A stretch of 62,067 nt of DNA. It comes from Acidimicrobiales bacterium. Its GTDB lineage: Bacteria; Actinomycetota; Acidimicrobiia; Acidimicrobiales; MedAcidi-G1. Positions 1-62,067 of the stretch are shown one piece after another (within the stretch, counting starts at the first letter, position 1; every line of letters begins with the position of its first letter). The translations under genes and the position numbers were made by a program. The notes under the pieces were generated by a model. That model did no database searches, was not told where the DNA came from, and saw nothing but the letters and a program-made list of their open reading frames with translations. The stretch lies in NCBI GenBank assembly GCA_016845305.1, contig JAERSW010000071.1, positions 1 to 62,067 on the forward strand, given 5' to 3'.

Positions 1-72
1 CGGGATGACGTTGTACCACTGGGTGGGCATCTCGGATTCCTCGAGCAGCACCTTGGAGTAGTCGTCGGACAT
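1..72 (-). CDS. TrpB-like tryptophan synthase beta chain, 5' end only
   Basis: Partial gene running off the left edge; 24 codons are visible from an ATG at 72. The N-terminus contains EMPTQWYNVIP, which matches the start of TrpB2-type tryptophan synthase beta chains (PLP enzymes joining indole and serine), where a W-Y-N segment sits at this place. An AGGAAGG ribosome site lies about 10 bases upstream. The PLP lysine and the rest of the fold are outside the window, so the family call rests on the N-terminus alone. Confidence 0.6.
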   Translation of the reverse strand, partial: MSDDYSKVLLEESEMPTQWYNVIP

Positions 73-176
73 GGTGGGCCTCGCCTTCCTGGTCGTCCCG
101 CGCCCCGGGCCGTTCGGCTCCGGGGCACGCCATTCCACCACGCGGGCCATGGCTCGGCCAGCCCGCGGGCGGATGC

Positions 177-1628
177 GTGGGCCGGAGCGGTCGGCGGCGA
201 GACTCCGGCGATGATCGACTCGGCGGGACGGCATGGGACGTGAGCGCAGCCTCGCCGTGGCGGACCTACGCCCTGCTGGCAGGGTCGGTGGTCGCCGCCT
301 CCATGAACTACTCGGTGACCTTCGTGTCGTTCGGCGAGATCGAACGGGACTTCGGCGCCGGGCCGGCCGCCACCTCATGGGTGCTGAACGCCTTCGCCAT
401 CACGCTGACCGCCCTGCTGGTGCCGTGCGGGTGGATGTCGGACCGGTACGGCCGGCGGCGGATGTTCCTGGCCGGGGTGACCCTGTTGGGCGCAGGCTCG
501 GTCCTGGTGGCCGTGGCGCCGACCCTGCCCCTGCTGGTGGCCGCCCGGGTGGTGCAGGCCGCCGGTCTGGCCCTCGAGGGTCCCGCGGCCATGGCCATCC
601 TGCTGGCCGCCTTCGGGGAGGAGCGGCGCAGCACCGCGGTGGGGGCGTTCGGGGGCCTCGGAGGGATCTCGCTGATCCTCGGACCGGTGGTGGGCGGCCT
701 GGTCATCGACGCCGTGGGCTGGCGCTGGACGTACGGCTTCAACACGCCGATCGCCCTGGTCACCGTGGTCCTGGGCCTCCTGTACCTCCCGGCGGACCCA
801 CCGGCCGACCGTGGAGACGACGGGTCGCCCCGCCCGGACCTGCTGGGCGCACTCCTGATGGTGGTGGGGGCTGCGGCCCTGGCCACCGGGATCGTGCAGG
901 CGGAATCATGGGGCTGGACCAGTCCCGGCACCGTCGCGTCGCTGTTCGCAGCGCCGCTGGCGCTGGGCCTCCTGGTGCTCCGGTCGGTCGACCGGCCGTC
1001 GGCCATCCTCGACCTCACCCTGTACCGGGTCCGGTACTTCCCCCGGGGCAACCTGCTCGGCTTCCTGGTGGCCGGGAACTTCGCCGGCACCTACCTGGCC
1101 CTCATCACCCTCCTCACCGGCGCCTGGGCGATGAGCCCTTCGCGGGCCGGCGCCACATTGGCCATCGTGCCGTTGATCGGCGGCCCGATGAGCTTCGTGA
1201 GCGGGCGCCTGGCCGACCGGTACGGACACCGCCGCCTCATCGTGCCCGGCGGCCTGGCCATGGTGGTGGGCGCCCTGGCCTTCCGGTCCGGCGTGGGCGA
1301 CGAGGTGGACCTGGCGCTCTGGTTCCCGACCATCGCCGTCTACGCCCTGGGCATCGGCCTCGCCCACGCCAACTGCGCGTCGCTGGCGCTGCGCTACGTG
1401 CCGTCGGGGTCGCTGGGGCAGGCAGGCGCCACCAACCGGATCATGCACGAGGTGGGGACGGTGGTCAGCGTGGCCGTCGCCGTGGCCCTGCTCGTCGGGG
1501 CCGCCGATCCGGTGGAAGGGGTCCGGCGGGTGATGCTGATGCTGGCTTTCGTGGGCCTGGCCTCCGCCATGATCGCCGCCGGCGTCGACACCCGACCCGG
1601 CACCACGTCGTCGCCGGCACGACGCTGA
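177..1628 (+). CDS. MFS drug-exporter-like transporter (DHA2 type)
   Basis: An integral membrane transporter of 483 residues, probably a proton-driven exporter. The loop motif GWMSDRYGRRRMF (about residues 85-97) is MFS motif A, and LGPVVGGLVIDAVGWRW is the motif C region typical of drug:H+ antiporters. Hydrophobic segments continue to the C-terminus, and the length suits the 12-14 helix DHA2 group. The start is uncertain: GTG 177 gives a 20-residue charged leader, and GTG 240 is an in-frame alternative just before the first helix. The substrate cannot be read from sequence. It converges on the luciferase-like genes at 1648. Confidence 0.8.
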   Translation: MGRSGRRRDSGDDRLGGTAWDVSAASPWRTYALLAGSVVAASMNYSVTFVSFGEIERDFGAGPAATSWVLNAFAITLTALLVPCGWMSDRYGRRRMFLAGVTLLGAGSVLVAVAPTLPLLVAARVVQAAGLALEGPAAMAILLAAFGEERRSTAVGAFGGLGGISLILGPVVGGLVIDAVGWRWTYGFNTPIALVTVVLGLLYLPADPPADRGDDGSPRPDLLGALLMVVGAAALATGIVQAESWGWTSPGTVASLFAAPLALGLLVLRSVDRPSAILDLTLYRVRYFPRGNLLGFLVAGNFAGTYLALITLLTGAWAMSPSRAGATLAIVPLIGGPMSFVSGRLADRYGHRRLIVPGGLAMVVGALAFRSGVGDEVDLALWFPTIAVYALGIGLAHANCASLALRYVPSGSLGQAGATNRIMHEVGTVVSVAVAVALLVGAADPVEGVRRVMLMLAFVGLASAMIAAGVDTRPGTTSSPARR

Positions 1629-1647
1629 GCGTCGGCGAGGCCTCCGT

Positions 1648-2517
1648 TCAGTCCAGGCCGAGGTGCTCCGGCGTCTCCTCCAGGAACCGCAGGACGGCCT
1701 CGGCCCAGCGGCCGTCCGGGGCGCCGGCCAGGTCACGGTGGTCCCGGACCAGGACGAGGCGCTCGACCCCGAGGTCCTCGTAGCGGCGGACCAGGTCGCG
1801 GTCGATCGGCTCGCTCGGCGTCACCGAGACCCTGACCTCGCCCAGCTCCGCAGGTCGTTCGACCCCGGCCACCGCCCGCCGGATCTTCGCGATGGCCGAC
1901 CCGGTGGAGGCCGGGGTGGTCATCCATCCGTACCAGCCGTGGGCGCGGTGGGCCACCCGACGCCAGGTGGCGGGTGAGGCGCCACCCACGAGGACCGGGG
2001 GTCCGCCGGACTGGACGGGGCGCGGGAGGGCGCTGACTCCCTCCCACGAGCTGAACCGACCCTGGAACGACGTCTGGCCCCGCCAGATGGCCCGCATGGC
2101 GTCGAGGTGGTCGTCGCTCCGTGCGCCGCGTTCGGCCATGGGCACGCCGATGGCGTCGAACTCGGCGGGGACGTAGCCCACGCCGACCCCGGCCTCCAGG
2201 CGCCCGCCGGACAGGACGTCGACCGAGGCCAGCTCCTTGGCCAGGACCACTGGGTTGCGCTGGGGGAGGATCACGACCCCGGTGCACAGACGGATGGTCG
2301 AGGTGTGGGCGGCCAGGTGGGCCAGTGACGCCACCTGGTCCACAAAGTGGGTCCCGGGGCTGACGGGGGATGGGGGGCGTTGCGGGTCGGCGACCACGAC
2401 GTGCTCGCCGGTCCAGATCGACTCCCACCCGGCGGCCTCGGCCGTGCGCGCCACGGTGATCATCGTGTCGGGGTCGGCCAGCACCCCGCTGTTGACGCCG
2501 AAGAACCCGAGTTTCAC
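1648..2517 (-). CDS. LLM-class F420-dependent oxidoreductase
   Basis: Luciferase-like flavin/F420 oxidoreductase of 289 residues (TIM-barrel, cytoplasmic). Family marks are the N-terminal KLGFFGVNSG strand, AAGWESIWTGEHVV, VVILPQRNPVVLAKELAS and the signature DVLSGGRLEAGVGVGY followed by EFDAIGVP. The start is GTG 2517, which overlaps the stop of the upstream gene as GTGA, so the two are translationally coupled; the longer open frame upstream is antisense-type read-through. Its partner at 2514 is a paralogue, suggesting two related oxidations in one pathway. The substrate is unknown. Confidence 0.85.
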   Translation of the reverse strand: MKLGFFGVNSGVLADPDTMITVARTAEAAGWESIWTGEHVVVADPQRPPSPVSPGTHFVDQVASLAHLAAHTSTIRLCTGVVILPQRNPVVLAKELASVDVLSGGRLEAGVGVGYVPAEFDAIGVPMAERGARSDDHLDAMRAIWRGQTSFQGRFSSWEGVSALPRPVQSGGPPVLVGGASPATWRRVAHRAHGWYGWMTTPASTGSAIAKIRRAVAGVERPAELGEVRVSVTPSEPIDRDLVRRYEDLGVERLVLVRDHRDLAGAPDGRWAEAVLRFLEETPEHLGLD

Positions 2518-3482
2518 GTGGCGCCGCCGCCGGCGGCCTGTCGGAAGGCGGCCACCACCTCGGCCAGGACCTCGGTGGCCGCATCGACGCCGTCGGGGAC
2601 GGGCACGGCGATCCGGCAGTCGGTGACGCCGGCCTCGAGGAGGTCCGGCACGGCGGCCATGGTGCGTTCGAGGTCCAGGTCGCCGTCGTCGTCCCGGACC
2701 AGCGGGAGCGTGCCCTGGACCTCGAAGCCGCCCGGTTCGAACCCCAGGTCGACCAGGAGGTCGTTCATGCGGGTGATCCCGCCGACCACGTCGGCCCGGT
2801 CGTCGCCCCACGGGATCCATCCGGATCCGAAGGTGGCGAGGCGGCGGGCGGTGCGGTGGTTCACCGTCCCGCTGACCCAGATGGGCACGCCCCGGTCGGC
2901 CACCGGCTTCGGCTGGGCGTGGATGCCGTCGAAGGCCGTCGTCGGACCGAGGTGGGAGGCACGTTCCTCGGTCCACAGCGCCCGGCAGATGGTCAGGCAC
3001 TCGTCGAGGGTCCGACCCCGTTCCGTGAACGCCAGGCCGGCCGCCTCGTACTCGGCGGCCTGCCAGCCGACGCCGACGCCGAGGTCGAGCCTTCCGCCGG
3101 ACAGGACGTCGAGGGTGGCCGCCGCCTTGGCCAGGACGACGGGGCGACGCAGTGCGGCGAGCAGGATTCCCGTCTGGAGGCGGATCCGTTCGGTCCGGGC
3201 GGCCAGCCAGGTGAGCGTGGTGAGCGGTTCCAGCCAGGCGCCGTCCGGTCCGGTGGGTTGGCGGCCGCCGGCCGTCCCGCCCGCCTTCGGGTCGGCGTAG
3301 GCCGACAGGTCGTCGCCGAAGGCCACGTGGTCGGCCACGGCCAGGCGGTCCACGCTGGCCCGGTCGGCGGCCACCGCGTGGTCGGACAGCTTCCGCCAGT
3401 CGCCGGGCGGTTCGGCGGCGAAGTTGACGACCTGGATCGACAGGTGGGGGAGGGGTGGCCCGGTGGGGGCGGGTGCGGTCAT
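2514..3482 (-). CDS. LLM-class F420-dependent oxidoreductase (second copy)
   Basis: A 322-residue luciferase-like protein. It shows LAVADHVAFGD, TGILLAALRRPVVLAKAAAT and the DVLSGGRLDLGVGVGW segment, then YEAAGLAFTERGR, all standard for actinobacterial F420-dependent members. The ATG at 3482 overlaps the stop of the DUF1214 gene (ATGA), and its own stop overlaps the next start (GTGA), so three genes (4693 to 1648) form one coupled operon. It differs enough from the 1648 gene that the pair is not a recent duplicate. Confidence 0.85.
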   Translation of the reverse strand: MTAPAPTGPPLPHLSIQVVNFAAEPPGDWRKLSDHAVAADRASVDRLAVADHVAFGDDLSAYADPKAGGTAGGRQPTGPDGAWLEPLTTLTWLAARTERIRLQTGILLAALRRPVVLAKAAATLDVLSGGRLDLGVGVGWQAAEYEAAGLAFTERGRTLDECLTICRALWTEERASHLGPTTAFDGIHAQPKPVADRGVPIWVSGTVNHRTARRLATFGSGWIPWGDDRADVVGGITRMNDLLVDLGFEPGGFEVQGTLPLVRDDDGDLDLERTMAAVPDLLEAGVTDCRIAVPVPDGVDAATEVLAEVVAAFRQAAGGGAT

Positions 3483-4693
3483 CGGCGGAACCTCCGGAGT
3501 GCGCCCCGGCGACGGCCCCGGAGGACCTCCCGGCGTTCGTCAGCGGTGATGCGGGCCCACCGGTCGTCGAGGTGGTCGTCGAGTTCGGTGAACGGGACGA
3601 GGCGACAGGTGGGAACGGGCTGGCTGGTGGCCTGGTTCCAGCGGTACGTGATACAGCCCTGGGTGGAGCCGGTGGTGTCCAGCCAGTTGGCGACGCCCGG
3701 GTCGTGGTGGCTGATGACCGCCCGGAACACCCCGTCGTCGGAGACCACGGCCTGGTGCCCGTTGAGGCTGGACTGGTGGTTCCACCAGTCCAGGGACTGG
3801 TACCAGACGTCGCCCAGTTGGATGCCCCAGTAGGCGCATTCGGGGACGTCGACCTCCAGCAGCAGGGCCTCGTCCGGGGCGATCCGGTACCACGCCTGGC
3901 CGTAGCCCTGGTCGAGGCTGCCGCCCTGGTGGGCGGTGGCGCCGGGGGCGGCCTGGACGTGGTCGAACGAGTTGACCTGGTCCCGTCGGAGGTGCGCCTG
4001 GCCGAAGTCGGCCCAGAAGGCCGTCATGTCGACGACGTTGTCGGCCAGCGGGTGCAGGGCGGCGACCAGTCGGTCGGGGTCGAGGCGGCTCGGTGCGTCG
4101 GGTGCGTCAAGGCACTCGAGGTGGAGGTCGGCGGGGACCTCGCCCTCCCAGTCGTGGAAGAACTGCCGGACGATGAGTGTGCAGCGGCGGGGAGGGAGTT
4201 CGTGGAAGCAGCCGTCGGGCGTGCCGTCCGGCGCGGGGCCCGCACCGAAGACCACCTCGAAGGTGCCGTGGGGTTCGTCGGCCAGGTCGCTGCCGTTGAG
4301 GCTCAGGAACTGTTCGATGGCCGCCTCGGCGAAGTTCGTGGTCATGGCGGTCACGCCGAGGTACCGGACGGTCCCGACCGATCCGGACAGGCGGTAGGTG
4401 CGGGACAGGTCCAGTTCGGCCATCTGGTAGAGGGCGTCCGGGTTGTCCTGGCCGTTCTTGAACGGGTGGATCCAGGCCAGTTCGGGTCGTTCGACGCCGC
4501 CGCCCTCGACGGTCCGGCTGACCTCGTTGGCGATGCGTCGCAGCAGGGCACGGATGCCCTCGGCCCGGTCCACCTCGTCTCCGGGTCGGTCCGGGTCGAG
4601 GGCCACCTCGGCACCGTCCTTCAGGCGGTCGCAGAAGGCGTGCCACTCGACCCGTAGGTCGACGGCCGGAACGGTGGCTGCGTCGTCGGGCAT
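3479..4693 (-). CDS. DUF1214 domain protein
   Basis: 404 residues, no signal peptide or membrane helix. The C-terminal half (ECAYWGIQLGDVWYQSLDW, then NGHQAVVSDDGVFRAVISHHDPGVANWLDT and ending near TCRLVPF) matches the DUF1214 family, whose biochemical role is not established; members often sit beside catabolic enzymes. First gene of an operon with two LLM oxidoreductases. The ATG at 4693 lies only 6 bases after a TAGGTT -10-like box (4700-4705), so the message is probably leaderless. Confidence 0.75.
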   Translation of the reverse strand: MPDDAATVPAVDLRVEWHAFCDRLKDGAEVALDPDRPGDEVDRAEGIRALLRRIANEVSRTVEGGGVERPELAWIHPFKNGQDNPDALYQMAELDLSRTYRLSGSVGTVRYLGVTAMTTNFAEAAIEQFLSLNGSDLADEPHGTFEVVFGAGPAPDGTPDGCFHELPPRRCTLIVRQFFHDWEGEVPADLHLECLDAPDAPSRLDPDRLVAALHPLADNVVDMTAFWADFGQAHLRRDQVNSFDHVQAAPGATAHQGGSLDQGYGQAWYRIAPDEALLLEVDVPECAYWGIQLGDVWYQSLDWWNHQSSLNGHQAVVSDDGVFRAVISHHDPGVANWLDTTGSTQGCITYRWNQATSQPVPTCRLVPFTELDDHLDDRWARITADERREVLRGRRRGALRRFRR

Positions 4694-4699
4694 GGCTGG

Positions 4700-4746
4700 A
4701 ACCTAACGAGGACGACTCCGGTGGGGCGGATCGGCGGGACTACGTT
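4700..4746. promoter_or_regulatory. Divergent leaderless promoter pair
   Basis: Between the DUF1214 gene (minus) and the patatin gene (plus) lie two opposed -10-like boxes: TAGGTT (minus strand, 4700-4705) and TACGTT (plus strand, 4741-4746). Each is followed by exactly 6 bases and then an ATG, leaving no room for a ribosome binding site. Confidence 0.55.
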
Positions 4747-4752
4747 CGGTCC

Positions 4753-5655
4753 ATGGGGAAGAGGGGAGCGTTCCGTCGCTGGTTCGGGTGGCGCCGTCAG
4801 CCGGGGTCCGTCGAGCCGGCCGCCGAGGACCGGACGCCCAGGACGGTGTTCGTCCTGTCCGGCGGGTCGGTCCGGGGCGCGGCCCAGGCCGGGATGCTGC
4901 GGGTCCTGCTGGAGGCCGGCGTCCGCCCGGATGCGCTGGTGGCCGTGTCGGCCGGGGCGCTGAATGCCACCTTCCTGGTCGCCGATCCGACCGTGGACCA
5001 GGCTCGGCGCCTGGAGGACGTCTGGCGGGACGTCGCCGAGCGCAAGCCCATCCGGGGCAGCGTCGTGCGCAACGTGGCGGCCATCGTGCGGGGAAAGCCG
5101 AGCTTCGACACCGGCGACCGCCTCCGGTCGGTCATCGCCGACCACGTCCCCATGGACGACCTGTCCGAGGCGGTGCTGCCCTGCCACGTGGGGACGACCG
5201 ATGCCTCGACCGGGCAGGTGGTGTGGTGGACGAGCGGACCGCTGGTCGACCTGCTGTGCGCCACCACCGCGGTCCCCGGCGTGCTGCCGGCCGTCGACCT
5301 GGGCGACGGCACGCTGCACATCGACGGTGGGGTGGTGTCCAACATCCCGCTGCGGCGCGGCCTGTCGCTGGAGCCCACCCGGCTCGTGGTGCTGGACGTG
5401 GCGGCCAAGTTCGCCCCGGCCGAGAAGCAGACGGCGCTGTCGCTGATGATGGTGGGCGTGCGGGCCGCGGCGGCCGAGCTGACCCGTCAGCAGTGGCTGG
5501 ACGTGCCCGCGGAGCTCGACGTGCTTCACGTGGAGCTGCCCACCGAGGACGACGCGCCCGACTTCGAGTTCGACCTGGTGCCCGACCTGCTCGAGCAGGG
5601 GGCCGAGGTGGCCCGCCGGGCCCTCGAGACGGCCGACGGGACCGCTACGGCCTGA
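4753..5655 (+). CDS. Patatin-like phospholipase/acyl hydrolase
   Basis: 300-residue Ser-Asp dyad lipid acyl hydrolase. The oxyanion loop is GGSVRG (residues 37-42). The nucleophile is Ser66 in AVSAGALNA, where the first Gly of the usual GxSxG is Ala. The catalytic Asp is D191 in HIDGGVVSNIPL. No signal peptide is evident; the N-terminus is basic (KRGAFRRWFGWRR), which could help membrane association. The last codons overlap tail-to-tail with the glycosidase gene on the other strand. Confidence 0.85.
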   Translation: MGKRGAFRRWFGWRRQPGSVEPAAEDRTPRTVFVLSGGSVRGAAQAGMLRVLLEAGVRPDALVAVSAGALNATFLVADPTVDQARRLEDVWRDVAERKPIRGSVVRNVAAIVRGKPSFDTGDRLRSVIADHVPMDDLSEAVLPCHVGTTDASTGQVVWWTSGPLVDLLCATTAVPGVLPAVDLGDGTLHIDGGVVSNIPLRRGLSLEPTRLVVLDVAAKFAPAEKQTALSLMMVGVRAAAAELTRQQWLDVPAELDVLHVELPTEDDAPDFEFDLVPDLLEQGAEVARRALETADGTATA

Positions 5656-7153
5656 CGGTGACCAGGGTCGGGACGTCGGCCGTGAAGTCGGCGGCATCCA
5701 CCGTGGCGATGGTGCCGTCGTAGCCGACGGTCTCGACGCTGCCGGTGATCGACGACGGGAGGCCGGCGCCGTCCCAGAGGACGTGGACGTCACGGCCGTC
5801 GGGCATGTCGAAGCGGACCGAGGCGTTCGAGGTCCACGTGGCCGAGGTGAAGTCGGACACCGTGGTGGCCAGCAGGAGGTAGGCGGCGTCGGACTCGGGT
5901 CCGGGTCCGCCGGTCGGATCGTGGGGGCCGACGTTGAAGATGCGCGAGGCGCCGTCGGCGAAGGCGGTGGCGAATCCGGTGAGGGTCGAGCGGGCCAGCT
6001 CGTCGGCTGTCGGGAACGGAAGACCGGGCGCGGGCATGGTCGGCACGAGGGCCTCGGTGATCCAGTAGCCCGTTCCGGCGTGACCGGTCTCGTCCAGGAA
6101 GGCCCGGTAGTCGTCGCTGAAGAACGAGTGGTCGGACCCGATGGAGTGGATGTTCCCGAGGTGGAAGGACCCTCCGGCCTGGGTGAGGACGGGGCGCCAG
6201 AAGTCGGCGAAGACGACCTGCATGCCGGCCTGGCCGCCGGTCAGGACCGTGGCGGCGTCGTCGGCCGCGGTGATGGTGTCGAAGGCCAGGCGCAGCATGC
6301 CCAGGTAGTCCGACGAGGAGCCCTGGAAGAAGTGGCCGTGCCCGCCCTGCATCGCCGGCTCGTTGGCCACCTCCCAGTGGTGGATCGGGTAGGCGAGACC
6401 GGGCATGTCGTCGACGCCGTCGCCGTCGTAGCGCTCGACCACGTCGGTGAGCCAGGCGACGAAGGCGTCGTCGTCACACGGGGCGAAGAGGCGGGTGGGC
6501 AGTTCCCAGAGGACGGGCTGGACCTCGGGGTCCGAGCCGTGGCAGGTCCGCTGGTCCCAGTCGACGAACGGCCAGATCGTGCCGATGACGGCCAGGCGGT
6601 CGGCCTGCCACCGTCGGACGTGCCAATCGGCCATGTCCCAGCGACGGTCGCCCGGAGCGCGCTCGATCTCGGAGCGGAGGAAGACGCCCGGGTGGGGGCG
6701 GATCCAGCCTCCGGCGACCTCGAAGGACTGCCCGAGGACGCCGAACCGGCTGGTGCCGACGTCATCCGGCCACGGGAGCGGAACCGGGGCGGCCTCCGTC
6801 GTGGTCGTCGGTGGGCTCGTGGTGGTGGGTGCGGCTGTGGTGGTGGGTGCGGTTGTGGTGGTGGGTGTAGCGGTGGTGGTGGGTGCGGTGGTGGTCGTGC
6901 CCTCGGTGGTGGTGGCCACAGTCGTGGTGGGCGCCGCGGTGGTGGTGGGTGCGGTCGTGGTGGTAGGTGTGGCCGTGGTGGTTGGTGCGGCCGTCGTGGT
7001 GGTTGGTGCGGTGGTAGTCGTGGGTGCCGCCGCCGCCGTGGTGGTTGGTGCGGCAGTGGTCGTCGTCGCCGGTGCGGCGGTGTCGTCGGTGGTGCCCCCA
7101 CCGCAGGCTGCGGCGAGGAGCGCGAGGCCGATCAGGGTGGGTGTGGCCCGCAT
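5645..7153 (-). CDS. Thr-rich lipoprotein with clan-A glycosidase-like domain
   Basis: 502 residues. Residues 1-20 are a lipoprotein signal ending LLAAACGGG. A roughly 110-residue tether made almost only of Thr, Ala and Pro follows, then a globular domain. That domain has HWEVANEPAMQ, with Glu265 as probable acid/base in an N-E-P motif, and GYWITEALVP, with Glu367 as probable nucleophile. This is the paired-Glu arrangement of clan-A glycoside hydrolases (GH5/GH39-like). I infer an exported, membrane-anchored polysaccharide-acting enzyme on a long, probably glycosylated stalk. The ATG at 7153 overlaps the stop of the methyltransferase gene (TGATG). Substrate unknown. Confidence 0.7.
   Translation of the reverse strand: MRATPTLIGLALLAAACGGGTTDDTAAPATTTTAAPTTTAAAAPTTTTAPTTTTAAPTTTATPTTTTAPTTTAAPTTTVATTTEGTTTTAPTTTATPTTTTAPTTTAAPTTTSPPTTTTEAAPVPLPWPDDVGTSRFGVLGQSFEVAGGWIRPHPGVFLRSEIERAPGDRRWDMADWHVRRWQADRLAVIGTIWPFVDWDQRTCHGSDPEVQPVLWELPTRLFAPCDDDAFVAWLTDVVERYDGDGVDDMPGLAYPIHHWEVANEPAMQGGHGHFFQGSSSDYLGMLRLAFDTITAADDAATVLTGGQAGMQVVFADFWRPVLTQAGGSFHLGNIHSIGSDHSFFSDDYRAFLDETGHAGTGYWITEALVPTMPAPGLPFPTADELARSTLTGFATAFADGASRIFNVGPHDPTGGPGPESDAAYLLLATTVSDFTSATWTSNASVRFDMPDGRDVHVLWDGAGLPSSITGSVETVGYDGTIATVDAADFTADVPTLVTVRP
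6797..7080 (-). repeat. Low-complexity Thr/Ala/Pro codon repeat
   Basis: A run of ACC-rich triplets (seen as GTGGTGGTGGGTGCGG-like units on the plus strand) coding for TTTT-AP blocks in the lipoprotein tether. Units vary in length, so copy number may change by slippage. Confidence 0.85.
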
Positions 7154-8121
7154 CAGCGTCGTCGCCGGCGCCGTTCGCGCCCACGGTCGCCACTGACGGT
7201 GGCCGTGGCCACGGGGGGCGCGATGTCGGGTACCGGCAGGGTGCCGTCCAGCACGCCCCGGATGTGGGCGATGTGCTCGGGGGTGCTGCCGCAGCAGGCG
7301 CCGATGAGGCCGATGCCGGCCTCGCGGAGGCGGTGGGCATGGGCGGCCAGCACCTCGGGGGTGGCGTCGTACTCCAGCACGTCGCCCTTCCACACGGGGA
7401 TCCCGGCGTTGGCCTTGGAGACCACGGGGATGTCGCCACAGGCCGACCGGATGGCGACCACCGCGGCCTCGGTGTCGGCGAGGTTGGCGCCGCAGTTGGC
7501 GCCGATGGCCGAGACGCCGAGTTCGGCCAGACGGGCGCCGGCCTCCTCGCCGGTGATGCCCATCATGGTGCGCCCCGCGGTGTCGAAGCTGAGGGTGACC
7601 ACCACCGGCAGGTCGGCCCCCTGCCGGGCTCCGGCCACGCCGGCCTCCACCTCGGGCAGGGCGCTCATGGTCTCCAGCCACAGGACGTCGGCACCGCCGT
7701 CGGCCAGCCCGGCCGCCTGTTCGGCGAACGCTTCGGTGGCTCCGGCCGTCGACAGGTCGCCGAGGGGCTCGATCAGTTCGCCGGTCGGTCCCATGGATCC
7801 GGCCACCAGGACCGGGCGCCCGGCTTCGTCGGCCACGGCCCGGGCGTTGGCCGCCGCGGCGGCGTTCAGCTCGTGGACCCGTCCGTCCAGGTCGTGGAGC
7901 TTCAGGCGATGGCGGTTGCCGCCGAACGAGTTGGTGAGGACCACGTCGGACCCGGCGTCGACGTAGCCGCGGTGGATGGCGCGGATCCGGTCCGGATGGT
8001 CGACGTTCCAGATCTCCGGCGGGTCCCCGGCGGTGAGGCCGGCGTCGAAGAGTTGGGTGCCCATGGCCCCGTCGAGGACCAGGGGGCCGTTGGAAGCGAT
8101 CAGTTTCCGGAGATCCGCCAT
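7153..8121 (-). CDS. Homocysteine S-methyltransferase family protein
   Basis: 322-residue zinc methyltransferase (S-methyl_trans fold), probably transferring a methyl group to homocysteine or a related thiol. It begins with PLVLDGAMGTQLFDAG, and carries the zinc-binding cysteines in IGANCGAN and GACCGSTPEHI. VLTNSFGGN is also typical. The donor (betaine, S-methylmethionine or other) cannot be told. The C-terminus is a short Arg-rich tail. A TACGGT box 6 bases before the ATG suggests a leaderless message. First gene of an operon with the glycosidase lipoprotein; a distant paralogue sits at 23016. Confidence 0.85.
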   Translation of the reverse strand: MADLRKLIASNGPLVLDGAMGTQLFDAGLTAGDPPEIWNVDHPDRIRAIHRGYVDAGSDVVLTNSFGGNRHRLKLHDLDGRVHELNAAAAANARAVADEAGRPVLVAGSMGPTGELIEPLGDLSTAGATEAFAEQAAGLADGGADVLWLETMSALPEVEAGVAGARQGADLPVVVTLSFDTAGRTMMGITGEEAGARLAELGVSAIGANCGANLADTEAAVVAIRSACGDIPVVSKANAGIPVWKGDVLEYDATPEVLAAHAHRLREAGIGLIGACCGSTPEHIAHIRGVLDGTLPVPDIAPPVATATVSGDRGRERRRRRR

Positions 8122-8148
8122 GGGTGGACCGTAGCGAACGTGACCTGC

Positions 8149-8463
8149 TCAGTCCGAAGCGAATCGCTCCGCACAGGTCCGCCCGGCGTTGGTGAAGACC
8201 ACGTCCATGGTCTCGTCGCCCATGAGGGTCAGGTCGCTCACCGAGTAGTTCTCGGCCACGACGTCCAGGGCGCAGGTGCAGGCGTCGTCGACCGTCTTCC
8301 CGGCCGCCTCGAGGTGCGTCCGGGAGTCCACCTGCGTCTCCAGTCCGGCCACGCAGCGCCCGTGGATGATGGTGGCCACGTCCGCCTTGAAGGTGGGCTT
8401 CGAACCGCACCCGGCGGCGAGGAGCAGGACGGCGACGACGGGGATCAGGGCCTTGGCGCGCAT
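8149..8463 (-). CDS. Small lipoprotein, function unknown
   Basis: 104 residues with a signal peptide and lipobox LLLAAGC (Cys19). The mature part has three more cysteines arranged as C..CTC..C, suggesting disulfides. I do not recognise the family. ATG 8463 follows a TACCCT box (8472-8477) by 8 bases, so it is likely leaderless and transcribed on its own, 27 bases downstream of the methyltransferase start. Confidence 0.65.
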   Translation of the reverse strand: MRAKALIPVVAVLLLAAGCGSKPTFKADVATIIHGRCVAGLETQVDSRTHLEAAGKTVDDACTCALDVVAENYSVSDLTLMGDETMDVVFTNAGRTCAERFASD

Positions 8464-8533
8464 GGTGCGGAAGGGTAGGGGGTTGCGGGCGTCAGCGGTG
8501 GGAGGCGGTCGTCTCCGCTCGGCACCCTTGTCT

Positions 8534-8685
8534 CGACCCCCTTGTCTGGGGTCGGGAACGGCGCGAGGCTTGCCGTGACGGATCCGCCGGGCGGACGTGT
8601 CCGACCGATACTCGGGCGACGCCGGTAGGGGGTGGTTCCGTTCGGGACGTCCCGGGATGCACCCGCCTCGAGTTGGAGGCGGGTG
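8534..8685. other. Divergent intergenic region with two hairpins
   Basis: The 273-base gap between the small lipoprotein and the 8737 gene holds two inverted repeats: CGACCCC/GGGGTCG near 8534-8554, and a perfect 10-bp stem CACCCGCCTC/GAGGCGGGTG at 8660-8685 with a 6-base loop. Neither has a T-run. They may be terminators, a small RNA, or regulator targets. Confidence 0.35.
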
Positions 8686-8736
8686 TTCCGCGTGGGAGGA
8701 GGGCGACGCCCCGCTCGGTGCGCCTACGCTGCGCCG

Positions 8737-10434
8737 GTGCCGCGACGGACCGACGCCCTCCAGGCCGAGTTGGCTGCCCGAGGTGACCGACTCCGGCCGC
8801 CGTCGCTCGCCATGCGTCCCGACGTCCTGGGCGCGGCCCGCCTGACCCGCTACAGCTTCAGCCGCACCATGCTGCGGCGCGCCGTGGCCGAGGGGTGGAC
8901 GGCCAGCCGGGTCCACCAGGACCTCGACGCCGAGGGGCGCGGCGAGTCGATCTACCGGGTCGACACCGGCGACCACCGCTTTCACTTCGTGGCCTTCACC
9001 ACCACGATCGACGAGTCAGCCCACACCGACCGGGTCATCGCCGAGCGGTGGGAGGTCGCCGCCGTGCTCGTCGAGGGCGAGGTGGACGACGCGCTGCTGG
9101 CCACGCTCCGCACCGAGGTGCCCGAGCAGGAGAAGGGTCGTCTCGACCCGCGGGTCCTCAGCCTGACCCGGGGCAACCGAAGCGTGCGCTTCTTCGGGTC
9201 GCTGGTCGACGACCTGGCCGCCGGACGCCAGCCCGACCCCGCCGGCGTGGGCGACGCCGGCTACATCCTCCGCAGTACGGCCTTCTATGCCAACGGCAAG
9301 TTCGGCATGCGGTCCTTCGACGGCTACGACGACGACCACCCGTTCCGGGTGCCGTACCGGGCCCAGTTCGTGGCCGCCTGGCTGTTCCGGGAACTCGGCT
9401 ACGACATGGTCGAACACTGTGCCCGGGTGAAGGGAGGCGACGCAGCGGTCGCCTTCGACGATCGCTGGCGCCGGTTCTTCGGGCTCGGCAACGCCACGGG
9501 CCTGGGCCTGGTCCCGTATGCCTTCAAGCACCCCCGGGTGCTGGACGCCTGGGTGGGGGTGCGCGAGGTGGCGCTGGCCGACGTGCGGGCCCGGGCCGGA
9601 GATCCGGAGCGGTCGGCCGTCCTCGCGGGCTGGATCGACCGGGCGCGCCGGCACTTCGCCTCGGGGTCCGACGACGACTGCACGCCGTTCCTGAGCTCGA
9701 GGGCCCTCGTGCCGGTGGTCGACGCCGCCGCCGAGGCGTGGGAGCACTGCGCCGCCGACGACCGCCCCTACGACGCCCTGTACCGGTGGGCCGAGGAGCA
9801 GGGCCCGGAGACCTCGGAGCTGGTGGTGTCGCTGCTGGTCGAGCTCCACGACGGCGACGACGACCTGTTCGACGACCTGTTCCTCGTCGACGAGCACGCC
9901 TCGGTGGATCCGGCGACCACTGTCGACGATCTGCGGGTCCTGCTCGACGAGCGCTTCGGCTGGCTCGACGACCTCGACCTCGACGCGGACGAGGCGGTCA
10001 CCTTCTGGTGGGTGGTCTCCGACAACACCGAGGAGCCGCGCCGGGCGCCGTGGGCGCGCCTCGAGCCGGAGGGTCGGGACGTCGCCGTTGACGTGGCCCT
10101 CCGGATGTGGCGCCTGACCGGGGCGTTGGCGGGGCAGCCGGGAGACCGGACGGTGGCCGACCTGCTGGCCGAGTGCCCCGAGCACCGTGCCGCCGTGGGC
10201 CGTCTCGTGGCCAGCGACCGCCGCTACGGGGAGCCGCGTGACAACACGTGCGCGGCGGGCTACCTGCCGTTGCAGATCCAACGCTTCCAGCTGGCCCAGT
10301 ACGGCATGGACGAGTTCAAGCCCAAGTCGACCGACTGGCTGCGGGTCACTCTCTACCAGGGGGCGCCCCGCCTGGCCGACCTCGGCCCCGACCTGACCGA
10401 CGACTGGGCGCTACCCGTGCGTCCCACCGACTGA
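8737..10434 (+). CDS. Conserved-looking hypothetical protein, 565 aa
   Basis: I do not recognise this protein. It is acidic, soluble and without signal or membrane segments. It is rich in Trp, Tyr and Asp, for example SFDGYDDDHPFRVPYR and FWWVVSDNTEEPRRAPWARL, with an ordered C-terminus NTCAAGYLPLQIQRFQLAQYGMDEF. GTG 8737 is chosen because a TACGCT box ends 6 bases before it; the frame extends 35 codons further up through the promoter region. The M19 peptidase-like gene starts 26 bases after its stop and may be co-transcribed. Confidence 0.65.
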   Translation: MPRRTDALQAELAARGDRLRPPSLAMRPDVLGAARLTRYSFSRTMLRRAVAEGWTASRVHQDLDAEGRGESIYRVDTGDHRFHFVAFTTTIDESAHTDRVIAERWEVAAVLVEGEVDDALLATLRTEVPEQEKGRLDPRVLSLTRGNRSVRFFGSLVDDLAAGRQPDPAGVGDAGYILRSTAFYANGKFGMRSFDGYDDDHPFRVPYRAQFVAAWLFRELGYDMVEHCARVKGGDAAVAFDDRWRRFFGLGNATGLGLVPYAFKHPRVLDAWVGVREVALADVRARAGDPERSAVLAGWIDRARRHFASGSDDDCTPFLSSRALVPVVDAAAEAWEHCAADDRPYDALYRWAEEQGPETSELVVSLLVELHDGDDDLFDDLFLVDEHASVDPATTVDDLRVLLDERFGWLDDLDLDADEAVTFWWVVSDNTEEPRRAPWARLEPEGRDVAVDVALRMWRLTGALAGQPGDRTVADLLAECPEHRAAVGRLVASDRRYGEPRDNTCAAGYLPLQIQRFQLAQYGMDEFKPKSTDWLRVTLYQGAPRLADLGPDLTDDWALPVRPTD

Positions 10435-10460
10435 CGATCGCCCTTCCGGAGGACCGAACC

Positions 10461-11414
10461 ATGATCATCGACGGCCTGCAGATCAACGACTGGTCCCGCG
10501 ACGTGGTCGCGGAGGTGCGGTCCGGTGGGGTCGACGTGGTGCACGCCACGGTCGGCGTGTGGGAGGACATGGCCGGGACCATGACCCGCATCGGCGCCTT
10601 CCGGCACCTGTGCCGTCACAACGCCGACGTGATCCGGATCGTCCGCTCGGTCGACGAGATCCACCAGGCGGTCGCCGACGACGTGCTCGGCGTGGTCCTC
10701 GGCTTCCAGAACAGCTCCATGCTGGGCGACGACCCGGAGATGGCGGGGATCTTCGCCGACGTCGGCGTCCGGGTCATCCAGCTCACCTACAACATCGCCA
10801 ACCACCTCGGGTCGAGCTGCTGGGAGCCGCACGACGGCGGCCTGACCCGGGCGGGCCACCGCATGGTGGCGGCCCTCAACGACGCCGGGGTGCTGGTCGA
10901 CATCTCGCACGTCGGCAACGTCACCGGCCGGGACGCGGTCGACGCCTCGTCGCAGCCCATCGCCATCACCCACGGCAACCCGGTGTCGTTCTGCGATTCG
11001 CCCCGCAACAAGCCCGACGAGCTGGTCGCCGCGGTGGCGGACCGGGGTGGCGTGATTGGCTGCACCCTCTACCCGCTGTTCATGGGTGGGGCCGACGTGA
11101 CCCGGGCCGAGTACTGCGGCATGGTCGGCACGCTGGCCGAGCAGGTCGGCGTCGAGCACGTGGCCATCGGTTCCGACGCGGTGCTGGGCTGGGCGCCCGA
11201 CGCCCTGGGATGGATGCGCAGCGGCCGGTGGGACCGACCCACCGAGCCGGCCGAGGCACCGTCGTTCCCGCCGTGGCCGACGTGGTTCGATGGTCCGAAG
11301 GACTTCGGCAGCCTGTCCGAGGGCCTGGACGAGGCCGGCTTCTCGCCCGACGAACGCGACCTGGTGCTGGGCGGGAACTGGTTGCGCCTGTTCGGCGAGG
11401 TCTTCCCGTCGTGA
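10461..11414 (+). CDS. M19 dipeptidase-family protein with altered metal site
   Basis: 317 residues of the renal-dipeptidase/M19 amidohydrolase fold. Recognisable are VDISHVGNVTGRDA and ITHGNPVSFCDSPRN, which carry the two conserved histidines, and VAIGSDAVLGW. The usual N-terminal H-x-D metal pair (DGHND) reads DGLQIND, and the bridging Glu (usually in GxEG) reads GFQNSS. This is not a standard di-zinc dipeptidase; it may bind one metal and act on another amide. GGAGG lies 8 bases before ATG 10461. The stop overlaps the next start (GTGA). Confidence 0.75.
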   Translation: MIIDGLQINDWSRDVVAEVRSGGVDVVHATVGVWEDMAGTMTRIGAFRHLCRHNADVIRIVRSVDEIHQAVADDVLGVVLGFQNSSMLGDDPEMAGIFADVGVRVIQLTYNIANHLGSSCWEPHDGGLTRAGHRMVAALNDAGVLVDISHVGNVTGRDAVDASSQPIAITHGNPVSFCDSPRNKPDELVAAVADRGGVIGCTLYPLFMGGADVTRAEYCGMVGTLAEQVGVEHVAIGSDAVLGWAPDALGWMRSGRWDRPTEPAEAPSFPPWPTWFDGPKDFGSLSEGLDEAGFSPDERDLVLGGNWLRLFGEVFPS

Positions 11415-11971
11415 CCCCGGGTCCGGGAACCGACACGGTGCTGGCCGCGCCGCGCGAGCTGGTGGACGTGGCGTCCCGGTGTGGTCGGGTGGCCGGCCTG
11501 GATGCCGGTTCGGCCGACCGGGCGGCCCACAACGTCACCGCGGCCGAGGTCGGCTACGGCGGTGCGCTCGTCGCCTTCCTCGACGCCCTCGGCGACCCGG
11601 CCCGCCTGGTCGCCGAGTTCGTGACCGGTCCGGATGCCCTGGCCGCCGCCGAGGTCGGGGCCCGCCGATCCGGGTCGGCCGAGGTGGTCTTCCCGGGGCC
11701 CGTCCCGGTGGCGGCGCTGGGCCTGGCCGTGGACGAGGTGCGGGGCCGCGGGCAGGGGGTGTCGGGCATCCCGGACGGTGCCGACGGGTCCACGACCGTG
11801 GACCGGCTGGTGGTCGGCGGTGCGCCCGAGCCTCGGGCCGTGGACGCGGCGGCCCACGCCGCGGTGGCCCGGGACGGGGTCCGCGTCGACGCCGCGGCGT
11901 TCGGCGGGCTGACCCGGTTCGCCCACGCCTTCCTGGTGTCCGAGGCGATCCTCGACGCCGCCGACGCCTGA
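11411..11971 (+). CDS. Hypothetical protein, possibly DUF3726-like
   Basis: 186 residues, Ala/Gly/Val-rich, starting GTG 11411 inside the stop of the M19 gene (GTGA), so coupled to it. It begins with LAAPRELVDVASRCGRVAGLDAG. I recall short DUF3726 proteins encoded beside Ldh_2-family dehydrogenases, and one lies next door here on the opposite strand; that context is the main reason for the suggestion. No catalytic motif is visible. Confidence 0.45.
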   Translation: MTPGPGTDTVLAAPRELVDVASRCGRVAGLDAGSADRAAHNVTAAEVGYGGALVAFLDALGDPARLVAEFVTGPDALAAAEVGARRSGSAEVVFPGPVPVAALGLAVDEVRGRGQGVSGIPDGADGSTTVDRLVVGGAPEPRAVDAAAHAAVARDGVRVDAAAFGGLTRFAHAFLVSEAILDAADA

Positions 11972-12017
11972 ACCGGATCGTCCGGGTTCGGTCGTCGTCC
12001 CGACCGCCGGCTGGACC

Positions 12018-13004
12018 TCAGCCTCCGGCCAACTCCAGGACGCGGGCCCACAGGTCGTCCTCGACCTCGACCGGATCGGTCGGGGACTTGCCGGCGCCGG
12101 GCAGGCGCGCTCCGGGCTGGCTGGCGATGTTCTCGCCGAGTGCCCGCAGGCGGTCGTGGAAGCCCGCGCCGCTGTACCCGTCGGGGTCGACGACCACGTA
12201 GAACTGGCCGAGGTCGTGCGGCGGCCCATCGGGGGTCTTGAGCGGGGGCACGTCGACGCTGAGCCGGCAGCCGGTCATGGCGCCGGCCAGCACCTCGACC
12301 ATCAGGCCGATGCCGTAGCCCTTGTAGCCGCCGGCCGACACCAGCGACCCGGCCAGCGCTGCCTGCGGGTCGGTGGTGGGGTTGCCGTCGGCGTCGACGG
12401 CCCAGCCGAGGGGGATGTCCTCGCCGGTAGCGGCGGCCATGGTGATGTGCCCGAGGGCCACGGCGCTGGTCGAGAAGTCGAACTGGAAGGCGATGCCGCC
12501 GTCGCCGTCGGGGACGGCCATGGCGATCGGGTTGGTACCCAGCACCGGGACCGACCCGCCGGGTGGTGACACCCGGGGCGAGGCGTTGGTCATGCCGATG
12601 GCCAGCAGCCCGGCACGGGCGAACTGCTCGGTGAAGTAGCCGAGCGACGTGCACGTGTGGGTGTGCTCGACGGACAGGCCGCAGATGCCGTTGGCCCGGG
12701 CCGAGGCGACGGCGGTGTCGAAGCCGGCGGCGAACGCCGCCTGGGCGAAGCCGAGGCGACCGTCGATGCGGACCGCTCCCGGCCGATCCACGGTGACCAC
12801 CGGTTCGGCGTGCCCGTCGATGCGTCCGGTGTCGAGCTGCAGGCAGTAGCTCTCCAGGTAGTAGAGGCCGCAGATGCGGTTGTCGTTGCCCTCGGCGACG
12901 CGCACGGCTCGGGCCACCTCGGCGGCGACGTGTTCGGCGGCGCCGTGGTGGACGAGGCAACGGTGGGTGGTGGTCTCGATCTCGTCGAGGCTGAGTTCCG
13001 GCAT
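12018..13004 (-). CDS. Ldh_2 (malate/L-lactate/sulfolactate-type) dehydrogenase
   Basis: 328-residue NAD(P)-dependent 2-hydroxyacid or related dehydrogenase of the Ldh_2 fold (not the Rossmann type). Signature stretches are HTHTCTSLGYF, VPVLGTNPIAMAVP, FDFSTSAVALGHI and GGYKGYGIGLMVEVLAGAM. Substrates in the family include malate, lactate, sulfolactate, ureidoglycolate and Delta1-piperideine-2-carboxylate, and cannot be separated by eye. ATG 13004 follows a TACGGT box (13013-13018) by 8 bases. It converges with the M19/hypothetical pair and diverges from the sulfatase. Confidence 0.85.
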   Translation of the reverse strand: MPELSLDEIETTTHRCLVHHGAAEHVAAEVARAVRVAEGNDNRICGLYYLESYCLQLDTGRIDGHAEPVVTVDRPGAVRIDGRLGFAQAAFAAGFDTAVASARANGICGLSVEHTHTCTSLGYFTEQFARAGLLAIGMTNASPRVSPPGGSVPVLGTNPIAMAVPDGDGGIAFQFDFSTSAVALGHITMAAATGEDIPLGWAVDADGNPTTDPQAALAGSLVSAGGYKGYGIGLMVEVLAGAMTGCRLSVDVPPLKTPDGPPHDLGQFYVVVDPDGYSGAGFHDRLRALGENIASQPGARLPGAGKSPTDPVEVEDDLWARVLELAGG

Positions 13005-13012
13005 GGGTCCGC

Positions 13013-13049
13013 ACCGTAGGGGATCCGGGGACCCGGTCGGGCCTAGGGT
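13013..13049. promoter_or_regulatory. Divergent leaderless promoter pair
   Basis: TACGGT (minus, 13013-13018) serves the Ldh_2 gene and TAGGGT (plus, 13044-13049) serves the sulfatase. Each sits 8 bases from its start codon. Only 53 bases separate the two genes. Confidence 0.55.
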
Positions 13050-13057
13050 GCGCGCCC

Positions 13058-14476
13058 GTGGACCGACCCCGTAACGTGCTGCTGCTCCTGTCCGACGAGC
13101 ACTCGGGACGGTTCCTCGGCTGCGGTGGCCATCCGGTGGTGGCCACGCCGCACCTCGATGCCCTGGCCGCACACGGCACGCGCTTCACCCGGGCCACGAC
13201 CCCATCGCCGATCTGCGTGCCCGCCCGCGGTGCGTTGGCCACCGGACGGTGGGTCCACGACGTGGCCGCCTGGCACAGCGCCCAACCGTGGACGGGGTCG
13301 CCGCGGGGCTGGGCGCACGCGGCGCGTGACGCCGGGGCCCGCGTCGCCACGGTCGGCAAGCTGCACTTCCGGTCGTCCGACGACGACAACGGCGCCGACG
13401 AGGTGCTGCCCATGCACGTGGCCGACGGCGTGGGGTGGGTCCAGGGGCTCTTCCGTCGCGATCCCCTGCCGTACCCCGAATCGGCCGAGCTGGCCGACGA
13501 GGTCGGGGTCGGCCACACCACCTACACCCGCTACGACGAGCGGGTGACCGCGGCGGCCGAGGCGTGGCTGGCCGCCCACGGGGCCGGCCCCGAACCGTGG
13601 GTACTGCAGGTCGGGTTCGTCGCCCCGCACTACCCGCTGTCGGCGCCGGCCGAGTTCACCGCCCCCCTCGAGGGTGCCGACCTGTCGCCGGAGATCCCCG
13701 CCCATCCCCTCGTACATCCGGTGGTGGCGGCAACGGCACGGTTCTTCGCCTACCACGAGGGCTTCGACGAGGCCCGGGTGCTGGAGGCCCGCCGTGCCTA
13801 CCTGGCCCTCTGCGCCTTCCTCGACCACAACGTGGGGCGGGTCCTGGCCGCCCTGGAGGCCAGCGGCGCGGCCGACGAGACCCTCGTGGTGTACGCGTCG
13901 GACCACGGGGACATGGCTGGCAACCACGGCCTGTGGTGCAAGTCGTACTTCTACGAGGACTCGGTCGGCATCCCGATGCTCGCCGCCGGACCCGGCGTGC
14001 CCGTCGGCGCCGTGGTGGACACCGAGGTCGGCCTGTGCGACGTGGCGCCCACGGTGCTCGACGTGGTCGGTGGCGGCTCGTCACCGGAGGCCGGGGCGTT
14101 CGTGGGCCGGTCGCTCCTCGACCTCGCCGGCGGTGCCGAGCCGGACCGCCCGGGCTTCTCCGAGTACCACGACGGAGGGTCGCCGACCGGGAGCTTCATG
14201 GTCCGGGTGGGCGACCTCAAGTACGTCCACCACGTCGGTGCCCCGCCGCAGCTGTTCGACCTGGCCGAGGATCCCGACGAGCTCGTGGACCTCGGCGACG
14301 ATCCGGGTCGAGCGGCGCAACGGGCGGACTGCGAGGGGGTGCTGCGGTCCATCGTGGACCCGGACGACGCAGACCGGCGGGCCTTCGCCGACCAGGCAGC
14401 GCTGGAGGCGGCGATCGGTGGCCGGGGTGCCGTGGCCGGCTTCACCCGGTTCGACCACACGCCGGTGCCCACCTGA
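13058..14476 (+). CDS. Type I sulfatase (choline-sulfatase-like)
   Basis: 472-residue sulfatase of the alkaline-phosphatase superfamily. The formylglycine cysteine is Cys53 in PICVPARGALATG (CxPxR motif). Metal and substrate residues are in LLSDEHSGR, VGKLHF and ASDHGDMAGNHGLWCK. The last segment and C-terminal LFDLAEDPDELVDL resemble BetC-type choline sulfatases and related COG3119 enzymes. No signal peptide is seen, so cytoplasmic. Leaderless GTG start 8 bases after TAGGGT. A Rieske oxygenase follows 22 bases downstream, and the two may act on one sulfated compound. Confidence 0.8.
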   Translation: MDRPRNVLLLLSDEHSGRFLGCGGHPVVATPHLDALAAHGTRFTRATTPSPICVPARGALATGRWVHDVAAWHSAQPWTGSPRGWAHAARDAGARVATVGKLHFRSSDDDNGADEVLPMHVADGVGWVQGLFRRDPLPYPESAELADEVGVGHTTYTRYDERVTAAAEAWLAAHGAGPEPWVLQVGFVAPHYPLSAPAEFTAPLEGADLSPEIPAHPLVHPVVAATARFFAYHEGFDEARVLEARRAYLALCAFLDHNVGRVLAALEASGAADETLVVYASDHGDMAGNHGLWCKSYFYEDSVGIPMLAAGPGVPVGAVVDTEVGLCDVAPTVLDVVGGGSSPEAGAFVGRSLLDLAGGAEPDRPGFSEYHDGGSPTGSFMVRVGDLKYVHHVGAPPQLFDLAEDPDELVDLGDDPGRAAQRADCEGVLRSIVDPDDADRRAFADQAALEAAIGGRGAVAGFTRFDHTPVPT

Positions 14477-14498
14477 CCGTCGCCGTAGGCTCCGCTCC

Positions 14499-15659
14499 GT
14501 GACCGCCGCCCTGCCGTCCGACCTGCCGTCTGACCTGGTCGAGGACCTCGGTCGTTGCGCCGGCGGGCAGGCGACCGCCCACAGCCTCCCGACCGCCTGC
14601 TACGTCGATGCCGACGTCGCCGCGCTCGAGGCCGAGGTGGTCTTCCGTCGTGGCTGGGTCGGCGTCGGTCGGGGAGACCGCTGGGCCTCGCCCGGCGACT
14701 ACGCCGCCCTCGACGTGGGTGGGGTGCCGGTGGCGGTGGTGCGTGGCGACGACGGGGTGCTCCGGGCGTTCGCCAACACGTGCAGCCACCGCTTCGCCCA
14801 GGTGGTCGAGGGCGAGGGCTCGTGCACGCGGATGCGGTGTCCGTTCCACGCCTGGACCTACGCGCTGGACGGCCGCCTCGTGGGTGCGCCGTCGATGGCC
14901 CGGACCGACGGGTTCGACCGTACCGAGCACGGGCTGCACGAGTTCGTGGTGGCCGAGCGCCTCGGGTTCGCCTTCGTCAGCCTCGAGGCGTCACCGCCGT
15001 CCATCGACGCCTGGCTGGGCGACGCCGCCGAGGTCCACGCCCGCTGGGACCTGACGTCGATGGTGACCACCCGGCGGCGCGAGTTCACCGTGGACTGCAA
15101 CTGGAAGGCCTTCGCCGAGGTCTTCAACGAGTACTACCACCTGCCCTACGTGCATCCCGGCAGCATCGACGACACCTACGACGACCCCGACGAGCCGGAG
15201 GCCGTCACCGGCGCCTGGGCCACCCACTTCGGCACCACGCAGGGCACCGGCGGGCTCCTCGAGGACGACCAGGACAAGGCGCTGCCGGTCATCGGTGGCC
15301 TCGACGAGCGGGAGGCCCGGGGCGTGCGCTACTCGTGGCTGTTCCCGTCGCTGGTCATCGCCACCGGTGCCGAGGGCCTGTGGATGTACGAGGTGTTCCC
15401 CGACGGGCCCGACCGGTGCCGGTGCGCCCAGGTGGTGTGCTTCCCGCCGGAGACGGTGGCCGCCGACGGGTTCGCCGAGGTGGCCGAGTCGTACTACGAA
15501 CGGTTCGACGTGGCCATCGCCGAGGACATCCCGATGCTGGAGCGCCAGCGCCGTGGCATGGCCACGCCGTTCGCGCGGCAGGGCAGGTTCTCGTACCTGG
15601 AGCCCAACGTGGCCCGGTTCGCCGGCTGGTACGCCGAGCGGCTCCTCTCGGTGGGCTGA
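14499..15659 (+). CDS. Rieske non-heme iron oxygenase alpha subunit
   Basis: 386 residues. The N-terminal Rieske [2Fe-2S] site is Cys95-x-His97 and Cys114-x2-His117 (CSH and CPFH). The catalytic iron site lies in EVFNEYYHLPYVHPG. The domain order and FNEYYH-type motif resemble the choline/carnitine/betaine monooxygenase group, which removes methyls or hydroxylates quaternary amines, but plain ring hydroxylases also share it. No reductase or ferredoxin gene is adjacent. GTG 14499 is preceded by TAGGCT (14486-14491) with 7 bases between, so it has its own promoter despite the close sulfatase gene. Confidence 0.8.
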   Translation: MTAALPSDLPSDLVEDLGRCAGGQATAHSLPTACYVDADVAALEAEVVFRRGWVGVGRGDRWASPGDYAALDVGGVPVAVVRGDDGVLRAFANTCSHRFAQVVEGEGSCTRMRCPFHAWTYALDGRLVGAPSMARTDGFDRTEHGLHEFVVAERLGFAFVSLEASPPSIDAWLGDAAEVHARWDLTSMVTTRRREFTVDCNWKAFAEVFNEYYHLPYVHPGSIDDTYDDPDEPEAVTGAWATHFGTTQGTGGLLEDDQDKALPVIGGLDEREARGVRYSWLFPSLVIATGAEGLWMYEVFPDGPDRCRCAQVVCFPPETVAADGFAEVAESYYERFDVAIAEDIPMLERQRRGMATPFARQGRFSYLEPNVARFAGWYAERLLSVG

Positions 15660-15701
15660 ACGCCGCCGGCGGGTCCGGCGTCGACCGGCGGGTCGGCCCG
15701 G

Positions 15702-16271
15702 TCAGCCGCCTCCGCTGCGGGCGAAGCCGACCTCGCTGAGGCAGTCGCGGGCCCGCTGGTCGTCGCGCACGTCGACGTCGGCCGCGGCGAAGGCGCGCCG
15801 GAGGTCCAGTGCGCCCGTCTCGTCCTGAACCGGGTCGTCGAGGTCGAGGCCCTCGGCCCGGAGGCAGTCGACCACGGCCAGGACGACCTCGTTGTCGGCG
15901 CGGACCTGCTCGGGGGTCCGGGCGGCCCGGGACTCGGCGAACTCCTCGCGTAGGGCGGCGATGCCCGACTCGGTCGCGCACCGTCGGAGCGCGTCCTGGT
16001 AGCCGGGCTCCTCGATGACGGCGGCGTCGCCCTCGTCGCCGGCGAATCCCCGGAACTCGTAGCCGGCGTCGTCCAGGCAGGCGCTGAAGTCCTGCTGGAC
16101 CGACCGGGCCCGGTCGCGCGGGTCGTCGTCGGCCAGCGGGATGGTGTCCTTGGCGGGCTCTCCGGCGACCGTCGACGATCCGCACGCCGACGCGAGGAAG
16201 GTCGTGGCGGTGATCAGGCCGATGATCAGGGCGAAGAGCAGGGTGGGACGGGTCCGGTGCATACGGGGCAT
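15702..16271 (-). CDS. Putative lipoprotein, unknown function
   Basis: About 189 residues: basic start, one hydrophobic stretch and lipobox FLASAC (Cys30), then an acidic, Cys-containing mature part (FSACLDDAGYEF, ALRRCATESG, VVDCLRAEGLDLDD, ARDCLSEVGF). The evenly spaced cysteines, each in a helix-like segment, suggest a helical disulfide-linked domain. I do not recognise the family. Start is ATG 16271, or ATG 16262 three codons on. It lies 55 bases downstream of the helicase stop and may be co-transcribed. Confidence 0.65.
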   Translation of the reverse strand: MPRMHRTRPTLLFALIIGLITATTFLASACGSSTVAGEPAKDTIPLADDDPRDRARSVQQDFSACLDDAGYEFRGFAGDEGDAAVIEEPGYQDALRRCATESGIAALREEFAESRAARTPEQVRADNEVVLAVVDCLRAEGLDLDDPVQDETGALDLRRAFAAADVDVRDDQRARDCLSEVGFARSGGG

Positions 16272-16326
16272 CGTCGTGCCCGCAGGTGAGGGTGTGGCGA
16301 CCCGACGGTGAGGGTCCGGTGAGGGG

Positions 16327-17850
16327 TCAGGCGGCGTGGCGACGCTGGCCGCCGCCCGGCTTCCGATTCTGTCCCTGGCCGCGCTTCTGGCCCTGCCCCT
16401 GGCCCTGGCGGTTCTGGCCCTGTGCGGGCTTGCGCCGTCGATTCTGGCCCTGACCCTGCCCCTGCCCCTGCCCCTGGCGGTTCTGTCCGGGCTTGCGGTT
16501 GCGGTTCTGTCCGCCGCCGGGCTTGCGACCGTTGGCCTGGCCTTGGCGGTTCTGTCCGGGCTTGCGGCGACGATTCCCGGATCGCCCCTCGCCCCGATGG
16601 TTCCCGGGGCGGGACGCACCCTGTCGTCGCTCTCCCTGTCGGTCCTCCCGGCGTTCCTCGTGCCGGTCGTCGGTCGGGGCCGGAGCGGCCACGGCGGGCG
16701 GGGTGAGGTCGCGGACCAACGCCAGATCGGGTGGCGTCATGGGCTCGTCGAGGCCGACGTCGCGCTGGAGGCGTCGGGAGTCCTTCTTCTGCTCGGGCTG
16801 GACCAGCGAGATGACCACGCCGTCCTGCCCGGCCCGGGCCGTCCGCCCGGAGCGGTGGACGTAAGCCTTGTGGTCCTCCGGCGGGTCGAAGTGCACCACG
16901 GACGCCACGCCGTCGACGTGGATGCCGCGGGCCGCGACGTCGGTCGCCACCAGGGCATGGACGCGGCCGTCGGTGAAGTCGGCCAGTGCCCGGGTGCGCT
17001 GGCTCTGGCTGCGGGCCCCGTGGATGGCGGCGGCCTTCACGTCGCCCCGTCCCAACTGCTTGGCCAGGCGGTCGGCGCCGTGGCGGGTCCGGCAGAAGAC
17101 GATGGCAGGCCACGCCGCGCCGACCACCTCGGCGGTCAGGGCGACCCGCTCGGTGCGGTCGACCTGCCAGAAGAGATGGGTGGCGGCCGTGATGTCCGGC
17201 GTCTCCTCGCCGACCTCGTGGCGGACCGGATCGACCTGGTGGTCTCGGGTCAGCTTGGCGACGTCGCCGTCCAGCGTGGCCGAGAACAGGACCGTCTGGC
17301 GGGGCTGCGACGTCTGGTCGAGGAGGCGTCGGACCACCGGGAGGAAGCCCATGTCGGCCATGCGGTCGGCCTCGTCGATGACCACCCGGTCCACATCGGC
17401 CAGATTGACGGCGCCCTGGTCGATGAGGTCGACGAGGCGGCCGGGGCAGGCGACGAGGACGTCGACGCCGGAGCGCAGGGCCTTGAGCTGGGGGCCGTAG
17501 CCGACCCCGCCGTAGACGACGCCGATCCGGACCTTCCCGGCGAACGACCGCAGTTCGGAGGCGATCTGTTCGGCGAGTTCCCGGGTGGGGGCCAGCACGA
17601 GGCCACGGGGGCGACCGGGTTGGGCCCGATCCACGGCGGCGACCAACGGGATGCCGAAGGCGAGCGTCTTGCCCGACCCGGTCGGGGCGCGGCCGCAGAC
17701 GTCGCGTCCGGCGAGGGCGTCGGCGATGGTGGCGGCCTGGATGGCGAACGGTGCCGTGATTCCCCGGGCCTCGAGGGCCTCGCAGATGGGGGTGGGGACG
17801 CCGAGTTCGGCGAAGGTGGGCGCGTCGGTACTGGTGCTGGTGGGGGACAT
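16327..17850 (-). CDS. DEAD-box RNA helicase with Gly-Gln-rich tail
   Basis: 507 residues. ATP-dependent RNA unwinding enzyme for ribosome assembly or mRNA turnover. Motifs in order: Q motif near FAIQAATI, APTGSGKT (55-62), PTRELAEQI, VIDEADRM, LFSATLDGD, VATDVAARGIH and HRSGRTARAG. The last ~110 residues are low-complexity and basic (QNRQGQGQGQ, RRRKPGQNR), as in RhlE/CsdA-type helicases that use such tails to bind RNA or form condensates. ATG 17850 is preceded by GGAGA. Cold-shock gene at 20422 is a likely functional partner but not adjacent. Confidence 0.92.
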   Translation of the reverse strand: MSPTSTSTDAPTFAELGVPTPICEALEARGITAPFAIQAATIADALAGRDVCGRAPTGSGKTLAFGIPLVAAVDRAQPGRPRGLVLAPTRELAEQIASELRSFAGKVRIGVVYGGVGYGPQLKALRSGVDVLVACPGRLVDLIDQGAVNLADVDRVVIDEADRMADMGFLPVVRRLLDQTSQPRQTVLFSATLDGDVAKLTRDHQVDPVRHEVGEETPDITAATHLFWQVDRTERVALTAEVVGAAWPAIVFCRTRHGADRLAKQLGRGDVKAAAIHGARSQSQRTRALADFTDGRVHALVATDVAARGIHVDGVASVVHFDPPEDHKAYVHRSGRTARAGQDGVVISLVQPEQKKDSRRLQRDVGLDEPMTPPDLALVRDLTPPAVAAPAPTDDRHEERREDRQGERRQGASRPGNHRGEGRSGNRRRKPGQNRQGQANGRKPGGGQNRNRKPGQNRQGQGQGQGQGQNRRRKPAQGQNRQGQGQGQKRGQGQNRKPGGGQRRHAA

Positions 17851-18089
17851 CTCGTCTCCGGGCCCGCGGTTCGTGGGGCCTGCCCGGTGGGGCGTCAGAT
17901 GGGATCGCCCGGCACGGATCGGCGGGGCGGGTGGTCCACGTCGAGCGGGGAACCATCTCCCGTCAGCGAACCCACCGGCGTTGCCGTCCCTCGGGGGGAC
18001 CGCCACCGGCGTATCCACAGGCTACCGGCGGGTTGCCCCGGGTCCCGACGATGGTGACCGGAGACACTCCGAACATCTAGCGTCCCGCG

Positions 18090-19331
18090 ATGCCCAGCGC
18101 AGCCCGACGTCCGGCTCCGACCTTCATGGTCGTCCTGGCGGTGGGCAGCGTCATCACCATGACGTCGATGGGGCTGCGCTCCACGATGGGCGTCTTCCTC
18201 GACCCGGTGACCGACACCCTCGGCGTGGGCGCCGGCACGTTCGGCCTGATGGTCGCCCTCCAGAACCTGATGTGGGGGATCGGTCAGCCGGTGGCCGGAG
18301 CGGTGGCCGACCGCTACGGGACCCGCCGGGTCCTCGTGGTGGGCGCGGCGCTGTATGCCGTGGGGCTGGTGGCCCTCGGCGGAGCGGACGGGGCGCCCGG
18401 TCTGCACGCCGGTGGCGTCCTCGTGGGGTTGGGGACGGCCGGCGCCTCGTTCACGGTGGTGTTGGCCGCCGTCGGTCGACTCGCCCCCGAGGAGCGACGC
18501 TCGATGGCGCTCGGCATCGCCACCGCTGCCGGTTCGGTGGGCCAGTTCGTGTTCGTCCCGGCGTCACGCCTGCTCATCGACGCCGTCGGTTGGCGGACGT
18601 CGTTCGTGGTCGGCGCCGTCGTTGCCGCGTCGATGGCCGTGGTGTGCGTGCCCATCCGGCTGGAGCCCGCCGGCACGGTGCGCGGTGGTGGCGTGGAGTC
18701 GCTGGGGTCGGTCCTGCGGCGGGCCAGGCGCCACCGCAGCTACGTGCTCCTCGTCACGGGATTCTTCGTCTGCGGATTCCACGTGTCGTTCATCGGGGCG
18801 CACCTCCCCAAGCACCTCGACGACCTCGGACAGTCCGCCGGCGTGGGGGCCATGGCGCTGGCCCTGGTCGGCCTGTTCAACCTGCCCGGGACGATCGGCG
18901 CCGGAGCGTTGGGCGCCACCCACAGTCGGGTTCGCCTCCTGGCGTGGATCTACGGGCTGCGGGGCGTGGTGTTCGTGGCGTTCCTGCTCATCCCCCCGTC
19001 CGATGGCCTCTCGATGGCCTTCGGGGCGGTCATCGGGTTGTTGTGGCTGTCGACGGTGCCGCTCACGTCGGGGGTCGTGATGTCCCAGTTCGGCGTCGAC
19101 CACGCCGGGACCCTGTTCGGGCTGGCCTTCCTCAGCCACCAGCTGGGTTCGTTCATCGGCGTGTACGGCGGCGGACTGGTGCGCGACGCCACCGGCTCCT
19201 ACGACGCCTGGTGGTGGACGCTCGCCGCCTTCGGGTTCGCCGGAGCGGTGCTCCACCTGTTCATCGACGAGGAGCCGGTGCCCGGGCCGGTGGAGTCGGC
19301 GTCGCCGGCACCGGCGGACAGGGAGGGATGA
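18090..19331 (+). CDS. MFS transporter (monocarboxylate/OFA-like)
   Basis: 413-residue, about 12-helix permease. The N-terminal half has SMGLRSTMGVFLDPV, GAVADRYGTRRVLVVG (MFS loop 2-3 motif) and LGIATAAGSVGQF, a pattern common in the oxalate/formate-antiporter and monocarboxylate-like MFS groups. The substrate is unknown. ATG 18090 stands 6 bases after TAGCGT (18078-18083). An EamA transporter gene starts 2 bases after its stop, so the two are an operon. Confidence 0.8.
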   Translation: MPSAARRPAPTFMVVLAVGSVITMTSMGLRSTMGVFLDPVTDTLGVGAGTFGLMVALQNLMWGIGQPVAGAVADRYGTRRVLVVGAALYAVGLVALGGADGAPGLHAGGVLVGLGTAGASFTVVLAAVGRLAPEERRSMALGIATAAGSVGQFVFVPASRLLIDAVGWRTSFVVGAVVAASMAVVCVPIRLEPAGTVRGGGVESLGSVLRRARRHRSYVLLVTGFFVCGFHVSFIGAHLPKHLDDLGQSAGVGAMALALVGLFNLPGTIGAGALGATHSRVRLLAWIYGLRGVVFVAFLLIPPSDGLSMAFGAVIGLLWLSTVPLTSGVVMSQFGVDHAGTLFGLAFLSHQLGSFIGVYGGGLVRDATGSYDAWWWTLAAFGFAGAVLHLFIDEEPVPGPVESASPAPADREG

Positions 19332-19332
19332 C

Positions 19333-20295
19333 GTGGCGCCGCCGACGTTGAGTCGCTTCCAGGGGTCGATGGCCGTGCTGCTGTGCGGCCTGGCCTTCAG
19401 CTTCGGGCCGCTCACCTTCCGGGCCCTCCGTGAGGCCGACGAGTGGCAGTACCTGAGCCACCGGAGCTTCGCCGCGGCGCTGGTGTCGGCGATGGTGATC
19501 GTGGCCGCCGGGCGGAACCCGGTCCGGGCGGTGGTCGACGCCGGGCGACGCCAGGTCATGGCCGGCCTCCTGCTGGCTGCCATGTTCAGCCTGTTCGTGG
19601 TGGCCCTCAGCCGCGTCTCGGCGGCCTTCGTGCTGCTCATGCAGTCGACCAGCCCGTTCTACGCGGCGCTCCTCGGACGGATCTTCCTGAAGGAGCCGGT
19701 CAGCCGGGACACCATCGTGGCCATCGTCGCCGCGACCGTCGGGGTGGTGGTGATGGTCGGGGGCAACGTGGGCGACGGCGATGCGGTGGGGATCGCCCTG
19801 TCCGTCGTGCTGTCGATCGCCCTGGGGGCCTATGCGGTCCTCATCCGGAGTGCTCCGGCCCGCGATCCCGGCGTGCCGACGCTGGTGGGCGGGACGACGG
19901 CCGGGGTGGCCGCCGCGGTGGTGGCCATGGGCACCGGGGTCGGGGTGGCGGTCCCCGCCTTCGACCTGCTGATGGCCTTCGTGGCCGGCGGGCTCCTGAT
20001 CGGGCTGTTCACCCCGATCTGGAACTACTCCCACCGGTTCGTCCCGCCGGCCGACGTGAGCCTGCTGCTCATCTCGGAGGTGGTGGCTGCCCCGGTCTGG
20101 GTGTGGGTGTTCCGCGACGAGCGTCCGACGAACGGGACGCTGCTGGGCGGGGCGATCACCCTGGCGGCGGTGACGTGGCTGACGGTGCGGGCGGCGCGGT
20201 CCGGTGACCACGACCTGCCGGATCGGATGGGGCGGGAGCGGGGCCTGCACGTGGGCGCCGTCCCCGGCTTCCGTCGATACCGCCGGGAGGATTGA
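19333..20295 (+). CDS. EamA/DMT-family transporter
   Basis: 320 residues with about ten hydrophobic segments in two repeats, as in the drug/metabolite transporter superfamily. The first repeat ends in LLMQSTSPFYAALLGRIFLKEPVS and the second in LLISEVVAAPVWVWVFRDERPTNGTLLGGAITLA, both classic EamA ends (carrier helix with E-P or E-R). Start GTG 19333 follows GGGAGGG placed inside the end of the MFS gene. Substrate unknown. Confidence 0.85.
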   Translation: MAPPTLSRFQGSMAVLLCGLAFSFGPLTFRALREADEWQYLSHRSFAAALVSAMVIVAAGRNPVRAVVDAGRRQVMAGLLLAAMFSLFVVALSRVSAAFVLLMQSTSPFYAALLGRIFLKEPVSRDTIVAIVAATVGVVVMVGGNVGDGDAVGIALSVVLSIALGAYAVLIRSAPARDPGVPTLVGGTTAGVAAAVVAMGTGVGVAVPAFDLLMAFVAGGLLIGLFTPIWNYSHRFVPPADVSLLLISEVVAAPVWVWVFRDERPTNGTLLGGAITLAAVTWLTVRAARSGDHDLPDRMGRERGLHVGAVPGFRRYRRED

Positions 20296-20316
20296 CCTCC
20301 GTCCGGACGCGAGAGA

Positions 20317-20336
20317 GCCCGCCCCGTGGGGCGGGC
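20317..20336. terminator. GC-rich hairpin between convergent genes
   Basis: GCCCGCCCC/GGGGCGGGC forms a 9-bp perfect stem with a 2-base gap between the EamA gene (plus) and the cold-shock gene (minus). There is no T-tract on the plus side; on the minus side CTCTCTC follows. A second weaker hairpin (CCTCCACCCGGAGG) lies next to it. Probably a bidirectional terminator. Confidence 0.5.
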
Positions 20337-20421
20337 CCTGAAGCCGCCTCCACCCGGAGGTGGCGACGTTCAGCGGGTTGGGCTGTGGTCCCAGCCTATG
20401 GCCGGGCCACAGCCGACCGGC

Positions 20422-20622
20422 TCAGACCTTGCGGACGTTGAGGGCCTCGGGACCCTTACGGCCGGGGCCGACCTCGAACTCGACGGTCTGCCCCTCGTCG
20501 AGGCTGCGGTAGCCCTCGCCCTCGATGTTGGAGTAGTGGACGAAGACGTCGTCCTGGCCGGCGACGGTGAGGAAGCCGTAGCCCTTTTCGGCGTTGAAGA
20601 ACTTGACGGTGCCGGTCGGCAT
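20422..20622 (-). CDS. Cold-shock protein CspA family
   Basis: 66-residue single cold-shock domain that binds single-stranded RNA and DNA. RNP1 is KGYGFL (residues 13-18) and RNP2 is VFVHY (26-30), within the usual five-strand layout ending VTV..ALNVRKV-like. Start ATG 20622 with a GAAAGAAAG stretch about 12 bases upstream. An upstream in-frame extension reads through the leader and is not used. Expected to act as an RNA chaperone. Confidence 0.95.
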
Positions 20623-20742
20623 GTTGCGGTATCGCTTTCTTTCGGAGAACACCGGGTCAAGGTCGACCCGGAGAGCCAAGCCTACGAGCGTCGGTCGAGA
20701 ACCCGTCGGTCGATCAGCGATGGCGTTCGAGCCCCGGGACGC

Positions 20743-21096
20743 TCAGGCCTCGCCGGCGCCCCGCTGGCCGACGAAGTAGCCCATGCCGAAATCGTCGGTG
20801 GAGAAGGTGATCGTGCTCCCCTCCGGGAAGTAGAAGAGGTCGCCCTTGACGGCGGTGACCGTCTGGCCGGTGTCGTCGGCGATGGTGAGTTGGCCGTCGA
20901 TGATGAGCTTCATCTCGTGGTACTCGTAGGTGTAGGTCATCGACTGGCCGGCCTCGAGGCGGAAGACGCCGGCGGTGATGGGCTTGTCGGCGTCGTCGGA
21001 CACCGCGAAGTCGTCGAGGAAGGCGTTGGCGTCGAACTCGTCCATGGCCGGGAGGTCCCGGCCGATGATCGATCCCTTGGGTTGCATCGCAGGCAT
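20743..21096 (-). CDS. Cupin protein (EutQ-like)
   Basis: 117-residue single-cupin beta-barrel. The two cupin blocks are visible: AGVFRLEAGQSMTYTYEYHEMKLII-like strand run and GDLFYFPEGSTITF. The first block has YEYHEMK in place of the full His-x-His metal ligand set, so metal binding is doubtful. EutQ-type cupins with similar DLFYFPEGSTI segments are known, but no ethanolamine-utilisation genes are near. ATG 21096 has GAGGACC upstream. Function unknown. Confidence 0.7.
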   Translation of the reverse strand: MPAMQPKGSIIGRDLPAMDEFDANAFLDDFAVSDDADKPITAGVFRLEAGQSMTYTYEYHEMKLIIDGQLTIADDTGQTVTAVKGDLFYFPEGSTITFSTDDFGMGYFVGQRGAGEA

Positions 21097-21209
21097 GGGG
21101 TGGTCCTCGTGGTCGCCGCCCGGATGTGGCGGGTGGATGGAGCGGACAGTCTGCCACGGTCGGGTGCCGGCCCCGGCGTGCTTCCGGGGCGACGGGTACG
21201 TTGGCGGGC

Positions 21210-21902
21210 GTGAGGGTTCGACTCCGACAGGTGGCCCTGGTCGTCCGGGACCTGGCCGCCGTCGAGGCCGAGGTGGCCCGAGCCCTCGGGGTCGAAGCGT
21301 GCGTGCGCGACCACGGCGTCGAGTCCTTCGGCCTGAACAACGTCCTGTTCCCGGTGGGGGAGTGCCTGGTGGAACTGGTGTCGCCGTTCCGGGGCGGCAC
21401 GACGGCCGGCCGGTACCTGGACCGGCGGGGTGGAGACGCCGGCTACATGGTGCTCTTCCAGGTCGACGACCTCGACGGGGTGCGGCGTCGGGTGGAAGAG
21501 CTCGGCGTGCGCATCGTGCTCGAGGCCGTCGAGACGGGGATCGTCGGGTTGCACCTCCATCCCCTGGACATGGGTGGGGCGATCGTGTCGGTGGACCGGA
21601 CCGACCGGTGGGAGGAGTGGCCGTGGGCGGGACCGTCGTGGCGTGACCACGTGCGGATCGACGTGGTGTCCGACCTGGTCGCCCTCGACGTGGCCGTCGC
21701 CGATCCCGAGGGGGTGGCGGCCCGCTGGGCGACCGTGCTCGGCGTGGGTGCCGACGGGGCGACGCTGCGCCTCGACGAGGGGGAGGTCCGGTTCGTGCCT
21801 GCCGACGGCGGCACCGAGGGCGTCTCCGGCCTGGAGTTCCGCGCCGTCCGGCACGACGACCTGGTGCTCGGCGGCGTCGCCGTCGCTCTCCGGCCCGCTT
21901 GA
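21210..21902 (+). CDS. VOC/glyoxalase-family protein
   Basis: 230 residues of vicinal-oxygen-chelate fold: LRQVALVVRDLAAVEAEV start strand, LVELVSPFRGGTTAGRYL and MVLFQVDDLDGVRRRVEELG, where the HPLDMGGAIVSVD strand ends the first module; the second module is diverged. This layout fits a small enzyme or binding protein of unknown substrate. GTG 21210 lies 7 bases after TACGTT (21197-21202), so leaderless. It is followed directly by the AhpD-like selenoprotein gene and probably shares its transcript. Confidence 0.75.
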   Translation: MRVRLRQVALVVRDLAAVEAEVARALGVEACVRDHGVESFGLNNVLFPVGECLVELVSPFRGGTTAGRYLDRRGGDAGYMVLFQVDDLDGVRRRVEELGVRIVLEAVETGIVGLHLHPLDMGGAIVSVDRTDRWEEWPWAGPSWRDHVRIDVVSDLVALDVAVADPEGVAARWATVLGVGADGATLRLDEGEVRFVPADGGTEGVSGLEFRAVRHDDLVLGGVAVALRPA

Positions 21903-21934
21903 CCGACGGCCTGCAGGTCGGGGGAGACTGGCGC

Positions 21935-23008
21935 ATGGCCCCGTACGCCACCGACCTGCCGCTGCGCCCCGAGTTGGCTGCCTCCCACCGGCAGGCCATG
22001 GACGACTTCGCCCGGGCCGGCACGTGGTGGACGGGCGCCGAACGCCTCGCCATGGTCGCCGAGGTCCGCCGGGCCCGCGACGCCGACGGGATGCCGCCCT
22101 GGCAGGCACCGCCTGACGTCGAGGGGGCCGACCCGGCCGATCGTCCGCTGCCCGCCGCCGCCGTGGACGCCGTGTGGCGTCTCACCAACCATCCGGGGAC
22201 CCTCACCGCCGACTGGCACCGGTCGATCCTGGAGCGCGGCATCGAACCGCTGGCCTACGTCGAGCTGGTGTCGGTCGTGGCCCAGGCCAACTGCATCGAC
22301 CGGTTCGCCGACGCCCTCGACCTCGAGCGGCTACCGCTCCCCGAGCCCGTCGACGGGGTGCCCGGCCGCGACGTGCCCGAGGCGGCGGCCGTGCGCCTCC
22401 ACTGGGTGCCGACCGATGACGTCGGTGGCCCGAACGTCTGGCGGGCCCTGTCCGGGGTGCCGGCCGAGCTGGCCGCCCGGTCGCGCCTGTCGACGCCCCA
22501 CTACCTGGAGGGCGCGGCGGTCTTCGGCGACGTGGTCTCCGACCGGTTCTCGTTGCAGCGGATCCAGATCGAGCTGGTGGCCGGTCGGACGTCGAAGCTC
22601 AACGAGTGCTTCTACTGAACGACCAGCCACGCGCTGCTGCTCGGTCTGAGCGGCGAACACCACGACGGCGGGGTCTCCCTCGACGGCGTGTCCGGTGTCC
22701 GGACCGGGCAGGGTGATGGCGACGGCGGGATCCCCCACGGGGCCGTCCTGGTGCGCCTCGTGGAGGCCATGTTCGATGGCGAACCCGGCGAGATGGCTGC
22801 GGCCCGCGAAGCCGTGCTGGAGGCGGCCGGTGCCGACGTGCTCGTCGACGCCGTGGCCGTCAGCGCCAACTTCCACATGATGACCCGGGTGGCCGACGGC
22901 ACCGGGACGCCGTTGGATCCGGGTACCGACGAGATGTCGCTGCCGTGGCGGGCGTCGATCGGCGTGGACGACCTCGCGTCGCGCCGCCACGTGCCCGCCG
23001 GCGGCTGA
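21935..23008 (+). CDS. AhpD-like alkylhydroperoxidase-related selenoprotein (TGA read as Sec)
   Basis: 357 residues if TGA 22616-22618 is read as selenocysteine (Sec228). The N-terminal part runs without a stop to KLNECFY, and the same frame continues after TGA as TTSHALLLGL and on to 23008. The result C-F-Y-U-T-T-S-H is the AhpD/carboxymuconolactone-decarboxylase redox motif CxxCxxxH (Cys225, Sec228, His232) with the second Cys replaced. A SECIS-like hairpin follows at 22636-22654. I recall AhpD-related selenoproteins of this kind being known in bacteria. ATG 21935 is chosen for its strong GGGGGAG site; TTG 21899 overlapping the VOC stop is the alternative. A nonsense pseudogene is the competing reading but is disfavoured by the exact position and intact downstream frame. 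Confidence 0.85.
22616..22618 (+). other. In-frame TGA, predicted selenocysteine codon
   Basis: Stands where the second Cys of CxxCxxxH is expected. A single base change (TGA to TGC) would give the standard cysteine form. Confidence 0.85.
22636..22654 (+). promoter_or_regulatory. SECIS-like hairpin
   Basis: Seven-pair stem GCTGCTC/GAGCGGC (one G-U) with loop GGTCT; the first loop G is 24 bases after the TGA. The E. coli fdhF SECIS also presents GGUCU in its apical loop, where SelB binds. Distance and loop fit the bacterial range. Confidence 0.75.
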
Positions 23009-23015
23009 GCGGGAC

Positions 23016-23894
23016 TCAGGCGACCGGACGCTGGTCGAGGGCCCGGCGCATGCGGGCGATGTGCTCGGGGCCGATCTCGCAGCAGCCGCCCACGATGTCG
23101 GCGCCCATCTCGACCCAGCCCATGACCACCGCCGTGTACGGGTCGGCGCCGAGGTCGGTCCGCGAGCCGGGCAGTGGGCTTCCGTCTCGGCCCCGCCACC
23201 CGACCGGCATGTCGAGGAAGGCGTTGGCGTAGGCGCCGATCGGCCGGTCGGTGGCCGACCGCAGGAGCGGGAGCGCCTCGTCGACCTGTTCCGGCGGGCA
23301 GCAGTTCAGGAGGTACGCGTCGGCGCCGAGCACGTCGCAGGCCGCGTCGAAGGCCGTGCCGTCGAGCAGGTGCGGCCCGGTGCCGCCCTGGAGGGTGAAC
23401 GCCGTCCACACCTCCTTCCCGGTGGCCCGGGCGGCGTCGGTGGCGGCCCGGGCCTCGTGGAGGGCGCCCATGGTCTCGCAGACGAACAGGTCGACGTCGC
23501 CGACGAGTTGGTCGACCATCTCGTCGTATTCGGCCCGCAGTTCCCCGTAGATGCCGCCGGGTGCCGGGTTGTAGCTGTGGCGGAGCGGCGGCAGCGATCC
23601 GGCGACCCGGACCGATCGGTCAGCGGCATCGGCGGCCTCGCGTGCCATGCGACCCGCCGTGCGGCACAGCTCCTCGGCCCGGTCGGCCAGCCCGAACGGA
23701 CGGAGTCGGTCGGCGTAGGTGGCGTAGGTGTTGGTGGTCAGGACGTCGCAGCCGGCGGCCACGTAGTCGGCGTGGACGCCGCGGACCATGTCGGGTTCCT
23801 CGATCATCGCCCAGGCCGACCAGTACTCGGCCGTGCGGGGCGAACCCCGGCGGATCAGTTCCTGGCCCATGCCTCCGTCGAGCAGCGTGGCCAT
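23016..23894 (-). CDS. Homocysteine S-methyltransferase family protein (second copy)
   Basis: 292-residue zinc methyltransferase: starts MATLLDGGMGQELIRRG, has VLTTNTYATY, and the zinc cysteines in YLLNCCPPEQV and GGCCEIGPEHIARMR. A longer frame begins at GTG 23930, but that lies inside the promoter, and ATG 23894 has a GGGAGG site 6 bases away. It is quite diverged from the 7153 gene. Converges on the selenoprotein gene and diverges from the EamA gene. Methyl donor unknown. Confidence 0.85.
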   Translation of the reverse strand: MATLLDGGMGQELIRRGSPRTAEYWSAWAMIEEPDMVRGVHADYVAAGCDVLTTNTYATYADRLRPFGLADRAEELCRTAGRMAREAADAADRSVRVAGSLPPLRHSYNPAPGGIYGELRAEYDEMVDQLVGDVDLFVCETMGALHEARAATDAARATGKEVWTAFTLQGGTGPHLLDGTAFDAACDVLGADAYLLNCCPPEQVDEALPLLRSATDRPIGAYANAFLDMPVGWRGRDGSPLPGSRTDLGADPYTAVVMGWVEMGADIVGGCCEIGPEHIARMRRALDQRPVA

Positions 23895-23919
23895 CTCGTC
23901 CTCCCGGTGGTGGTGCCGA

Positions 23920-23966
23920 CGGCGGGACACTAGGGGAGGGGCCGGGGCGGACCTAGTGTCCCGCCG
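23920..23966. promoter_or_regulatory. Palindromic divergent promoter
   Basis: A perfect 15-bp inverted repeat, CGGCGGGACACTAGG (23920-23934) and CCTAGTGTCCCGCCG (23952-23966), with 17 bases between. Each arm carries a TAGTGT -10-like box reading outward. The right arm ends exactly at ATG 23967 (leaderless); the left drives the methyltransferase with a short leader. Confidence 0.6.
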
Positions 23967-24791
23967 ATGGGTGCGCTGCTGGGAGCCCTGAGCTCACTGT
24001 GCGTGGGCGGTTCCGAGTTCTTCGGACGCCGCAGCTCGCTGGTCACCGGGGTGCTGGCCGTGGCCGTGGTCGCCCAGGGCGTGGCCTGCCTGGCCTCGAT
24101 GGCCACCGTCGTGATCGTGCCGAGCGCCTTCGTCGTGGACGACCTGCTGATCGGCCTGGCGTCGGGGATCGGGGTCGGCTTCGGGATGGTCCTGTACCTC
24201 GGCGGGATCCTGCGGAGCTCGTCGACCGTGGTGGCGCCGCTCGTCGCCGTGCTGACCGTCGTGATCCCCGTGGCGTACGCCTCGGTGGTCGACGAGATGC
24301 CGTCGTGGCTGGTGGTGGCCGGCGTGGTGGTCGCCGTGCTCGGCCTGGTCCTCATCACGACCGGCGTCCGGGCCGTCGGCGGGGTGCGCGCCGGGCTGCT
24401 GTGGGGGACGGGGGCGGGCATGGCCTACGGGTTCGGCCTGTCCGTGCTGATGGAGACCGACGGGGCCAGCGGGTCGTGGCCGGGCACCGCGCAGCGGTTC
24501 GCCGGGTTCCTCATCACCGTGGCCATCGCCCTGAGCAGCCGTACGGCGCTGGTCCCGTGCCGGGGTACCCGGATGTGGGCGGCGCTGTCCGGGGTGCTGG
24601 GTTCGGCGGCGACGCTGACCTACATCTTCGCCGTGCAGGCCGACCCGTTGCCCGCCGCGGTGACCGGGGCGATGTTCCCGGCCGTCAGCGTGGCCCTCGG
24701 TCGGGTCGTGTTCGGCGACGAGGTGCGACGCTCCCAGGGGTTCGGCCTCCTGCTGACGCTGGCCGGGGTGGGTGCCGTGGTTGCGGGTTGA
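23967..24791 (+). CDS. EamA/DMT-family transporter
   Basis: 274 residues, about ten hydrophobic segments in two halves. The first half ends STVVAPLVAVLTVVIPVAYASVVDEMPSW and the second PAAVTGAMFPAVSVALGRVVFGDEVRRSQ, both matching the DMT repeat end where a Pro-containing helix is followed by an acidic 'DE' loop. It starts directly at the end of the palindromic promoter arm. Divergent pairing with a homocysteine methyltransferase suggests, weakly, transport of an amino acid or methylated compound. Confidence 0.8.
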   Translation: MGALLGALSSLCVGGSEFFGRRSSLVTGVLAVAVVAQGVACLASMATVVIVPSAFVVDDLLIGLASGIGVGFGMVLYLGGILRSSSTVVAPLVAVLTVVIPVAYASVVDEMPSWLVVAGVVVAVLGLVLITTGVRAVGGVRAGLLWGTGAGMAYGFGLSVLMETDGASGSWPGTAQRFAGFLITVAIALSSRTALVPCRGTRMWAALSGVLGSAATLTYIFAVQADPLPAAVTGAMFPAVSVALGRVVFGDEVRRSQGFGLLLTLAGVGAVVAG

Positions 24792-24834
24792 CCGGCCTGC
24801 ACGCCAGCCGCGCCGCCGTGCGAGGCTGGCGGCC

Positions 24835-25728
24835 ATGACCGACCAGGACCCGGTGCTGTACGAGGAGCGAGACGACATCGCCGTCATCACGCTGAACCGC
24901 CCCGAGAAGAAGAACACGCTGACCGATGCCGTCATCCAGGGCATCGCCGATGGCATCGACGCGGCGACGAAGTCCCCGGACGTGGCGGCCATCGTGCTGC
25001 GCGGCGCCGGCGATACGTTCACCGCCGGCTACGACCTCACCGCGGGGACGGGGACGGGCACGGCGGGCGGCGACGAGCCGGGCTGGTCGACCCCGTACGG
25101 GGCGAAGGGGCCCGAGCCTCGCGACGGCGCCTGGGACCCGGTGCGGGACTACCAGTTCATGGGCAACAACGTGCGCCGGTTCATGAAGGTCTGGGAGTGC
25201 CCCAAGCCGGTGATCGGCGAGGTCCGGGGCTGGGCGGTGGGTGGTGCCACCGACCTGGTGCTGTGCGCCGACCTGCTCTACATGGCCTCGGACGCGCACA
25301 TCGGCTACGCCCCCAGCCGGATCTTCGGGACGCCGACCACGATGATGTGGGTGTACCGGCTCGGCCTCGAGCACGCCAAGCAGTTCCTGCTGACCGGCCG
25401 GGCCATCGACGCCGAGACCGCCCACCGGATCGGCCTGGTGTCGCACGTCTGCGAACCGGACGAGCTGTCGGCGGTGGTGGAGGCCGAGGCCCGGCGCTTC
25501 CGCCACATCCCCGCCAACCAGCTGGCCCTCAACAAGATGCTCGTCAACCAGGCCTTCGAGAACATGGGCCTGCGGACGTCACAGATGCTGGGCACCTTCT
25601 TCGACGGCGTGACCCGCCACACCGAGGAGGCCTACCGGTGGGTGGAGGCGTTCGACGAGAAGGGCTTCCGTGAGGTGATCCGGGAGCGCGATGCCCCGTG
25701 GGAGGACTACGGCGAGCGACCTCGCTGA
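24835..25728 (+). CDS. Enoyl-CoA hydratase/isomerase (crotonase) family
   Basis: 297-residue crotonase-fold enzyme: IAVITLNRPEKKNTLTDAV opening, oxyanion residues near LRGAGDTFTAGYDLTAG, and GWAVGGATDLVLCADL for the second hole. The two catalytic Glu of true hydratases are not obvious (APSRIFGTPTTMM in that region), so it could be an isomerase, hydrolase or other crotonase. A 30-residue Gly/Thr-rich insertion follows the first motif. Transcribed right after the EamA gene with 43 bases between. Confidence 0.8.
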   Translation: MTDQDPVLYEERDDIAVITLNRPEKKNTLTDAVIQGIADGIDAATKSPDVAAIVLRGAGDTFTAGYDLTAGTGTGTAGGDEPGWSTPYGAKGPEPRDGAWDPVRDYQFMGNNVRRFMKVWECPKPVIGEVRGWAVGGATDLVLCADLLYMASDAHIGYAPSRIFGTPTTMMWVYRLGLEHAKQFLLTGRAIDAETAHRIGLVSHVCEPDELSAVVEAEARRFRHIPANQLALNKMLVNQAFENMGLRTSQMLGTFFDGVTRHTEEAYRWVEAFDEKGFREVIRERDAPWEDYGERPR

Positions 25729-25764
25729 CCCGGGGCGTGGCCGACGCCCGCTGGGTCGGGCCGG

Positions 25765-26553
25765 TCAGTCCCGGCCGAACTCGGGGGCGCGCTTCTCGAC
25801 GAAGGCGGCGATGCCCTCGCGGCCGTCCGGGCTGCCCATGGCGGTGGCGATGGTGACGCCCTCCACCTCGCCGGCCTGCTCCAGCGGGCTGTCGAACCCC
25901 TCGTAGACGAGGCGCTTGGCGTGGCCGAGGGCCCACGTCGGGCCGGCGGCGAGCGTCTGGGCCAACTCTGCGGTGGCGGCGTCGACCTCGTCGTCGGGCA
26001 CGACCCGGTTGACGAGACCCCACGCCTCGGCCTCGTGTGCGCTCAGCACCCGGTTGGTGAGGGTCAGGTCGAGGGCCCGGCGGACGCCGACGTGTCGGGC
26101 CAGGAAGTAGGTGGACGTGCCGTCGGGGGTGACGCCGGCGCGGGTGTAGGCCATCGTGAACTTGGCCGACTCGCCGCACACCACCAGGTCGAAGGCGGTG
26201 ACCAGCGACAGGCCGGCCCCGCCGGCGGCGCCGCGGACGCCGGCCACGAACGGCTTGGGCATCCGGTTCATCTTGTAGATGCCGCCGTGGAAGTCGGTGA
26301 GCATGTCCGAGGCGACGCGGGGGAGGGCGTCGCCGGCGGCGTGGAAGTGCTTGAGGTCGCCGCCTCCGGAGAACACCTTGCCGTCGGCGGTGACCGAGAC
26401 GGCCCGGACGGCGTCGTCCCACTGGATCTCGAGCATGACCGCACGCAGGTCGCGGGACAGGTCGGGTCCGACGACGTTGGCGCCGTCGGCGTTGGTGAGG
26501 CGGACGTGGGCGACGCCGTCGCGCACCTCGTAGGACATCGTGGTCAGGTCCAT
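25765..26553 (-). CDS. Enoyl-CoA hydratase/isomerase (crotonase) family
   Basis: 262 residues. Crotonase signs: VAHVRLTNADGANVVGPDL opening, TADGKVFSGGGDLKHF (first oxyanion loop) and GVRGAAGGAGLSLVTAFDLVV (second). YTRAGVTPDGTSTYFLARHVG occupies the catalytic stretch; Asp sits where many isomerases keep one acid, so an enoyl-CoA isomerase-like activity is possible. GAGGGAG lies 7 bases before ATG 26553. Convergent with the 24835 crotonase; the two are not close copies. Confidence 0.8.
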   Translation of the reverse strand: MDLTTMSYEVRDGVAHVRLTNADGANVVGPDLSRDLRAVMLEIQWDDAVRAVSVTADGKVFSGGGDLKHFHAAGDALPRVASDMLTDFHGGIYKMNRMPKPFVAGVRGAAGGAGLSLVTAFDLVVCGESAKFTMAYTRAGVTPDGTSTYFLARHVGVRRALDLTLTNRVLSAHEAEAWGLVNRVVPDDEVDAATAELAQTLAAGPTWALGHAKRLVYEGFDSPLEQAGEVEGVTIATAMGSPDGREGIAAFVEKRAPEFGRD

Positions 26554-26618
26554 GGCGGGGCTCCCTCGCGTCGGGTGGTGGCGATCCCCAGTGGGTGGTG
26601 CCTCCGTTGGGTGGCGCC

Positions 26619-27428
26619 TCAGTGGGTGGCGAAAGCCTCGCGGAGGGGGGCGTCCTCGAAGCCATCGGGGACGGTGCCCGTGGTGGCGTAGAGGTAGAGG
26701 GCGGTCTGGAAGACGGCGCCGAGGGCGATGATGACGACCACGGCGAAGGCGACCCACGGCACGGCGACGACCAGCCCGATCGGGCCGGCGACCACCACCA
26801 GTAGGACCGCCGGGACCATGGCGGCGAGGCCGAGGAGCCCGAAGCCCACCTGCGAGGCGAGGTTCTCGCCCCAGGTGCGCTTGAGCAGCGAGGCCGACGA
26901 CTTCAGGCCGCTGATCGCCCCGTGGTCGTCGACGACGATGGCGGGGATGACGAGGAACGAGGCGGCCTCCCAGGCCATGCCGATCAGGCTGACGGCGAAC
27001 TGGCCGAGCCGTCCGGCCCTGTCCCGCAGCGCCGAGAGGACGAGGCCGACCGTGGCCGTGAGCAGCGCCCACGGGAGCAGCCCGCCGAGGTGCTTCGTGG
27101 CCCGGGTGATCGCCGAACGCACCGTCGGGTCACCGCCGGACAACCGCTCGTGGGCACCGGCTACCAGCGCCGCCTTGAAGAAGACGCCGACGATGCTCAA
27201 CAGCAGGGCGCTGGCCAGGCCGGAGAAGGCCACCACGGCGTCGACGCCGCCCTCCTCGGAGGCCACGCCGGACAGGTCGGCCACGGCCATGGTGGGTAGC
27301 CAGATGGCAAGCAGCACGCCGATCGACACGACGAACGAGAGGACCGGCAGCACCAGCAACTCCCGGTCGCGTCGCAGCACCTGCCACGACACCTTGGCCA
27401 ACGTGATCGTCCTCGAGATGCGTCCCAT
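26619..27428 (-). CDS. Multi-pass membrane protein, DUF6159-like
   Basis: 269 residues: short basic start MGRISRTITLAKVSWQVLRRD, then about six transmembrane helices. The sequence DRELLVLPVLSF and GLKSSASLLKRTWGENL resemble the uncharacterised glycerophosphoryl-diester-like/DUF6159 membrane proteins of actinobacteria; the assignment is from memory. TACCGT (27435-27440) lies 6 bases before the ATG. No enzyme motif seen. Confidence 0.65.
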   Translation of the reverse strand: MGRISRTITLAKVSWQVLRRDRELLVLPVLSFVVSIGVLLAIWLPTMAVADLSGVASEEGGVDAVVAFSGLASALLLSIVGVFFKAALVAGAHERLSGGDPTVRSAITRATKHLGGLLPWALLTATVGLVLSALRDRAGRLGQFAVSLIGMAWEAASFLVIPAIVVDDHGAISGLKSSASLLKRTWGENLASQVGFGLLGLAAMVPAVLLVVVAGPIGLVVAVPWVAFAVVVIIALGAVFQTALYLYATTGTVPDGFEDAPLREAFATH

Positions 27429-27550
27429 GCGGCGACGGTAGCGGTGGGCCGGGACAACCGGTCCCGGGTCCGTTTCGAGCCTGGCTCCCTGCCCCCCCCC
27501 GGGGCCACGGCTACCGTCGAGCGCCGAGGCGACGGCGGGAGGTGCCGGAC

Positions 27551-28333
27551 ATGGGTTGGGAAGAGGCCGACAAGGGCTGGGGTGCACGGGCCAAGGACTG
27601 GGCCTATCTCATGGAGTCCACCTGGTGGCCGGAGTTCGACCGGGTGCTCCGGGACGCGGGGGTGGGCGAGGGTGGCCGGCACCTGGACGTCTGCTGCGGG
27701 TCGGGCCTGGCCGCGCAGATGGCGGCGTGGCGGGGCGCCGAGGTCTGTGCGCTGGACGCCTCGGAACGCCTGCTGAACATCGCCCGGGCCCGCACGCCCG
27801 AGGCCGACATCCGCCATGGCGACATGCACGACCTCCCCTGGGGCGACGGAGTGTTCGACACGGCGACGAGCTTCCGGGGGATCTGGGGGCCGAACCAGCA
27901 GGCCGTCGACGAGGTGGCACGGGTGCTGCGGCCGGGCGGCACCTTCGGGGTGTCGTTCTTCCCGATGGACGCCCCGTCGGCGTGGGACGACTGGTGGGTG
28001 GCCATCGCCCGGGTGTCGGAGCACGAGCAGGCGCAGTCGGCGGCGCTGGGGAGCATCGCCGAGTCGGGTCGCGTCGAGGAGATGTGCGAGGCGGCTGGCC
28101 TCGTGCCGGGCGAGCGTCGCCTGATCCGCTTCGAGATCGAGGGCGGCCCCGAGGTCGAGGACTTCGTGCGGGCCACCCTGTCGGCGGGTCCGACGTGGAC
28201 GGCCATCAACGAGCGCGGCCAGGACGACGTCGAGGAGGCGACCCGCCGGCTCTTCGAACCGATGTGGGACCCCGAGGTCGGCCTGCGGATCGGTACCGCC
28301 GTCGAGTACCTCGTGGCCACCAAGCCGGAGTGA
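27551..28333 (+). CDS. Class I SAM-dependent methyltransferase
   Basis: 260-residue Rossmann methyltransferase: SAM motif I is HLDVCCGSGLAAQM, motif II acid in VCALDASERLL, DMHDLPWGDGVFDTATSF for motif IV, and VLRPGGTFGVSFF for motif VI region. Methyltransferase_11-type small-molecule enzyme; target unknown. ATG 27551 has GGGAGGTG 8 bases upstream, preferred over GTG 27542. Confidence 0.85.
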   Translation: MGWEEADKGWGARAKDWAYLMESTWWPEFDRVLRDAGVGEGGRHLDVCCGSGLAAQMAAWRGAEVCALDASERLLNIARARTPEADIRHGDMHDLPWGDGVFDTATSFRGIWGPNQQAVDEVARVLRPGGTFGVSFFPMDAPSAWDDWWVAIARVSEHEQAQSAALGSIAESGRVEEMCEAAGLVPGERRLIRFEIEGGPEVEDFVRATLSAGPTWTAINERGQDDVEEATRRLFEPMWDPEVGLRIGTAVEYLVATKPE

Positions 28334-28355
28334 CCCACCGGGTCCACCGGCCCGG

Positions 28356-28667
28356 TCACCAGCCGGCCTCCAGGTCGAACTGGACGTCGAGCAGGACGAT
28401 GCTCCCGTCGGGTCCGAGGTGTCCGGTGACCACGAAGGCCGGGATGAGGAGACCGCCAACGACCGCGGTGCGGTAGTCCAGTCGGCCTCCATGCGAGATG
28501 GAGAGGTCGTCGAAGCGGGTGGCGAACTCCTCGATGGCGAGACCGAGGTCGACCATGGTGAAGTCAGCGGCGCTGGGTTCGCCGTGGGGACCGCGCTCGG
28601 GGCCGAACGCCTGGTCGATCTGGTCAAAGACCCGGGGATCGACCCGGACGGGCCGACGACCGGTCAC
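28356..28667 (-). CDS. Hypothetical protein, second gene of paired cassette A
   Basis: 103 residues starting GTG 28667 (GTGA overlap with the upstream small gene). It begins TGRRPVRVDPRVFDQID and ends GHLGPDGSIVLLDVQFDLEAGW. A clear paralogue at 31601 shares the opening, an IEEFA-RFD-L core, a central R-x-DYR and the GHL-PDGSI end. Unknown function. The coupled small partner and a predicted alpha-then-beta layout look like a type II toxin, but no known toxin motif is visible. Confidence 0.7.
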   Translation of the reverse strand: MTGRRPVRVDPRVFDQIDQAFGPERGPHGEPSAADFTMVDLGLAIEEFATRFDDLSISHGGRLDYRTAVVGGLLIPAFVVTGHLGPDGSIVLLDVQFDLEAGW

Positions 28668-28852
28668 CCGTCGTCGGGGTCGGTCGTCTCGTTCTCGGCG
28701 ATGTGTTCGCGAATGAAGGTCCGTACCTTCTCGAGGACGTGCGGGGGCACGCGGTCGAGGTCGGTGATGAGGCGCTCCTGGAAGAGGCGTTGGCGCTCCT
28801 CCGGGCTGAGGGCCAGGAGTTCGTCCGCCGTCCAGATCTTCTGGTCTGCCAC
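28664..28852 (-). CDS. Small protein, first gene of paired cassette A
   Basis: 62 residues: QKIWTADELLALSPEERQ start and a helical C-terminus VRTFIREHIAENETTD. GTG 28852 is chosen because TACCGT (28860-28865) sits 7 bases upstream, exactly as in the paralogous cassette at 32127; an ATG at 28870 overlaps that box. Acidic, probably helical; antitoxin-like by size and position. Confidence 0.7.
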   Translation of the reverse strand: MADQKIWTADELLALSPEERQRLFQERLITDLDRVPPHVLEKVRTFIREHIAENETTDPDDG

Positions 28853-28951
28853 GGGTTCCACGGTAGTCATTCCGTCCCTTCGCCCTCGGTCGTCGTCACC
28901 CCACTGTCCCGGTGGGGTGTGACACTCGGTCGTGGCCGAGCGACGGCGTGC

Positions 28952-30322
28952 TCAGGCGAGGGTGGCGAGGATCACGGCGAGGTCGTCGACGGTGGTTCGG
29001 GGGTTGACGATGCAGAACCGCATGGCCGGCTCGCCGTCGAAGGTGGTTGGCGTCATGACCGCCACGCCGTCGGCCAGCAGTTGGTCGCACCACGCCTGGT
29101 AGTCGTCGACACCCCAGCCCCGACGGGTGAAGGCCACGACCGACAGCTCGGGCTCGACGAGCAGGTCGAGGTGGTCGGCGGCCACGACCATGTCCCGTCC
29201 GGCCCGGGCGACGGCCAGCGTGTGCTCGATGGCGTCGCGGTAGGCGTCGGTGCCGTGGACGGCCAGCGAGAACCAGAACGGCACGCCGCGGGCCCGTCGG
29301 GTCAGGACGTGGGCGTGGTCGCACGGGTTGAACACCGGATGGTCGGTGAGGGGATCGAGGTAGCCAGCGTGCTGGGTGTGGGCGAGACGGGCCGGTTCGG
29401 GGTCGCGGTAGACGAGCGCCGCGCAGTCGAATGGCGAGAAGAGCCACTTGTGGGGGTCGACGACCAGCGAGTCGCAGCGCTCGACGCCGTCGTACCGGTG
29501 CCGGACCGACGGTGCGGCGAGGCCGGCTCCGCCGTAGGCGCCATCGACGTGCATCCAGATGCCGCCGGCGTCGTCGCACGCATCGGCGACCGACGCCAGG
29601 GCGTCGACCACGCCGACGTTGGTGGTGCCCGCGGTGGCGACCACGGCGAACACCTCGGTGCCGTCGGGTCGGGCGGCGATGGCGTCGACGACGGCCGGGC
29701 CGGTGAGTCGGAGCTCGTCGTCGAGTTCGGCGTGGAGGACGTCGACGTCCATGACGCGGGCGGCCGAGTCGACCGAGGCGTGGGTGCTGGACGACGACAC
29801 CACCGCCCACCGGGTGGGTCGATCCAGGCCGCGGTCGGCTCGGGCGCGGTTGGCGGCATCGCGGGCGGTGACCAGCGCTGAGAGGTTGCCCATCGTGCCG
29901 CCGGTGACGAAGCAGCCGCCGGCGGACGACGGCAGGCCGGCCAGGTCCGCGAGCCACCGCAGTGCCTGGTTCTCGGCGTGGACCATGCCGGCGCCGTCCA
30001 TCCAATGCGAACCGCACTGCGATGAGGTGCTGACCACGAAGTCGAAGGCGTTGGCGGCGATCGACGGGGCACTGGCCACGAACGCCAGGTAGCGGGGGTC
30101 GTCGCACGGGATGCTGGCCGGCCGGAGGTGGTCGGTGTAGACGCGCAGGGCCCCGTCGGCGCCGAGTCCTTCGGGCGTGATGGTCGGGCCGACGGCGGCG
30201 TCGAGTTCCTCAGCCGTCGGCGCCGGGGTGATCGGCGGCTGGTCGTCCAGCCTGGCGAGGACGTGGTCGACCACGTCGCGGACGAGGGCCTCGTTGTCGG
30301 CGTCCCAGCGGTGAAGGTCCAT
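28952..30322 (-). CDS. PLP-dependent amino-acid decarboxylase (group II)
   Basis: 456-residue aromatic-L-amino-acid/glutamate decarboxylase-type enzyme. The PLP lysine is in SLVVDPHKWLF; VTGGTMGNLSALVTAR binds the phosphate, and the HVDGAYGG Asp pairs with the pyridine nitrogen. SSTHASVDSAARV carries the stacking His. Cytoplasmic. Substrate could be an aromatic amino acid; glutamate or diaminobutyrate are alternatives. TAGCCT (30330-30335) lies 7 bases before ATG 30322. Confidence 0.85.
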   Translation of the reverse strand: MDLHRWDADNEALVRDVVDHVLARLDDQPPITPAPTAEELDAAVGPTITPEGLGADGALRVYTDHLRPASIPCDDPRYLAFVASAPSIAANAFDFVVSTSSQCGSHWMDGAGMVHAENQALRWLADLAGLPSSAGGCFVTGGTMGNLSALVTARDAANRARADRGLDRPTRWAVVSSSSTHASVDSAARVMDVDVLHAELDDELRLTGPAVVDAIAARPDGTEVFAVVATAGTTNVGVVDALASVADACDDAGGIWMHVDGAYGGAGLAAPSVRHRYDGVERCDSLVVDPHKWLFSPFDCAALVYRDPEPARLAHTQHAGYLDPLTDHPVFNPCDHAHVLTRRARGVPFWFSLAVHGTDAYRDAIEHTLAVARAGRDMVVAADHLDLLVEPELSVVAFTRRGWGVDDYQAWCDQLLADGVAVMTPTTFDGEPAMRFCIVNPRTTVDDLAVILATLA

Positions 30323-30356
30323 CCGGCGGAGGCTACGGCCGTCGGCCCGTAGGGGG

Positions 30357-31559
30357 TCAGGCGAAGCCGAACAGGGGTGGGAAGACGAGGACGACGGCGG
30401 CCGCCCACGCGGCGTAGGCGGGGAGGAACCGGGCCTGGAGCCCGAGTAGGGCGTCGAGCGACCGGCGTCCCCGGAGCACGGACGTCGCCCACCATGCGGA
30501 GGCGGCCAGATGGGCCAGGAGCAGGAGGTTCAGGCCGACGGCGGCAGTCCGGTTGGCGGTGAAGCCGTCGTCGAGGAGGCGGCCGGCGGTCGCCCCGACG
30601 GCGACCAGGTCGACGAGGACGGCACAGGCCAGCGTGGCCAGCTGGATCCGGTCGAACCAGGTCGGGCCCAGGTGGGCGTCGCGGCCGGCCACCACCACCA
30701 GGAGGAGGGCCACCACGGCGAGGAGCAGGGCGTCGAACAGGAGGAGGGCATCCCGGTCGACGTCGAGGTCGCCACTGGCGGCCACGGCGACGAGGAGGAC
30801 GGCGAACAGCAGCGCGAACAACGGGGTGAAGGCCCGGGCGATGGTCGGGGCGATGCCGTCGGAGTCAGCGAGGCGGCGGTCGGCCATCCAGGCGGCGACG
30901 ACCGTGGCACCGGCGGCTCCGCAAGGGAGGACCCAGGCGGTGATGGGTTCCTCGAGGTCGACGTCGAGGCCGAGGACCTCGAAGGCGCCGGCGGTCAGGC
31001 CGGTGAGGAGGAGGCCGCCGAGGGCCAGCAGGGCGAGGTGGGCGATCCACTCGCCGGTGAACCGGACGAAGGCGAGGCGGCCGGTGGCGGTCCGCCACCG
31101 GTCGCCGGCGTGGGCGACGCCGACGGCCAGCCACAGCAGGACCGGCAGGTGGAGGACGGCGAGGACCTCCACGTCGCCGAGGGGCTCGCTCGGCCAGGCG
31201 TTGACGGCCACGACTCCGACCACGAACGGGACGGCCACCGAGATGAGGAGTGGTCGGACTTCGCGGTGCCGGCGGGCGAGGAGGACGGCGACGAACGGCA
31301 GGACGAGGGGAGCGACGTTGCGGAGTAGTCGGGCGGCCTCGTCCGCCTCGCCGTCGAGGGAGGCCCCGAAGAGCGCCGGGGCCTTGATGGCCAGAGCGGC
31401 TCCGACGGCGAGGACCAGCACGGACCGCAGTCCCGCTCCGGCGTCCGTCGCCGGGTCGTGCGCAGGAGCGGTGACGGCCCGGCCACAGTGGTGGCAGAAC
31501 CGGGCCTCGTCGACCAGGACGGTGCCGCACGCACCACAGTCGGTCCGGACCGCTTCCAC
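30357..31559 (-). CDS. Membrane protein with N-terminal zinc ribbon
   Basis: 400 residues. The N-terminus has CGACGTVLVDEARFCHHCG, a four-cysteine zinc ribbon (CxxC...CxxC). The rest is about ten hydrophobic helices broken by short charged loops, with no enzyme or transporter motif I recognise. Starts GTG 31559. Lies between the two cassette copies. Confidence 0.65.
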   Translation of the reverse strand: MEAVRTDCGACGTVLVDEARFCHHCGRAVTAPAHDPATDAGAGLRSVLVLAVGAALAIKAPALFGASLDGEADEAARLLRNVAPLVLPFVAVLLARRHREVRPLLISVAVPFVVGVVAVNAWPSEPLGDVEVLAVLHLPVLLWLAVGVAHAGDRWRTATGRLAFVRFTGEWIAHLALLALGGLLLTGLTAGAFEVLGLDVDLEEPITAWVLPCGAAGATVVAAWMADRRLADSDGIAPTIARAFTPLFALLFAVLLVAVAASGDLDVDRDALLLFDALLLAVVALLLVVVAGRDAHLGPTWFDRIQLATLACAVLVDLVAVGATAGRLLDDGFTANRTAAVGLNLLLLAHLAASAWWATSVLRGRRSLDALLGLQARFLPAYAAWAAAVVLVFPPLFGFA

Positions 31560-31600
31560 CCCCTGATGTTGTCAGCCGTCGCCCAGCGAACCCGACCGCC

Positions 31601-31912
31601 TCACCAGTCGGCCTCCAGATCTGCCTGGAGGTCCATGAGCAGGATTGAACCGTCGGGTTCCAGGTGACCGATCACCTGGATGCGGGGGACGAGTCGTCCC
31701 GCCACCAGGAGCACCCGGTAGTCGGGACGTCCGTCCACGGCCAGACGGAGTCGGTCGAAGCGGGCGGCGAACTCCTCGATGATCGGCGGAAGGTCGAGCA
31801 CGAGGAAGTCGGTGGTGCTGGGAGCGCCGTCGACTCCCCGCTCTGACGCCAGGAGGTCGTCGATCTGGTCGAAGAGGCGGGGGTCGACCCGAACCGGGCG
31901 ACGCCCGCTCAC
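31601..31912 (-). CDS. Hypothetical protein, second gene of paired cassette B
   Basis: 103 residues, same length as the cassette A protein and alignable without gaps: opening SGRRPVRVDPRLFDQID, LPPIIEEFAARFDRL, GRPDYRVLLVAGRLVP and VIGHLEPDGSILLMDLQADL. The first gene overlaps it by GTGA. Conserved features across the two copies are the DPR-FDQID start, the EEFA-RFD core, and the C-terminal GHL-PDGSI-L strand. Confidence 0.7.
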   Translation of the reverse strand: MSGRRPVRVDPRLFDQIDDLLASERGVDGAPSTTDFLVLDLPPIIEEFAARFDRLRLAVDGRPDYRVLLVAGRLVPRIQVIGHLEPDGSILLMDLQADLEADW

Positions 31913-32127
31913 TGGTCAGCGGTGTCGGTCGATTCGTTCTCGGCGATGTGCTCGCGAATGGCGACTCGGGCCGCCTCCAGGAGGTGGGGCGGGTACTCGT
32001 CGGGGTCGGTGACGAAGCCCTGTCGGACGACCTCGAACCGTTCCTCGATGGGCAGGGCGAACAGCTCCTCGGCGGTCCAGACCCGACCGTCGGCGGGGCC
32101 CTTCTCCGATGGGGACTGCTCGGTCAC
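31909..32127 (-). CDS. Small protein, first gene of paired cassette B
   Basis: 72 residues, GTG 32127 placed 7 bases after TACGTT (32135-32140). Core GRVWTAEELFALPIEERFE and tail ARVAIREHIAENESTDT match the cassette A partner. About ten extra residues at the N-terminus. Probably a regulator or antitoxin-like partner of the 103-aa protein. Confidence 0.7.
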   Translation of the reverse strand: MTEQSPSEKGPADGRVWTAEELFALPIEERFEVVRQGFVTDPDEYPPHLLEAARVAIREHIAENESTDTADQ

Positions 32128-32231
32128 GGGTTCCAACGTACTCGCCTCCTCGGGTCGGGGTCCGGCCTCTCCGGGCCCTCGGGAGGAGCATTCCGGCTGC
32201 CTGTGACAGCGTTCCGGCGGTCTCGTCCTGG

Positions 32232-33731
32232 TCAGGATCGGCGGAGTTCGTGGTGGCCGGCGTCGACGATCGGTTCGATCGTGGCGACGCCACCGGAGGC
32301 GGTGACCGGCCGGGCCGTACCGTCCGGGCCGACCAGGGTCCACGCTCCGTCCGCCGGGAGCCCGGTCACCCGCATCGACGTCGGCTGTCCGGCGAACGAG
32401 GCGTTGCGGGCCCGGGCCGTCACGTGCAGGGCCGCGCCGTCCCAGCAGGCCTCGCTGAGCGCCACGTCGGGGAAGTCGACGCCCTCGATCGTGGGCTCGG
32501 CGAAGCGGTCGTCGGGCGGCACGGTGAAGATGCGGCTCCAGGCGCCCGGCGAACACGCCCAACCGGCCATGACCCGGGCGTTCATCTGGCCCCGGGGATG
32601 CGGTTCGCCGAGGCCGAATCCGTAGACGTGCTCGCCGAGGTCGTCGTCGACGGTCGGCTCGTGGACGCCGTCGAGGACCGCCCAGATCCGGTCCTTCACG
32701 GCGCCGTCGTCGAACTCGGCGGTCTGCATGGCCAGCAGGGAGGCGAAGCCGGGGTCGGCCAGCAGCCCCGGCGCCTCGGCCGTCGGCGGGTCGTCCCCGT
32801 CGAGGCCGGTGACGGTCACGGCCAGCTCCCACGCCGCACGGGCCACGTCGGGTCGCTGTGGCGCCAGGTACCAGACGGGCGCCATGAGGCCCATGGGGCT
32901 GGCCACGTGCTCGTCGACGACGGGGTCGTAGTAGAGGTCCATGGCCACGGGACGGCCGTCGTGCCAGGTGACGTAGTTCTCGACGGCGTGGTCCCACCAC
33001 GGGTCGAACACGGCGTGGTGGTCGGTACCGAGCAGGTTGTCGTGCAGCCTCAGACCGAGGCCGGCGCCGCTCAGTCAATAGGGCCAGATCTTGGTGTTCT
33101 CGCAGTGGACGCCGATGGGGCGGTCCCGCCACTGGGCGGCCAGGTGGGCGGCGATGCCCGAATGGGTCCACGTGAACGTGTGCTCGCCGTCCCGCACCAT
33201 GTCGAACGGTTGGTTCCAGCGGTCGTCGCCGGTGACGTGGCGGTGCAGGCCGAGCAGGAGGCCGAAGAACCCCTTGAAGAACAGCATCCCGTCCGCCGCG
33301 ATGGGGTCCATCTGGACGCCGTAGGGGGCGATGCCGTTGGCCGTCCAACCGGGCACGTCGTAGTCGCCCCAGAGGTCCTCGGGGACGAGCGGTCGCCAGG
33401 CGTCGGGGTACGAACCGCGGTCGGGGTCGGGGCCGAACTGGGTGAGCCAGTCCGACGCCGCCCACCAGCCGGTGTGGCGTTCGACGAGCTCGTCGAGGAT
33501 GCGGGCGTAGGGCTCGCGCCACGCCGGGGTGCGGTCGGCCATCAGGGCCACCGAGTAGGCGGAGTCGACGAGGTCGAAGCGGTGCCACGACAGCATCGGC
33601 TCGCCGGTGCGGTCGTCCCAGTGGGGATGGGGCTGTCCCTCGCGGCTCCAGTCGTCGGGGGTGGTGGCCTTGCGGTGCAGGTACCGCAGCCAGCCCAGCA
33701 GCCGGTCGTCGAGCGGGGCGGGGGTGGTCAT
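32232..33731 (-). CDS. Linalool dehydratase/isomerase-like selenoprotein (TGA read as Sec)
   Basis: 499 residues if TGA 33075-33077 is read as selenocysteine (Sec219). The frame is open on both sides: it ends ECENTKIWPY-like before the TGA (VHCENTKIWPY) and continues LSGAGLGLRLHDNLLGT, then FDPWWDHAVENYV to 32232. The fold is alpha/alpha-barrel LDI type: GMLFFKGFFGLLLGLHRHVTGDDRW is a classic region. In Castellaniella linalool dehydratase/isomerase two active-site cysteines lie nine residues apart (171 and 180 in one numbering); here Cys210 and Sec219 are also nine apart, so Sec replaces the second. A SECIS-like hairpin follows. ATG 33731 overlaps the stop of the DDAH-like gene. Substrate unknown; a tertiary alcohol or alkene is possible. 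Confidence 0.82.
33045..33063 (-). promoter_or_regulatory. SECIS-like hairpin
   Basis: Minus-strand stem CGGCCTC/GAGGCTG (seven pairs, one G-U) closing the loop GGTCT; 18 bases lie between the TGA and the first loop G, the same as in E. coli fdhF. The stem end, loop and stem start (TC-GGTCT-GA) are identical to the hairpin at 22636. Confidence 0.78.
33075..33077 (-). other. In-frame TGA, predicted selenocysteine codon
   Basis: Coincides with the second catalytic cysteine of the linalool dehydratase/isomerase family by spacing from Cys210. Both flanking frames are intact. Confidence 0.8.
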
Positions 33732-34501
33732 GCGGCGTCGCCGCCGATGAGCAGGCTGCAGCAGGTGAGGGCACCCTCGGCCCGGGCCAGCTCGGAGGCG
33801 TCGACGAGGCGGACGTCGAGGCCGGCGTCGGCGAGGCGTTCGGCCGTGCGGGGGAAGGCGGCGGCGGCCAGCACCGAGTCGCCGATCCGCACGACGTTGG
33901 CGGCGCCGGGCTCCGACGGGTCCACGGCGATGCACCGGTGGTCGGTGAACTGGTCGACGTCGACCCAGTCGGGATTGGCGACCAGCAGGCCGTCTCCGGC
34001 GACGGTGACGGCCGACTTGAGGTGGAGGCAGCCGGTGACCGTCGCCGCGTGGACCCGGTAGCCGTGGTCGGCCACCGCGGCCCGGAACTGGTCGACGGCG
34101 TGGTGGTCGCTGCGGCTGGTCAGCCCGATCCAGACGTCGCGGCCCGACACGAGGACGTCGCCGCCGTCGACGGTGCCCGGGGCCTCGATGGCCACGACGT
34201 CCCGGTGCGGGGCGAGTGCGGCGGCGATGGTGGACCGTTCGCCGCGGCGCGACTCGGCGCCGGGTCGGGTGAGCACGGCGACCTCGTCGAACACGACGGC
34301 GGTGTCCTCCACGAACACCGAGTCGGGTAGGTCGGGTTCGGCGGGGAGGCGTTCGACCCGGCAGCCCAGGTCGGCCAGAGCGGCCTCGTAGGCGGCGTGC
34401 TGGGCCCGGGCGACGTCGACGTCGATGGGCGTGCGTTCGAGGTGGGTCAGCTCGCAGTCGCCGATGGCGGGGCTGACCTCGCGGGTGATGGCGACCGGCA
34501 C
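33728..34501 (-). CDS. DDAH-like amidinohydrolase
   Basis: 257-residue pentein-fold enzyme resembling dimethylarginine dimethylaminohydrolase (hydrolyses methylated arginine to citrulline). Substrate acids are in SVFVEDTAVVF, GTVDGGDVL is typical, the catalytic His in GCLHLKSAV and the nucleophile Cys in GALTCCSLL near the C-terminus. The stop overlaps the selenoprotein start (ATGA), so both are made from one message; no chemical link between the two is obvious. GTG 34501 follows TACGGT (34511-34516). Confidence 0.85.
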   Translation of the reverse strand: MPVAITREVSPAIGDCELTHLERTPIDVDVARAQHAAYEAALADLGCRVERLPAEPDLPDSVFVEDTAVVFDEVAVLTRPGAESRRGERSTIAAALAPHRDVVAIEAPGTVDGGDVLVSGRDVWIGLTSRSDHHAVDQFRAAVADHGYRVHAATVTGCLHLKSAVTVAGDGLLVANPDWVDVDQFTDHRCIAVDPSEPGAANVVRIGDSVLAAAAFPRTAERLADAGLDVRLVDASELARAEGALTCCSLLIGGDAA

Positions 34502-34570
34502 CCGGGCGACCGTAGTGCGGTCACCCGGGGCGGCCGGAGTTCCGGGTGACCGGAGTTCAGTGGCGGAGTC

Positions 34571-34867
34571 TCAGACGTCGGGGTGGGCGGCGAAGTAGGT
34601 GAACTGGGGACCGCTCCGCAGGACGGGAGCCAGCAGGTCCATCAGCCCGGTCTCGACGCGCCAGGCGAGGTAGGCCTCGTGGTCGGACCGCTGGTCGAAC
34701 GTCTCCCACAGGACGACGTCGTCCGGCGCGTCGGCGTTGGTGTACACCTCGACGGACTGGCAGCCCTGCCATGCCCGGGTGTCGACCAGCGCCTCCTTCA
34801 TCATCTCGACCAGCTCCGCCCCCTTGCCCTCCTGGCACGGGAACAGGACGTGGATCTTCTGGGACAT
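34571..34867 (-). CDS. ABM-like small protein, third of three tandem copies
   Basis: 98 residues, antibiotic-biosynthesis-monooxygenase-type ferredoxin-like fold: KIHVLFPCQEGKGAELVEMM, then VEVYTNADAPDDVVLWETF and a tail YFAAHPDV. Such proteins are dimeric, often small oxygenases or heme-degrading/quinone enzymes, but many have no known role. Its first codons and leader are a perfect copy of those of the 35257 gene. Confidence 0.75.
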   Translation of the reverse strand: MSQKIHVLFPCQEGKGAELVEMMKEALVDTRAWQGCQSVEVYTNADAPDDVVLWETFDQRSDHEAYLAWRVETGLMDLLAPVLRSGPQFTYFAAHPDV

Positions 34868-34932
34868 GGCATCCGCCTCTCGTCAGGGCGGACCCGCCTC
34901 TCGACCCCGCCTGCCGTCGAGTCCACCCCGGC
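34851..34932 (-). repeat. 82-bp direct repeat, copy 1
   Basis: Identical to 35240-35321. It spans the first codons of the ABM-like gene and about 65 bases of leader, followed by a run of G residues. Marks a recent duplication. Confidence 0.9.
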
Positions 34933-34960
34933 CGGGGGGGGGAGTCAAGTCCGGAGCGCT

Positions 34961-35257
34961 TTAGACGTCCGGGTGCTCCTCGAGGTAGGTGGAGCGCCAC
35001 GGTCCGGTCATGAGCGCGCCGATCACCTCCGTCAGGCCCGCCTCGTCGAGGTAGGCCAGATAGGCCTCGCGGGAGGCGCGGTCGGCCCAGGTCTGGAGGT
35101 GGATGAGGGTGTCGGGGTCGTCGGCGTCGCTGAGGACTTCCACGCCCTCGTTGCCGGGGAACTCCCGGGTCGCGGGTACTCCACCCCGAAAGATCTCGAG
35201 CAGTTCCGGCCCCTTGCCCGGCTGGCAGGGGAACAGGACATGGATCTTCTGGGACAT
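34961..35257 (-). CDS. ABM-like small protein, second of three tandem copies
   Basis: 98 residues: KIHVLFPCQPGKGPELLEIF, LHLQTWADRASREAYLAYL-like middle and tail YLEEHPDV. Protein body is well diverged from the neighbour copies even though the leader is identical to that of the 34867 gene, so the leader is kept by gene conversion or selection. Confidence 0.75.
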   Translation of the reverse strand: MSQKIHVLFPCQPGKGPELLEIFRGGVPATREFPGNEGVEVLSDADDPDTLIHLQTWADRASREAYLAYLDEAGLTEVIGALMTGPWRSTYLEEHPDV

Positions 35258-35321
35258 GGCATCCGCCTCTCGTCAGGGCGGACCCGCCTCTCGACCCCGC
35301 CTGCCGTCGAGTCCACCCCGG
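35240..35321 (-). repeat. 82-bp direct repeat, copy 2
   Basis: Same 82 bases as 34851-34932. The RNA is GC-rich with inverted segments (GGCGGG/CCCGCC), so a structured 5' leader is likely. Confidence 0.9.
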
Positions 35322-35350
35322 CTTGGGGGGGGTGTCAAATGCCGCGCTGA

Positions 35351-35647
35351 TCAGACGTCGGGGTGGGCGGTCAGGTAGATGCAGGTGGTGGGGCCGGTGA
35401 GCATCTCGTCCCGCTCGGCGAGGTCACCGATGTCGCGGCGCCACTGGGCGTACTCCTGATGGTGGGAGCGGTCGTCCCACGTCTGCCACAGGACGACGTT
35501 GTCCGGCTCGTCGGTAATGGCGAACACCTGGAAGTCCACGCAGCCCGGCCGGGCACGGGTGTCGGGCAGCTTGGCTCGGAGCCAGTCCAGCAACTCGGGT
35601 CCTCGGCCCGGCTGGGCGGGGAACAGCACGTGCGCGGTCTCGGTCAT
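35351..35647 (-). CDS. ABM-like small protein, first of three tandem copies
   Basis: 98 residues: TAHVLFPAQPGRGPELLDWL, DEPDNVVLWQTWDDRSHHQEY, tail IYLTAHPDV. Same length and HPDV tail as the other two. Its leader differs and has a clear ribosome site (CAGGAG). The amidohydrolase stop is 27 bases upstream, so all four genes probably form an operon. Confidence 0.75.
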   Translation of the reverse strand: MTETAHVLFPAQPGRGPELLDWLRAKLPDTRARPGCVDFQVFAITDEPDNVVLWQTWDDRSHHQEYAQWRRDIGDLAERDEMLTGPTTCIYLTAHPDV

Positions 35648-35674
35648 GGCGGTCTCCTGGATCGGTGGGCAGGG

Positions 35675-36700
35675 TCAGAGTCGGTAGACGCGCTCGGCGG
35701 TGCCGGCGAACATGGCGTCCTGTTGGGCGTCGCCGAAGTCGGCCACCATCTTCTTGAAGGCGTTGTACAGCACCCGGTACGAGAGCGACAGGCGGTCGAC
35801 TGGGAAGTTGCTCTCGAACATGCAGCGGTCCGGGCCGAAGCAGTCGATGGCGTGGAGGAAGTGGTCGCGGTGGGCGGCGACCACCTCGTCCGACGTCGGC
35901 GGGCGCTCGGCGGCGTGCCATCCGAAGCCGTTGTCGGGCATGGCCAGCCCACCCAGCTTGGCCACCACGTTCGGGCAGCGCGCCAACTCGGCGATGTCGG
36001 CCTTCCACTGTTGGAAGATCTCGTCCCGCCGATCGGCGTACGGGCCGACGCCCAATGGGGTGCCGAAGTGGTCCAGCACGATGGTGGTCCCGGGCGCCGC
36101 CCGGCAGAGGTCGACGAACTCGGGGAGTTGGTAGTGGTAGTGCCAGCTGTCGTAGGTGAGGCCCCGTTCGCCGAGGCGTCGAACGCCGGCCCGGAACGCC
36201 TCGTCGTGGGCCAGCCCGGCCGGTGCCCCACCGGGGATGGCCAGGACCTCCGGGTGGTGCGGGTGGGAGATGGCGTGGCGGATCCCCCGGAAGCGCCCGT
36301 TGCCGGCCGTCACGTGGGCGTCGAGGACCTCGTCCAGGCGCCCGTCGGCCGGACTGCCCAGGCGGAGGTCGGCGTGGGCCACGATCCCGGCGATGGTTGC
36401 CCCTGGCCCGGTCGCCGATGCCTCGGCGATGGTGGCCACGAAGTCGGTCTCGCCGACCGGTCGGAGGTGCTCGGGCCCGTTGTCACGGCAGGAGGCGTGG
36501 CACTCCACGAAGACCGTCTGTTCGACGCGGTGGCCCGACCCGGTGTCGGCCCACAGGTCGTCGAGCAGGTAGTCGGCGCCCGGCATCGTCCACAGGTGGT
36601 GGTGGGGGTCGACGATTCGGCGGTCGGGGTCGACGACCTCCTCGTGGACCTGCTCGTACCAGCCCGGCCGGTCGAAGCGGAAGGACGCCCTGGTCGACAT
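35675..36700 (-). CDS. Amidohydrolase-2 family metal-dependent hydrolase
   Basis: 341-residue TIM-barrel hydrolase/decarboxylase. The metal motif is VDPHHHLW near residue 32; the barrel His is in LDHFGTP and the final Asp in FESNFPVD, as in the ACMSD/lactonase branch. It may open a lactone or decarboxylate an acid. TAGGTT (36709-36714) lies 8 bases before ATG 36700. Confidence 0.8.
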   Translation of the reverse strand: MSTRASFRFDRPGWYEQVHEEVVDPDRRIVDPHHHLWTMPGADYLLDDLWADTGSGHRVEQTVFVECHASCRDNGPEHLRPVGETDFVATIAEASATGPGATIAGIVAHADLRLGSPADGRLDEVLDAHVTAGNGRFRGIRHAISHPHHPEVLAIPGGAPAGLAHDEAFRAGVRRLGERGLTYDSWHYHYQLPEFVDLCRAAPGTTIVLDHFGTPLGVGPYADRRDEIFQQWKADIAELARCPNVVAKLGGLAMPDNGFGWHAAERPPTSDEVVAAHRDHFLHAIDCFGPDRCMFESNFPVDRLSLSYRVLYNAFKKMVADFGDAQQDAMFAGTAERVYRL

Positions 36701-36775
36701 GGTCGCCGAACCTACTCCCGGCGGTCAGACTGGTCGCCGGAACGGCACGGTTACCTGCCGGTCGGGAGGAGGCGC

Positions 36776-37684
36776 GTGGGGCCTGGAACGCATGGCGGCG
36801 GCCACGGGCACGCGTCGCACGCCTCGGCCGGTGTGCTCCGGTTCTCGCTGCTGGCCAACGTCGGGCTGCTGGGCGTCCAGATCGTCGGCGCCGCGGCGTT
36901 CTCTTCGTTGGCCCTGCTGGCCGACGCCGGCCACCAGGGATCAGACGTGGTCGCCCTCCTGGTGGCCGTCGTGGCCCAGGCGGTGGCCTCTCGCGGACCG
37001 ACCGACGACTACACGTTCGGCCTGCGCCGGGTCGAGGTCGTGGGAGCGCTGGCCAACGCAGTGCTCTTGCTGGCCGCCGCGGCATGGGTGGTGGTCGAGG
37101 CGGTCCAACGGCTCGGCGATCCGCCGGAGGTCTCGGGGTGGGGAGTGGCCACCCTCGGTGTGGCCGGCCTGGTGGTCAACGGCGGGTGCGCCTGGTTGCT
37201 GCACCGGACAGGCGACCGGAGCCACAACGTCCGGGGCGCGGCGCTCCATCTGGTCGGCGATGCCGCCGGGTCACTCGGCGTGGTCGTCGCCGGAACGGCC
37301 GTGGCCATTGGCGGCCCCGACTGGATCGACGCCCTGGTGGCCTTGCCCATTGCCGGCCTCCTGGTCTGGACCGGGGGGGGGCTGGTTCGTCAGACGACCC
37401 GCATCCTGCTGGAGGGCACCCCGTCGGGCATCGACCCGGGTGCACTGGCCGAGGCGATCTCCGACCACCGACAGGTCGGCGGCGTCCACCACCTGCACGT
37501 CTGGTCGGTCGACTCGACGACGGTGGCCCTGAGCGCCCATGTGGTGGTCGACGTCGAGACGCTGCACGACGCGCAACTGGTGGCCGGCGAACTGGAGGGA
37601 CTGCTGGCCGGGCACGGCGTGGCCCACGCCACCTTGGCCGTGGAGTGCCATCCGTGCGAGGACGACCACCCCGGTGGGGTCTGA
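36776..37684 (+). CDS. Cation diffusion facilitator (CzcD/ZitB type)
   Basis: 302 residues, six transmembrane helices, exports Zn2+ or related ions by proton exchange. The His-rich start THGGGHGHASHAS and the C-terminal metal site (HHLHVWSVD, AHVVVD, VECHPCEDD) are typical. Helix II ALLADAGHQGSDV and helix V LHLVGDAAGSLGV carry the A-site His-Asp/His-Asp pairs. GGGAGG precedes GTG 36776. Last core gene before the island. Confidence 0.9.
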   Translation: MGPGTHGGGHGHASHASAGVLRFSLLANVGLLGVQIVGAAAFSSLALLADAGHQGSDVVALLVAVVAQAVASRGPTDDYTFGLRRVEVVGALANAVLLLAAAAWVVVEAVQRLGDPPEVSGWGVATLGVAGLVVNGGCAWLLHRTGDRSHNVRGAALHLVGDAAGSLGVVVAGTAVAIGGPDWIDALVALPIAGLLVWTGGGLVRQTTRILLEGTPSGIDPGALAEAISDHRQVGGVHHLHVWSVDSTTVALSAHVVVDVETLHDAQLVAGELEGLLAGHGVAHATLAVECHPCEDDHPGGV

Positions 37685-37734
37685 ATTGGTCCTCCCGACG
37701 GGGCCAGTAGCGGGGAACTGGTACCGAGGAGTCA

Positions 37735-37785
37735 AGCGCGACGGGGTCAGCGAGTCCGTGGTGCTGCTGTAGATGCGTGCGGCGT
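37735..37785. repeat. attL-like repeat (displaced sulP 3' end)
   Basis: 46 of 51 bases match 60056-60106, with a perfect 26-base block at 37738-37763. On the minus strand it reads [11 protein letters not shown] in the sulP frame (the intact gene has [11 protein letters not shown]). It touches the stop of the acyl-CoA dehydrogenase gene. Confidence 0.8.
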
Positions 37786-38942
37786 CAGCGGCGAGGATCC
37801 CGTGGGAGTCCGAGAACTCGTTCACCAAGGATGTTTCGCATCACGTTTGAGGTTCCGCCCATGATCGTGTAGCCCGGTGCGTAAAGCATTCCGTTGGTCC
37901 ACTCTGTGAACAACATCATTTCGGCCCCGAGGGTTCTGGTAGCAAAGTCTGCGACACGAGTCTCGTGTTCGGTGCAGAACACCTTGGTCGCAGCACTGAA
38001 ATTTGCCGGCGCCTGTCCGAGCACCTCGCGGTACACCAGCAATCGACCCAGTCGATACTCGGTCTCGAGACGCGCCAGTTCCTGACGAACCAGTGGGTCG
38101 GTCGTATCAGCGACAGAGGCGGCATGGTTGAACATGGCTCGATTCGAGACCAGTCGATCGATCCCGCCACGTTCGTGAATGAGTTGGACCATCGTCTGTT
38201 TGAAGGCGTCGCCCTCAATGCCCACAAGGTTCTCAGTCGGGACCCGCACGTCTGTGAAGTAGACCTCGCAGAAGTGCCGGTTGGTCGTCATGTCGGTGAT
38301 GGGTCGGATCTCGATTCCTGCCGTATCCATCGGCACGATGATCTCGCTGATTCCCGCATGGGGCGGCCCCGCTGAATCAGTGCGACAGATCAGGTAGCAG
38401 TAGTCGGCAACGGCGCCGAAGCTTGTCCAGATCTTCTGGCCGTTGATGATCCATTCGTCTCCATCACGTTTGGCTGAGGTCCTCAATGCCGCAAGGTCGG
38501 ACCCTGCCTCGGGCTCGCTCATTCCGATGCACCAGGTCGAGTCACCCGTCAGGATCTGCGGGAGGTACTTGGCCTTCTGGTCTTCGGACCCGTAAGCGAT
38601 GATCGTCGGACCGAACTGCCGGTCGGCGAACCACATGGAGGCAATGGGGGCACCAGCACTGATCATCTCCTCGGCCACGATGAGGCGTTCGATTGGAGGC
38701 CGGCCCCGGCCCCCATGTTCAGGGGGCCAACCCATCCCGATGAAACCCTCTCTGGCCAGCAGTCTGGCGAACTCCTTCGAGTACCCGTTTATCCAGGAGT
38801 CGTTGTGCCGCCCATGGATCTCGACGCCGTCGGCGGCGATCTGGCGCGCCCTCTCCTGAAGCTCTTCGAGGTGGGGCGGAAGGCGGAAGTCGAGGCTCGA
38901 GTTCGGGGACGGTCCTTGTCGACCGTCTTGGCTATTCGGCAT
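37785..38942 (-). CDS. Acyl-CoA dehydrogenase
   Basis: 385-residue FAD enzyme (alpha-beta 2 oxidation step). Signature WCIGMSEPEAGSDLAALRT (FAD/substrate loop), GQKIWTSFG and the C-terminal GYTIMGGTSNVMRNILGERV. The usual catalytic Glu position is not obvious by eye. ATG 38942 overlaps the end of the YceI gene by 11 bases; the longer frame reads inside that gene. Probably oxidises an intermediate in the ring-derived acyl-CoA pathway. Confidence 0.88.
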   Translation of the reverse strand: MPNSQDGRQGPSPNSSLDFRLPPHLEELQERARQIAADGVEIHGRHNDSWINGYSKEFARLLAREGFIGMGWPPEHGGRGRPPIERLIVAEEMISAGAPIASMWFADRQFGPTIIAYGSEDQKAKYLPQILTGDSTWCIGMSEPEAGSDLAALRTSAKRDGDEWIINGQKIWTSFGAVADYCYLICRTDSAGPPHAGISEIIVPMDTAGIEIRPITDMTTNRHFCEVYFTDVRVPTENLVGIEGDAFKQTMVQLIHERGGIDRLVSNRAMFNHAASVADTTDPLVRQELARLETEYRLGRLLVYREVLGQAPANFSAATKVFCTEHETRVADFATRTLGAEMMLFTEWTNGMLYAPGYTIMGGTSNVMRNILGERVLGLPRDPRR

Positions 38943-39525
38943 CTTCAATCCGGTTGGCCTCGACCTCGAGTACCAGATCGATCTGGTCGCCCAGGACGAA
39001 GACCCCCGGAGCGTCATCGATGGGGAAACTGGCGTCGATTCCGAAGTCGGATCGGCGAAAGCGTCCGGTTGCCGACAGGCTCATCGTCGCCTCCTGGGTA
39101 TAGGGGTGGACGACGGCGCCGTGGAAGATGGCATGCAGTTCCAGCACTCGGGTCTGCCCGGTCAGAGTCAGATCACCGGTGATGGTCCATCCCTCCTGCT
39201 GGGTGCCGGTGATCCCAGTACTTTCGAAAGCCATCGCCGGGTAGTCGTCGGAGTTGAGCAGTGTCTCGCCCAATGCCGCCTTGGTGGCCTTGGTATTACC
39301 CACGTCGAGGCTGGATACCACGACCGAGACGTTGACCACGGAAGCGAAGGGGTCGTCTGCGATTGCGATCTCACCCTCGAACTCAGCGAACTTGCCGCGA
39401 ATCGGGGTCAGGAGATGGTGTGTCACGAAACCAACATGGCTGTGACACGGGTCGATCCGCCAGGTGCCGGCGGCAGGCACGAGTCGTCCAAGGTGGGATC
39501 GAGTGAGGCCGTCTCTCTGGGACAT
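38932..39525 (-). CDS. YceI-family protein
   Basis: 197 residues, YceI lipocalin-like barrel that binds polyisoprenoids or amphiphiles: GTWRIDPCHSHVGFVTHHLL opening, ITGDLTLTGQTRVLELHAIF and FRRSDFGIDASFPID. No signal peptide, unlike E. coli YceI, so probably a cytoplasmic carrier. TATCCT (39532-39537) is 6 bases before ATG 39525. First gene of the minus-strand pair with the acyl-CoA dehydrogenase. Confidence 0.85.
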   Translation of the reverse strand: MSQRDGLTRSHLGRLVPAAGTWRIDPCHSHVGFVTHHLLTPIRGKFAEFEGEIAIADDPFASVVNVSVVVSSLDVGNTKATKAALGETLLNSDDYPAMAFESTGITGTQQEGWTITGDLTLTGQTRVLELHAIFHGAVVHPYTQEATMSLSATGRFRRSDFGIDASFPIDDAPGVFVLGDQIDLVLEVEANRIEDAE

Positions 39526-39531
39526 GGGATG

Positions 39532-39596
39532 AGGATAGTGCCTGGTGGCGTAGATAGGTCGGTTCTATTACGACCGTCGACAGGCCGTGATATAGT
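39532..39596. promoter_or_regulatory. Divergent island promoter
   Basis: Plus strand: TTACGA (39568-39573), 17 bases, TATAGT (39591-39596), 6 bases, ATG 39603. Minus strand: TATCCT (39532-39537), 6 bases before ATG 39525. The CGACCGTCG core at 39571-39579 resembles sequences in the two other island promoters. Confidence 0.55.
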
Positions 39597-39602
39597 GGCT
39601 GG

Positions 39603-41954
39603 ATGCCACCCACCAGCAATCGTTCGGCGCCCCTTGAAGTCGCGTGTGTTGGCGGTGGCCCTGCTGGCCTGTTGCTTGGGATCCTGCTCCACACGGCCGG
39701 CACGGGCCGCATGACGGTCTTCGAGCGGAACCGGGCTGACGACACGTTCGGCTTTGGCGTCGTCTTCTCCGACGAGACATTGGAAAACCTTCGCGAGGCT
39801 GACCCAATGGTCTTTGACAGCATCGAGACGGAGATGTCGTACTGGACCACGATGGACGTCCGTCATGGGTCACGCACACTCCAGTCCGGCGGCCACGGGT
39901 TCGCAGCGTTGTCGCGCAAGCGCCTCCTCCTGATGTTGTCCGAACGTGCTCGTGAGGTCGGTGTCGATGTCAGGTTCGAGGCCGAGATCACGAACGTCGA
40001 TGATGTCCTCGATGCCGTCCCAGAGGTGGATCTCGTCATAGGGGCCGACGGTCTCAGTTCGATGGTGAGGACTCAACTGGCCGATCAATTCAAGCCCACG
40101 CTTACGCCCGGTGATGCGAAGTACATCTGGTTCGCGACGAACAGGCGGTTCGAACAGTTCACCTTCCTCTTCGCGGAGACGGAGTGGGGCCTGTTCCAGG
40201 CCCACGTCTATCCCTTCTCGGACGACCAGAGCACCTTCATCGTCGAGACCCGACCAGAAGTGTGGGAAGCAGCCGGCTTGTCTCGAAGCGATCTCCAGCC
40301 GTTCAGGGTCGGAGAGACGGACGAAGCTGCCAAGAAGTTCTGCGAGGAGATCTTCCGGGAGCATCTCGACAGCAGCGGACTCGTTGGCAACAACTCACAA
40401 TGGCTGGTCTTCAACACCATCAAGAACGCTTCCTGGAGTGCGAAGTATCGAGATCGTGATGTCGTCCTGCTCGGTGACGCTGCCCACACGGCTCACTTCT
40501 CAATTGGCTCGGGGACAAAACTCGCCTTGGAGGATGCCATAGCCCTTGCCGAGGAGATCGGGGCCACTGATGGACCGCTGAGTGATGTTCTCTCTGCGTT
40601 CGAGGAGAAGAGGCGGCCTCAGGCTGACAGCCTCCAGCGCGCAGCTGCCACCAGCCAACGCTGGTTCGAGCATCCTGAGCGATACGTCGACCTACCGAGT
40701 GAGCAGTTCACCTTCCAACTACTTACCCGAAGCCAGCGCATTACCTATGACAACCTCTTCCTGAGGGACGTCGACTTCGCACGCGAGACCCTCGAGTGGT
40801 TCCACACGTCGGTACCCGACAGCGTCCGCCCCGACGACCCGGCCACTCCGCCAATGTTCTACCCATTCGAGTTGCGTGGACTACGGCTCCAGAATCGGAT
40901 AGCCGTCTCACCCATGGCGCAGTACAGCGCCGTCGATGGCCTGCCGACGGATTGGCACCTCGTCCACCTCGGAAGCCGCGCTGTCGGTGGTGCCGGTCTG
41001 GTCATGACCGAGATGACCTGTGTTTCCCCGGAGGGCCGTATCACTCCTGGCTGCCCGGGTCTGTGGAACGTTGAGCAGGAGGCCGCATGGAGACGTGTGA
41101 CCGACTTCGTCCACCGGAACTCGGGTGCTGCGATTGGCTTGCAGTTGGGCCATGCCGGGAGGAAGGGCTCGACGAAGGTTGCGTGGGAGGGCATGGATCG
41201 CCCACTGGATCAGAACAACTGGGATCTGCTGGCCCCATCGGCCATCCCCCTCTACGACGTGAACGTCGTTCCGGCAGAGATGGGGTCCGAAGACTTTGAC
41301 CTGGTGCTGACCGAGTTCGTCGATGCTGCCCAACGTGGGGCTGAGGCAGGGTTCGACCTCATCGAGATTCATGCAGCCCATGGCTACCTCCTCTCCAGTT
41401 TCCTGTCGCCGATAACGAACCACCGCACCGACTCATACGGCGGTAGTACCACCAATCGGATGCGGTACCCGCTCGCAGTCATCGAAGCGGTGCGCGATGT
41501 GTGGCCCGACGACCGACCGCTCAGCGTTCGGATCTCGGCCACGGACTGGGTCGAGGGCGGCTTTGGTGGTGACGATGCAGTGGAGCTCGCTGCAGCCCTT
41601 CAAGCGATCGGGGTCGACATCATCGACGTCTCGACAGGCCAGGTGGACCCGGCTGAGGATCCTGAGTTTGGCCGTCTCTACCAGACCCCGTACTCCGACC
41701 GCATCCGGAATGAGCTAGGTATCCCGACGATGACCGTGGGCGCAGTGTCGAGCATCGACGACGCCAACACGATCATTCTCGCCGGCCGAGCCGACCTGTG
41801 CCTCATGGCTCGGCCGCACCTGGTGGACCCGTACTGGACACTCAACGCGGCCATTGATCAGGGCTATGAACTCCACGACTGGCCAGTCCAGTATCTGTCG
41901 GGCCGCACTGCTCGGCGCCGCGAGCAGGAGGCAGTGAGCCTCATGAACCGATGA
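39603..41954 (+). CDS. Bifunctional 2-aminobenzoyl-CoA / salicylyl-CoA 5-hydroxylase-reductase
   Basis: 783-residue fusion. Residues 1-410 are a flavoprotein aromatic hydroxylase (VACVGGGPAGLLLGILLH FAD site, LLGDAAHTAHFSIGSG for the GD motif). From about 423 an old-yellow-enzyme FMN reductase follows (LQNRIAVSPMAQYSAVDG, GLQLGHAGRKGS, EIHAAHGYLLSSFLSP). This order is the 2-aminobenzoyl-CoA monooxygenase/reductase of Azoarcus evansii, which hydroxylates and reduces the ring so beta-oxidation can follow; salicylyl-CoA hydroxylases share it. Key enzyme of the island. Confidence 0.9.
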   Translation: MPPTSNRSAPLEVACVGGGPAGLLLGILLHTAGTGRMTVFERNRADDTFGFGVVFSDETLENLREADPMVFDSIETEMSYWTTMDVRHGSRTLQSGGHGFAALSRKRLLLMLSERAREVGVDVRFEAEITNVDDVLDAVPEVDLVIGADGLSSMVRTQLADQFKPTLTPGDAKYIWFATNRRFEQFTFLFAETEWGLFQAHVYPFSDDQSTFIVETRPEVWEAAGLSRSDLQPFRVGETDEAAKKFCEEIFREHLDSSGLVGNNSQWLVFNTIKNASWSAKYRDRDVVLLGDAAHTAHFSIGSGTKLALEDAIALAEEIGATDGPLSDVLSAFEEKRRPQADSLQRAAATSQRWFEHPERYVDLPSEQFTFQLLTRSQRITYDNLFLRDVDFARETLEWFHTSVPDSVRPDDPATPPMFYPFELRGLRLQNRIAVSPMAQYSAVDGLPTDWHLVHLGSRAVGGAGLVMTEMTCVSPEGRITPGCPGLWNVEQEAAWRRVTDFVHRNSGAAIGLQLGHAGRKGSTKVAWEGMDRPLDQNNWDLLAPSAIPLYDVNVVPAEMGSEDFDLVLTEFVDAAQRGAEAGFDLIEIHAAHGYLLSSFLSPITNHRTDSYGGSTTNRMRYPLAVIEAVRDVWPDDRPLSVRISATDWVEGGFGGDDAVELAAALQAIGVDIIDVSTGQVDPAEDPEFGRLYQTPYSDRIRNELGIPTMTVGAVSSIDDANTIILAGRADLCLMARPHLVDPYWTLNAAIDQGYELHDWPVQYLSGRTARRREQEAVSLMNR

Positions 41955-42001
41955 GTCGACCTTGACCCGACCAACGACTGACTGAGTTGGACGGAACCAC
42001 G

Positions 42002-43159
42002 ATGCTCCTGAGCGCCGAAGAATCAACGCTGTACGACAATACGCGAGAGATATGTCGAACGGTGCTCGGACCAATGGTCGAACAGTCTCCTCACGGAGAG
42101 CTGAATCGGCCGGTCATCAGGGAAATGGGTGCGGCCGGTCTGATTGCTCGTCTCTTTCCCAAAAGCATTGGGGGCGTTCATGACAGCGAGGTATCTGCCA
42201 TCGACCTCTGTTTGCTTCGTGAAGCTCTAGCCCGCGAGAACACTGCAGTGGAGACAGCCTTGGCGATGCAGGGCCTCGGGTCATACCCGATCCTCCAGTC
42301 GGGCACTCCGATGATCGTCGATCGGTGGATGCCCGGAGTCTGTGCCGGGAGTGTCATCCCGGCCTTTGCCATGACCGAATCGACCGCCGGTTCGGACGCA
42401 GCAGCCATGAGTCTGCGTGCCGAAGCAGTCCCGGGTGGATATCGGATCAATGGTTCGAAAACCTGGATTTCGAATGCCCCCGACGCCGACGTATACACAG
42501 TCTTTGCCCGTACCAGCGACGACGGCGCCCGAGGAATTACTGCCTTCTGTGTGGCTGGCGGCACTGAGGGTCTCAGTGGCCGAGCGATCGATATGTTGTC
42601 TCCCCACCCCATCGGAGAACTCACATTCGATGATGTATTCGTGACGGACGACGAGGTACTCGGCGTGGCGGGGGGTGGCTTCAAGGTCGCAATGCAGACT
42701 CTCGACCTGTTTCGGCCGAGTGTCGGAGCGTTCGCTGTCGGCATGGCCCAGGCCGCGCTCGACGCGACCATCGCACACACCTCGCAGAGACAGGCCTTCG
42801 GGGGCCCCCTGGCCGATCTCCAAGCCGTGGCTCACAAGGTCGCATCAATGGCTGTGTCTGTCCATACCGCACGCCTCTCCGTGCGTGAGGCGGCGCGCGC
42901 CTACGACCGGCGAGGTCTGCGCTCTGACGATGGCTCGCCTGCCGAGGACCTCACGCTGTTGTCGTCCATGGCGAAACTCCATGCAACCGAGGCAGCACAG
43001 TTGGTAATTGACGCTGCGGTGCAACTTCATGGCGCCGCCGGTCTTCAGCGAGATCATCTGATGGAACGGTTGTACCGAGATGTCAGGGCGCCTCGGATTT
43101 ACGAGGGTGCCAGCGAGGTACAACTCACGATCATCTCTCGGGCGCTGTACCGCTCGTAG
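42002..43159 (+). CDS. Acyl-CoA dehydrogenase (second)
   Basis: 385 residues: IPAFAMTESTAGSDAAAMS, GSKTWISNAPDADVYTVFAR, AVQLHGAAGLQRDHLMERLYRD and RIYEGASEVQLTIISRAL, typical of ACADs. ATG 42002 is preferred to TTG 41987 because GGA lies at a usual distance. It follows the hydroxylase-reductase by 47 bases in the same operon. Different subgroup from the 37785 enzyme, so probably a different step. Confidence 0.88.
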   Translation: MLLSAEESTLYDNTREICRTVLGPMVEQSPHGELNRPVIREMGAAGLIARLFPKSIGGVHDSEVSAIDLCLLREALARENTAVETALAMQGLGSYPILQSGTPMIVDRWMPGVCAGSVIPAFAMTESTAGSDAAAMSLRAEAVPGGYRINGSKTWISNAPDADVYTVFARTSDDGARGITAFCVAGGTEGLSGRAIDMLSPHPIGELTFDDVFVTDDEVLGVAGGGFKVAMQTLDLFRPSVGAFAVGMAQAALDATIAHTSQRQAFGGPLADLQAVAHKVASMAVSVHTARLSVREAARAYDRRGLRSDDGSPAEDLTLLSSMAKLHATEAAQLVIDAAVQLHGAAGLQRDHLMERLYRDVRAPRIYEGASEVQLTIISRALYRS

Positions 43160-43177
43160 GTGGCGGCACGTACGCGG

Positions 43178-44188
43178 CTACTTTCGACGAGGGAGAGAGA
43201 ACTCTCGGCTGAGGGTCAACCCGGTCGGCCGCCACAGCAACGTGAGGGCCATAAGGCTGGCGAGAACCATGTCGCTGGTGCCCCTGGGGAGAGTCAGGGT
43301 GAGCGGGCCAACCTCGATGCCGTTCTGGGCCTCGAAGAGGATCGAGTTGATGATGCTCACTGAGAGGCCGCCGACGACTGCGCCCCAGAGGCTGCCCATG
43401 CCGCCGATCACGAGCATTGCAAGCGTGAGGAACGTCAGCCTGATGTAGACCTCCTCGGTGGTCACGCTGCCAAGCAGGTGGACATAGACCCCGCCGGCAA
43501 AGCCGCACAGTGCGCCGCTGACCACGAAGGCGATCAGCCGCTCCTGGTATTGGGAGATGCCCGCTGCTGCGGCGGCTGGAGCGTCTTCGCGCGATGCGCG
43601 GAGTCGGCGTCCCCACCTGCTGATCTGGTAGGAGTAAGCAACAATGATGCAGAGGATCAGGGAAGCGGTGGCCTGCACCAGACCGGTGGACTGCTCGATG
43701 CCGGGGATCGCTTTTGCGCCGGGCCCCACGCGGTCCCAGTTCCGCAACACGTTTCGGGTGATGACCAGCAGTGAGAGCATGGCGATCCCTGCCCCGAGAC
43801 CGCTCAATCTCACCAACGCAGATCCAGCCACCAATGCGAAGATCGCACCCAGAAGCGTCGCCAGCACCAACGTGCTGACGTTGCCGAGCGCGTTTTCTCG
43901 AATGATCGGGAACAACTCAGGAAAGACCGTGGCCTTCTGGGGCGATGGCATTGACGTGATGCCGGCACCGAAGGCGCCTATGGCGGTGAAACTGATCTGG
44001 CCAAAGCTGACCACGCCAGAGTTGCCGACGAAGACGTAGATCCCCACCACTATGGCTGTGCTCACGAGCGCCGCCAGCAACTGGAGTTTGATGTTCGCTG
44101 GGAACAGGTTGGACGAGAGCGCGACGGTCAACACGAGGAGTATCGGGCCCATCAGGGCCGGTTTCAGTAGCGACCGGATTCCACTCAT
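43178..44188 (-). CDS. livM: Branched-chain-type ABC permease LivM
   Basis: 336 residues, ~ten helices; the conserved EAA-like segment near SREDAPAAAAAGISQYQERLIAF and GGMGSLWGAVVGGL places it as the LivM subunit. Last gene of the importer operon (livK-G-F-H-M), overlapping livH by ATGA. The likely cargo is an aromatic acid or amino acid, as Liv-type systems accompany benzoate and anthranilate clusters. Its C-terminus converges with the 42002 gene. Confidence 0.88.
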   Translation of the reverse strand: MSGIRSLLKPALMGPILLVLTVALSSNLFPANIKLQLLAALVSTAIVVGIYVFVGNSGVVSFGQISFTAIGAFGAGITSMPSPQKATVFPELFPIIRENALGNVSTLVLATLLGAIFALVAGSALVRLSGLGAGIAMLSLLVITRNVLRNWDRVGPGAKAIPGIEQSTGLVQATASLILCIIVAYSYQISRWGRRLRASREDAPAAAAAGISQYQERLIAFVVSGALCGFAGGVYVHLLGSVTTEEVYIRLTFLTLAMLVIGGMGSLWGAVVGGLSVSIINSILFEAQNGIEVGPLTLTLPRGTSDMVLASLMALTLLWRPTGLTLSREFSLPRRK

Positions 44189-45069
44189 AGTCGTGACGTT
44201 TTCCTCATTGATTCGAACAACCCCTGAGGTCGGAATAGCAACACCACAATGACCAGGCCGAATACGGCCGAGTCGAGGAAGACACGCTGTCCTCGTGGCA
44301 GCAGGCTGAACACCATCGAGCCGGCGAAGCCCACGGCGAACCCGCCGGCCGCCGAGGCCGCCAGCCGGTTCATACCGCCGACGACGATGCCGACGAGCGC
44401 AATCAGGGTGATGAGGAGCCCGTACTCCGGGGTGACGACTGGTCGTTGGGGGGCGAAGAGAAACAGCGCTGCAGCGGCCAACAGTGCCGAGAGCACCGTG
44501 GCGCCCCGTACGACCAGTTCAGCGCGGATACCAAGGGTCTGGGCCATGATCGGATCCATCGCAGTTGCGCGCATCTGTAGGCCGATCGGGGTCCTGGTCA
44601 GCAGCAGTGAGACTGCCACCAGTAGGCCTCCTCCGATGCCAATTGCCATGAGCGTGACGATGCTGACCTTGATGTCGCCGACCTCAAACGCTGGTCGTGC
44701 CATCCACTCGAACAGGGCCATCGATTTGCCCTGTGTGCTCCACTTCTTCTGAGCGATGCTCCGCAGAAGGAAACTGACGGCGAATGTCATGATGAGCGTG
44801 GTGGTCGGAGCAGCGCCGCGCAGCGGCCGCAGAGCGAGGCGCTCGATCAGCAACGCCAGGATGGTCACGACGAGGGCGACGGCGGCCAGACGTGTGGGCG
44901 TCGGCCACGACGCCGTCAGGAAGAGCGTGTAGCCGCCGGCCATCAGGAGTTCACCGTGCGCGAAGTTGACAAGGCGCATGACGCCGAAGACAAGACCGAG
45001 GCCGAGAGCGACAAGGGCGTAGAGGACGCCGATGCCCACGGCGTCGACCAGGTACTGGAAATAGATCAT
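44185..45069 (-). CDS. livH: Branched-chain-type ABC permease LivH
   Basis: 294 residues; GLVFGVMRLVNFAHGELLMAGGY is the classic LivH opening, and AMDPIMAQTLGIR is the ATPase-contact loop. ATGA overlap at both ends links it to livF and livM. Forms the heteromeric pore with LivM. Confidence 0.9.
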   Translation of the reverse strand: MIYFQYLVDAVGIGVLYALVALGLGLVFGVMRLVNFAHGELLMAGGYTLFLTASWPTPTRLAAVALVVTILALLIERLALRPLRGAAPTTTLIMTFAVSFLLRSIAQKKWSTQGKSMALFEWMARPAFEVGDIKVSIVTLMAIGIGGGLLVAVSLLLTRTPIGLQMRATAMDPIMAQTLGIRAELVVRGATVLSALLAAAALFLFAPQRPVVTPEYGLLITLIALVGIVVGGMNRLAASAAGGFAVGFAGSMVFSLLPRGQRVFLDSAVFGLVIVVLLFRPQGLFESMRKTSRL

Positions 45070-45830
45070 CCGTCCGCGTCCTGGCTGGAACTGTGATCGA
45101 AGTAGGCGGCGCGGACACGGTCCTGGTCGATCGCTCGACCGTCCCCGAACCTGTCAGCGATCAGACCCCCAGCCAGGACAAGGGAGCGATCGGCGAACTC
45201 CATTGCCTTCTGGGCCCTCTGCTCGACCAGGAGTACAGCTGTTCCTGCGTCGCGAATCTCCGCTATGGACTCAAAGACGGCATCGATGATCAACGGGGCC
45301 AGGCCCAGCGACGGTTCGTCGAGGAGCAGAAGGTCGGGATCTGCCAGGAGCGCCCGGGCGATAGCCAACTGCTGTTGCTGACCGCCTGACAACAACCCGG
45401 CATGACGGTTTCTCCCCTCGGCGATGACAGGGAAGAGGGAGGCCACCCACCCCCGTGCTTCGGCAAGATCTGTCGAGGAAGATGGGCGTGAGATGGCGCC
45501 GAGTCGGAGATTCTCCTCGACCGTGAGTTCCCCAAAAATATGGCGCCCCTCGGGTACATATGCGATTCCGGATCGGGCCACCTTGTCGGGGGTCGCAGGT
45601 ATGAGGGAGTTCCCCCGCCAGATGATGTCGCCACTACTGAGTGGCTCTACACGCATGATTGCCTTGAGCAGCGTGCTCTTTCCAGCGCCGTTGGGGCCGA
45701 CGATGGCCACTACTTCGCCGGGAGCGATGCTCAGAGACACACCGCTGAGGGCTGGGACACCGCCGTACTCAACAGCGACGTCCAAGACGTCGAGGATCGG
45801 GGGGACGCCTGACGTGGGGGACGGGGGCAT
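45066..45830 (-). CDS. livF: Branched-chain-type ABC ATPase LivF
   Basis: 254 residues. Walker A GPNGAGKST, Q-loop region, signature LLSGGQQQQLAIARALL, Walker B LLLLDEPSLGLAP. GIAYVPEGRHIFGELTVEENL is the LivF mark. Six-base gap after livG. Hydrolyses ATP for import. Confidence 0.92.
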   Translation of the reverse strand: MPPSPTSGVPPILDVLDVAVEYGGVPALSGVSLSIAPGEVVAIVGPNGAGKSTLLKAIMRVEPLSSGDIIWRGNSLIPATPDKVARSGIAYVPEGRHIFGELTVEENLRLGAISRPSSSTDLAEARGWVASLFPVIAEGRNRHAGLLSGGQQQQLAIARALLADPDLLLLDEPSLGLAPLIIDAVFESIAEIRDAGTAVLLVEQRAQKAMEFADRSLVLAGGLIADRFGDGRAIDQDRVRAAYFDHSSSQDADG

Positions 45831-45836
45831 GGACGG

Positions 45837-46583
45837 TCAGGTGACGCCGAGGTATGCCTCGACGACCACCGGATGAGTCCTGATCCCGTCTGGTGTTCCC
45901 TCGGCAATCGTCGTTCCCTGGCTGAGGACGTGAACCCGATCGGAGCACCGCATCATCAATGGGACGTTGTGGTCAATCAGAATGATCCCAAGATTACGCT
46001 CGGCCCGGATGCGTTCGAGCACGGAGGCAAATAACTCGCCCTCCACTTCGTTGAGGCCGGCTGCTGGCTCGTCGAGGAGGAGAAACGAGGGTTGGGTGGC
46101 AAGCGCTCGGCCTACTCCGACGAGGCGTTCCAGGCCGTGTGAGAGAGTCCCAGCAAGCGTGTCCTCCCAGTCGCCGAGATCAAGAAGCTCGATGATCTCG
46201 TCGGTCTGAGTTCTGGCCGCCGTCGGGTTGATTCTGACCCCGAGAGCGGCCACCTCGACATTTTCGCGTGCAGACAGCATCGGGAATGAGTGCCCGTGCT
46301 GAAACGTGCGGGACATACCTGCACTGGCCAGACGCCTGGGGGACCAACCCGTCACGTCCACGGAACCAAGAAGGATCCGACCCTCGGTCGGAGCATCGAA
46401 GCCCGTGATCAGATTTACGAGAGTTGATTTTCCGGCGCCATTCGGCCCCATCAATCCGACCAGCTCACCCCGACGCACCGTCAGGTCAATGCTGCTGAGA
46501 GCAAGGATGCCTTCGAATGCACGGCAGAGGCCGCGTACCTTCAGGGCATCAGCGTCGAGGTGAGACGATCGTGTTCCTATCAC
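45837..46583 (-). CDS. livG: Branched-chain-type ABC ATPase LivG
   Basis: 248 residues. Walker A GPNGAGKST, Walker B LLLDEPAAGLN, IRTHPVVVEAYLGV end typical of LivG. The usual signature (LSGGQ) reads LSHGLERLVGVGRAL, the common LivG variant LSYGxQR-like. GTG 46583 overlaps the livK stop. Confidence 0.9.
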   Translation of the reverse strand: MIGTRSSHLDADALKVRGLCRAFEGILALSSIDLTVRRGELVGLMGPNGAGKSTLVNLITGFDAPTEGRILLGSVDVTGWSPRRLASAGMSRTFQHGHSFPMLSARENVEVAALGVRINPTAARTQTDEIIELLDLGDWEDTLAGTLSHGLERLVGVGRALATQPSFLLLDEPAAGLNEVEGELFASVLERIRAERNLGIILIDHNVPLMMRCSDRVHVLSQGTTIAEGTPDGIRTHPVVVEAYLGVT

Positions 46584-47914
46584 CGGGCAGGTGAGCTCGC
46601 TGCCATGAGTTCGACGAAGGCCGGAACGCCGTCTGTCACCGTGATGATTCGGTACTCGCGACCGGTGACGGTGTGGAGTTGGGGTGACAGGGTGATGTCG
46701 CCAGAAATGGTGGCGAGGCCGTCGAACGACTCGAATTGGTCGGCCAGGGCTTCGCCGTCGGTGGTGCCGGCCTGCTCGATTGCCGCGGCGATTGCTTGTA
46801 TCGCTGCAGCACCAGTGAGGAACCCGCCAGTTCCGGGCGCTGAACCAGCATCCGTCATTGCCGCGATCAGGTCATTGACCTCGGCGCTCGGATCGTCACC
46901 GAAAATCGAGGCGTAGGCCGAGAAGGTGAAGTTTGTCAGACCCTCGGGGTGCCAGAAGGTCCCGTCACCGGACCAGGGACTGTAGATGGAGATGTCCACG
47001 CCGGCGCTGCGGATTCCGCTGACTGCCGTGGTGATGTCCGGCGGGAACGTGCACAGGGCGATGACGTCGGCGTCGCCCGCGCCGGTCACGACCGTGGCGA
47101 GGTTGTTGACCGACCCGTCGAAGGACGTGAACCCCTCATTGGAGGCGATCACACCACCGAGCTCCTCGAAGCGCAGGGAAAAGGCGTCACACACGTTCTG
47201 GAAGTACACGAGGAGGTTGTCCGGGACGACGATTGCCGTTCGCAGACCCTGTGCATATGCGTGCTCGGCCAGCACAGCACCCTCATCCTGGGCAAGATTG
47301 CCGATGGTGAATGCCAGCCGTCCGACGTCGCCAAAGCGAGACGGCCCCATCTGGTCGGTGCCGATGCAAGGTGCCACGGTCAACACGCCTGCGTTGATCC
47401 CCTCCTGGATAGCCGGAGTGGCGAAGTCGACATCGCAGGTGGTGATCAGGATCTCAGCGCCGCGATCAAGCAGATCCAGGGCAGCGGCCTTGGTCTGCGC
47501 AGGGTCAAGTTCGGTATCGACTACTTCGAGTTGAATCTGTCGACCACCGATGCCTCCGGCAGCGTTGATATTCGCGATCGTGATCTTGGCGGCTGCCAGC
47601 GCCGGTGCATCGAAAGGCGCCATGTTGCTGGTGAGATCGATCGCCGCCCCGATGATGATCGGCGAGGCAGCCTCCTCACTCGCAACGTCACCCCCGGCAG
47701 AGGCATCGGCGGACTCGTCGGGCTCTGCGGACTCGTGGTGCTCGGCGCCCTCGTCGGGCTCTGCCGACTCTCCGCCGCCTGTGGAGCCCCCCGTATCGGT
47801 AGTGATGGCCTCCGATGCGGTTGGCTCGCCGCTGTCGTCACCACATCCTGCCGCCGCCAGCGACAAGACAACTAGTACCGCTATCAATCGCCATCCATAC
47901 TCACGAAGCCGCAT
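46580..47914 (-). CDS. Substrate-binding lipoprotein LivK-type
   Basis: 444 residues: signal and lipobox SLAAAGC (Cys24), a Ser/Glu/Asp-rich linker of about 60 residues (SAEPDEGAEHHESAEPDES), then a periplasmic-binding fold of the leucine-binding type (IIIGAAIDLTSNMAPFDAP, AQTKAAALDLLDRGAEILI). The long acidic linker is unusual. GGGAGGGGAG precedes ATG 47914. First gene of the importer operon with promoter at 47984-48013. Confidence 0.88.
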   Translation of the reverse strand: MRLREYGWRLIAVLVVLSLAAAGCGDDSGEPTASEAITTDTGGSTGGGESAEPDEGAEHHESAEPDESADASAGGDVASEEAASPIIIGAAIDLTSNMAPFDAPALAAAKITIANINAAGGIGGRQIQLEVVDTELDPAQTKAAALDLLDRGAEILITTCDVDFATPAIQEGINAGVLTVAPCIGTDQMGPSRFGDVGRLAFTIGNLAQDEGAVLAEHAYAQGLRTAIVVPDNLLVYFQNVCDAFSLRFEELGGVIASNEGFTSFDGSVNNLATVVTGAGDADVIALCTFPPDITTAVSGIRSAGVDISIYSPWSGDGTFWHPEGLTNFTFSAYASIFGDDPSAEVNDLIAAMTDAGSAPGTGGFLTGAAAIQAIAAAIEQAGTTDGEALADQFESFDGLATISGDITLSPQLHTVTGREYRIITVTDGVPAFVELMAASSPAR

Positions 47915-47983
47915 GAGAACTCCCCTCCCGTTTCCTTGGCGTTGACACGCCATCGTGCTCCTGCACGTGCAGAGGCATCGGTC

Positions 47984-48013
47984 GGTATATCACGAAAGTA
48001 TTACGGTCGTCAA
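47984..48013 (-). promoter_or_regulatory. Sigma70-type promoter of the liv operon
   Basis: Minus strand: TTGACG (48008-48013), 18 bases, TATACC (47984-47989). The -35 lies in TTGACGACCG, which is repeated in the promoter at 48944. Confidence 0.6.
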
Positions 48014-48044
48014 GGATTAGGTACGCAGGCCATGGGTTGGCGAC

Positions 48045-48899
48045 CTATCCGCCAGCAGAATCCAGTACCGATGCGAGGTACACCCTTGCGGGTCCCTCCA
48101 GGCGAGAACGCAGCCGGCTGAAGAGGAAGAAGGCGTCTGATCGTATTTCGGCGAACGGGGTCACGGCATCGGGCATGCCCGGGTCGCGGAAGACGATCTG
48201 TCGCCAGTCCTGCAGGAGGCGGATGTAGTCCACGAATGCCTCGGGCCAGTTCTCCTCGGCAATTCGACCACTGGGCGCCTTGGTCTGCCACCTCCCGAGT
48301 GTGCCCTGGTGGTGGCTGAAGAAATCCTGGTACTCCTCGCCGAGCGGCCCCATATCCCAGGTGCGATGGACCAATTCCTCAAGACTGTCGAATCCTGCGT
48401 AACGCCCTTCAAACATCGAGGCATATTTCGTCAACCCGTACCGCTCGAGCATGCGTCTGGCGTCAGGAGCGGCCTTCGCTGGAGCAAGCCAGGCTCCGGG
48501 GCTGGCTGGACCGAAGCCCAATGAGCTCAGGCGACTTCGCATGATGTGGCGCTTCTCGCGCTGGGACTCGGGGATGCTGAACAATATGATCGCCCAGTTG
48601 TCGATGTCATCTGTCGCTCCGGGTGCGTCGAACAACCGACGATCACCGTCGAGCAGCACCGCGAGAAGTTGGTCCGAGGCCTGGTAGCCCGCCCGGCCGC
48701 CACGTTTTTCGGAGACCAGGAGACCTGCCTTCTTGAGGCGAGCGATCGCTGACCGAGCGACCGGCAGGTCAACGCCGGCGACATCCAGCAGTTTGAGCAG
48801 ATCCGCTACCGCCAGCCAGTCATCGAAGTCGCGCGCGAATGCCCCGTAGATGGTGATCGTGTAGTCGCGGGTGGTGTACGTGCGGGGAGTCGAGCTCAT
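48045..48899 (-). CDS. PaaX-family transcriptional regulator
   Basis: 284 residues. PaaX-like layout: N-terminal winged helix (RTYTTRDYTITIYGAF, SAIARLKKAGLLVSEKRGGRAGY), middle PaaX domain (WAIILFSIPESQREKRHIMRSRLSSLGFGPASPGAWLAP) and C-terminal region with FVDYIRLLQDWRQIVFRDPGMP. PaaX represses phenylacetate genes and responds to phenylacetyl-CoA; here an aryl-CoA such as anthraniloyl-CoA is the expected effector. Divergent from the catabolic operon. Confidence 0.85.
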   Translation of the reverse strand: MSSTPRTYTTRDYTITIYGAFARDFDDWLAVADLLKLLDVAGVDLPVARSAIARLKKAGLLVSEKRGGRAGYQASDQLLAVLLDGDRRLFDAPGATDDIDNWAIILFSIPESQREKRHIMRSRLSSLGFGPASPGAWLAPAKAAPDARRMLERYGLTKYASMFEGRYAGFDSLEELVHRTWDMGPLGEEYQDFFSHHQGTLGRWQTKAPSGRIAEENWPEAFVDYIRLLQDWRQIVFRDPGMPDAVTPFAEIRSDAFFLFSRLRSRLEGPARVYLASVLDSAGG

Positions 48900-49074
48900 T
48901 GGAGCCGACCCAAGTCAGCCTTTGTCCGAAAAGTGTCGATAATTTGACGACCGCCACCATTTCTGCCATAGTGCTTCTGGGATGGCGTCATAGGGGCGTC
49001 ACAGTACCTGCATGTACGAGCGGCGACAGGATTCTCCAGTCGTGCTCGAGAGTGTTGACACCGGAGGAGACATC
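48900..49074. promoter_or_regulatory. Divergent control region of the catabolic operon
   Basis: Plus-strand promoter TTGACG (48944-48949), 17 bases, CATAGT (48967-48972), then a leader of about 95 bases to GTG 49075. TTGACGACCG overlaps the -35, and the paaX-like gene starts just left, so this is the likely operator. Confidence 0.55.
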
Positions 49075-50187
49075 GTGACTCAGGCTCTAACTGACGGAAT
49101 CGGATTCAAGCTTGGCCTATTCTCGGCCAACTGTTCGGGCGGCTTGGCGGTGACGAAGGCACCGGACCGTTGGAGTGCTAGTTGGGAGGACAACCTCCAA
49201 CTTGCCCAGCTTGCTGATGAGGTTGGCATCGACTTCCTGCTACCGATCGCCCGGTGGATCGGGTATGGCGGCGACACCAATTTTCATGGCAGCGTCCTCG
49301 AGACCATCACATGGGCTGGCGGCCTGCTCGCTGCCACCGAGCGCATAACGATCTTCGCCACGACGCACACGTTCTGCAACCACCCGATCGTGGCTGCCAA
49401 GCAGATAGCCACCATCGACCAGATCGGGAGCGGAAGAGCCGGAATCAACGTCGTTGCCGGGTGGAACAAGCCAGAATATGACACCTTCGGAATCGGTCTG
49501 CCCGAAGAACACGATGATCGCTACGCCTTTGCACAGGAGTGGCTGGACATCGTGAAGAAGATCTGGAGTGACGACGAGCCATTCGACTGGCAGGGTGATG
49601 CCTTCCAACTCCAGCACGTCGAGAGCATGCCAAAGCCGGTGGGCGGCGGCGTGCCAATCCTCAATGCTGGTTCCTCTGACCAGGGTCGGGACTTTGCGGC
49701 GCGCAACGCCAACTTCGTGTTCACGATCGTGGGTGCTCCCGAGGACGGCCTCGAGCTCGTCCCTGCCCTGAAGAAGAATGCTCTCGAGAAGTACGGCCGC
49801 CAGTCTGGAGTATTGACCCTCGGCCACTGCGTCGTACGCCCCACCGAGCAGGAAGCCCTGGACTTTCTTAACTACTACGCCGATGAGCAGGCCGATTGGG
49901 ATGCCGTCGACAACCTGATGGAACTGCAGGGCTTGCATGCCCAGTCGTTCACTTCGGAGATGCTCGAGATGTTCCGCGGCCGTTTCGCTGCGGGACACGG
50001 TTCCTGTCCCGTGATCGGCAACCCCGATCAGGTCGCCGACGAGATTGAGAAGTTTGCGAAGGCGGGCTTCGACGGGATGACCCTGTCGTTCATGAACTAC
50101 AACGCTGAACTGCCGTACTTTGCTGAAGAGGTGCTGCCGCGCCTCGAGGCCAAGGGCGTGCGTGTTCCCAGCCAACGGGCCGTCTGA
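49075..50187 (+). CDS. RutA/SfnG-like LLM flavin monooxygenase
   Basis: 370 residues. FKLGLFSANCSGGLAVTKAP and IDFLLPIARWIGYGGDTNFHG, INVVAGWNKPEYDTFGI and the end GFDGMTLSFMNYNAELPYF match the pyrimidine-oxygenase/dimethylsulfone-monooxygenase (RutA/SfnG) branch, whose flavin-N5-oxide chemistry can cleave amides. It could open an indole-derived lactam. GTG 49075 has GGAGGA 6 bases upstream and is preferred to ATG 49012. First gene of an eleven-kb operon to 59939. Confidence 0.82.
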   Translation: MTQALTDGIGFKLGLFSANCSGGLAVTKAPDRWSASWEDNLQLAQLADEVGIDFLLPIARWIGYGGDTNFHGSVLETITWAGGLLAATERITIFATTHTFCNHPIVAAKQIATIDQIGSGRAGINVVAGWNKPEYDTFGIGLPEEHDDRYAFAQEWLDIVKKIWSDDEPFDWQGDAFQLQHVESMPKPVGGGVPILNAGSSDQGRDFAARNANFVFTIVGAPEDGLELVPALKKNALEKYGRQSGVLTLGHCVVRPTEQEALDFLNYYADEQADWDAVDNLMELQGLHAQSFTSEMLEMFRGRFAAGHGSCPVIGNPDQVADEIEKFAKAGFDGMTLSFMNYNAELPYFAEEVLPRLEAKGVRVPSQRAV

Positions 50188-50225
50188 GCCACCGTCTCAC
50201 TAGCGTTTGCCCGAGGACCGGACGT

Positions 50226-51827
50226 ATGGCCTCTGACGCCATTGTGATCGGTAGTGGGATCAACGGTCTCGTGGGTGCTGCACTGCTGGCGCTCGACGGA
50301 TGGCAGGTCACGGTGATCGAGGCCGATGACCGGCTAGGTGGAGCGATCCGTACTGACGCCGAGGTCTTTGATGGCTACACCGTCGAGTTGCTCTCGAGTT
50401 GGCATCCGCTGTTCGTCGGTGGGCCAGCCTACGGTGAGCTCGAACCTGAGCTCACCAAGCGCGGCGTGAGGTATCTGAACACCGACAAGCCGACTGGCGT
50501 CGCCTGCCTGGACGGCTCCGCTGTGCTTTCGACGGACCCAGAGGAGACCGGTGCGATGTTCTCCCGGTTGGGGGATCGTGAAGCCTGGGATACCACCATG
50601 GCCGACTTCGGTTCAAAGGTGGATCTTGCATTCGGACTGCTTGGAACCGACTTCTGGCGAAGGTCGGCATTGAAGTTCGGATGGAAGGCGCTCCGACAAC
50701 TCGGTTCTCGGGGAGTGGTGGCGAGCGGCGCCGAACTCCTCGAGCCCGCATCGGGGTGGCTCCGACGCGACTTCACTTCACCGGTTTCCCATGCGCTTCT
50801 GGCGCCGTGGGCACTTCACAACGGGCTCGGTCCGGATGATGCGTCCAGTGCCTTCATCAGCAAGGTGATCACGACAGCACTGCTCGGTGGCGGAATGCCG
50901 ATCCCTCAGGGTGGCGGCATCCGACTCGTCGAGGCCCTGTCTGCCATCGTGATCGACAATGGGGGGGCCGTGATGACCTCTACCGAGGTCACGAAGATTA
51001 ATGTCGTCAACGGAACGGCGACAGGCGTGGAGACGGCAGACGGTGAGACCCATTTGGCGGCCAGGGCGATCCTCGCCTCGGTCGGTCCGACGGCCCTGTA
51101 CCGGGGACTCCTGGGAGCGGCTGCACCTGACCCCCGGAAGGTGGAGTCCGCAGACCGATTCTCCCCCGGGCGGTCCGCAATGCAGATCCATCTGGCGCTC
51201 AGTGAGCCGCCCCGATGGGTGGACGAGGAACTGGGTGAGGTCGCGATCGTCCATGTTCTGGACGGTCTCGACTCCCTGTCGGCATCGGTCAACGCTGCCT
51301 GGAGGGGGCTCCTGCCAGCGCACCCAACGATCGCCGTGGGACAACCCGTCACGGTGGACCCGAGTCGCGCCCCCGATGGAGCTGGGTTGCTCTGGCTTCA
51401 GCTTCAGGAACTACCAAACAAGATCAGGGGCGATGAGGCTGGAGAGATCGAGCCCGGCGACGGATCCTGGGCCGAGGCGACTCGAGATGCGTTCGCCGAT
51501 CGTGTCCTGACGCGACTCGGGCCCTACATATCCAACATCGGGAGTGCCGTCACGGATCGAGTCGTCCTCGGGCCAAGCGAGCTGGAGGGTCTGAACCGGA
51601 ATCTGGTGGGTGGAGACCCCTATGGCGGCGACTGTCGTGTCCATCAGTTCGCTCCGTGGCGACCACTCGACATCGGGACCGGACATAGGACAGGTGTCGA
51701 GCGTCTCTGGCACATCGGCGCCTCGACCCACCCGGGCCCCGGTCTTGGCGGTGGCTCCGGTTACATGGTCGCGTCCCGCCTGAGAGAGGGACGACGCAGT
51801 GGTCGCCGTCGCCTGAGCCGGCGATGA
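50226..51827 (+). CDS. FAD-dependent phytoene-desaturase-like oxidoreductase
   Basis: 533 residues: AIVIGSGINGLVGAALLALDG (FAD Rossmann site) and EADDRLGGAIRT, with the C-terminal HIGASTHPGPGLGGGSGYM motif of the phytoene desaturase/PYROXD2 group. Probably dehydrogenates a cyclic intermediate. GAGGACC lies before the ATG. The role in the pathway is uncertain. Confidence 0.8.
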   Translation: MASDAIVIGSGINGLVGAALLALDGWQVTVIEADDRLGGAIRTDAEVFDGYTVELLSSWHPLFVGGPAYGELEPELTKRGVRYLNTDKPTGVACLDGSAVLSTDPEETGAMFSRLGDREAWDTTMADFGSKVDLAFGLLGTDFWRRSALKFGWKALRQLGSRGVVASGAELLEPASGWLRRDFTSPVSHALLAPWALHNGLGPDDASSAFISKVITTALLGGGMPIPQGGGIRLVEALSAIVIDNGGAVMTSTEVTKINVVNGTATGVETADGETHLAARAILASVGPTALYRGLLGAAAPDPRKVESADRFSPGRSAMQIHLALSEPPRWVDEELGEVAIVHVLDGLDSLSASVNAAWRGLLPAHPTIAVGQPVTVDPSRAPDGAGLLWLQLQELPNKIRGDEAGEIEPGDGSWAEATRDAFADRVLTRLGPYISNIGSAVTDRVVLGPSELEGLNRNLVGGDPYGGDCRVHQFAPWRPLDIGTGHRTGVERLWHIGASTHPGPGLGGGSGYMVASRLREGRRSGRRRLSRR

Positions 51828-51892
51828 GTACTGCATGACCCCATCAAGTATTCGTACGCCCATCCGATCAATCGCAATGACAGAGAGGCTCT

Positions 51893-54064
51893 GTGGTGGC
51901 TGAGCGATCATTCGCAGTAGAGGTCGAACAACTCCGGGTTGGTGCCGGCGAGACCTTCGTGGGGGAGGGGATACTCGCCGTGGCGAAGGGCCTTCTCGAG
52001 GCGGGCGTGTCCTACGTCGGCGGCTACCAGGGCGCCCCAATCTCCCATCTCATGGATGTCTTCGGTGACGCCCATGAGATCCTCGGCGAACTCGGCGTCT
52101 ATTTCGAGAACTCAGCGTCAGAGGCGACGGCAGCCGCAATGCTCGCAGCATCGGTCAACTACCCGATGCGCGGCGCCGTGACCTTCAAGTCGACCGTGGG
52201 AACGAACGTCGCGTCGGATGCGCTCGCCAATCTCTCCAGCGGGGGAGTAACGGGTGGGGCATTGATCATCGTCGGCGAGGACTACGGCGAAGGTTCCTCC
52301 ATCATGCAGGAGCGGTCCCATGCCTTCGCCATGAAGTCGCAGATGTGGCTTCTCGATCCAAGGCCCAATCTCACTGCCATCGTAAATGCGGTTCAGAATG
52401 GCTTCGAGCTTTCAGAGGCCAGCAACACGCCGGTGATGCTCGAGTTGCGACTGCGTTCGTGCCATCTCCATGGGCAGTTCGAGGCGAGGGACAACAGGTC
52501 ACCTGCGATGTTGGTCAGGGAAGCCGTGGAGAATCCGAAACGGGACCTCGGCCGCATAGTTCTTCCGCCAGCGAGCTTCGTTCACGAGGATGAGAAGGTG
52601 AAGAGCCGCTGGCCGGCGGCAGTCGAGTTCATCGTGGAGAACAAGATGAACGAGACATTCGGACCAGTCGATGGTGACGTCGGTCTGATCGTTCAGGGCG
52701 GCCTCTACAACACGCTGAACCGGGCCCAGGAACTCCTCGGATGCTCCGACGCATTCGGAAACACGGACCTGCCTGTGTACGTGATGAACGTGACATATCC
52801 GGTCGTGGATCAGGAGATCCTCGAGTTCTGCTCTGGCAAGCAAGCCGTACTGTTGCTTGAGGAGGGCCAGCCGGACTTCATCGAGCAGAACCTGCATGCA
52901 ATCCTGCGGCGAGCCGATTGCTCGACGATCCTCCACGGCAAGGATCTGCTCGCCTTGGCAGGCGAGTACACCGCACAGGTCGTCACTGGTGGTGTTGCAG
53001 CCTTCCTCGACCGATACGCCCCGGAGCACATACGGCATCGTCCCGACTTGCTGCTAGACCCCTCCGATCCAGCCAGTCCGATAGCACCCAGGGCCGAGGT
53101 CGACGCAGTCCTCCCTCGTCCTCCAGGGTTCTGTACGGGCTGCCCCGAGCGACCGATCTTTTCGGCCCTCAAGCTCGCGGAGGAGGAAATAGGGAATCAT
53201 CACATCAGCGCCGACATCGGCTGCCATCTGTTCTCGATCAATGCTCCGTTTGACATCGGCGCCACCACCATGGGTTACGGCCTTGGATCTGCAGGTGCAT
53301 CAGCGCTGAACTCCAGTGACGCCGAGCGACGGACCATTGCTGTCATGGGCGACGGTGGGTTCTGGCACAACGGCCTGACCAGCGGAGTGGGCAACGCTGT
53401 CTTCAACCAGTCCGACCAACTTCTGGTGGTCGTCGACAATGCGTACAGCGCGGCGACCGGTGGTCAGGATCTGCTGTCGTCTGAGGCTGACAACCCGAAT
53501 CGATCAACAAGACATGCGATAGAGGCCGCCGTTCGAGGCGTCGGTGTCGAATGGGTCGAGACCGTGAACGACACCTATGACGTCGACACATTGAAGAAGA
53601 CCTTCATCGAGGCGCTCACGACCGAGGAGAAGGGCCCCAAGGTCATCGTGGCCCAGAGCGAGTGTCAACTGAACCTGCAGCGTCGGGTCAAGCCGCAGAG
53701 GGTCAAGGACGTGGAGGCTGGGAATCGAGTCGTTGAGGAGCGTTTCGGCATCGATCCGGAAACATGCACAGGTGATCACGCCTGCATCCGGATTTCCGGG
53801 TGTCCGTCGTTGTCGATCACAGCCAACCCGGATCCGATGCGAACCAGCCCGGTGGCGACCATCTTGAATTCGTGCGTCGGTTGCGGAGTCTGTGGAGCGA
53901 ACGCACATGCGGCATCCCTGTGTCCGTCCTTCTACAGAACCGAGGTCGTGCACAACCCGAAGTGGATCGAGCGGATGCGAGCGCGCTCTCGTCATTGGCT
54001 TACGTTGCGGCTGTCCAAGGGGATAGAGCGCCGCGCCGCACGATACGAACCGGTCACACCTTGA
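51893..54064 (+). CDS. iorA: Indolepyruvate-type ferredoxin oxidoreductase, alpha subunit
   Basis: 723 residues. Converts an aryl 2-oxoacid, CoA and oxidised ferredoxin to aryl-CoA, CO2 and reduced ferredoxin. N-terminal TPP-domain part SYVGGYQGAPISHLMD; TPP motif AVMGDGGFWHNGLTSG; then two ferredoxin-type clusters near residues 624 and 661 (CTGDHACIRISGC; CVGCGVCGANAHAASLC). The YQGAPISHLMD segment is typical. Start GTG 51893 or 51896. Adjacent iorB overlaps by TTGA. Confidence 0.88.
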   Translation: MVAERSFAVEVEQLRVGAGETFVGEGILAVAKGLLEAGVSYVGGYQGAPISHLMDVFGDAHEILGELGVYFENSASEATAAAMLAASVNYPMRGAVTFKSTVGTNVASDALANLSSGGVTGGALIIVGEDYGEGSSIMQERSHAFAMKSQMWLLDPRPNLTAIVNAVQNGFELSEASNTPVMLELRLRSCHLHGQFEARDNRSPAMLVREAVENPKRDLGRIVLPPASFVHEDEKVKSRWPAAVEFIVENKMNETFGPVDGDVGLIVQGGLYNTLNRAQELLGCSDAFGNTDLPVYVMNVTYPVVDQEILEFCSGKQAVLLLEEGQPDFIEQNLHAILRRADCSTILHGKDLLALAGEYTAQVVTGGVAAFLDRYAPEHIRHRPDLLLDPSDPASPIAPRAEVDAVLPRPPGFCTGCPERPIFSALKLAEEEIGNHHISADIGCHLFSINAPFDIGATTMGYGLGSAGASALNSSDAERRTIAVMGDGGFWHNGLTSGVGNAVFNQSDQLLVVVDNAYSAATGGQDLLSSEADNPNRSTRHAIEAAVRGVGVEWVETVNDTYDVDTLKKTFIEALTTEEKGPKVIVAQSECQLNLQRRVKPQRVKDVEAGNRVVEERFGIDPETCTGDHACIRISGCPSLSITANPDPMRTSPVATILNSCVGCGVCGANAHAASLCPSFYRTEVVHNPKWIERMRARSRHWLTLRLSKGIERRAARYEPVTP

Positions 54065-55695
54065 GTACGCATTCCGAGGTTCTGGGCGCCCCCTCGCCGT
54101 GGTCGAGTGGGCTGCGACCCATAACGATCGCCATTCTGGCCATGGGTGGCGAGGGCGGTGGAACCCTCGCAGGCTGGATCACCGATGTGGCCGAACAGGC
54201 GGGGATGACGGCCCAGAACACGTCCGTCGCTGGAGTCGCACAGCGAACCGGAAGCACCGTGTACTACATCGAGATCTACCCGTCGGACCAGGAGAGCGTG
54301 GGCTCGGTCCGGCTTGAACCCGTTCTCAGCCTGTTTCCCACGCCCGGCGAAGTCGACATCGTGATTGCCTCGGAACTGATGGAAGCGGCACGTTCGGTCA
54401 CCCGGGGATTCACCACGCCGGACCGGACGCTGCTGATCACGTCCACCAATCGGGTCTACTCGATGATCGAGAAGATGGCGCCCGACGATGGACGGGCGGA
54501 CGACGACGCGTTGTTGGCCTCAGTTCGCAGTGGAGCCAAGGAAGTTCTCGCCGCGGACTTCTCCCGGATGGCCGACGACCACCGCAGCGTCATCAGTTCC
54601 TCGCTGTTCGGCGCTCTCGCCGCCTCGGCCGCCATGCCGTTCCAGCGAGAGGACTACGAGTCAGCCATAGTCCGGTCCGGCCGAGGGGCCGAGGCATCAC
54701 TGGCCGCCTTTGGGGCAGGGTTCGCCGCAGCGACGGAGATGATGGCCGGACAGCCCGAAGGGGCTGGTTCCACCTCGACTCCTGTCACCCTGCACAGGAG
54801 ACGACCCGGCTCGGATCTGGGTGGGGACGCCGAGACGGAGCGTCAGGTGTTGCTGGACTCCGATCCCGAGTCGCTGGTTGGCCCTGACCTCAGGAGCCGG
54901 GCGCGTCGAATCGTGGACGAGTTCCCCCGGCCAGCCCACTCGATGCTGCTGCACGGGGTCGTTCGGGCGGCTCTCTACCAGGACGCCGGGTATTCAGACT
55001 GCTACCTCGATCGGGTGGCCATGGTCTCGGCGATGGACGACGACTCGGCCAAGCTCGCACTCGAGGCTTCTCGCCACGTCGCCCTGTGGATGTGTTATCA
55101 GGACACCATCCAGGTCGCGACGCAGAAGTTGCGAAAGTTGAGACTCGATCGCGTGCGGATCGAAGCTGGTGCCGAGCCCGACCAACTCGTCAACGTGTAC
55201 GAGTACCTGCACCCCCGAGTCGAAGAAGTCGCTGACACGATGCCCGAGCGACTGGGCAAGCGGCTGGGTGGGTCGCGGGCGTTCGGAGCGCTGGTCGCAC
55301 TGATCGCCGGAGACGGGATGGTCGTCAACACCACTTCGATCCGAGGGTTCTTGATGCTCCGGATGACGGCAGCGCTCCGTCCGATACGTCGCGGAACACT
55401 CCGATTCAGGCGGGAGCAGATTGCAATCGACACATGGCTGGGTGCGGTGTGTCAAGCATCCGAGACGGATATCGACTTCGCCTATGAGATCATTCTCTGT
55501 GCAGGTGTCCTCAAGGGTTACGGCGAGACGTACCACCGTGGCGTGGACACCTTCGACACGCTGATGGAAGCGGCCAGGAGCCTTTCCGGTGGAGACGCGG
55601 CCGCGGTGATGAAGGGCCTCCGCGAGGCCGCACTCAAGGATGCTGATCGGACAGCCTTGGATGGAGCACTTCTGGCCGCGGGCCTGAAGGCGTAG
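54061..55695 (+). CDS. iorB: Indolepyruvate-type ferredoxin oxidoreductase, beta subunit with DUF6537-like tail
   Basis: 544 residues: gamma-domain start ITIAILAMGGEGGGTLAGWI and AGVAQRTGSTVYYIEIYP, then a long C-terminal part (YEYLHPRVEEVADTMPERLG) like DUF6537 in fused indolepyruvate oxidoreductases. Start TTG 54061 overlaps the iorA stop (TTGA); later ATGs cut the Rossmann strand. With IorA it could turn isatinate into anthraniloyl-CoA (inference). Confidence 0.82.
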   Translation: MSTHSEVLGAPSPWSSGLRPITIAILAMGGEGGGTLAGWITDVAEQAGMTAQNTSVAGVAQRTGSTVYYIEIYPSDQESVGSVRLEPVLSLFPTPGEVDIVIASELMEAARSVTRGFTTPDRTLLITSTNRVYSMIEKMAPDDGRADDDALLASVRSGAKEVLAADFSRMADDHRSVISSSLFGALAASAAMPFQREDYESAIVRSGRGAEASLAAFGAGFAAATEMMAGQPEGAGSTSTPVTLHRRRPGSDLGGDAETERQVLLDSDPESLVGPDLRSRARRIVDEFPRPAHSMLLHGVVRAALYQDAGYSDCYLDRVAMVSAMDDDSAKLALEASRHVALWMCYQDTIQVATQKLRKLRLDRVRIEAGAEPDQLVNVYEYLHPRVEEVADTMPERLGKRLGGSRAFGALVALIAGDGMVVNTTSIRGFLMLRMTAALRPIRRGTLRFRREQIAIDTWLGAVCQASETDIDFAYEIILCAGVLKGYGETYHRGVDTFDTLMEAARSLSGGDAAAVMKGLREAALKDADRTALDGALLAAGLKA

Positions 55696-55773
55696 GAGAC
55701 GCTGGGGAGGGCCGCTCACCTCCGACTTCGCAGATCGAAGAACCATATTGGGAAACGAAAGGACAGCAAGACA

Positions 55774-56550
55774 ATGGCGGACCTAATGGCACTGGCCGAA
55801 GAGATCGTCGACGGTTCAGTCGAAGTGATCGACATGACTGCACCGCTGCACGCCAACACCCCGATTCTCGGCCTACCTCCCGAGTTCGGACAGACGGCAT
55901 CGTTCGAGTTGGAGGAGATCAGCAAGTACGACGACCGTGGACCGATGTGGTACTGGAACAACTTCCGGACTGGAGAGCACACCGGTACCCATTTCGATGC
56001 TCCGAATCATTGGGTGTCCGGGAAGGGTCTCGACGACGTGTCGCAGGTGCCGGTACGGCGGCTCATTGGCCCGGCGGCCGTAATCGACAAGACCGCCGAG
56101 GTTCAGGAGAATCCCGACTTCTGCCTCGATATCGACGACATCAAGGCATGGGAGTCGGAGAACGGCCCTTTGCCGGCACACGGCTGGCTGATCTTCAGGA
56201 CTGGTTGGTCCAGTCGCGGTGACGACCCGGAGGCCTTTGACAACGCCGACGACGAGGGCCCACACACCCCGGGAGCCACCCCGGCGGCGGCCAAGTACCT
56301 CTCGGAGGAGACTGACATCCTGGGATGGGGCGTCGAGACGGTAGGTACCGACGCAGGTGGTGCGATGAACTTTGATCAACCATTCCCGTGCCACTCGATG
56401 TTCATGGGGGCCAACAAGTACGGACTGACGCAGTTGCGAAACGCTGACCGTCTGCCGACTCGTGGTGCGGTGATAATTGCCGCCCCGCTCCCGATCGTGA
56501 CCGGTTCGGGTAGCCCCTGTCGGGTCATTGCATTGGTTGATCGTTCATAG
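55774..56550 (+). CDS. Cyclase-family hydrolase, isatin-hydrolase-like
   Basis: 258 residues. Metal site GEHTGTHFDAPNHW, a His/Asp set of the cyclase/kynurenine-formamidase family. WYWNNFRTGEHTG, SGKGLDD, TPGATPAAAKYL, GVETVGTDAG and GSGSPCRVIALV fit isatin hydrolase (opens isatin to isatinate) better than kynurenine formamidase, from memory. Kynurenine formamidase remains an alternative. GAAAGGA lies upstream. Immediately follows iorB. Confidence 0.8.
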   Translation: MADLMALAEEIVDGSVEVIDMTAPLHANTPILGLPPEFGQTASFELEEISKYDDRGPMWYWNNFRTGEHTGTHFDAPNHWVSGKGLDDVSQVPVRRLIGPAAVIDKTAEVQENPDFCLDIDDIKAWESENGPLPAHGWLIFRTGWSSRGDDPEAFDNADDEGPHTPGATPAAAKYLSEETDILGWGVETVGTDAGGAMNFDQPFPCHSMFMGANKYGLTQLRNADRLPTRGAVIIAAPLPIVTGSGSPCRVIALVDRS

Positions 56551-57281
56551 TGTCAGAGCGCGTCGCCCTCGTCTCCGGTGGGGCGAAGGGAATTGGCCTG
56601 GCATGCAGTCGGGCATTGGCCGCGGACGGCCACCACGTGGTGGTGACCGGCCGCGACGCCGCCGTGTTGGAGGCTTCAGGCTTTGACTGGGTGGTGGCCG
56701 ACGTGGTTGACGAACCATCGGTTGCGGCAGCGGCTGAGCAGGTTGGGCCGGTCGACATCCTGGTGAACAACGCGGGAGTCTCCATGTCGGCGCCCCTGCA
56801 CAGGACGTCCCTGGACGACTGGAACCACGTGTTTGCAGTAAATGCCACTGGAGTATTTCTCTGGACGCGCGCTGTCCTGGGATCAATGCGCCAGCGTGGG
56901 TGGGGTCGCATTGTGACCGTCTCCTCAACGTCCAGTCATGTGGGTGCCCCGTACATAACGGCGTACACCGCATCGAAACACGCGGTGCTCGGCTTCAGTC
57001 GGGCGGTGGCCGCTGAGGTGGCCGGAAGCGGTGTCACTGCGAACTGCGTCTCGCCGACGTTTGTCCGCACGGAGATGACCGATCGGTCGATTGCCAACAT
57101 CGTTGAACTCACGGGTCGATCGGCTGCGGAGGCGGAGGATTCGTTGGCGACGCAGTCAGCTCTCGGACGTTTATTGGAACCGGAGGAAGTCGCCGCCGCC
57201 GTGAGCTATCTGTGCTCAGACGAGGCAGCGGCGGTCAATGCACAGTCGATCGTTCTCGACGGAGGAACACTGCAACTATGA
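56550..57281 (+). CDS. Short-chain dehydrogenase/reductase
   Basis: 243-residue NAD(P) enzyme: VALVSGGAKGIGLACSRAL cofactor loop, NNAGVS, catalytic Ser-Tyr-Lys as SSTSSHVGAPYITAYTASKHA. Likely the 3-hydroxyacyl-CoA dehydrogenase step. GTG 56550 overlaps the previous stop (TAGTG); own stop overlaps the hydratase start. Confidence 0.88.
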   Translation: MSERVALVSGGAKGIGLACSRALAADGHHVVVTGRDAAVLEASGFDWVVADVVDEPSVAAAAEQVGPVDILVNNAGVSMSAPLHRTSLDDWNHVFAVNATGVFLWTRAVLGSMRQRGWGRIVTVSSTSSHVGAPYITAYTASKHAVLGFSRAVAAEVAGSGVTANCVSPTFVRTEMTDRSIANIVELTGRSAAEAEDSLATQSALGRLLEPEEVAAAVSYLCSDEAAAVNAQSIVLDGGTLQL

Positions 57282-58114
57282 AACCGAAGATTCCCTTTCG
57301 GGCCTCTAGCCCATTTACCGAGGAATGGCAGAACTTCGATGTCGAACTCGACAACCGAGTTCTCGTCATCACGCTGAACCGACCGGAGAAGCTCAACGCG
57401 ATCACGTTCGACGCGTATGCGGACCTACGTGATCTCTTCCGGGAACTCCCGCACCGTGACATCTGTGACGCCGTCGTGCTCACGGGAGCCGGCAAGGGCT
57501 TCTGCTCAGGCGGTGACGTCAACGAGATCATCGGCGAGCTGATCGAGATGGATCCTCGCGAGTTACTTGAGTTCACCCGGATGACGGGGATGGTCGTGCA
57601 GAACATTCGCGAGTGTCCGGTGCCGGTTATCGCCGCCGTCAACGGTACGGCGGCCGGAGCGGGCGCCGTTCTGGCTATGGCTGCCGACTTTCGGATCGTC
57701 ACACCGAGGACCAAGTTCCGATTCCTGTTTACCAGCGTCGGTCTGTCCGGCGGGGATATGGGGACCTGCTATCTCCTGCCTCGCCTCATCGGCCTGGGTA
57801 GAGCGACCGAGGTGCTCATGTTCGGCGATGCAGTCACTGGTGAAGACGCCCTGTCAATTGGGCTGGCGAACCGTTGCGTCGCCCCTGAGGACCTGATGGA
57901 CGTAGCCAACGAGTTGGCCGAACGAATCGTGAACGGTCCCACGTTCGCCTACCAGACGACCAAGGTGTTACTGACTCGTGAGGCCGACATGGACCTGCAC
58001 GGTTCGCTTGAGCTGGAAGCGATGACCCAGGCGCACCTGATGCAGTCCCACGACCATGCCGAGTTCCACCGGGCGTTCAATGCTGGCGAAGCACCAGAGT
58101 GGAGAGGGCGATGA
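57278..58114 (+). CDS. Enoyl-CoA hydratase
   Basis: 278 residues: VLVITLNRPEKLNAITFDA, GAGKGFCSGGDVNEI, GTAAGAGAVLAMAADFRI and FLFTSVGLSGGDMGTCYLLPR. Hydrates the double bond in ring-derived enoyl-CoA. ATGA overlaps on both sides. Confidence 0.9.
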   Translation: MKPKIPFRASSPFTEEWQNFDVELDNRVLVITLNRPEKLNAITFDAYADLRDLFRELPHRDICDAVVLTGAGKGFCSGGDVNEIIGELIEMDPRELLEFTRMTGMVVQNIRECPVPVIAAVNGTAAGAGAVLAMAADFRIVTPRTKFRFLFTSVGLSGGDMGTCYLLPRLIGLGRATEVLMFGDAVTGEDALSIGLANRCVAPEDLMDVANELAERIVNGPTFAYQTTKVLLTREADMDLHGSLELEAMTQAHLMQSHDHAEFHRAFNAGEAPEWRGR

Positions 58115-58515
58115 CCAGCCATCAGATGATCAGCCCCGCCACGATGGCGCCGGCGCCGGGCTTCAGTCACGTCGTTGTGACAGCCCCGGGCCGGCTGGTG
58201 TCGGTTGCAGGCCAAGTGGCGATGGACGAGCGCGGCATAGTGGTCGGTGAGACCTTGGCGGAGCAGTTCGAGTTGGCCCTCGTCAATGTTGTCCGAGCGC
58301 TCGATGCAGCCGGAGCCAGATCCGAGGACCTGGTCTCAATGGTGATGTACACAACTGATATCCAGGCGTACCGGGACTCCCTGAGCGAGATCGGCGCCGG
58401 CTACCGGGCGGTGATCGGCCGCCACTTCCCGGCCATGGCCCTTGTCGGCGTAACCGAGCTTGTCGAGCCCGACGCCGTGGTTGAGATCGTCGCAACGGCG
58501 GTCATCCCTGACTGA
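58111..58515 (+). CDS. RidA-family enamine/imine deaminase
   Basis: 134 residues, RidA/YjgF trimer type: VSVAGQVAMDERGIVVGET, VRALDAAGARSEDLVSMVMY and FPAMALVGVTELVEPDAVVEIVATAV. RidA hydrolyses reactive enamines and imines; here it would release the ammonia from the amino-substituted, dearomatised intermediate. ATGA overlap with the hydratase; TGATG with the next gene. Confidence 0.85.
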   Translation: MTSHQMISPATMAPAPGFSHVVVTAPGRLVSVAGQVAMDERGIVVGETLAEQFELALVNVVRALDAAGARSEDLVSMVMYTTDIQAYRDSLSEIGAGYRAVIGRHFPAMALVGVTELVEPDAVVEIVATAVIPD

Positions 58516-59939
58516 TGTACCCGCTGCTCAACTCGCCCCTGGGCATCGGGCCAGTCACCGTGCCGAATCGGATCGTGGTTCCGGCCATGGTGACTCGCCT
58601 CTCGGGTGATGACGGCTTTGTGAATAGCCACATAATCGAGCGATACCGACGGTTCTCCGAGGGGGGAGCCGGGATGGTCGTCGTTGAAGCGTCGAGCGTC
58701 CATGGCGGTCGTAGCGGTCCTCTCCTCAAGGTCTCCTCGGACGAGTTCATCCCGGGTCTCAGTGAACTTTCCGCAGGCATCCATGACGCTGGCGGGGCCA
58801 AGGCGATCCTGCAGATCATCCACTTTCTCAAGGTGGCCCGGTCGGGGTGGCGCCAGATGATCTCCGATCTGGCGATTGACGAGTTGGAAGCCATTCCGGG
58901 ACTCTTCGCTGCCGCTGCCCAGCGCGCTGAGAGGGCTGGCTTCGACGGCGTGGAGATCCACATGGCGCACGCCTACACATTGTCTTCAATGCTGTCGCGG
59001 CGAAACAGGCGACGTGACCACTACGGCCGAACACTTGAGAATCGCCTGCGGTTGCCATCACTGGTGGTGGATGCCGTACTGGATGCCGTAGGGCCCGGGT
59101 TTGCGGTGGGTGTGCGATTTGATGCAGAGGAATGCATCCGGCGCGGGTATTCGGTGGCTGACGCAGGGCAGTTCGCCGCCAGGTTCGCTGATCAGGGGGT
59201 TGCGTACGTCAGCCTGTCGGCCGGAGGAAAGTTCGAAGACGCGGTGCATCGTGACGGCAAGCCCCTTTACCCCTATACCGGATTTAGCGGTGACCGGTGC
59301 ATGCCGGGCGACAGCTACCCCGATGCGACAAATATCTGGATGGCGGAGGCGGTCCGAAAGGAGGTTCGGCGGCGAGGGTTCTTCACGCCGATCATCGGTG
59401 CAGGGAAGATCTCAACGGCCTCGCTAGCCGAAGGTGTACTTGAACGGGGGGCTGCCGACCTCGTCGGAATGGCCCGTGGCCTACTCGCCGATCCGTACAT
59501 GCCATTGAAGATTGCGGACGGTCGTGCCGACGAGGTGGTGCGGTGCATCTACTGCAATGTGTGTAAGAGCCTTGACGAGAATTTCAAGACAGTCGTCTGC
59601 TACCTGTGGCCGAAAGGGGCCCTGCATGCGCCACGCCCCAACGAAGCGCGTGCCGCTGCGATCTGGCCCGCTTCTGGTTCAGGTGTGCAGGCTGAGCCTG
59701 GAATAGGCGACGTACGGATCCGTTGGAGTGCTGCCGAGGGTGACGTCGTCGGTTACGACGTTCTCAGGTCGGAGGACGACGGCCCGTTCGAGCGGCTCAC
59801 CTCGTGCACCCGGACCGCCCAACTCGACAACACTGTTGTTGCCGGGCGGGATTACCGCTATCTGGTGATCCCCTACGACTCATCTGGCGCCCGCGGCGAA
59901 CCTGCCTTCGCGGTGGAGGGCGCGATAGCCGTCGGCTGA
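58515..59939 (+). CDS. OYE-type FMN reductase with C-terminal FN3-like domain
   Basis: 474 residues. FMN barrel of the 2,4-dienoyl-CoA reductase type: GPVTVPNRIVVPAMVTRLS, GVEIHMAHAYTLSSMLSRR, GMARGLLADPYMPLKIADG, plus CIYCNVCKSLDENFKTVVC (iron-sulfur or metal cysteines). The usual second FAD domain is absent; instead residues ~395-474 look like a fibronectin-III domain (VRIRWSAAEGDVVGYDVLR). A rare fusion. Probably reduces an unsaturated ring-cleavage product. Last gene of the operon. Confidence 0.8.
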   Translation: MYPLLNSPLGIGPVTVPNRIVVPAMVTRLSGDDGFVNSHIIERYRRFSEGGAGMVVVEASSVHGGRSGPLLKVSSDEFIPGLSELSAGIHDAGGAKAILQIIHFLKVARSGWRQMISDLAIDELEAIPGLFAAAAQRAERAGFDGVEIHMAHAYTLSSMLSRRNRRRDHYGRTLENRLRLPSLVVDAVLDAVGPGFAVGVRFDAEECIRRGYSVADAGQFAARFADQGVAYVSLSAGGKFEDAVHRDGKPLYPYTGFSGDRCMPGDSYPDATNIWMAEAVRKEVRRRGFFTPIIGAGKISTASLAEGVLERGAADLVGMARGLLADPYMPLKIADGRADEVVRCIYCNVCKSLDENFKTVVCYLWPKGALHAPRPNEARAAAIWPASGSGVQAEPGIGDVRIRWSAAEGDVVGYDVLRSEDDGPFERLTSCTRTAQLDNTVVAGRDYRYLVIPYDSSGARGEPAFAVEGAIAVG

Positions 59940-60055
59940 GGCCGTTTCCGGTGTCCCAGGAGATCGGGAGCAAGAAGATGCAGGATCGTGGGGACTGGGA
60001 CCTCGGGTTCGCGGCCAAGCGGAAGACGGCTGTTCTCAACCTCCCGGAGCCGGTC
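59940..60055. other. Spacer between island operon and sulP
   Basis: 114 bases with no gene I can support. It contains GGAGATCGGGAGCAAGAAG and an open but short frame starting 59978. Probably the ancestral right end of the island. Confidence 0.35.
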
Positions 60056-61619
60056 AGTGCGACGGGGTCAGCGAGTCCGTGGTGTTGCTGTGGAGGCGTG
60101 CCGCGTGCCGGTTCAGGCCGACGAGTTCCGCCTCGATGCCCCGTTGGGCGAACCTGGCCACCACGGCGTCGATGGCCACCACCGCCGAGGTGTCCCAGAT
60201 GCGTGCCTCGCTCACGTCGATCTCGACCCGCTTGACCTTTACGGCGTCGTAGTCGAAGGCGTGGACGAGGTCGTTGGTCGAGGCGAAGAACAGTTGGCCG
60301 CTGACCGCGTAGAGGCGTTCCACGTTGTCGGGGTCGACCACGCTGGTGACCTGCACCAGGTGCGACACGTTCCGGACGAAGAACACCGCGGAGAGGATTA
60401 CGCCGCACCCCACCCCGTAGGCCAGGTTGTGGGTCAGGATCACGATGCCGACCGTGGAGGCCATCACCGCGGTCTCGGTGCGGGGCATGATCCGCAGGTT
60501 CCGCGGGTGGATGCTCGCCCAGTCGAAGGTGCTGACCGAGACCATGACCATGACGGCGACGAGGGCCGCCATGGGGATCCGGGCCACGAGGTCGCCGAGG
60601 GCCAGGATGAGCACCAGCAGGAACACGCCGGACGCCAGGGTGGACAGGCGGGTCCGTCCACCGGACCGGTGGTTGATGATCGACTGGCCGATCATGGCGC
60701 AGCCCGCCATGCCGCCCAGGAACCCGGTGGCGATGTTGGCCACGCCCTGGCCCCGGGACTCGACGTTCTTGTCCGAACCGGTGTCGGTGAGGTCGTCGAG
60801 CAGCTGGGCGGTGAGCAGTGATTCGAGCAGGCCCACGAAGGCCAGCGTGATCGAGAACGGGAGGATGACCCGTAGCGTCTCGAGCGTCCACGGGATGTCG
60901 GGCAGCGACAGGCCGGGCAGCGAGTCGGGGAGGGCACCCATGTCGCCGACCGTGGGGAGGTGCAGGTCGAAGGCCATGGCGGCACCAGCCAGCACGACGA
61001 TGGCCACCAGCGGTGACGGCACCACGGTGGTGACCTTCGGGAAGCCGTAGATGATGGCCAGGCCGGCGGCGATGAACGCCAGGTTCAGGCCCAGGGCGCC
61101 CTTGTCGGTGTGGTCCGACAGGAGGATGTGGGGGACCTGGGCCAGGAAGATGAGGATGGCCAGGGCGTTGACGAAGCCGACCATGACTGTGCGGGGCACG
61201 AAGCGCATGAGCGAGCCGACGCCGAGGCGCCCCAGGCCGACCTGGATGACGCCGGCGAGGATGGTGGCGGCGAACAGGTGGCCGAGGCCGTGCTGCTCGA
61301 CCAGCGGGACGATGACGAGGGCCATGGCGCCGGTGGCCGCCGAGATCATCCCGGGACGACCGCCGGAGAAGGCGATGATGATGGCGATCGAGAACGAGGC
61401 GTAGAGCCCGACCCTGGGGTCGACCCCGGCGATGATCGAGAACGAGATGGCCTCGGGGATGAGGGCGAGGGCCACGACCAGCCCCGACAGGAGGTTGGCC
61501 GAGGGGTTGACCAGCCACTCGTCGCGCAATCGCTGGAGAGCAGGCCGTTGCCCGGAGGGCCGTGCGGGAATGAAGCGCCGATGACGTGCGCGCACTGGCG
61601 TTTCGGAACCCTGAGTCAT
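60054..61619 (-). CDS. SulP-family anion transporter with STAS domain
   Basis: 521 residues, about 12 helices and a C-terminal STAS domain ([40 protein letters not shown]). SulP mark [22 protein letters not shown]. Carries sulfate, bicarbonate or dicarboxylates. ATG 61619 is preferred for its GAGGGTG site; the frame extends further up. The final 17 codons are duplicated at 37735 because the island sits at its 3' end. A TAGAGT box lies ~60 bases upstream of the start. Confidence 0.88.
60056..60106. repeat. attR-like repeat in the sulP 3' end
   Basis: Partner of 37735-37785: 26 identical bases at 60059-60084 plus flanks. Codes for the last residues of SulP including the stop, so the coding end is intact. 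Confidence 0.8.
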
Positions 61620-61739
61620 CGACACCCTCGGAAAGCGTTGGGAAACGCCTTCGGAACCGGGCGCACCCCCAACTCTAGGAAGCCGGTCTCTGCCGGGTGG
61701 TGTCGCTGCGGTCACACCCCTGCTGCCGGGGAAGGTCGG

Positions 61740-62067
61740 TCAGTCCAGGGAACCCTTCGGGGCCACCCATTCGGTGGGTTGACCGGTGACCTCGGCGATG
61801 CGGTCGAAGTCGGCGTCATAGTGGAGGACGACGAGGTCGTTCACCTCGGCCGCCGCGGCGATGAGCAGATCGGGGATGGGGAGCCGGTGCTGCCCCTTGC
61901 GGGCCAACAGGTGCTGGACCTCCAGCGCCCGGTCGGTGACCGTCGGATCGATGGTCACCTGGGGGTGGCGGGACCGTTCCTCGACGATGTGGGCGTACTC
62001 CCGGGCGTTCCTCGCGCTGTAGAGAACCTCCAGGTCCACCATCGGGCAGGTCGCCACGAGGCCGAGG
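61740..62067 (-). CDS. VapC-type PIN-domain toxin, 5' end missing
   Basis: Partial: the frame continues past the right edge. Visible PIN residues: VATCPMVDLEVLYSARNA, then PIPDLLIAAAAEVNDLVVLHYDADFDRIAEV, with the C-terminal acidic DADFDRIA motif of actinobacterial VapC RNases. The N-terminal catalytic Asp and any VapB antitoxin are outside. GTG 62057 is possible but would remove the first Asp. Confidence 0.75.
   Translation of the reverse strand, partial: LGLVATCPMVDLEVLYSARNAREYAHIVEERSRHPQVTIDPTVTDRALEVQHLLARKGQHRLPIPDLLIAAAAEVNDLVVLHYDADFDRIAEVTGQPTEWVAPKGSLD

Follow-up and report, generated by a model that had tools for sequence, protein, structure and literature searches.

A reading frame interrupted by one TGA

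The window, meaning the whole 62,067-nt stretch of DNA analysed here, belongs to contig C71 of a draft Acidimicrobiales genome (2.92 Mb, 136 contigs, 98% complete). Its minus strand carries a gene for a protein of 499 residues related to linalool dehydratase/isomerase (LDI), which turns linalool into myrcene and back, with a single internal TGA in frame, nine residues after Cys210; the gene runs from an ATG (33731..33729) to a stop codon that is itself TGA (32234..32232). The gene, its internal features and its upstream neighbours are as follows.

32232..33731, minus strand: predicted selenocysteine (Sec)-containing LDI-family protein, 499 aa, with TGA 33075-33077 read as Sec (residue 219)
33075..33077, minus strand: predicted selenocysteine codon TGA, counterpart of the LDI catalytic Cys180
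33102..33104, minus strand: TGC codon of Cys210, counterpart of the LDI catalytic Cys171; TGA in 26 of 81 genes compared
33045..33063, minus strand: SECIS-like hairpin of 7 pairs (33063..33057 with 33051..33045), loop GGUCU at 33052-33056
33728..34501, minus strand: dimethylargininase-like gene, arginine deiminase superfamily (best NCBIfam score 237.8, under the cut-off of 340)
34571-34867, 34961-35257 and 35351-35647, minus strand: three tandem ORFs of 98 aa with ABM domains
35675..36700, minus strand: Amidohydro_2 family protein

The original prediction described one frame open on either side of the internal TGA over 1500 bases, which holds; the strand, which it left unstated, is minus. Two other long ORFs share the span, one of 650 aa on the plus strand and one of 621 aa in another minus-strand frame, and in a G+C-rich window of this kind the open frame alone is weak evidence. 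It is homology, through a Pfam Ldi match that spans the TGA, that lifts the frame above chance. In all ten gene pairs tried, pN was well below pS both before and after the TGA, and the purifying constraint, judged by pN/pS, was weaker after it than before.

The last 4 bases of the dimethylargininase-like gene are also the first 4 of the Sec gene, and the two genes adjoin in the window and in 10 close relatives. Further upstream, the three ABM-domain ORFs follow one another at intervals of 390 bases and look like a local triplication. They are inferred to belong to the same cluster as the Sec gene, as is the Amidohydro_2 gene, the latter because 5 close relatives carry a similar gene in the same orientation. 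Neighbours in the window's clade comprise the dimethylargininase-like gene, ABM ORFs, an amidohydrolase and a PLP decarboxylase; those in a second Acidimicrobiia clade comprise acyl-CoA dehydrogenase-like, hydroxyisobutyrate-dehydrogenase-like and phosphotriesterase-family genes. The neighbourhood was rejected as a guide to the substrate, since the clusters differ between clades and no single substrate follows; the neighbours hint at carbon catabolism, naming no compound. Elsewhere in the window, positions 39603-41954 (plus strand) encode a 783-aa protein in which FAD_binding_3 and Oxidored_FMN domains are joined.

Membership of the linalool dehydratase/isomerase family

Pfam Ldi (PF18566) matches the read-through protein with 52 bits (E = 1e-13) over residues 140-306, across the TGA, exceeding the curated cut-off of 26.1 bits. 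The part before the TGA alone scores 28.8 bits (E = 1.1e-6), and the part after it alone has no Pfam match at E 0.01. In the phmmer alignment, as in a profile search against PDB sequences, Cys210 falls without gaps on LDI Cys171 and residue 219 on LDI Cys180, bearing out the claim that the TGA lies at the spacing of the two LDI active-site cysteines. This numbering follows PDB mutant titles; the same residues are 170 and 179 in the accessible part of PMC6600392. The sequence alignments reach only LDI residues from about 112 on, and the fold searches gave no residue table. An AlphaFold2 model made from the window protein and 36 relatives has a mean pLDDT of 94.3 over 499 residues. LDI entries top both fold searches, with a best Foldseek E of 6.7e-11 and a VIA-align Z of 33.9 (rmsd 2.6, 326 aligned residues); the best non-LDI family in VIA-align is GH105, with Z 18.9. 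In profile score, in fold and in the occupation of both catalytic columns by Cys or Sec, the window protein meets the tests of an LDI-family member.

The protein also departs from LDI in several respects. Identity is only about 15-18%. Phe155 stands in place of LDI His129, which we take to have a functional role in LDI. The part aligned with LDI leaves out an extra beta domain at the C-terminus (about residues 413-499), and no signal peptide is evident by eye, unlike in LDI. The capping disulphide of LDI, which involves two N-terminal cysteines (accessible part of PMC6600392), has no counterpart, the window protein having no Cys before residue 210. With Phe155 for His129 and no such disulphide, LDI activity itself is doubtful.

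Exchange of cysteine and selenocysteine among relatives

The window gene was compared with the best 80 of 242 relatives from a genome collection, giving 81 genes. The second catalytic site is TGA in 73, TGC in 5 and TGT in 3, so that the check put forward originally, a conserved Cys or Sec at the residue-219 column of homologues, is satisfied in 81/81. The first site is TGA in 26, TGC in 39 and TGT in 16 (55/81 Cys). As pairs, these are 47 Cys/Sec, 26 Sec/Sec, 8 Cys/Cys and no Sec/Cys genes. One of the two search patterns held the first site as Cys or Ser, so first-site counts may be biased; the second site was in neither pattern. One gene kept among the 81 (L117) matches in a frame other than that of its reported start and has six TGAs in the motif frame. 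The best 80 relatives belong to Actinomycetota, Pseudomonadota, Myxococcota, Entotheonella and Chloroflexota, with TGA genes in all five; the Actinomycetota are mostly Acidimicrobiia plus one Pseudonocardia. Most of the genomes are metagenome-assembled, and a single-contig genome (G770) carries a Cys/Sec gene (L156).

Searches of other breadths, each with the window's own genome included, gave matches in 29 of 198 genomes, in 3 of 396 genomes across the phylum and in 38 of 397 across the order. The 30 match rows of the 198-genome search comprise 23 full-length genes with TGA (19 with one, 4 with two), 2 full-length genes without TGA and 5 fragments. In the window's own family of genomes, all 18 full-length matches (window included) have exactly one TGA, at the residue-219 column, which for two of them (L016 and L019) was assessed via the same contigs as L044 and L046. 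Thirty order-wide loci were read, with 16 Cys/Sec, 11 Sec/Sec and 3 Cys/Cys, many of their genomes being the same as in the 242-relative search.

Ser and His occupy the two catalytic columns in two more distant, full-length relatives:

L033, 1501-2901, minus strand: Ser/His form
L034, 1501-2901, plus strand: Ser/His form

They form a separate, fully supported long branch, their genomes have selB, and they are perhaps a paralogue with another or no activity. In a plasmid collection, two Streptomyces records match at 40.5% identity. One of these (L126, 7959-9524, plus strand) is a Cys/Cys relative annotated as a hypothetical protein on a mobilizable plasmid of 998 kb, near alpha/beta hydrolases, a flavin reductase and an enoyl-CoA hydratase family gene. 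One genome (UBA2110) holds both a Cys/Sec and a Cys/Cys copy (L058 and L094); the Cys/Cys copy is very close in sequence to gammaproteobacterial ones and may reflect a binning error or a transfer.

A hairpin with a GGUCU loop follows the TGA

The hairpin after the TGA is present as originally claimed, with 7 stem pairs, a GGUCU loop and a spacing of 18 bases from the TGA to the loop; the stem starts eleven bases past the TGA. The loop letters are those of E. coli fdhF. All 73 TGA genes keep the inner six pairs and the 18-nt spacing, and 71 of them the loop GGTCT, with the fourth stem pair varying among C-G, U-A, G-C and U-G. The Cys/Cys genes form only 3-5 of the 7 pairs, and none of the eight retains the hairpin. 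With 6-7 pairs, a 5-nt loop starting GG and a spacing of 18 nt, the hairpin of the TGA genes fits the bSECIS model (a loop of 3-9 nt with G in its first two positions, a stem of 4-16 bp, spacing 16-37 nt; accessible part of PMC13188914); the fit was judged without applying the model's energy limit to each gene's hairpin by itself. At gathering thresholds, Rfam has no match in the window.

Codon choice betrays the hairpin signal. The Gly codon at +7 is GGT in 73/73 TGA genes, a choice made in 21% of cases elsewhere in the same genes. At +9, all 69 TGA genes with Arg use AGR, against 9.5% elsewhere; the other four encode Ser or Gly. In synonymous shuffles of the GGUCU stretch, mean z is -1.89 for Cys/Sec, -1.63 for Sec/Sec and -0.04 for Cys/Cys genes, with one control stretch null (mean z 0.05 to -0.09) and the other near null (0.04 to -0.25). 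Among single TGA genes, 50-55% have a shuffle p below 0.05. Two Cys/Sec genes containing N were left out of some stretches. When 60 bases are folded, many of the TGA genes shown, though not all, have this hairpin as their optimum.

Selenium machinery in the genome and its relatives

The genome of the window encodes the Sec apparatus that the original prediction had suggested searching for: selA (379 bits) adjoining selB (285 bits), a tRNA-Sec (67.5 bits; reported by ARAGORN as tRNA-SeC with anticodon tca) and selD (352.6 bits), which has one in-frame TGA of its own:

L124, contig C121, 1501-2433: selD, with the TGA in the motif GAGUGCK

SelD of this genome is itself predicted to be a selenoprotein. 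The loop of the selD hairpin differs from GGUCU, so this loop is not common to every Sec gene of the genome. SelB was sought in 49 genomes, namely those of 49 of the 80 loci (two share one genome) and the window's own. Of the 42 genomes with a TGA gene, 37 have selB above cut-off, versus 2 of the 7 in which every copy is Cys/Cys (Fisher p = 0.0023, uncorrected for kinship or completeness). The 5 TGA-gene genomes without selB above cut-off are all metagenome-assembled, and two partial selB matches in one genome (G590) suggest a gene split over contigs.

Genes with two predicted selenocysteines

Between their two UGAs, the 26 Sec/Sec genes have an additional hairpin whose loop contains the second UGA. 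The Sec/Sec genes fall into two separate groups, in Acidimicrobiia and in Chloroflexota, and the tree requires the first site to have changed five times and the second twice. As the tree is a quick one, with weak forks and a long-branch warning, gain and loss cannot be distinguished, and the two-Sec state has either two origins or one origin with losses. In three Chloroflexota genes (L105, L109 and L113), the predicted first stem is built from other bases in a shifted register.

We lean slightly towards the inference that each UGA of the Sec/Sec relatives has its own hairpin, the second UGA lying in the loop of the first, which is perhaps the insertion signal of the first Sec. The competing reading is that the one GGUCU hairpin serves both UGAs and that the hairpin between them is a by-product of Trp-Pro and Leu-Ala coding, and it remains a real possibility, though not the one we prefer. 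Against that reading, 95.5% of the pairs of the first hairpin are kept in Sec/Sec versus 52.9% in Cys/Sec genes, and 8-codon synonymous shuffles find stability only in the Sec/Sec class (mean z -1.83 in 26 genes, versus -0.23 in 45 Cys/Sec and 0.16 in 8 Cys/Cys genes). The GGUCU loop also starts 45 bases past the first UGA, beyond the 16-37 of the model. The effect is smaller over 15 codons, however (mean z -1.31 for Sec/Sec, -0.29 for Cys/Sec and -0.36 for Cys/Cys), and 22 of the 26 Sec/Sec rows are Actinomycetota, so that mostly related rows are not independent. At the first hairpin, some sequences break the model's rule on G in the two leading loop positions, and a similar hairpin is possible in L085 and L096, two Cys/Sec genes near the Sec/Sec clade; both points favour a single hairpin and leave the SECIS role of the first one only inferred.

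Identity and possible role of residue 219

That residue 219 is selenocysteine is very well supported, on sequence evidence and without selenium or proteomic data, because Cys and Sec exchange at this column, the hairpin is kept only in TGA genes, constraint continues downstream and the genome has the Sec machinery. We regard it as highly probable that the gene encodes an LDI-family selenoprotein whose UGA is decoded by the organism's own SelA, SelB, SelD and tRNA-Sec under direction of the GGUCU hairpin, which would place Sec219 at the Cys180 position beside Cys210.

A sequencing error or pseudogene might be suspected in a draft assembly of 136 contigs, and a different base on re-sequencing had been named as a possible refutation. 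The same-column TGA nevertheless recurs in 73/81 genes from five phyla, in dozens of separate genomes of which one is a single contig, which excludes an error, and purifying selection acts downstream of the TGA; on these grounds this explanation was rejected and retains next to no weight. An altered code, with TGA read as another amino acid genome-wide, or near-cognate read-through would equally leave the frame open with TGA as sense. This too was rejected as scarcely conceivable, since the same gene stops at TGA, the second site swaps only with Cys codons in the 81 genes, the genome has a full Sec system and the hairpin is lost where Cys replaces TGA in the Cys/Cys genes.

The chemistry is far less certain than the residue. 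According to the accessible part of PMC6600392, the LDI cysteines are essential, Ala or Ser changes inactivating the enzyme; the two catalytic residues have to be kept reduced, acid/base catalysis is the role assigned to them, and a covalent thioterpene route has also been proposed. By analogy, we infer with about even confidence that the window protein may be a cytosolic dehydratase, hydratase or isomerase acting on an alcohol or alkene, with Sec219 and Cys210 as its acid/base pair. A later paper, which we know by its title alone, reportedly argues for noncovalent mechanisms in LDI. Sec219 would by its position take the role of LDI Cys180 and pair with Cys210 as the two LDI cysteines do; selenium would keep residue 219 ionised and easily re-reduced, which could protect the thiol-dependent chemistry from irreversible oxidation. 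The original prediction's further idea, that selenium would strengthen the residue as nucleophile and acid in hydration, is a conjecture. The substrate is probably not linalool: Phe for His129, the missing capping disulphide, the lack of an evident signal peptide and the extra C-terminal domain all point to another substrate and a cytosolic enzyme.

The selenocysteine could alternatively be real and the Sec/Cys or Sec/Sec pair a redox couple or another nucleophile, with only the barrel common to LDI. We consider this quite possible, if somewhat less than evenly so, as most characterised selenoproteins have redox roles and a thioredoxin-like fold (accessible part of PMC13188914), and the same barrel occurs in glycosidases and epimerases. 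The low identity to LDI, the Phe at the His129 position and the beta domain beyond the LDI-aligned part also fit such a role. Yet both LDI catalytic columns are Cys or Sec in 81/81 genes, LDI lies far above the other fold matches listed (Z 33.9 versus 18.9), and some neighbours (acyl-CoA dehydrogenase, CoA transferase, thioesterases and a hydroxyisobutyrate dehydrogenase-like protein) suit carbon metabolism.

A predicted selenoprotein family in a known enzyme fold

The original prediction knew of no described selenoprotein in the LDI family, and none came to light. A May 2026 review tabulates 119 prokaryotic selenoprotein families (PMC13188914, accessible in part); in what was accessible, the table has no entry for LDI or PF18566, and the words 'linalool' and 'dehydratase' do not occur in the main text. 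At an E threshold of 0.01, no model of NCBIfam release 20.0 matches the window protein or the relative L028. As many table entries carry NCBIfam accessions and none matches, we infer that the family is unlikely to be listed under another name. Open-licence papers, preprints excluded, include none that pairs linalool dehydratase or PF18566 with selenocysteine or selenoprotein, and the titles of open-licence papers on selenoproteins in Acidimicrobiia include nothing on an LDI-related family. Within the reach of the open-licence literature, the family is new among selenoproteins, its enzyme fold being a known one; it may have been reported elsewhere.

The family adds to the selenoproteins a barrel enzyme related to an alkenol dehydratase and found in five phyla, and if the reading is true, selenium is at work in an unexpected kind of enzyme. 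Its active site occurs naturally in Cys/Cys, Cys/Sec and Sec/Sec forms, and with this series the effect of selenium at a catalytic thiol not known as a redox centre can be tested directly; the Sec/Sec forms bear on how bacteria might insert two selenocysteines nine codons apart. By inference, gene callers that treat TGA as stop would cut or miss such genes.

Comparison with known systems

With E. coli fdhF-type bSECIS selenoproteins, the family shares an in-frame UGA, a downstream hairpin and G at the first loop positions. Unlike such selenoproteins, the window protein is not a molybdenum enzyme, nor does it have a thioredoxin fold, and its predicted Sec replaces the catalytic Cys of an acid/base enzyme family. 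With LDI of Castellaniella defragrans (PDB 5HLR, 5G1U and 5I3T; PF18566), it shares the (alpha/alpha)6 barrel and two catalytic positions nine residues apart, and differs in having predicted Sec at the Cys180 place in 73/81 genes and at the Cys171 place in 26/81. With multi-Sec proteins such as the UxxU Prx-like protein, MbdU and TsoB (Table 1 of PMC13188914, accessible in part), the Sec/Sec forms share two Sec per protein; in contrast to these, the two residues occupy both catalytic positions of an LDI barrel, with a spacing of nine residues, and the second UGA is inside the loop of the hairpin that follows the first. Taken as a whole, an LDI-type family with selenium at one or both catalytic positions, used in non-redox acid/base or seleno-adduct chemistry and combined with a compact double-insertion signal, is a proposal that we put forward tentatively, at a little short of even confidence.
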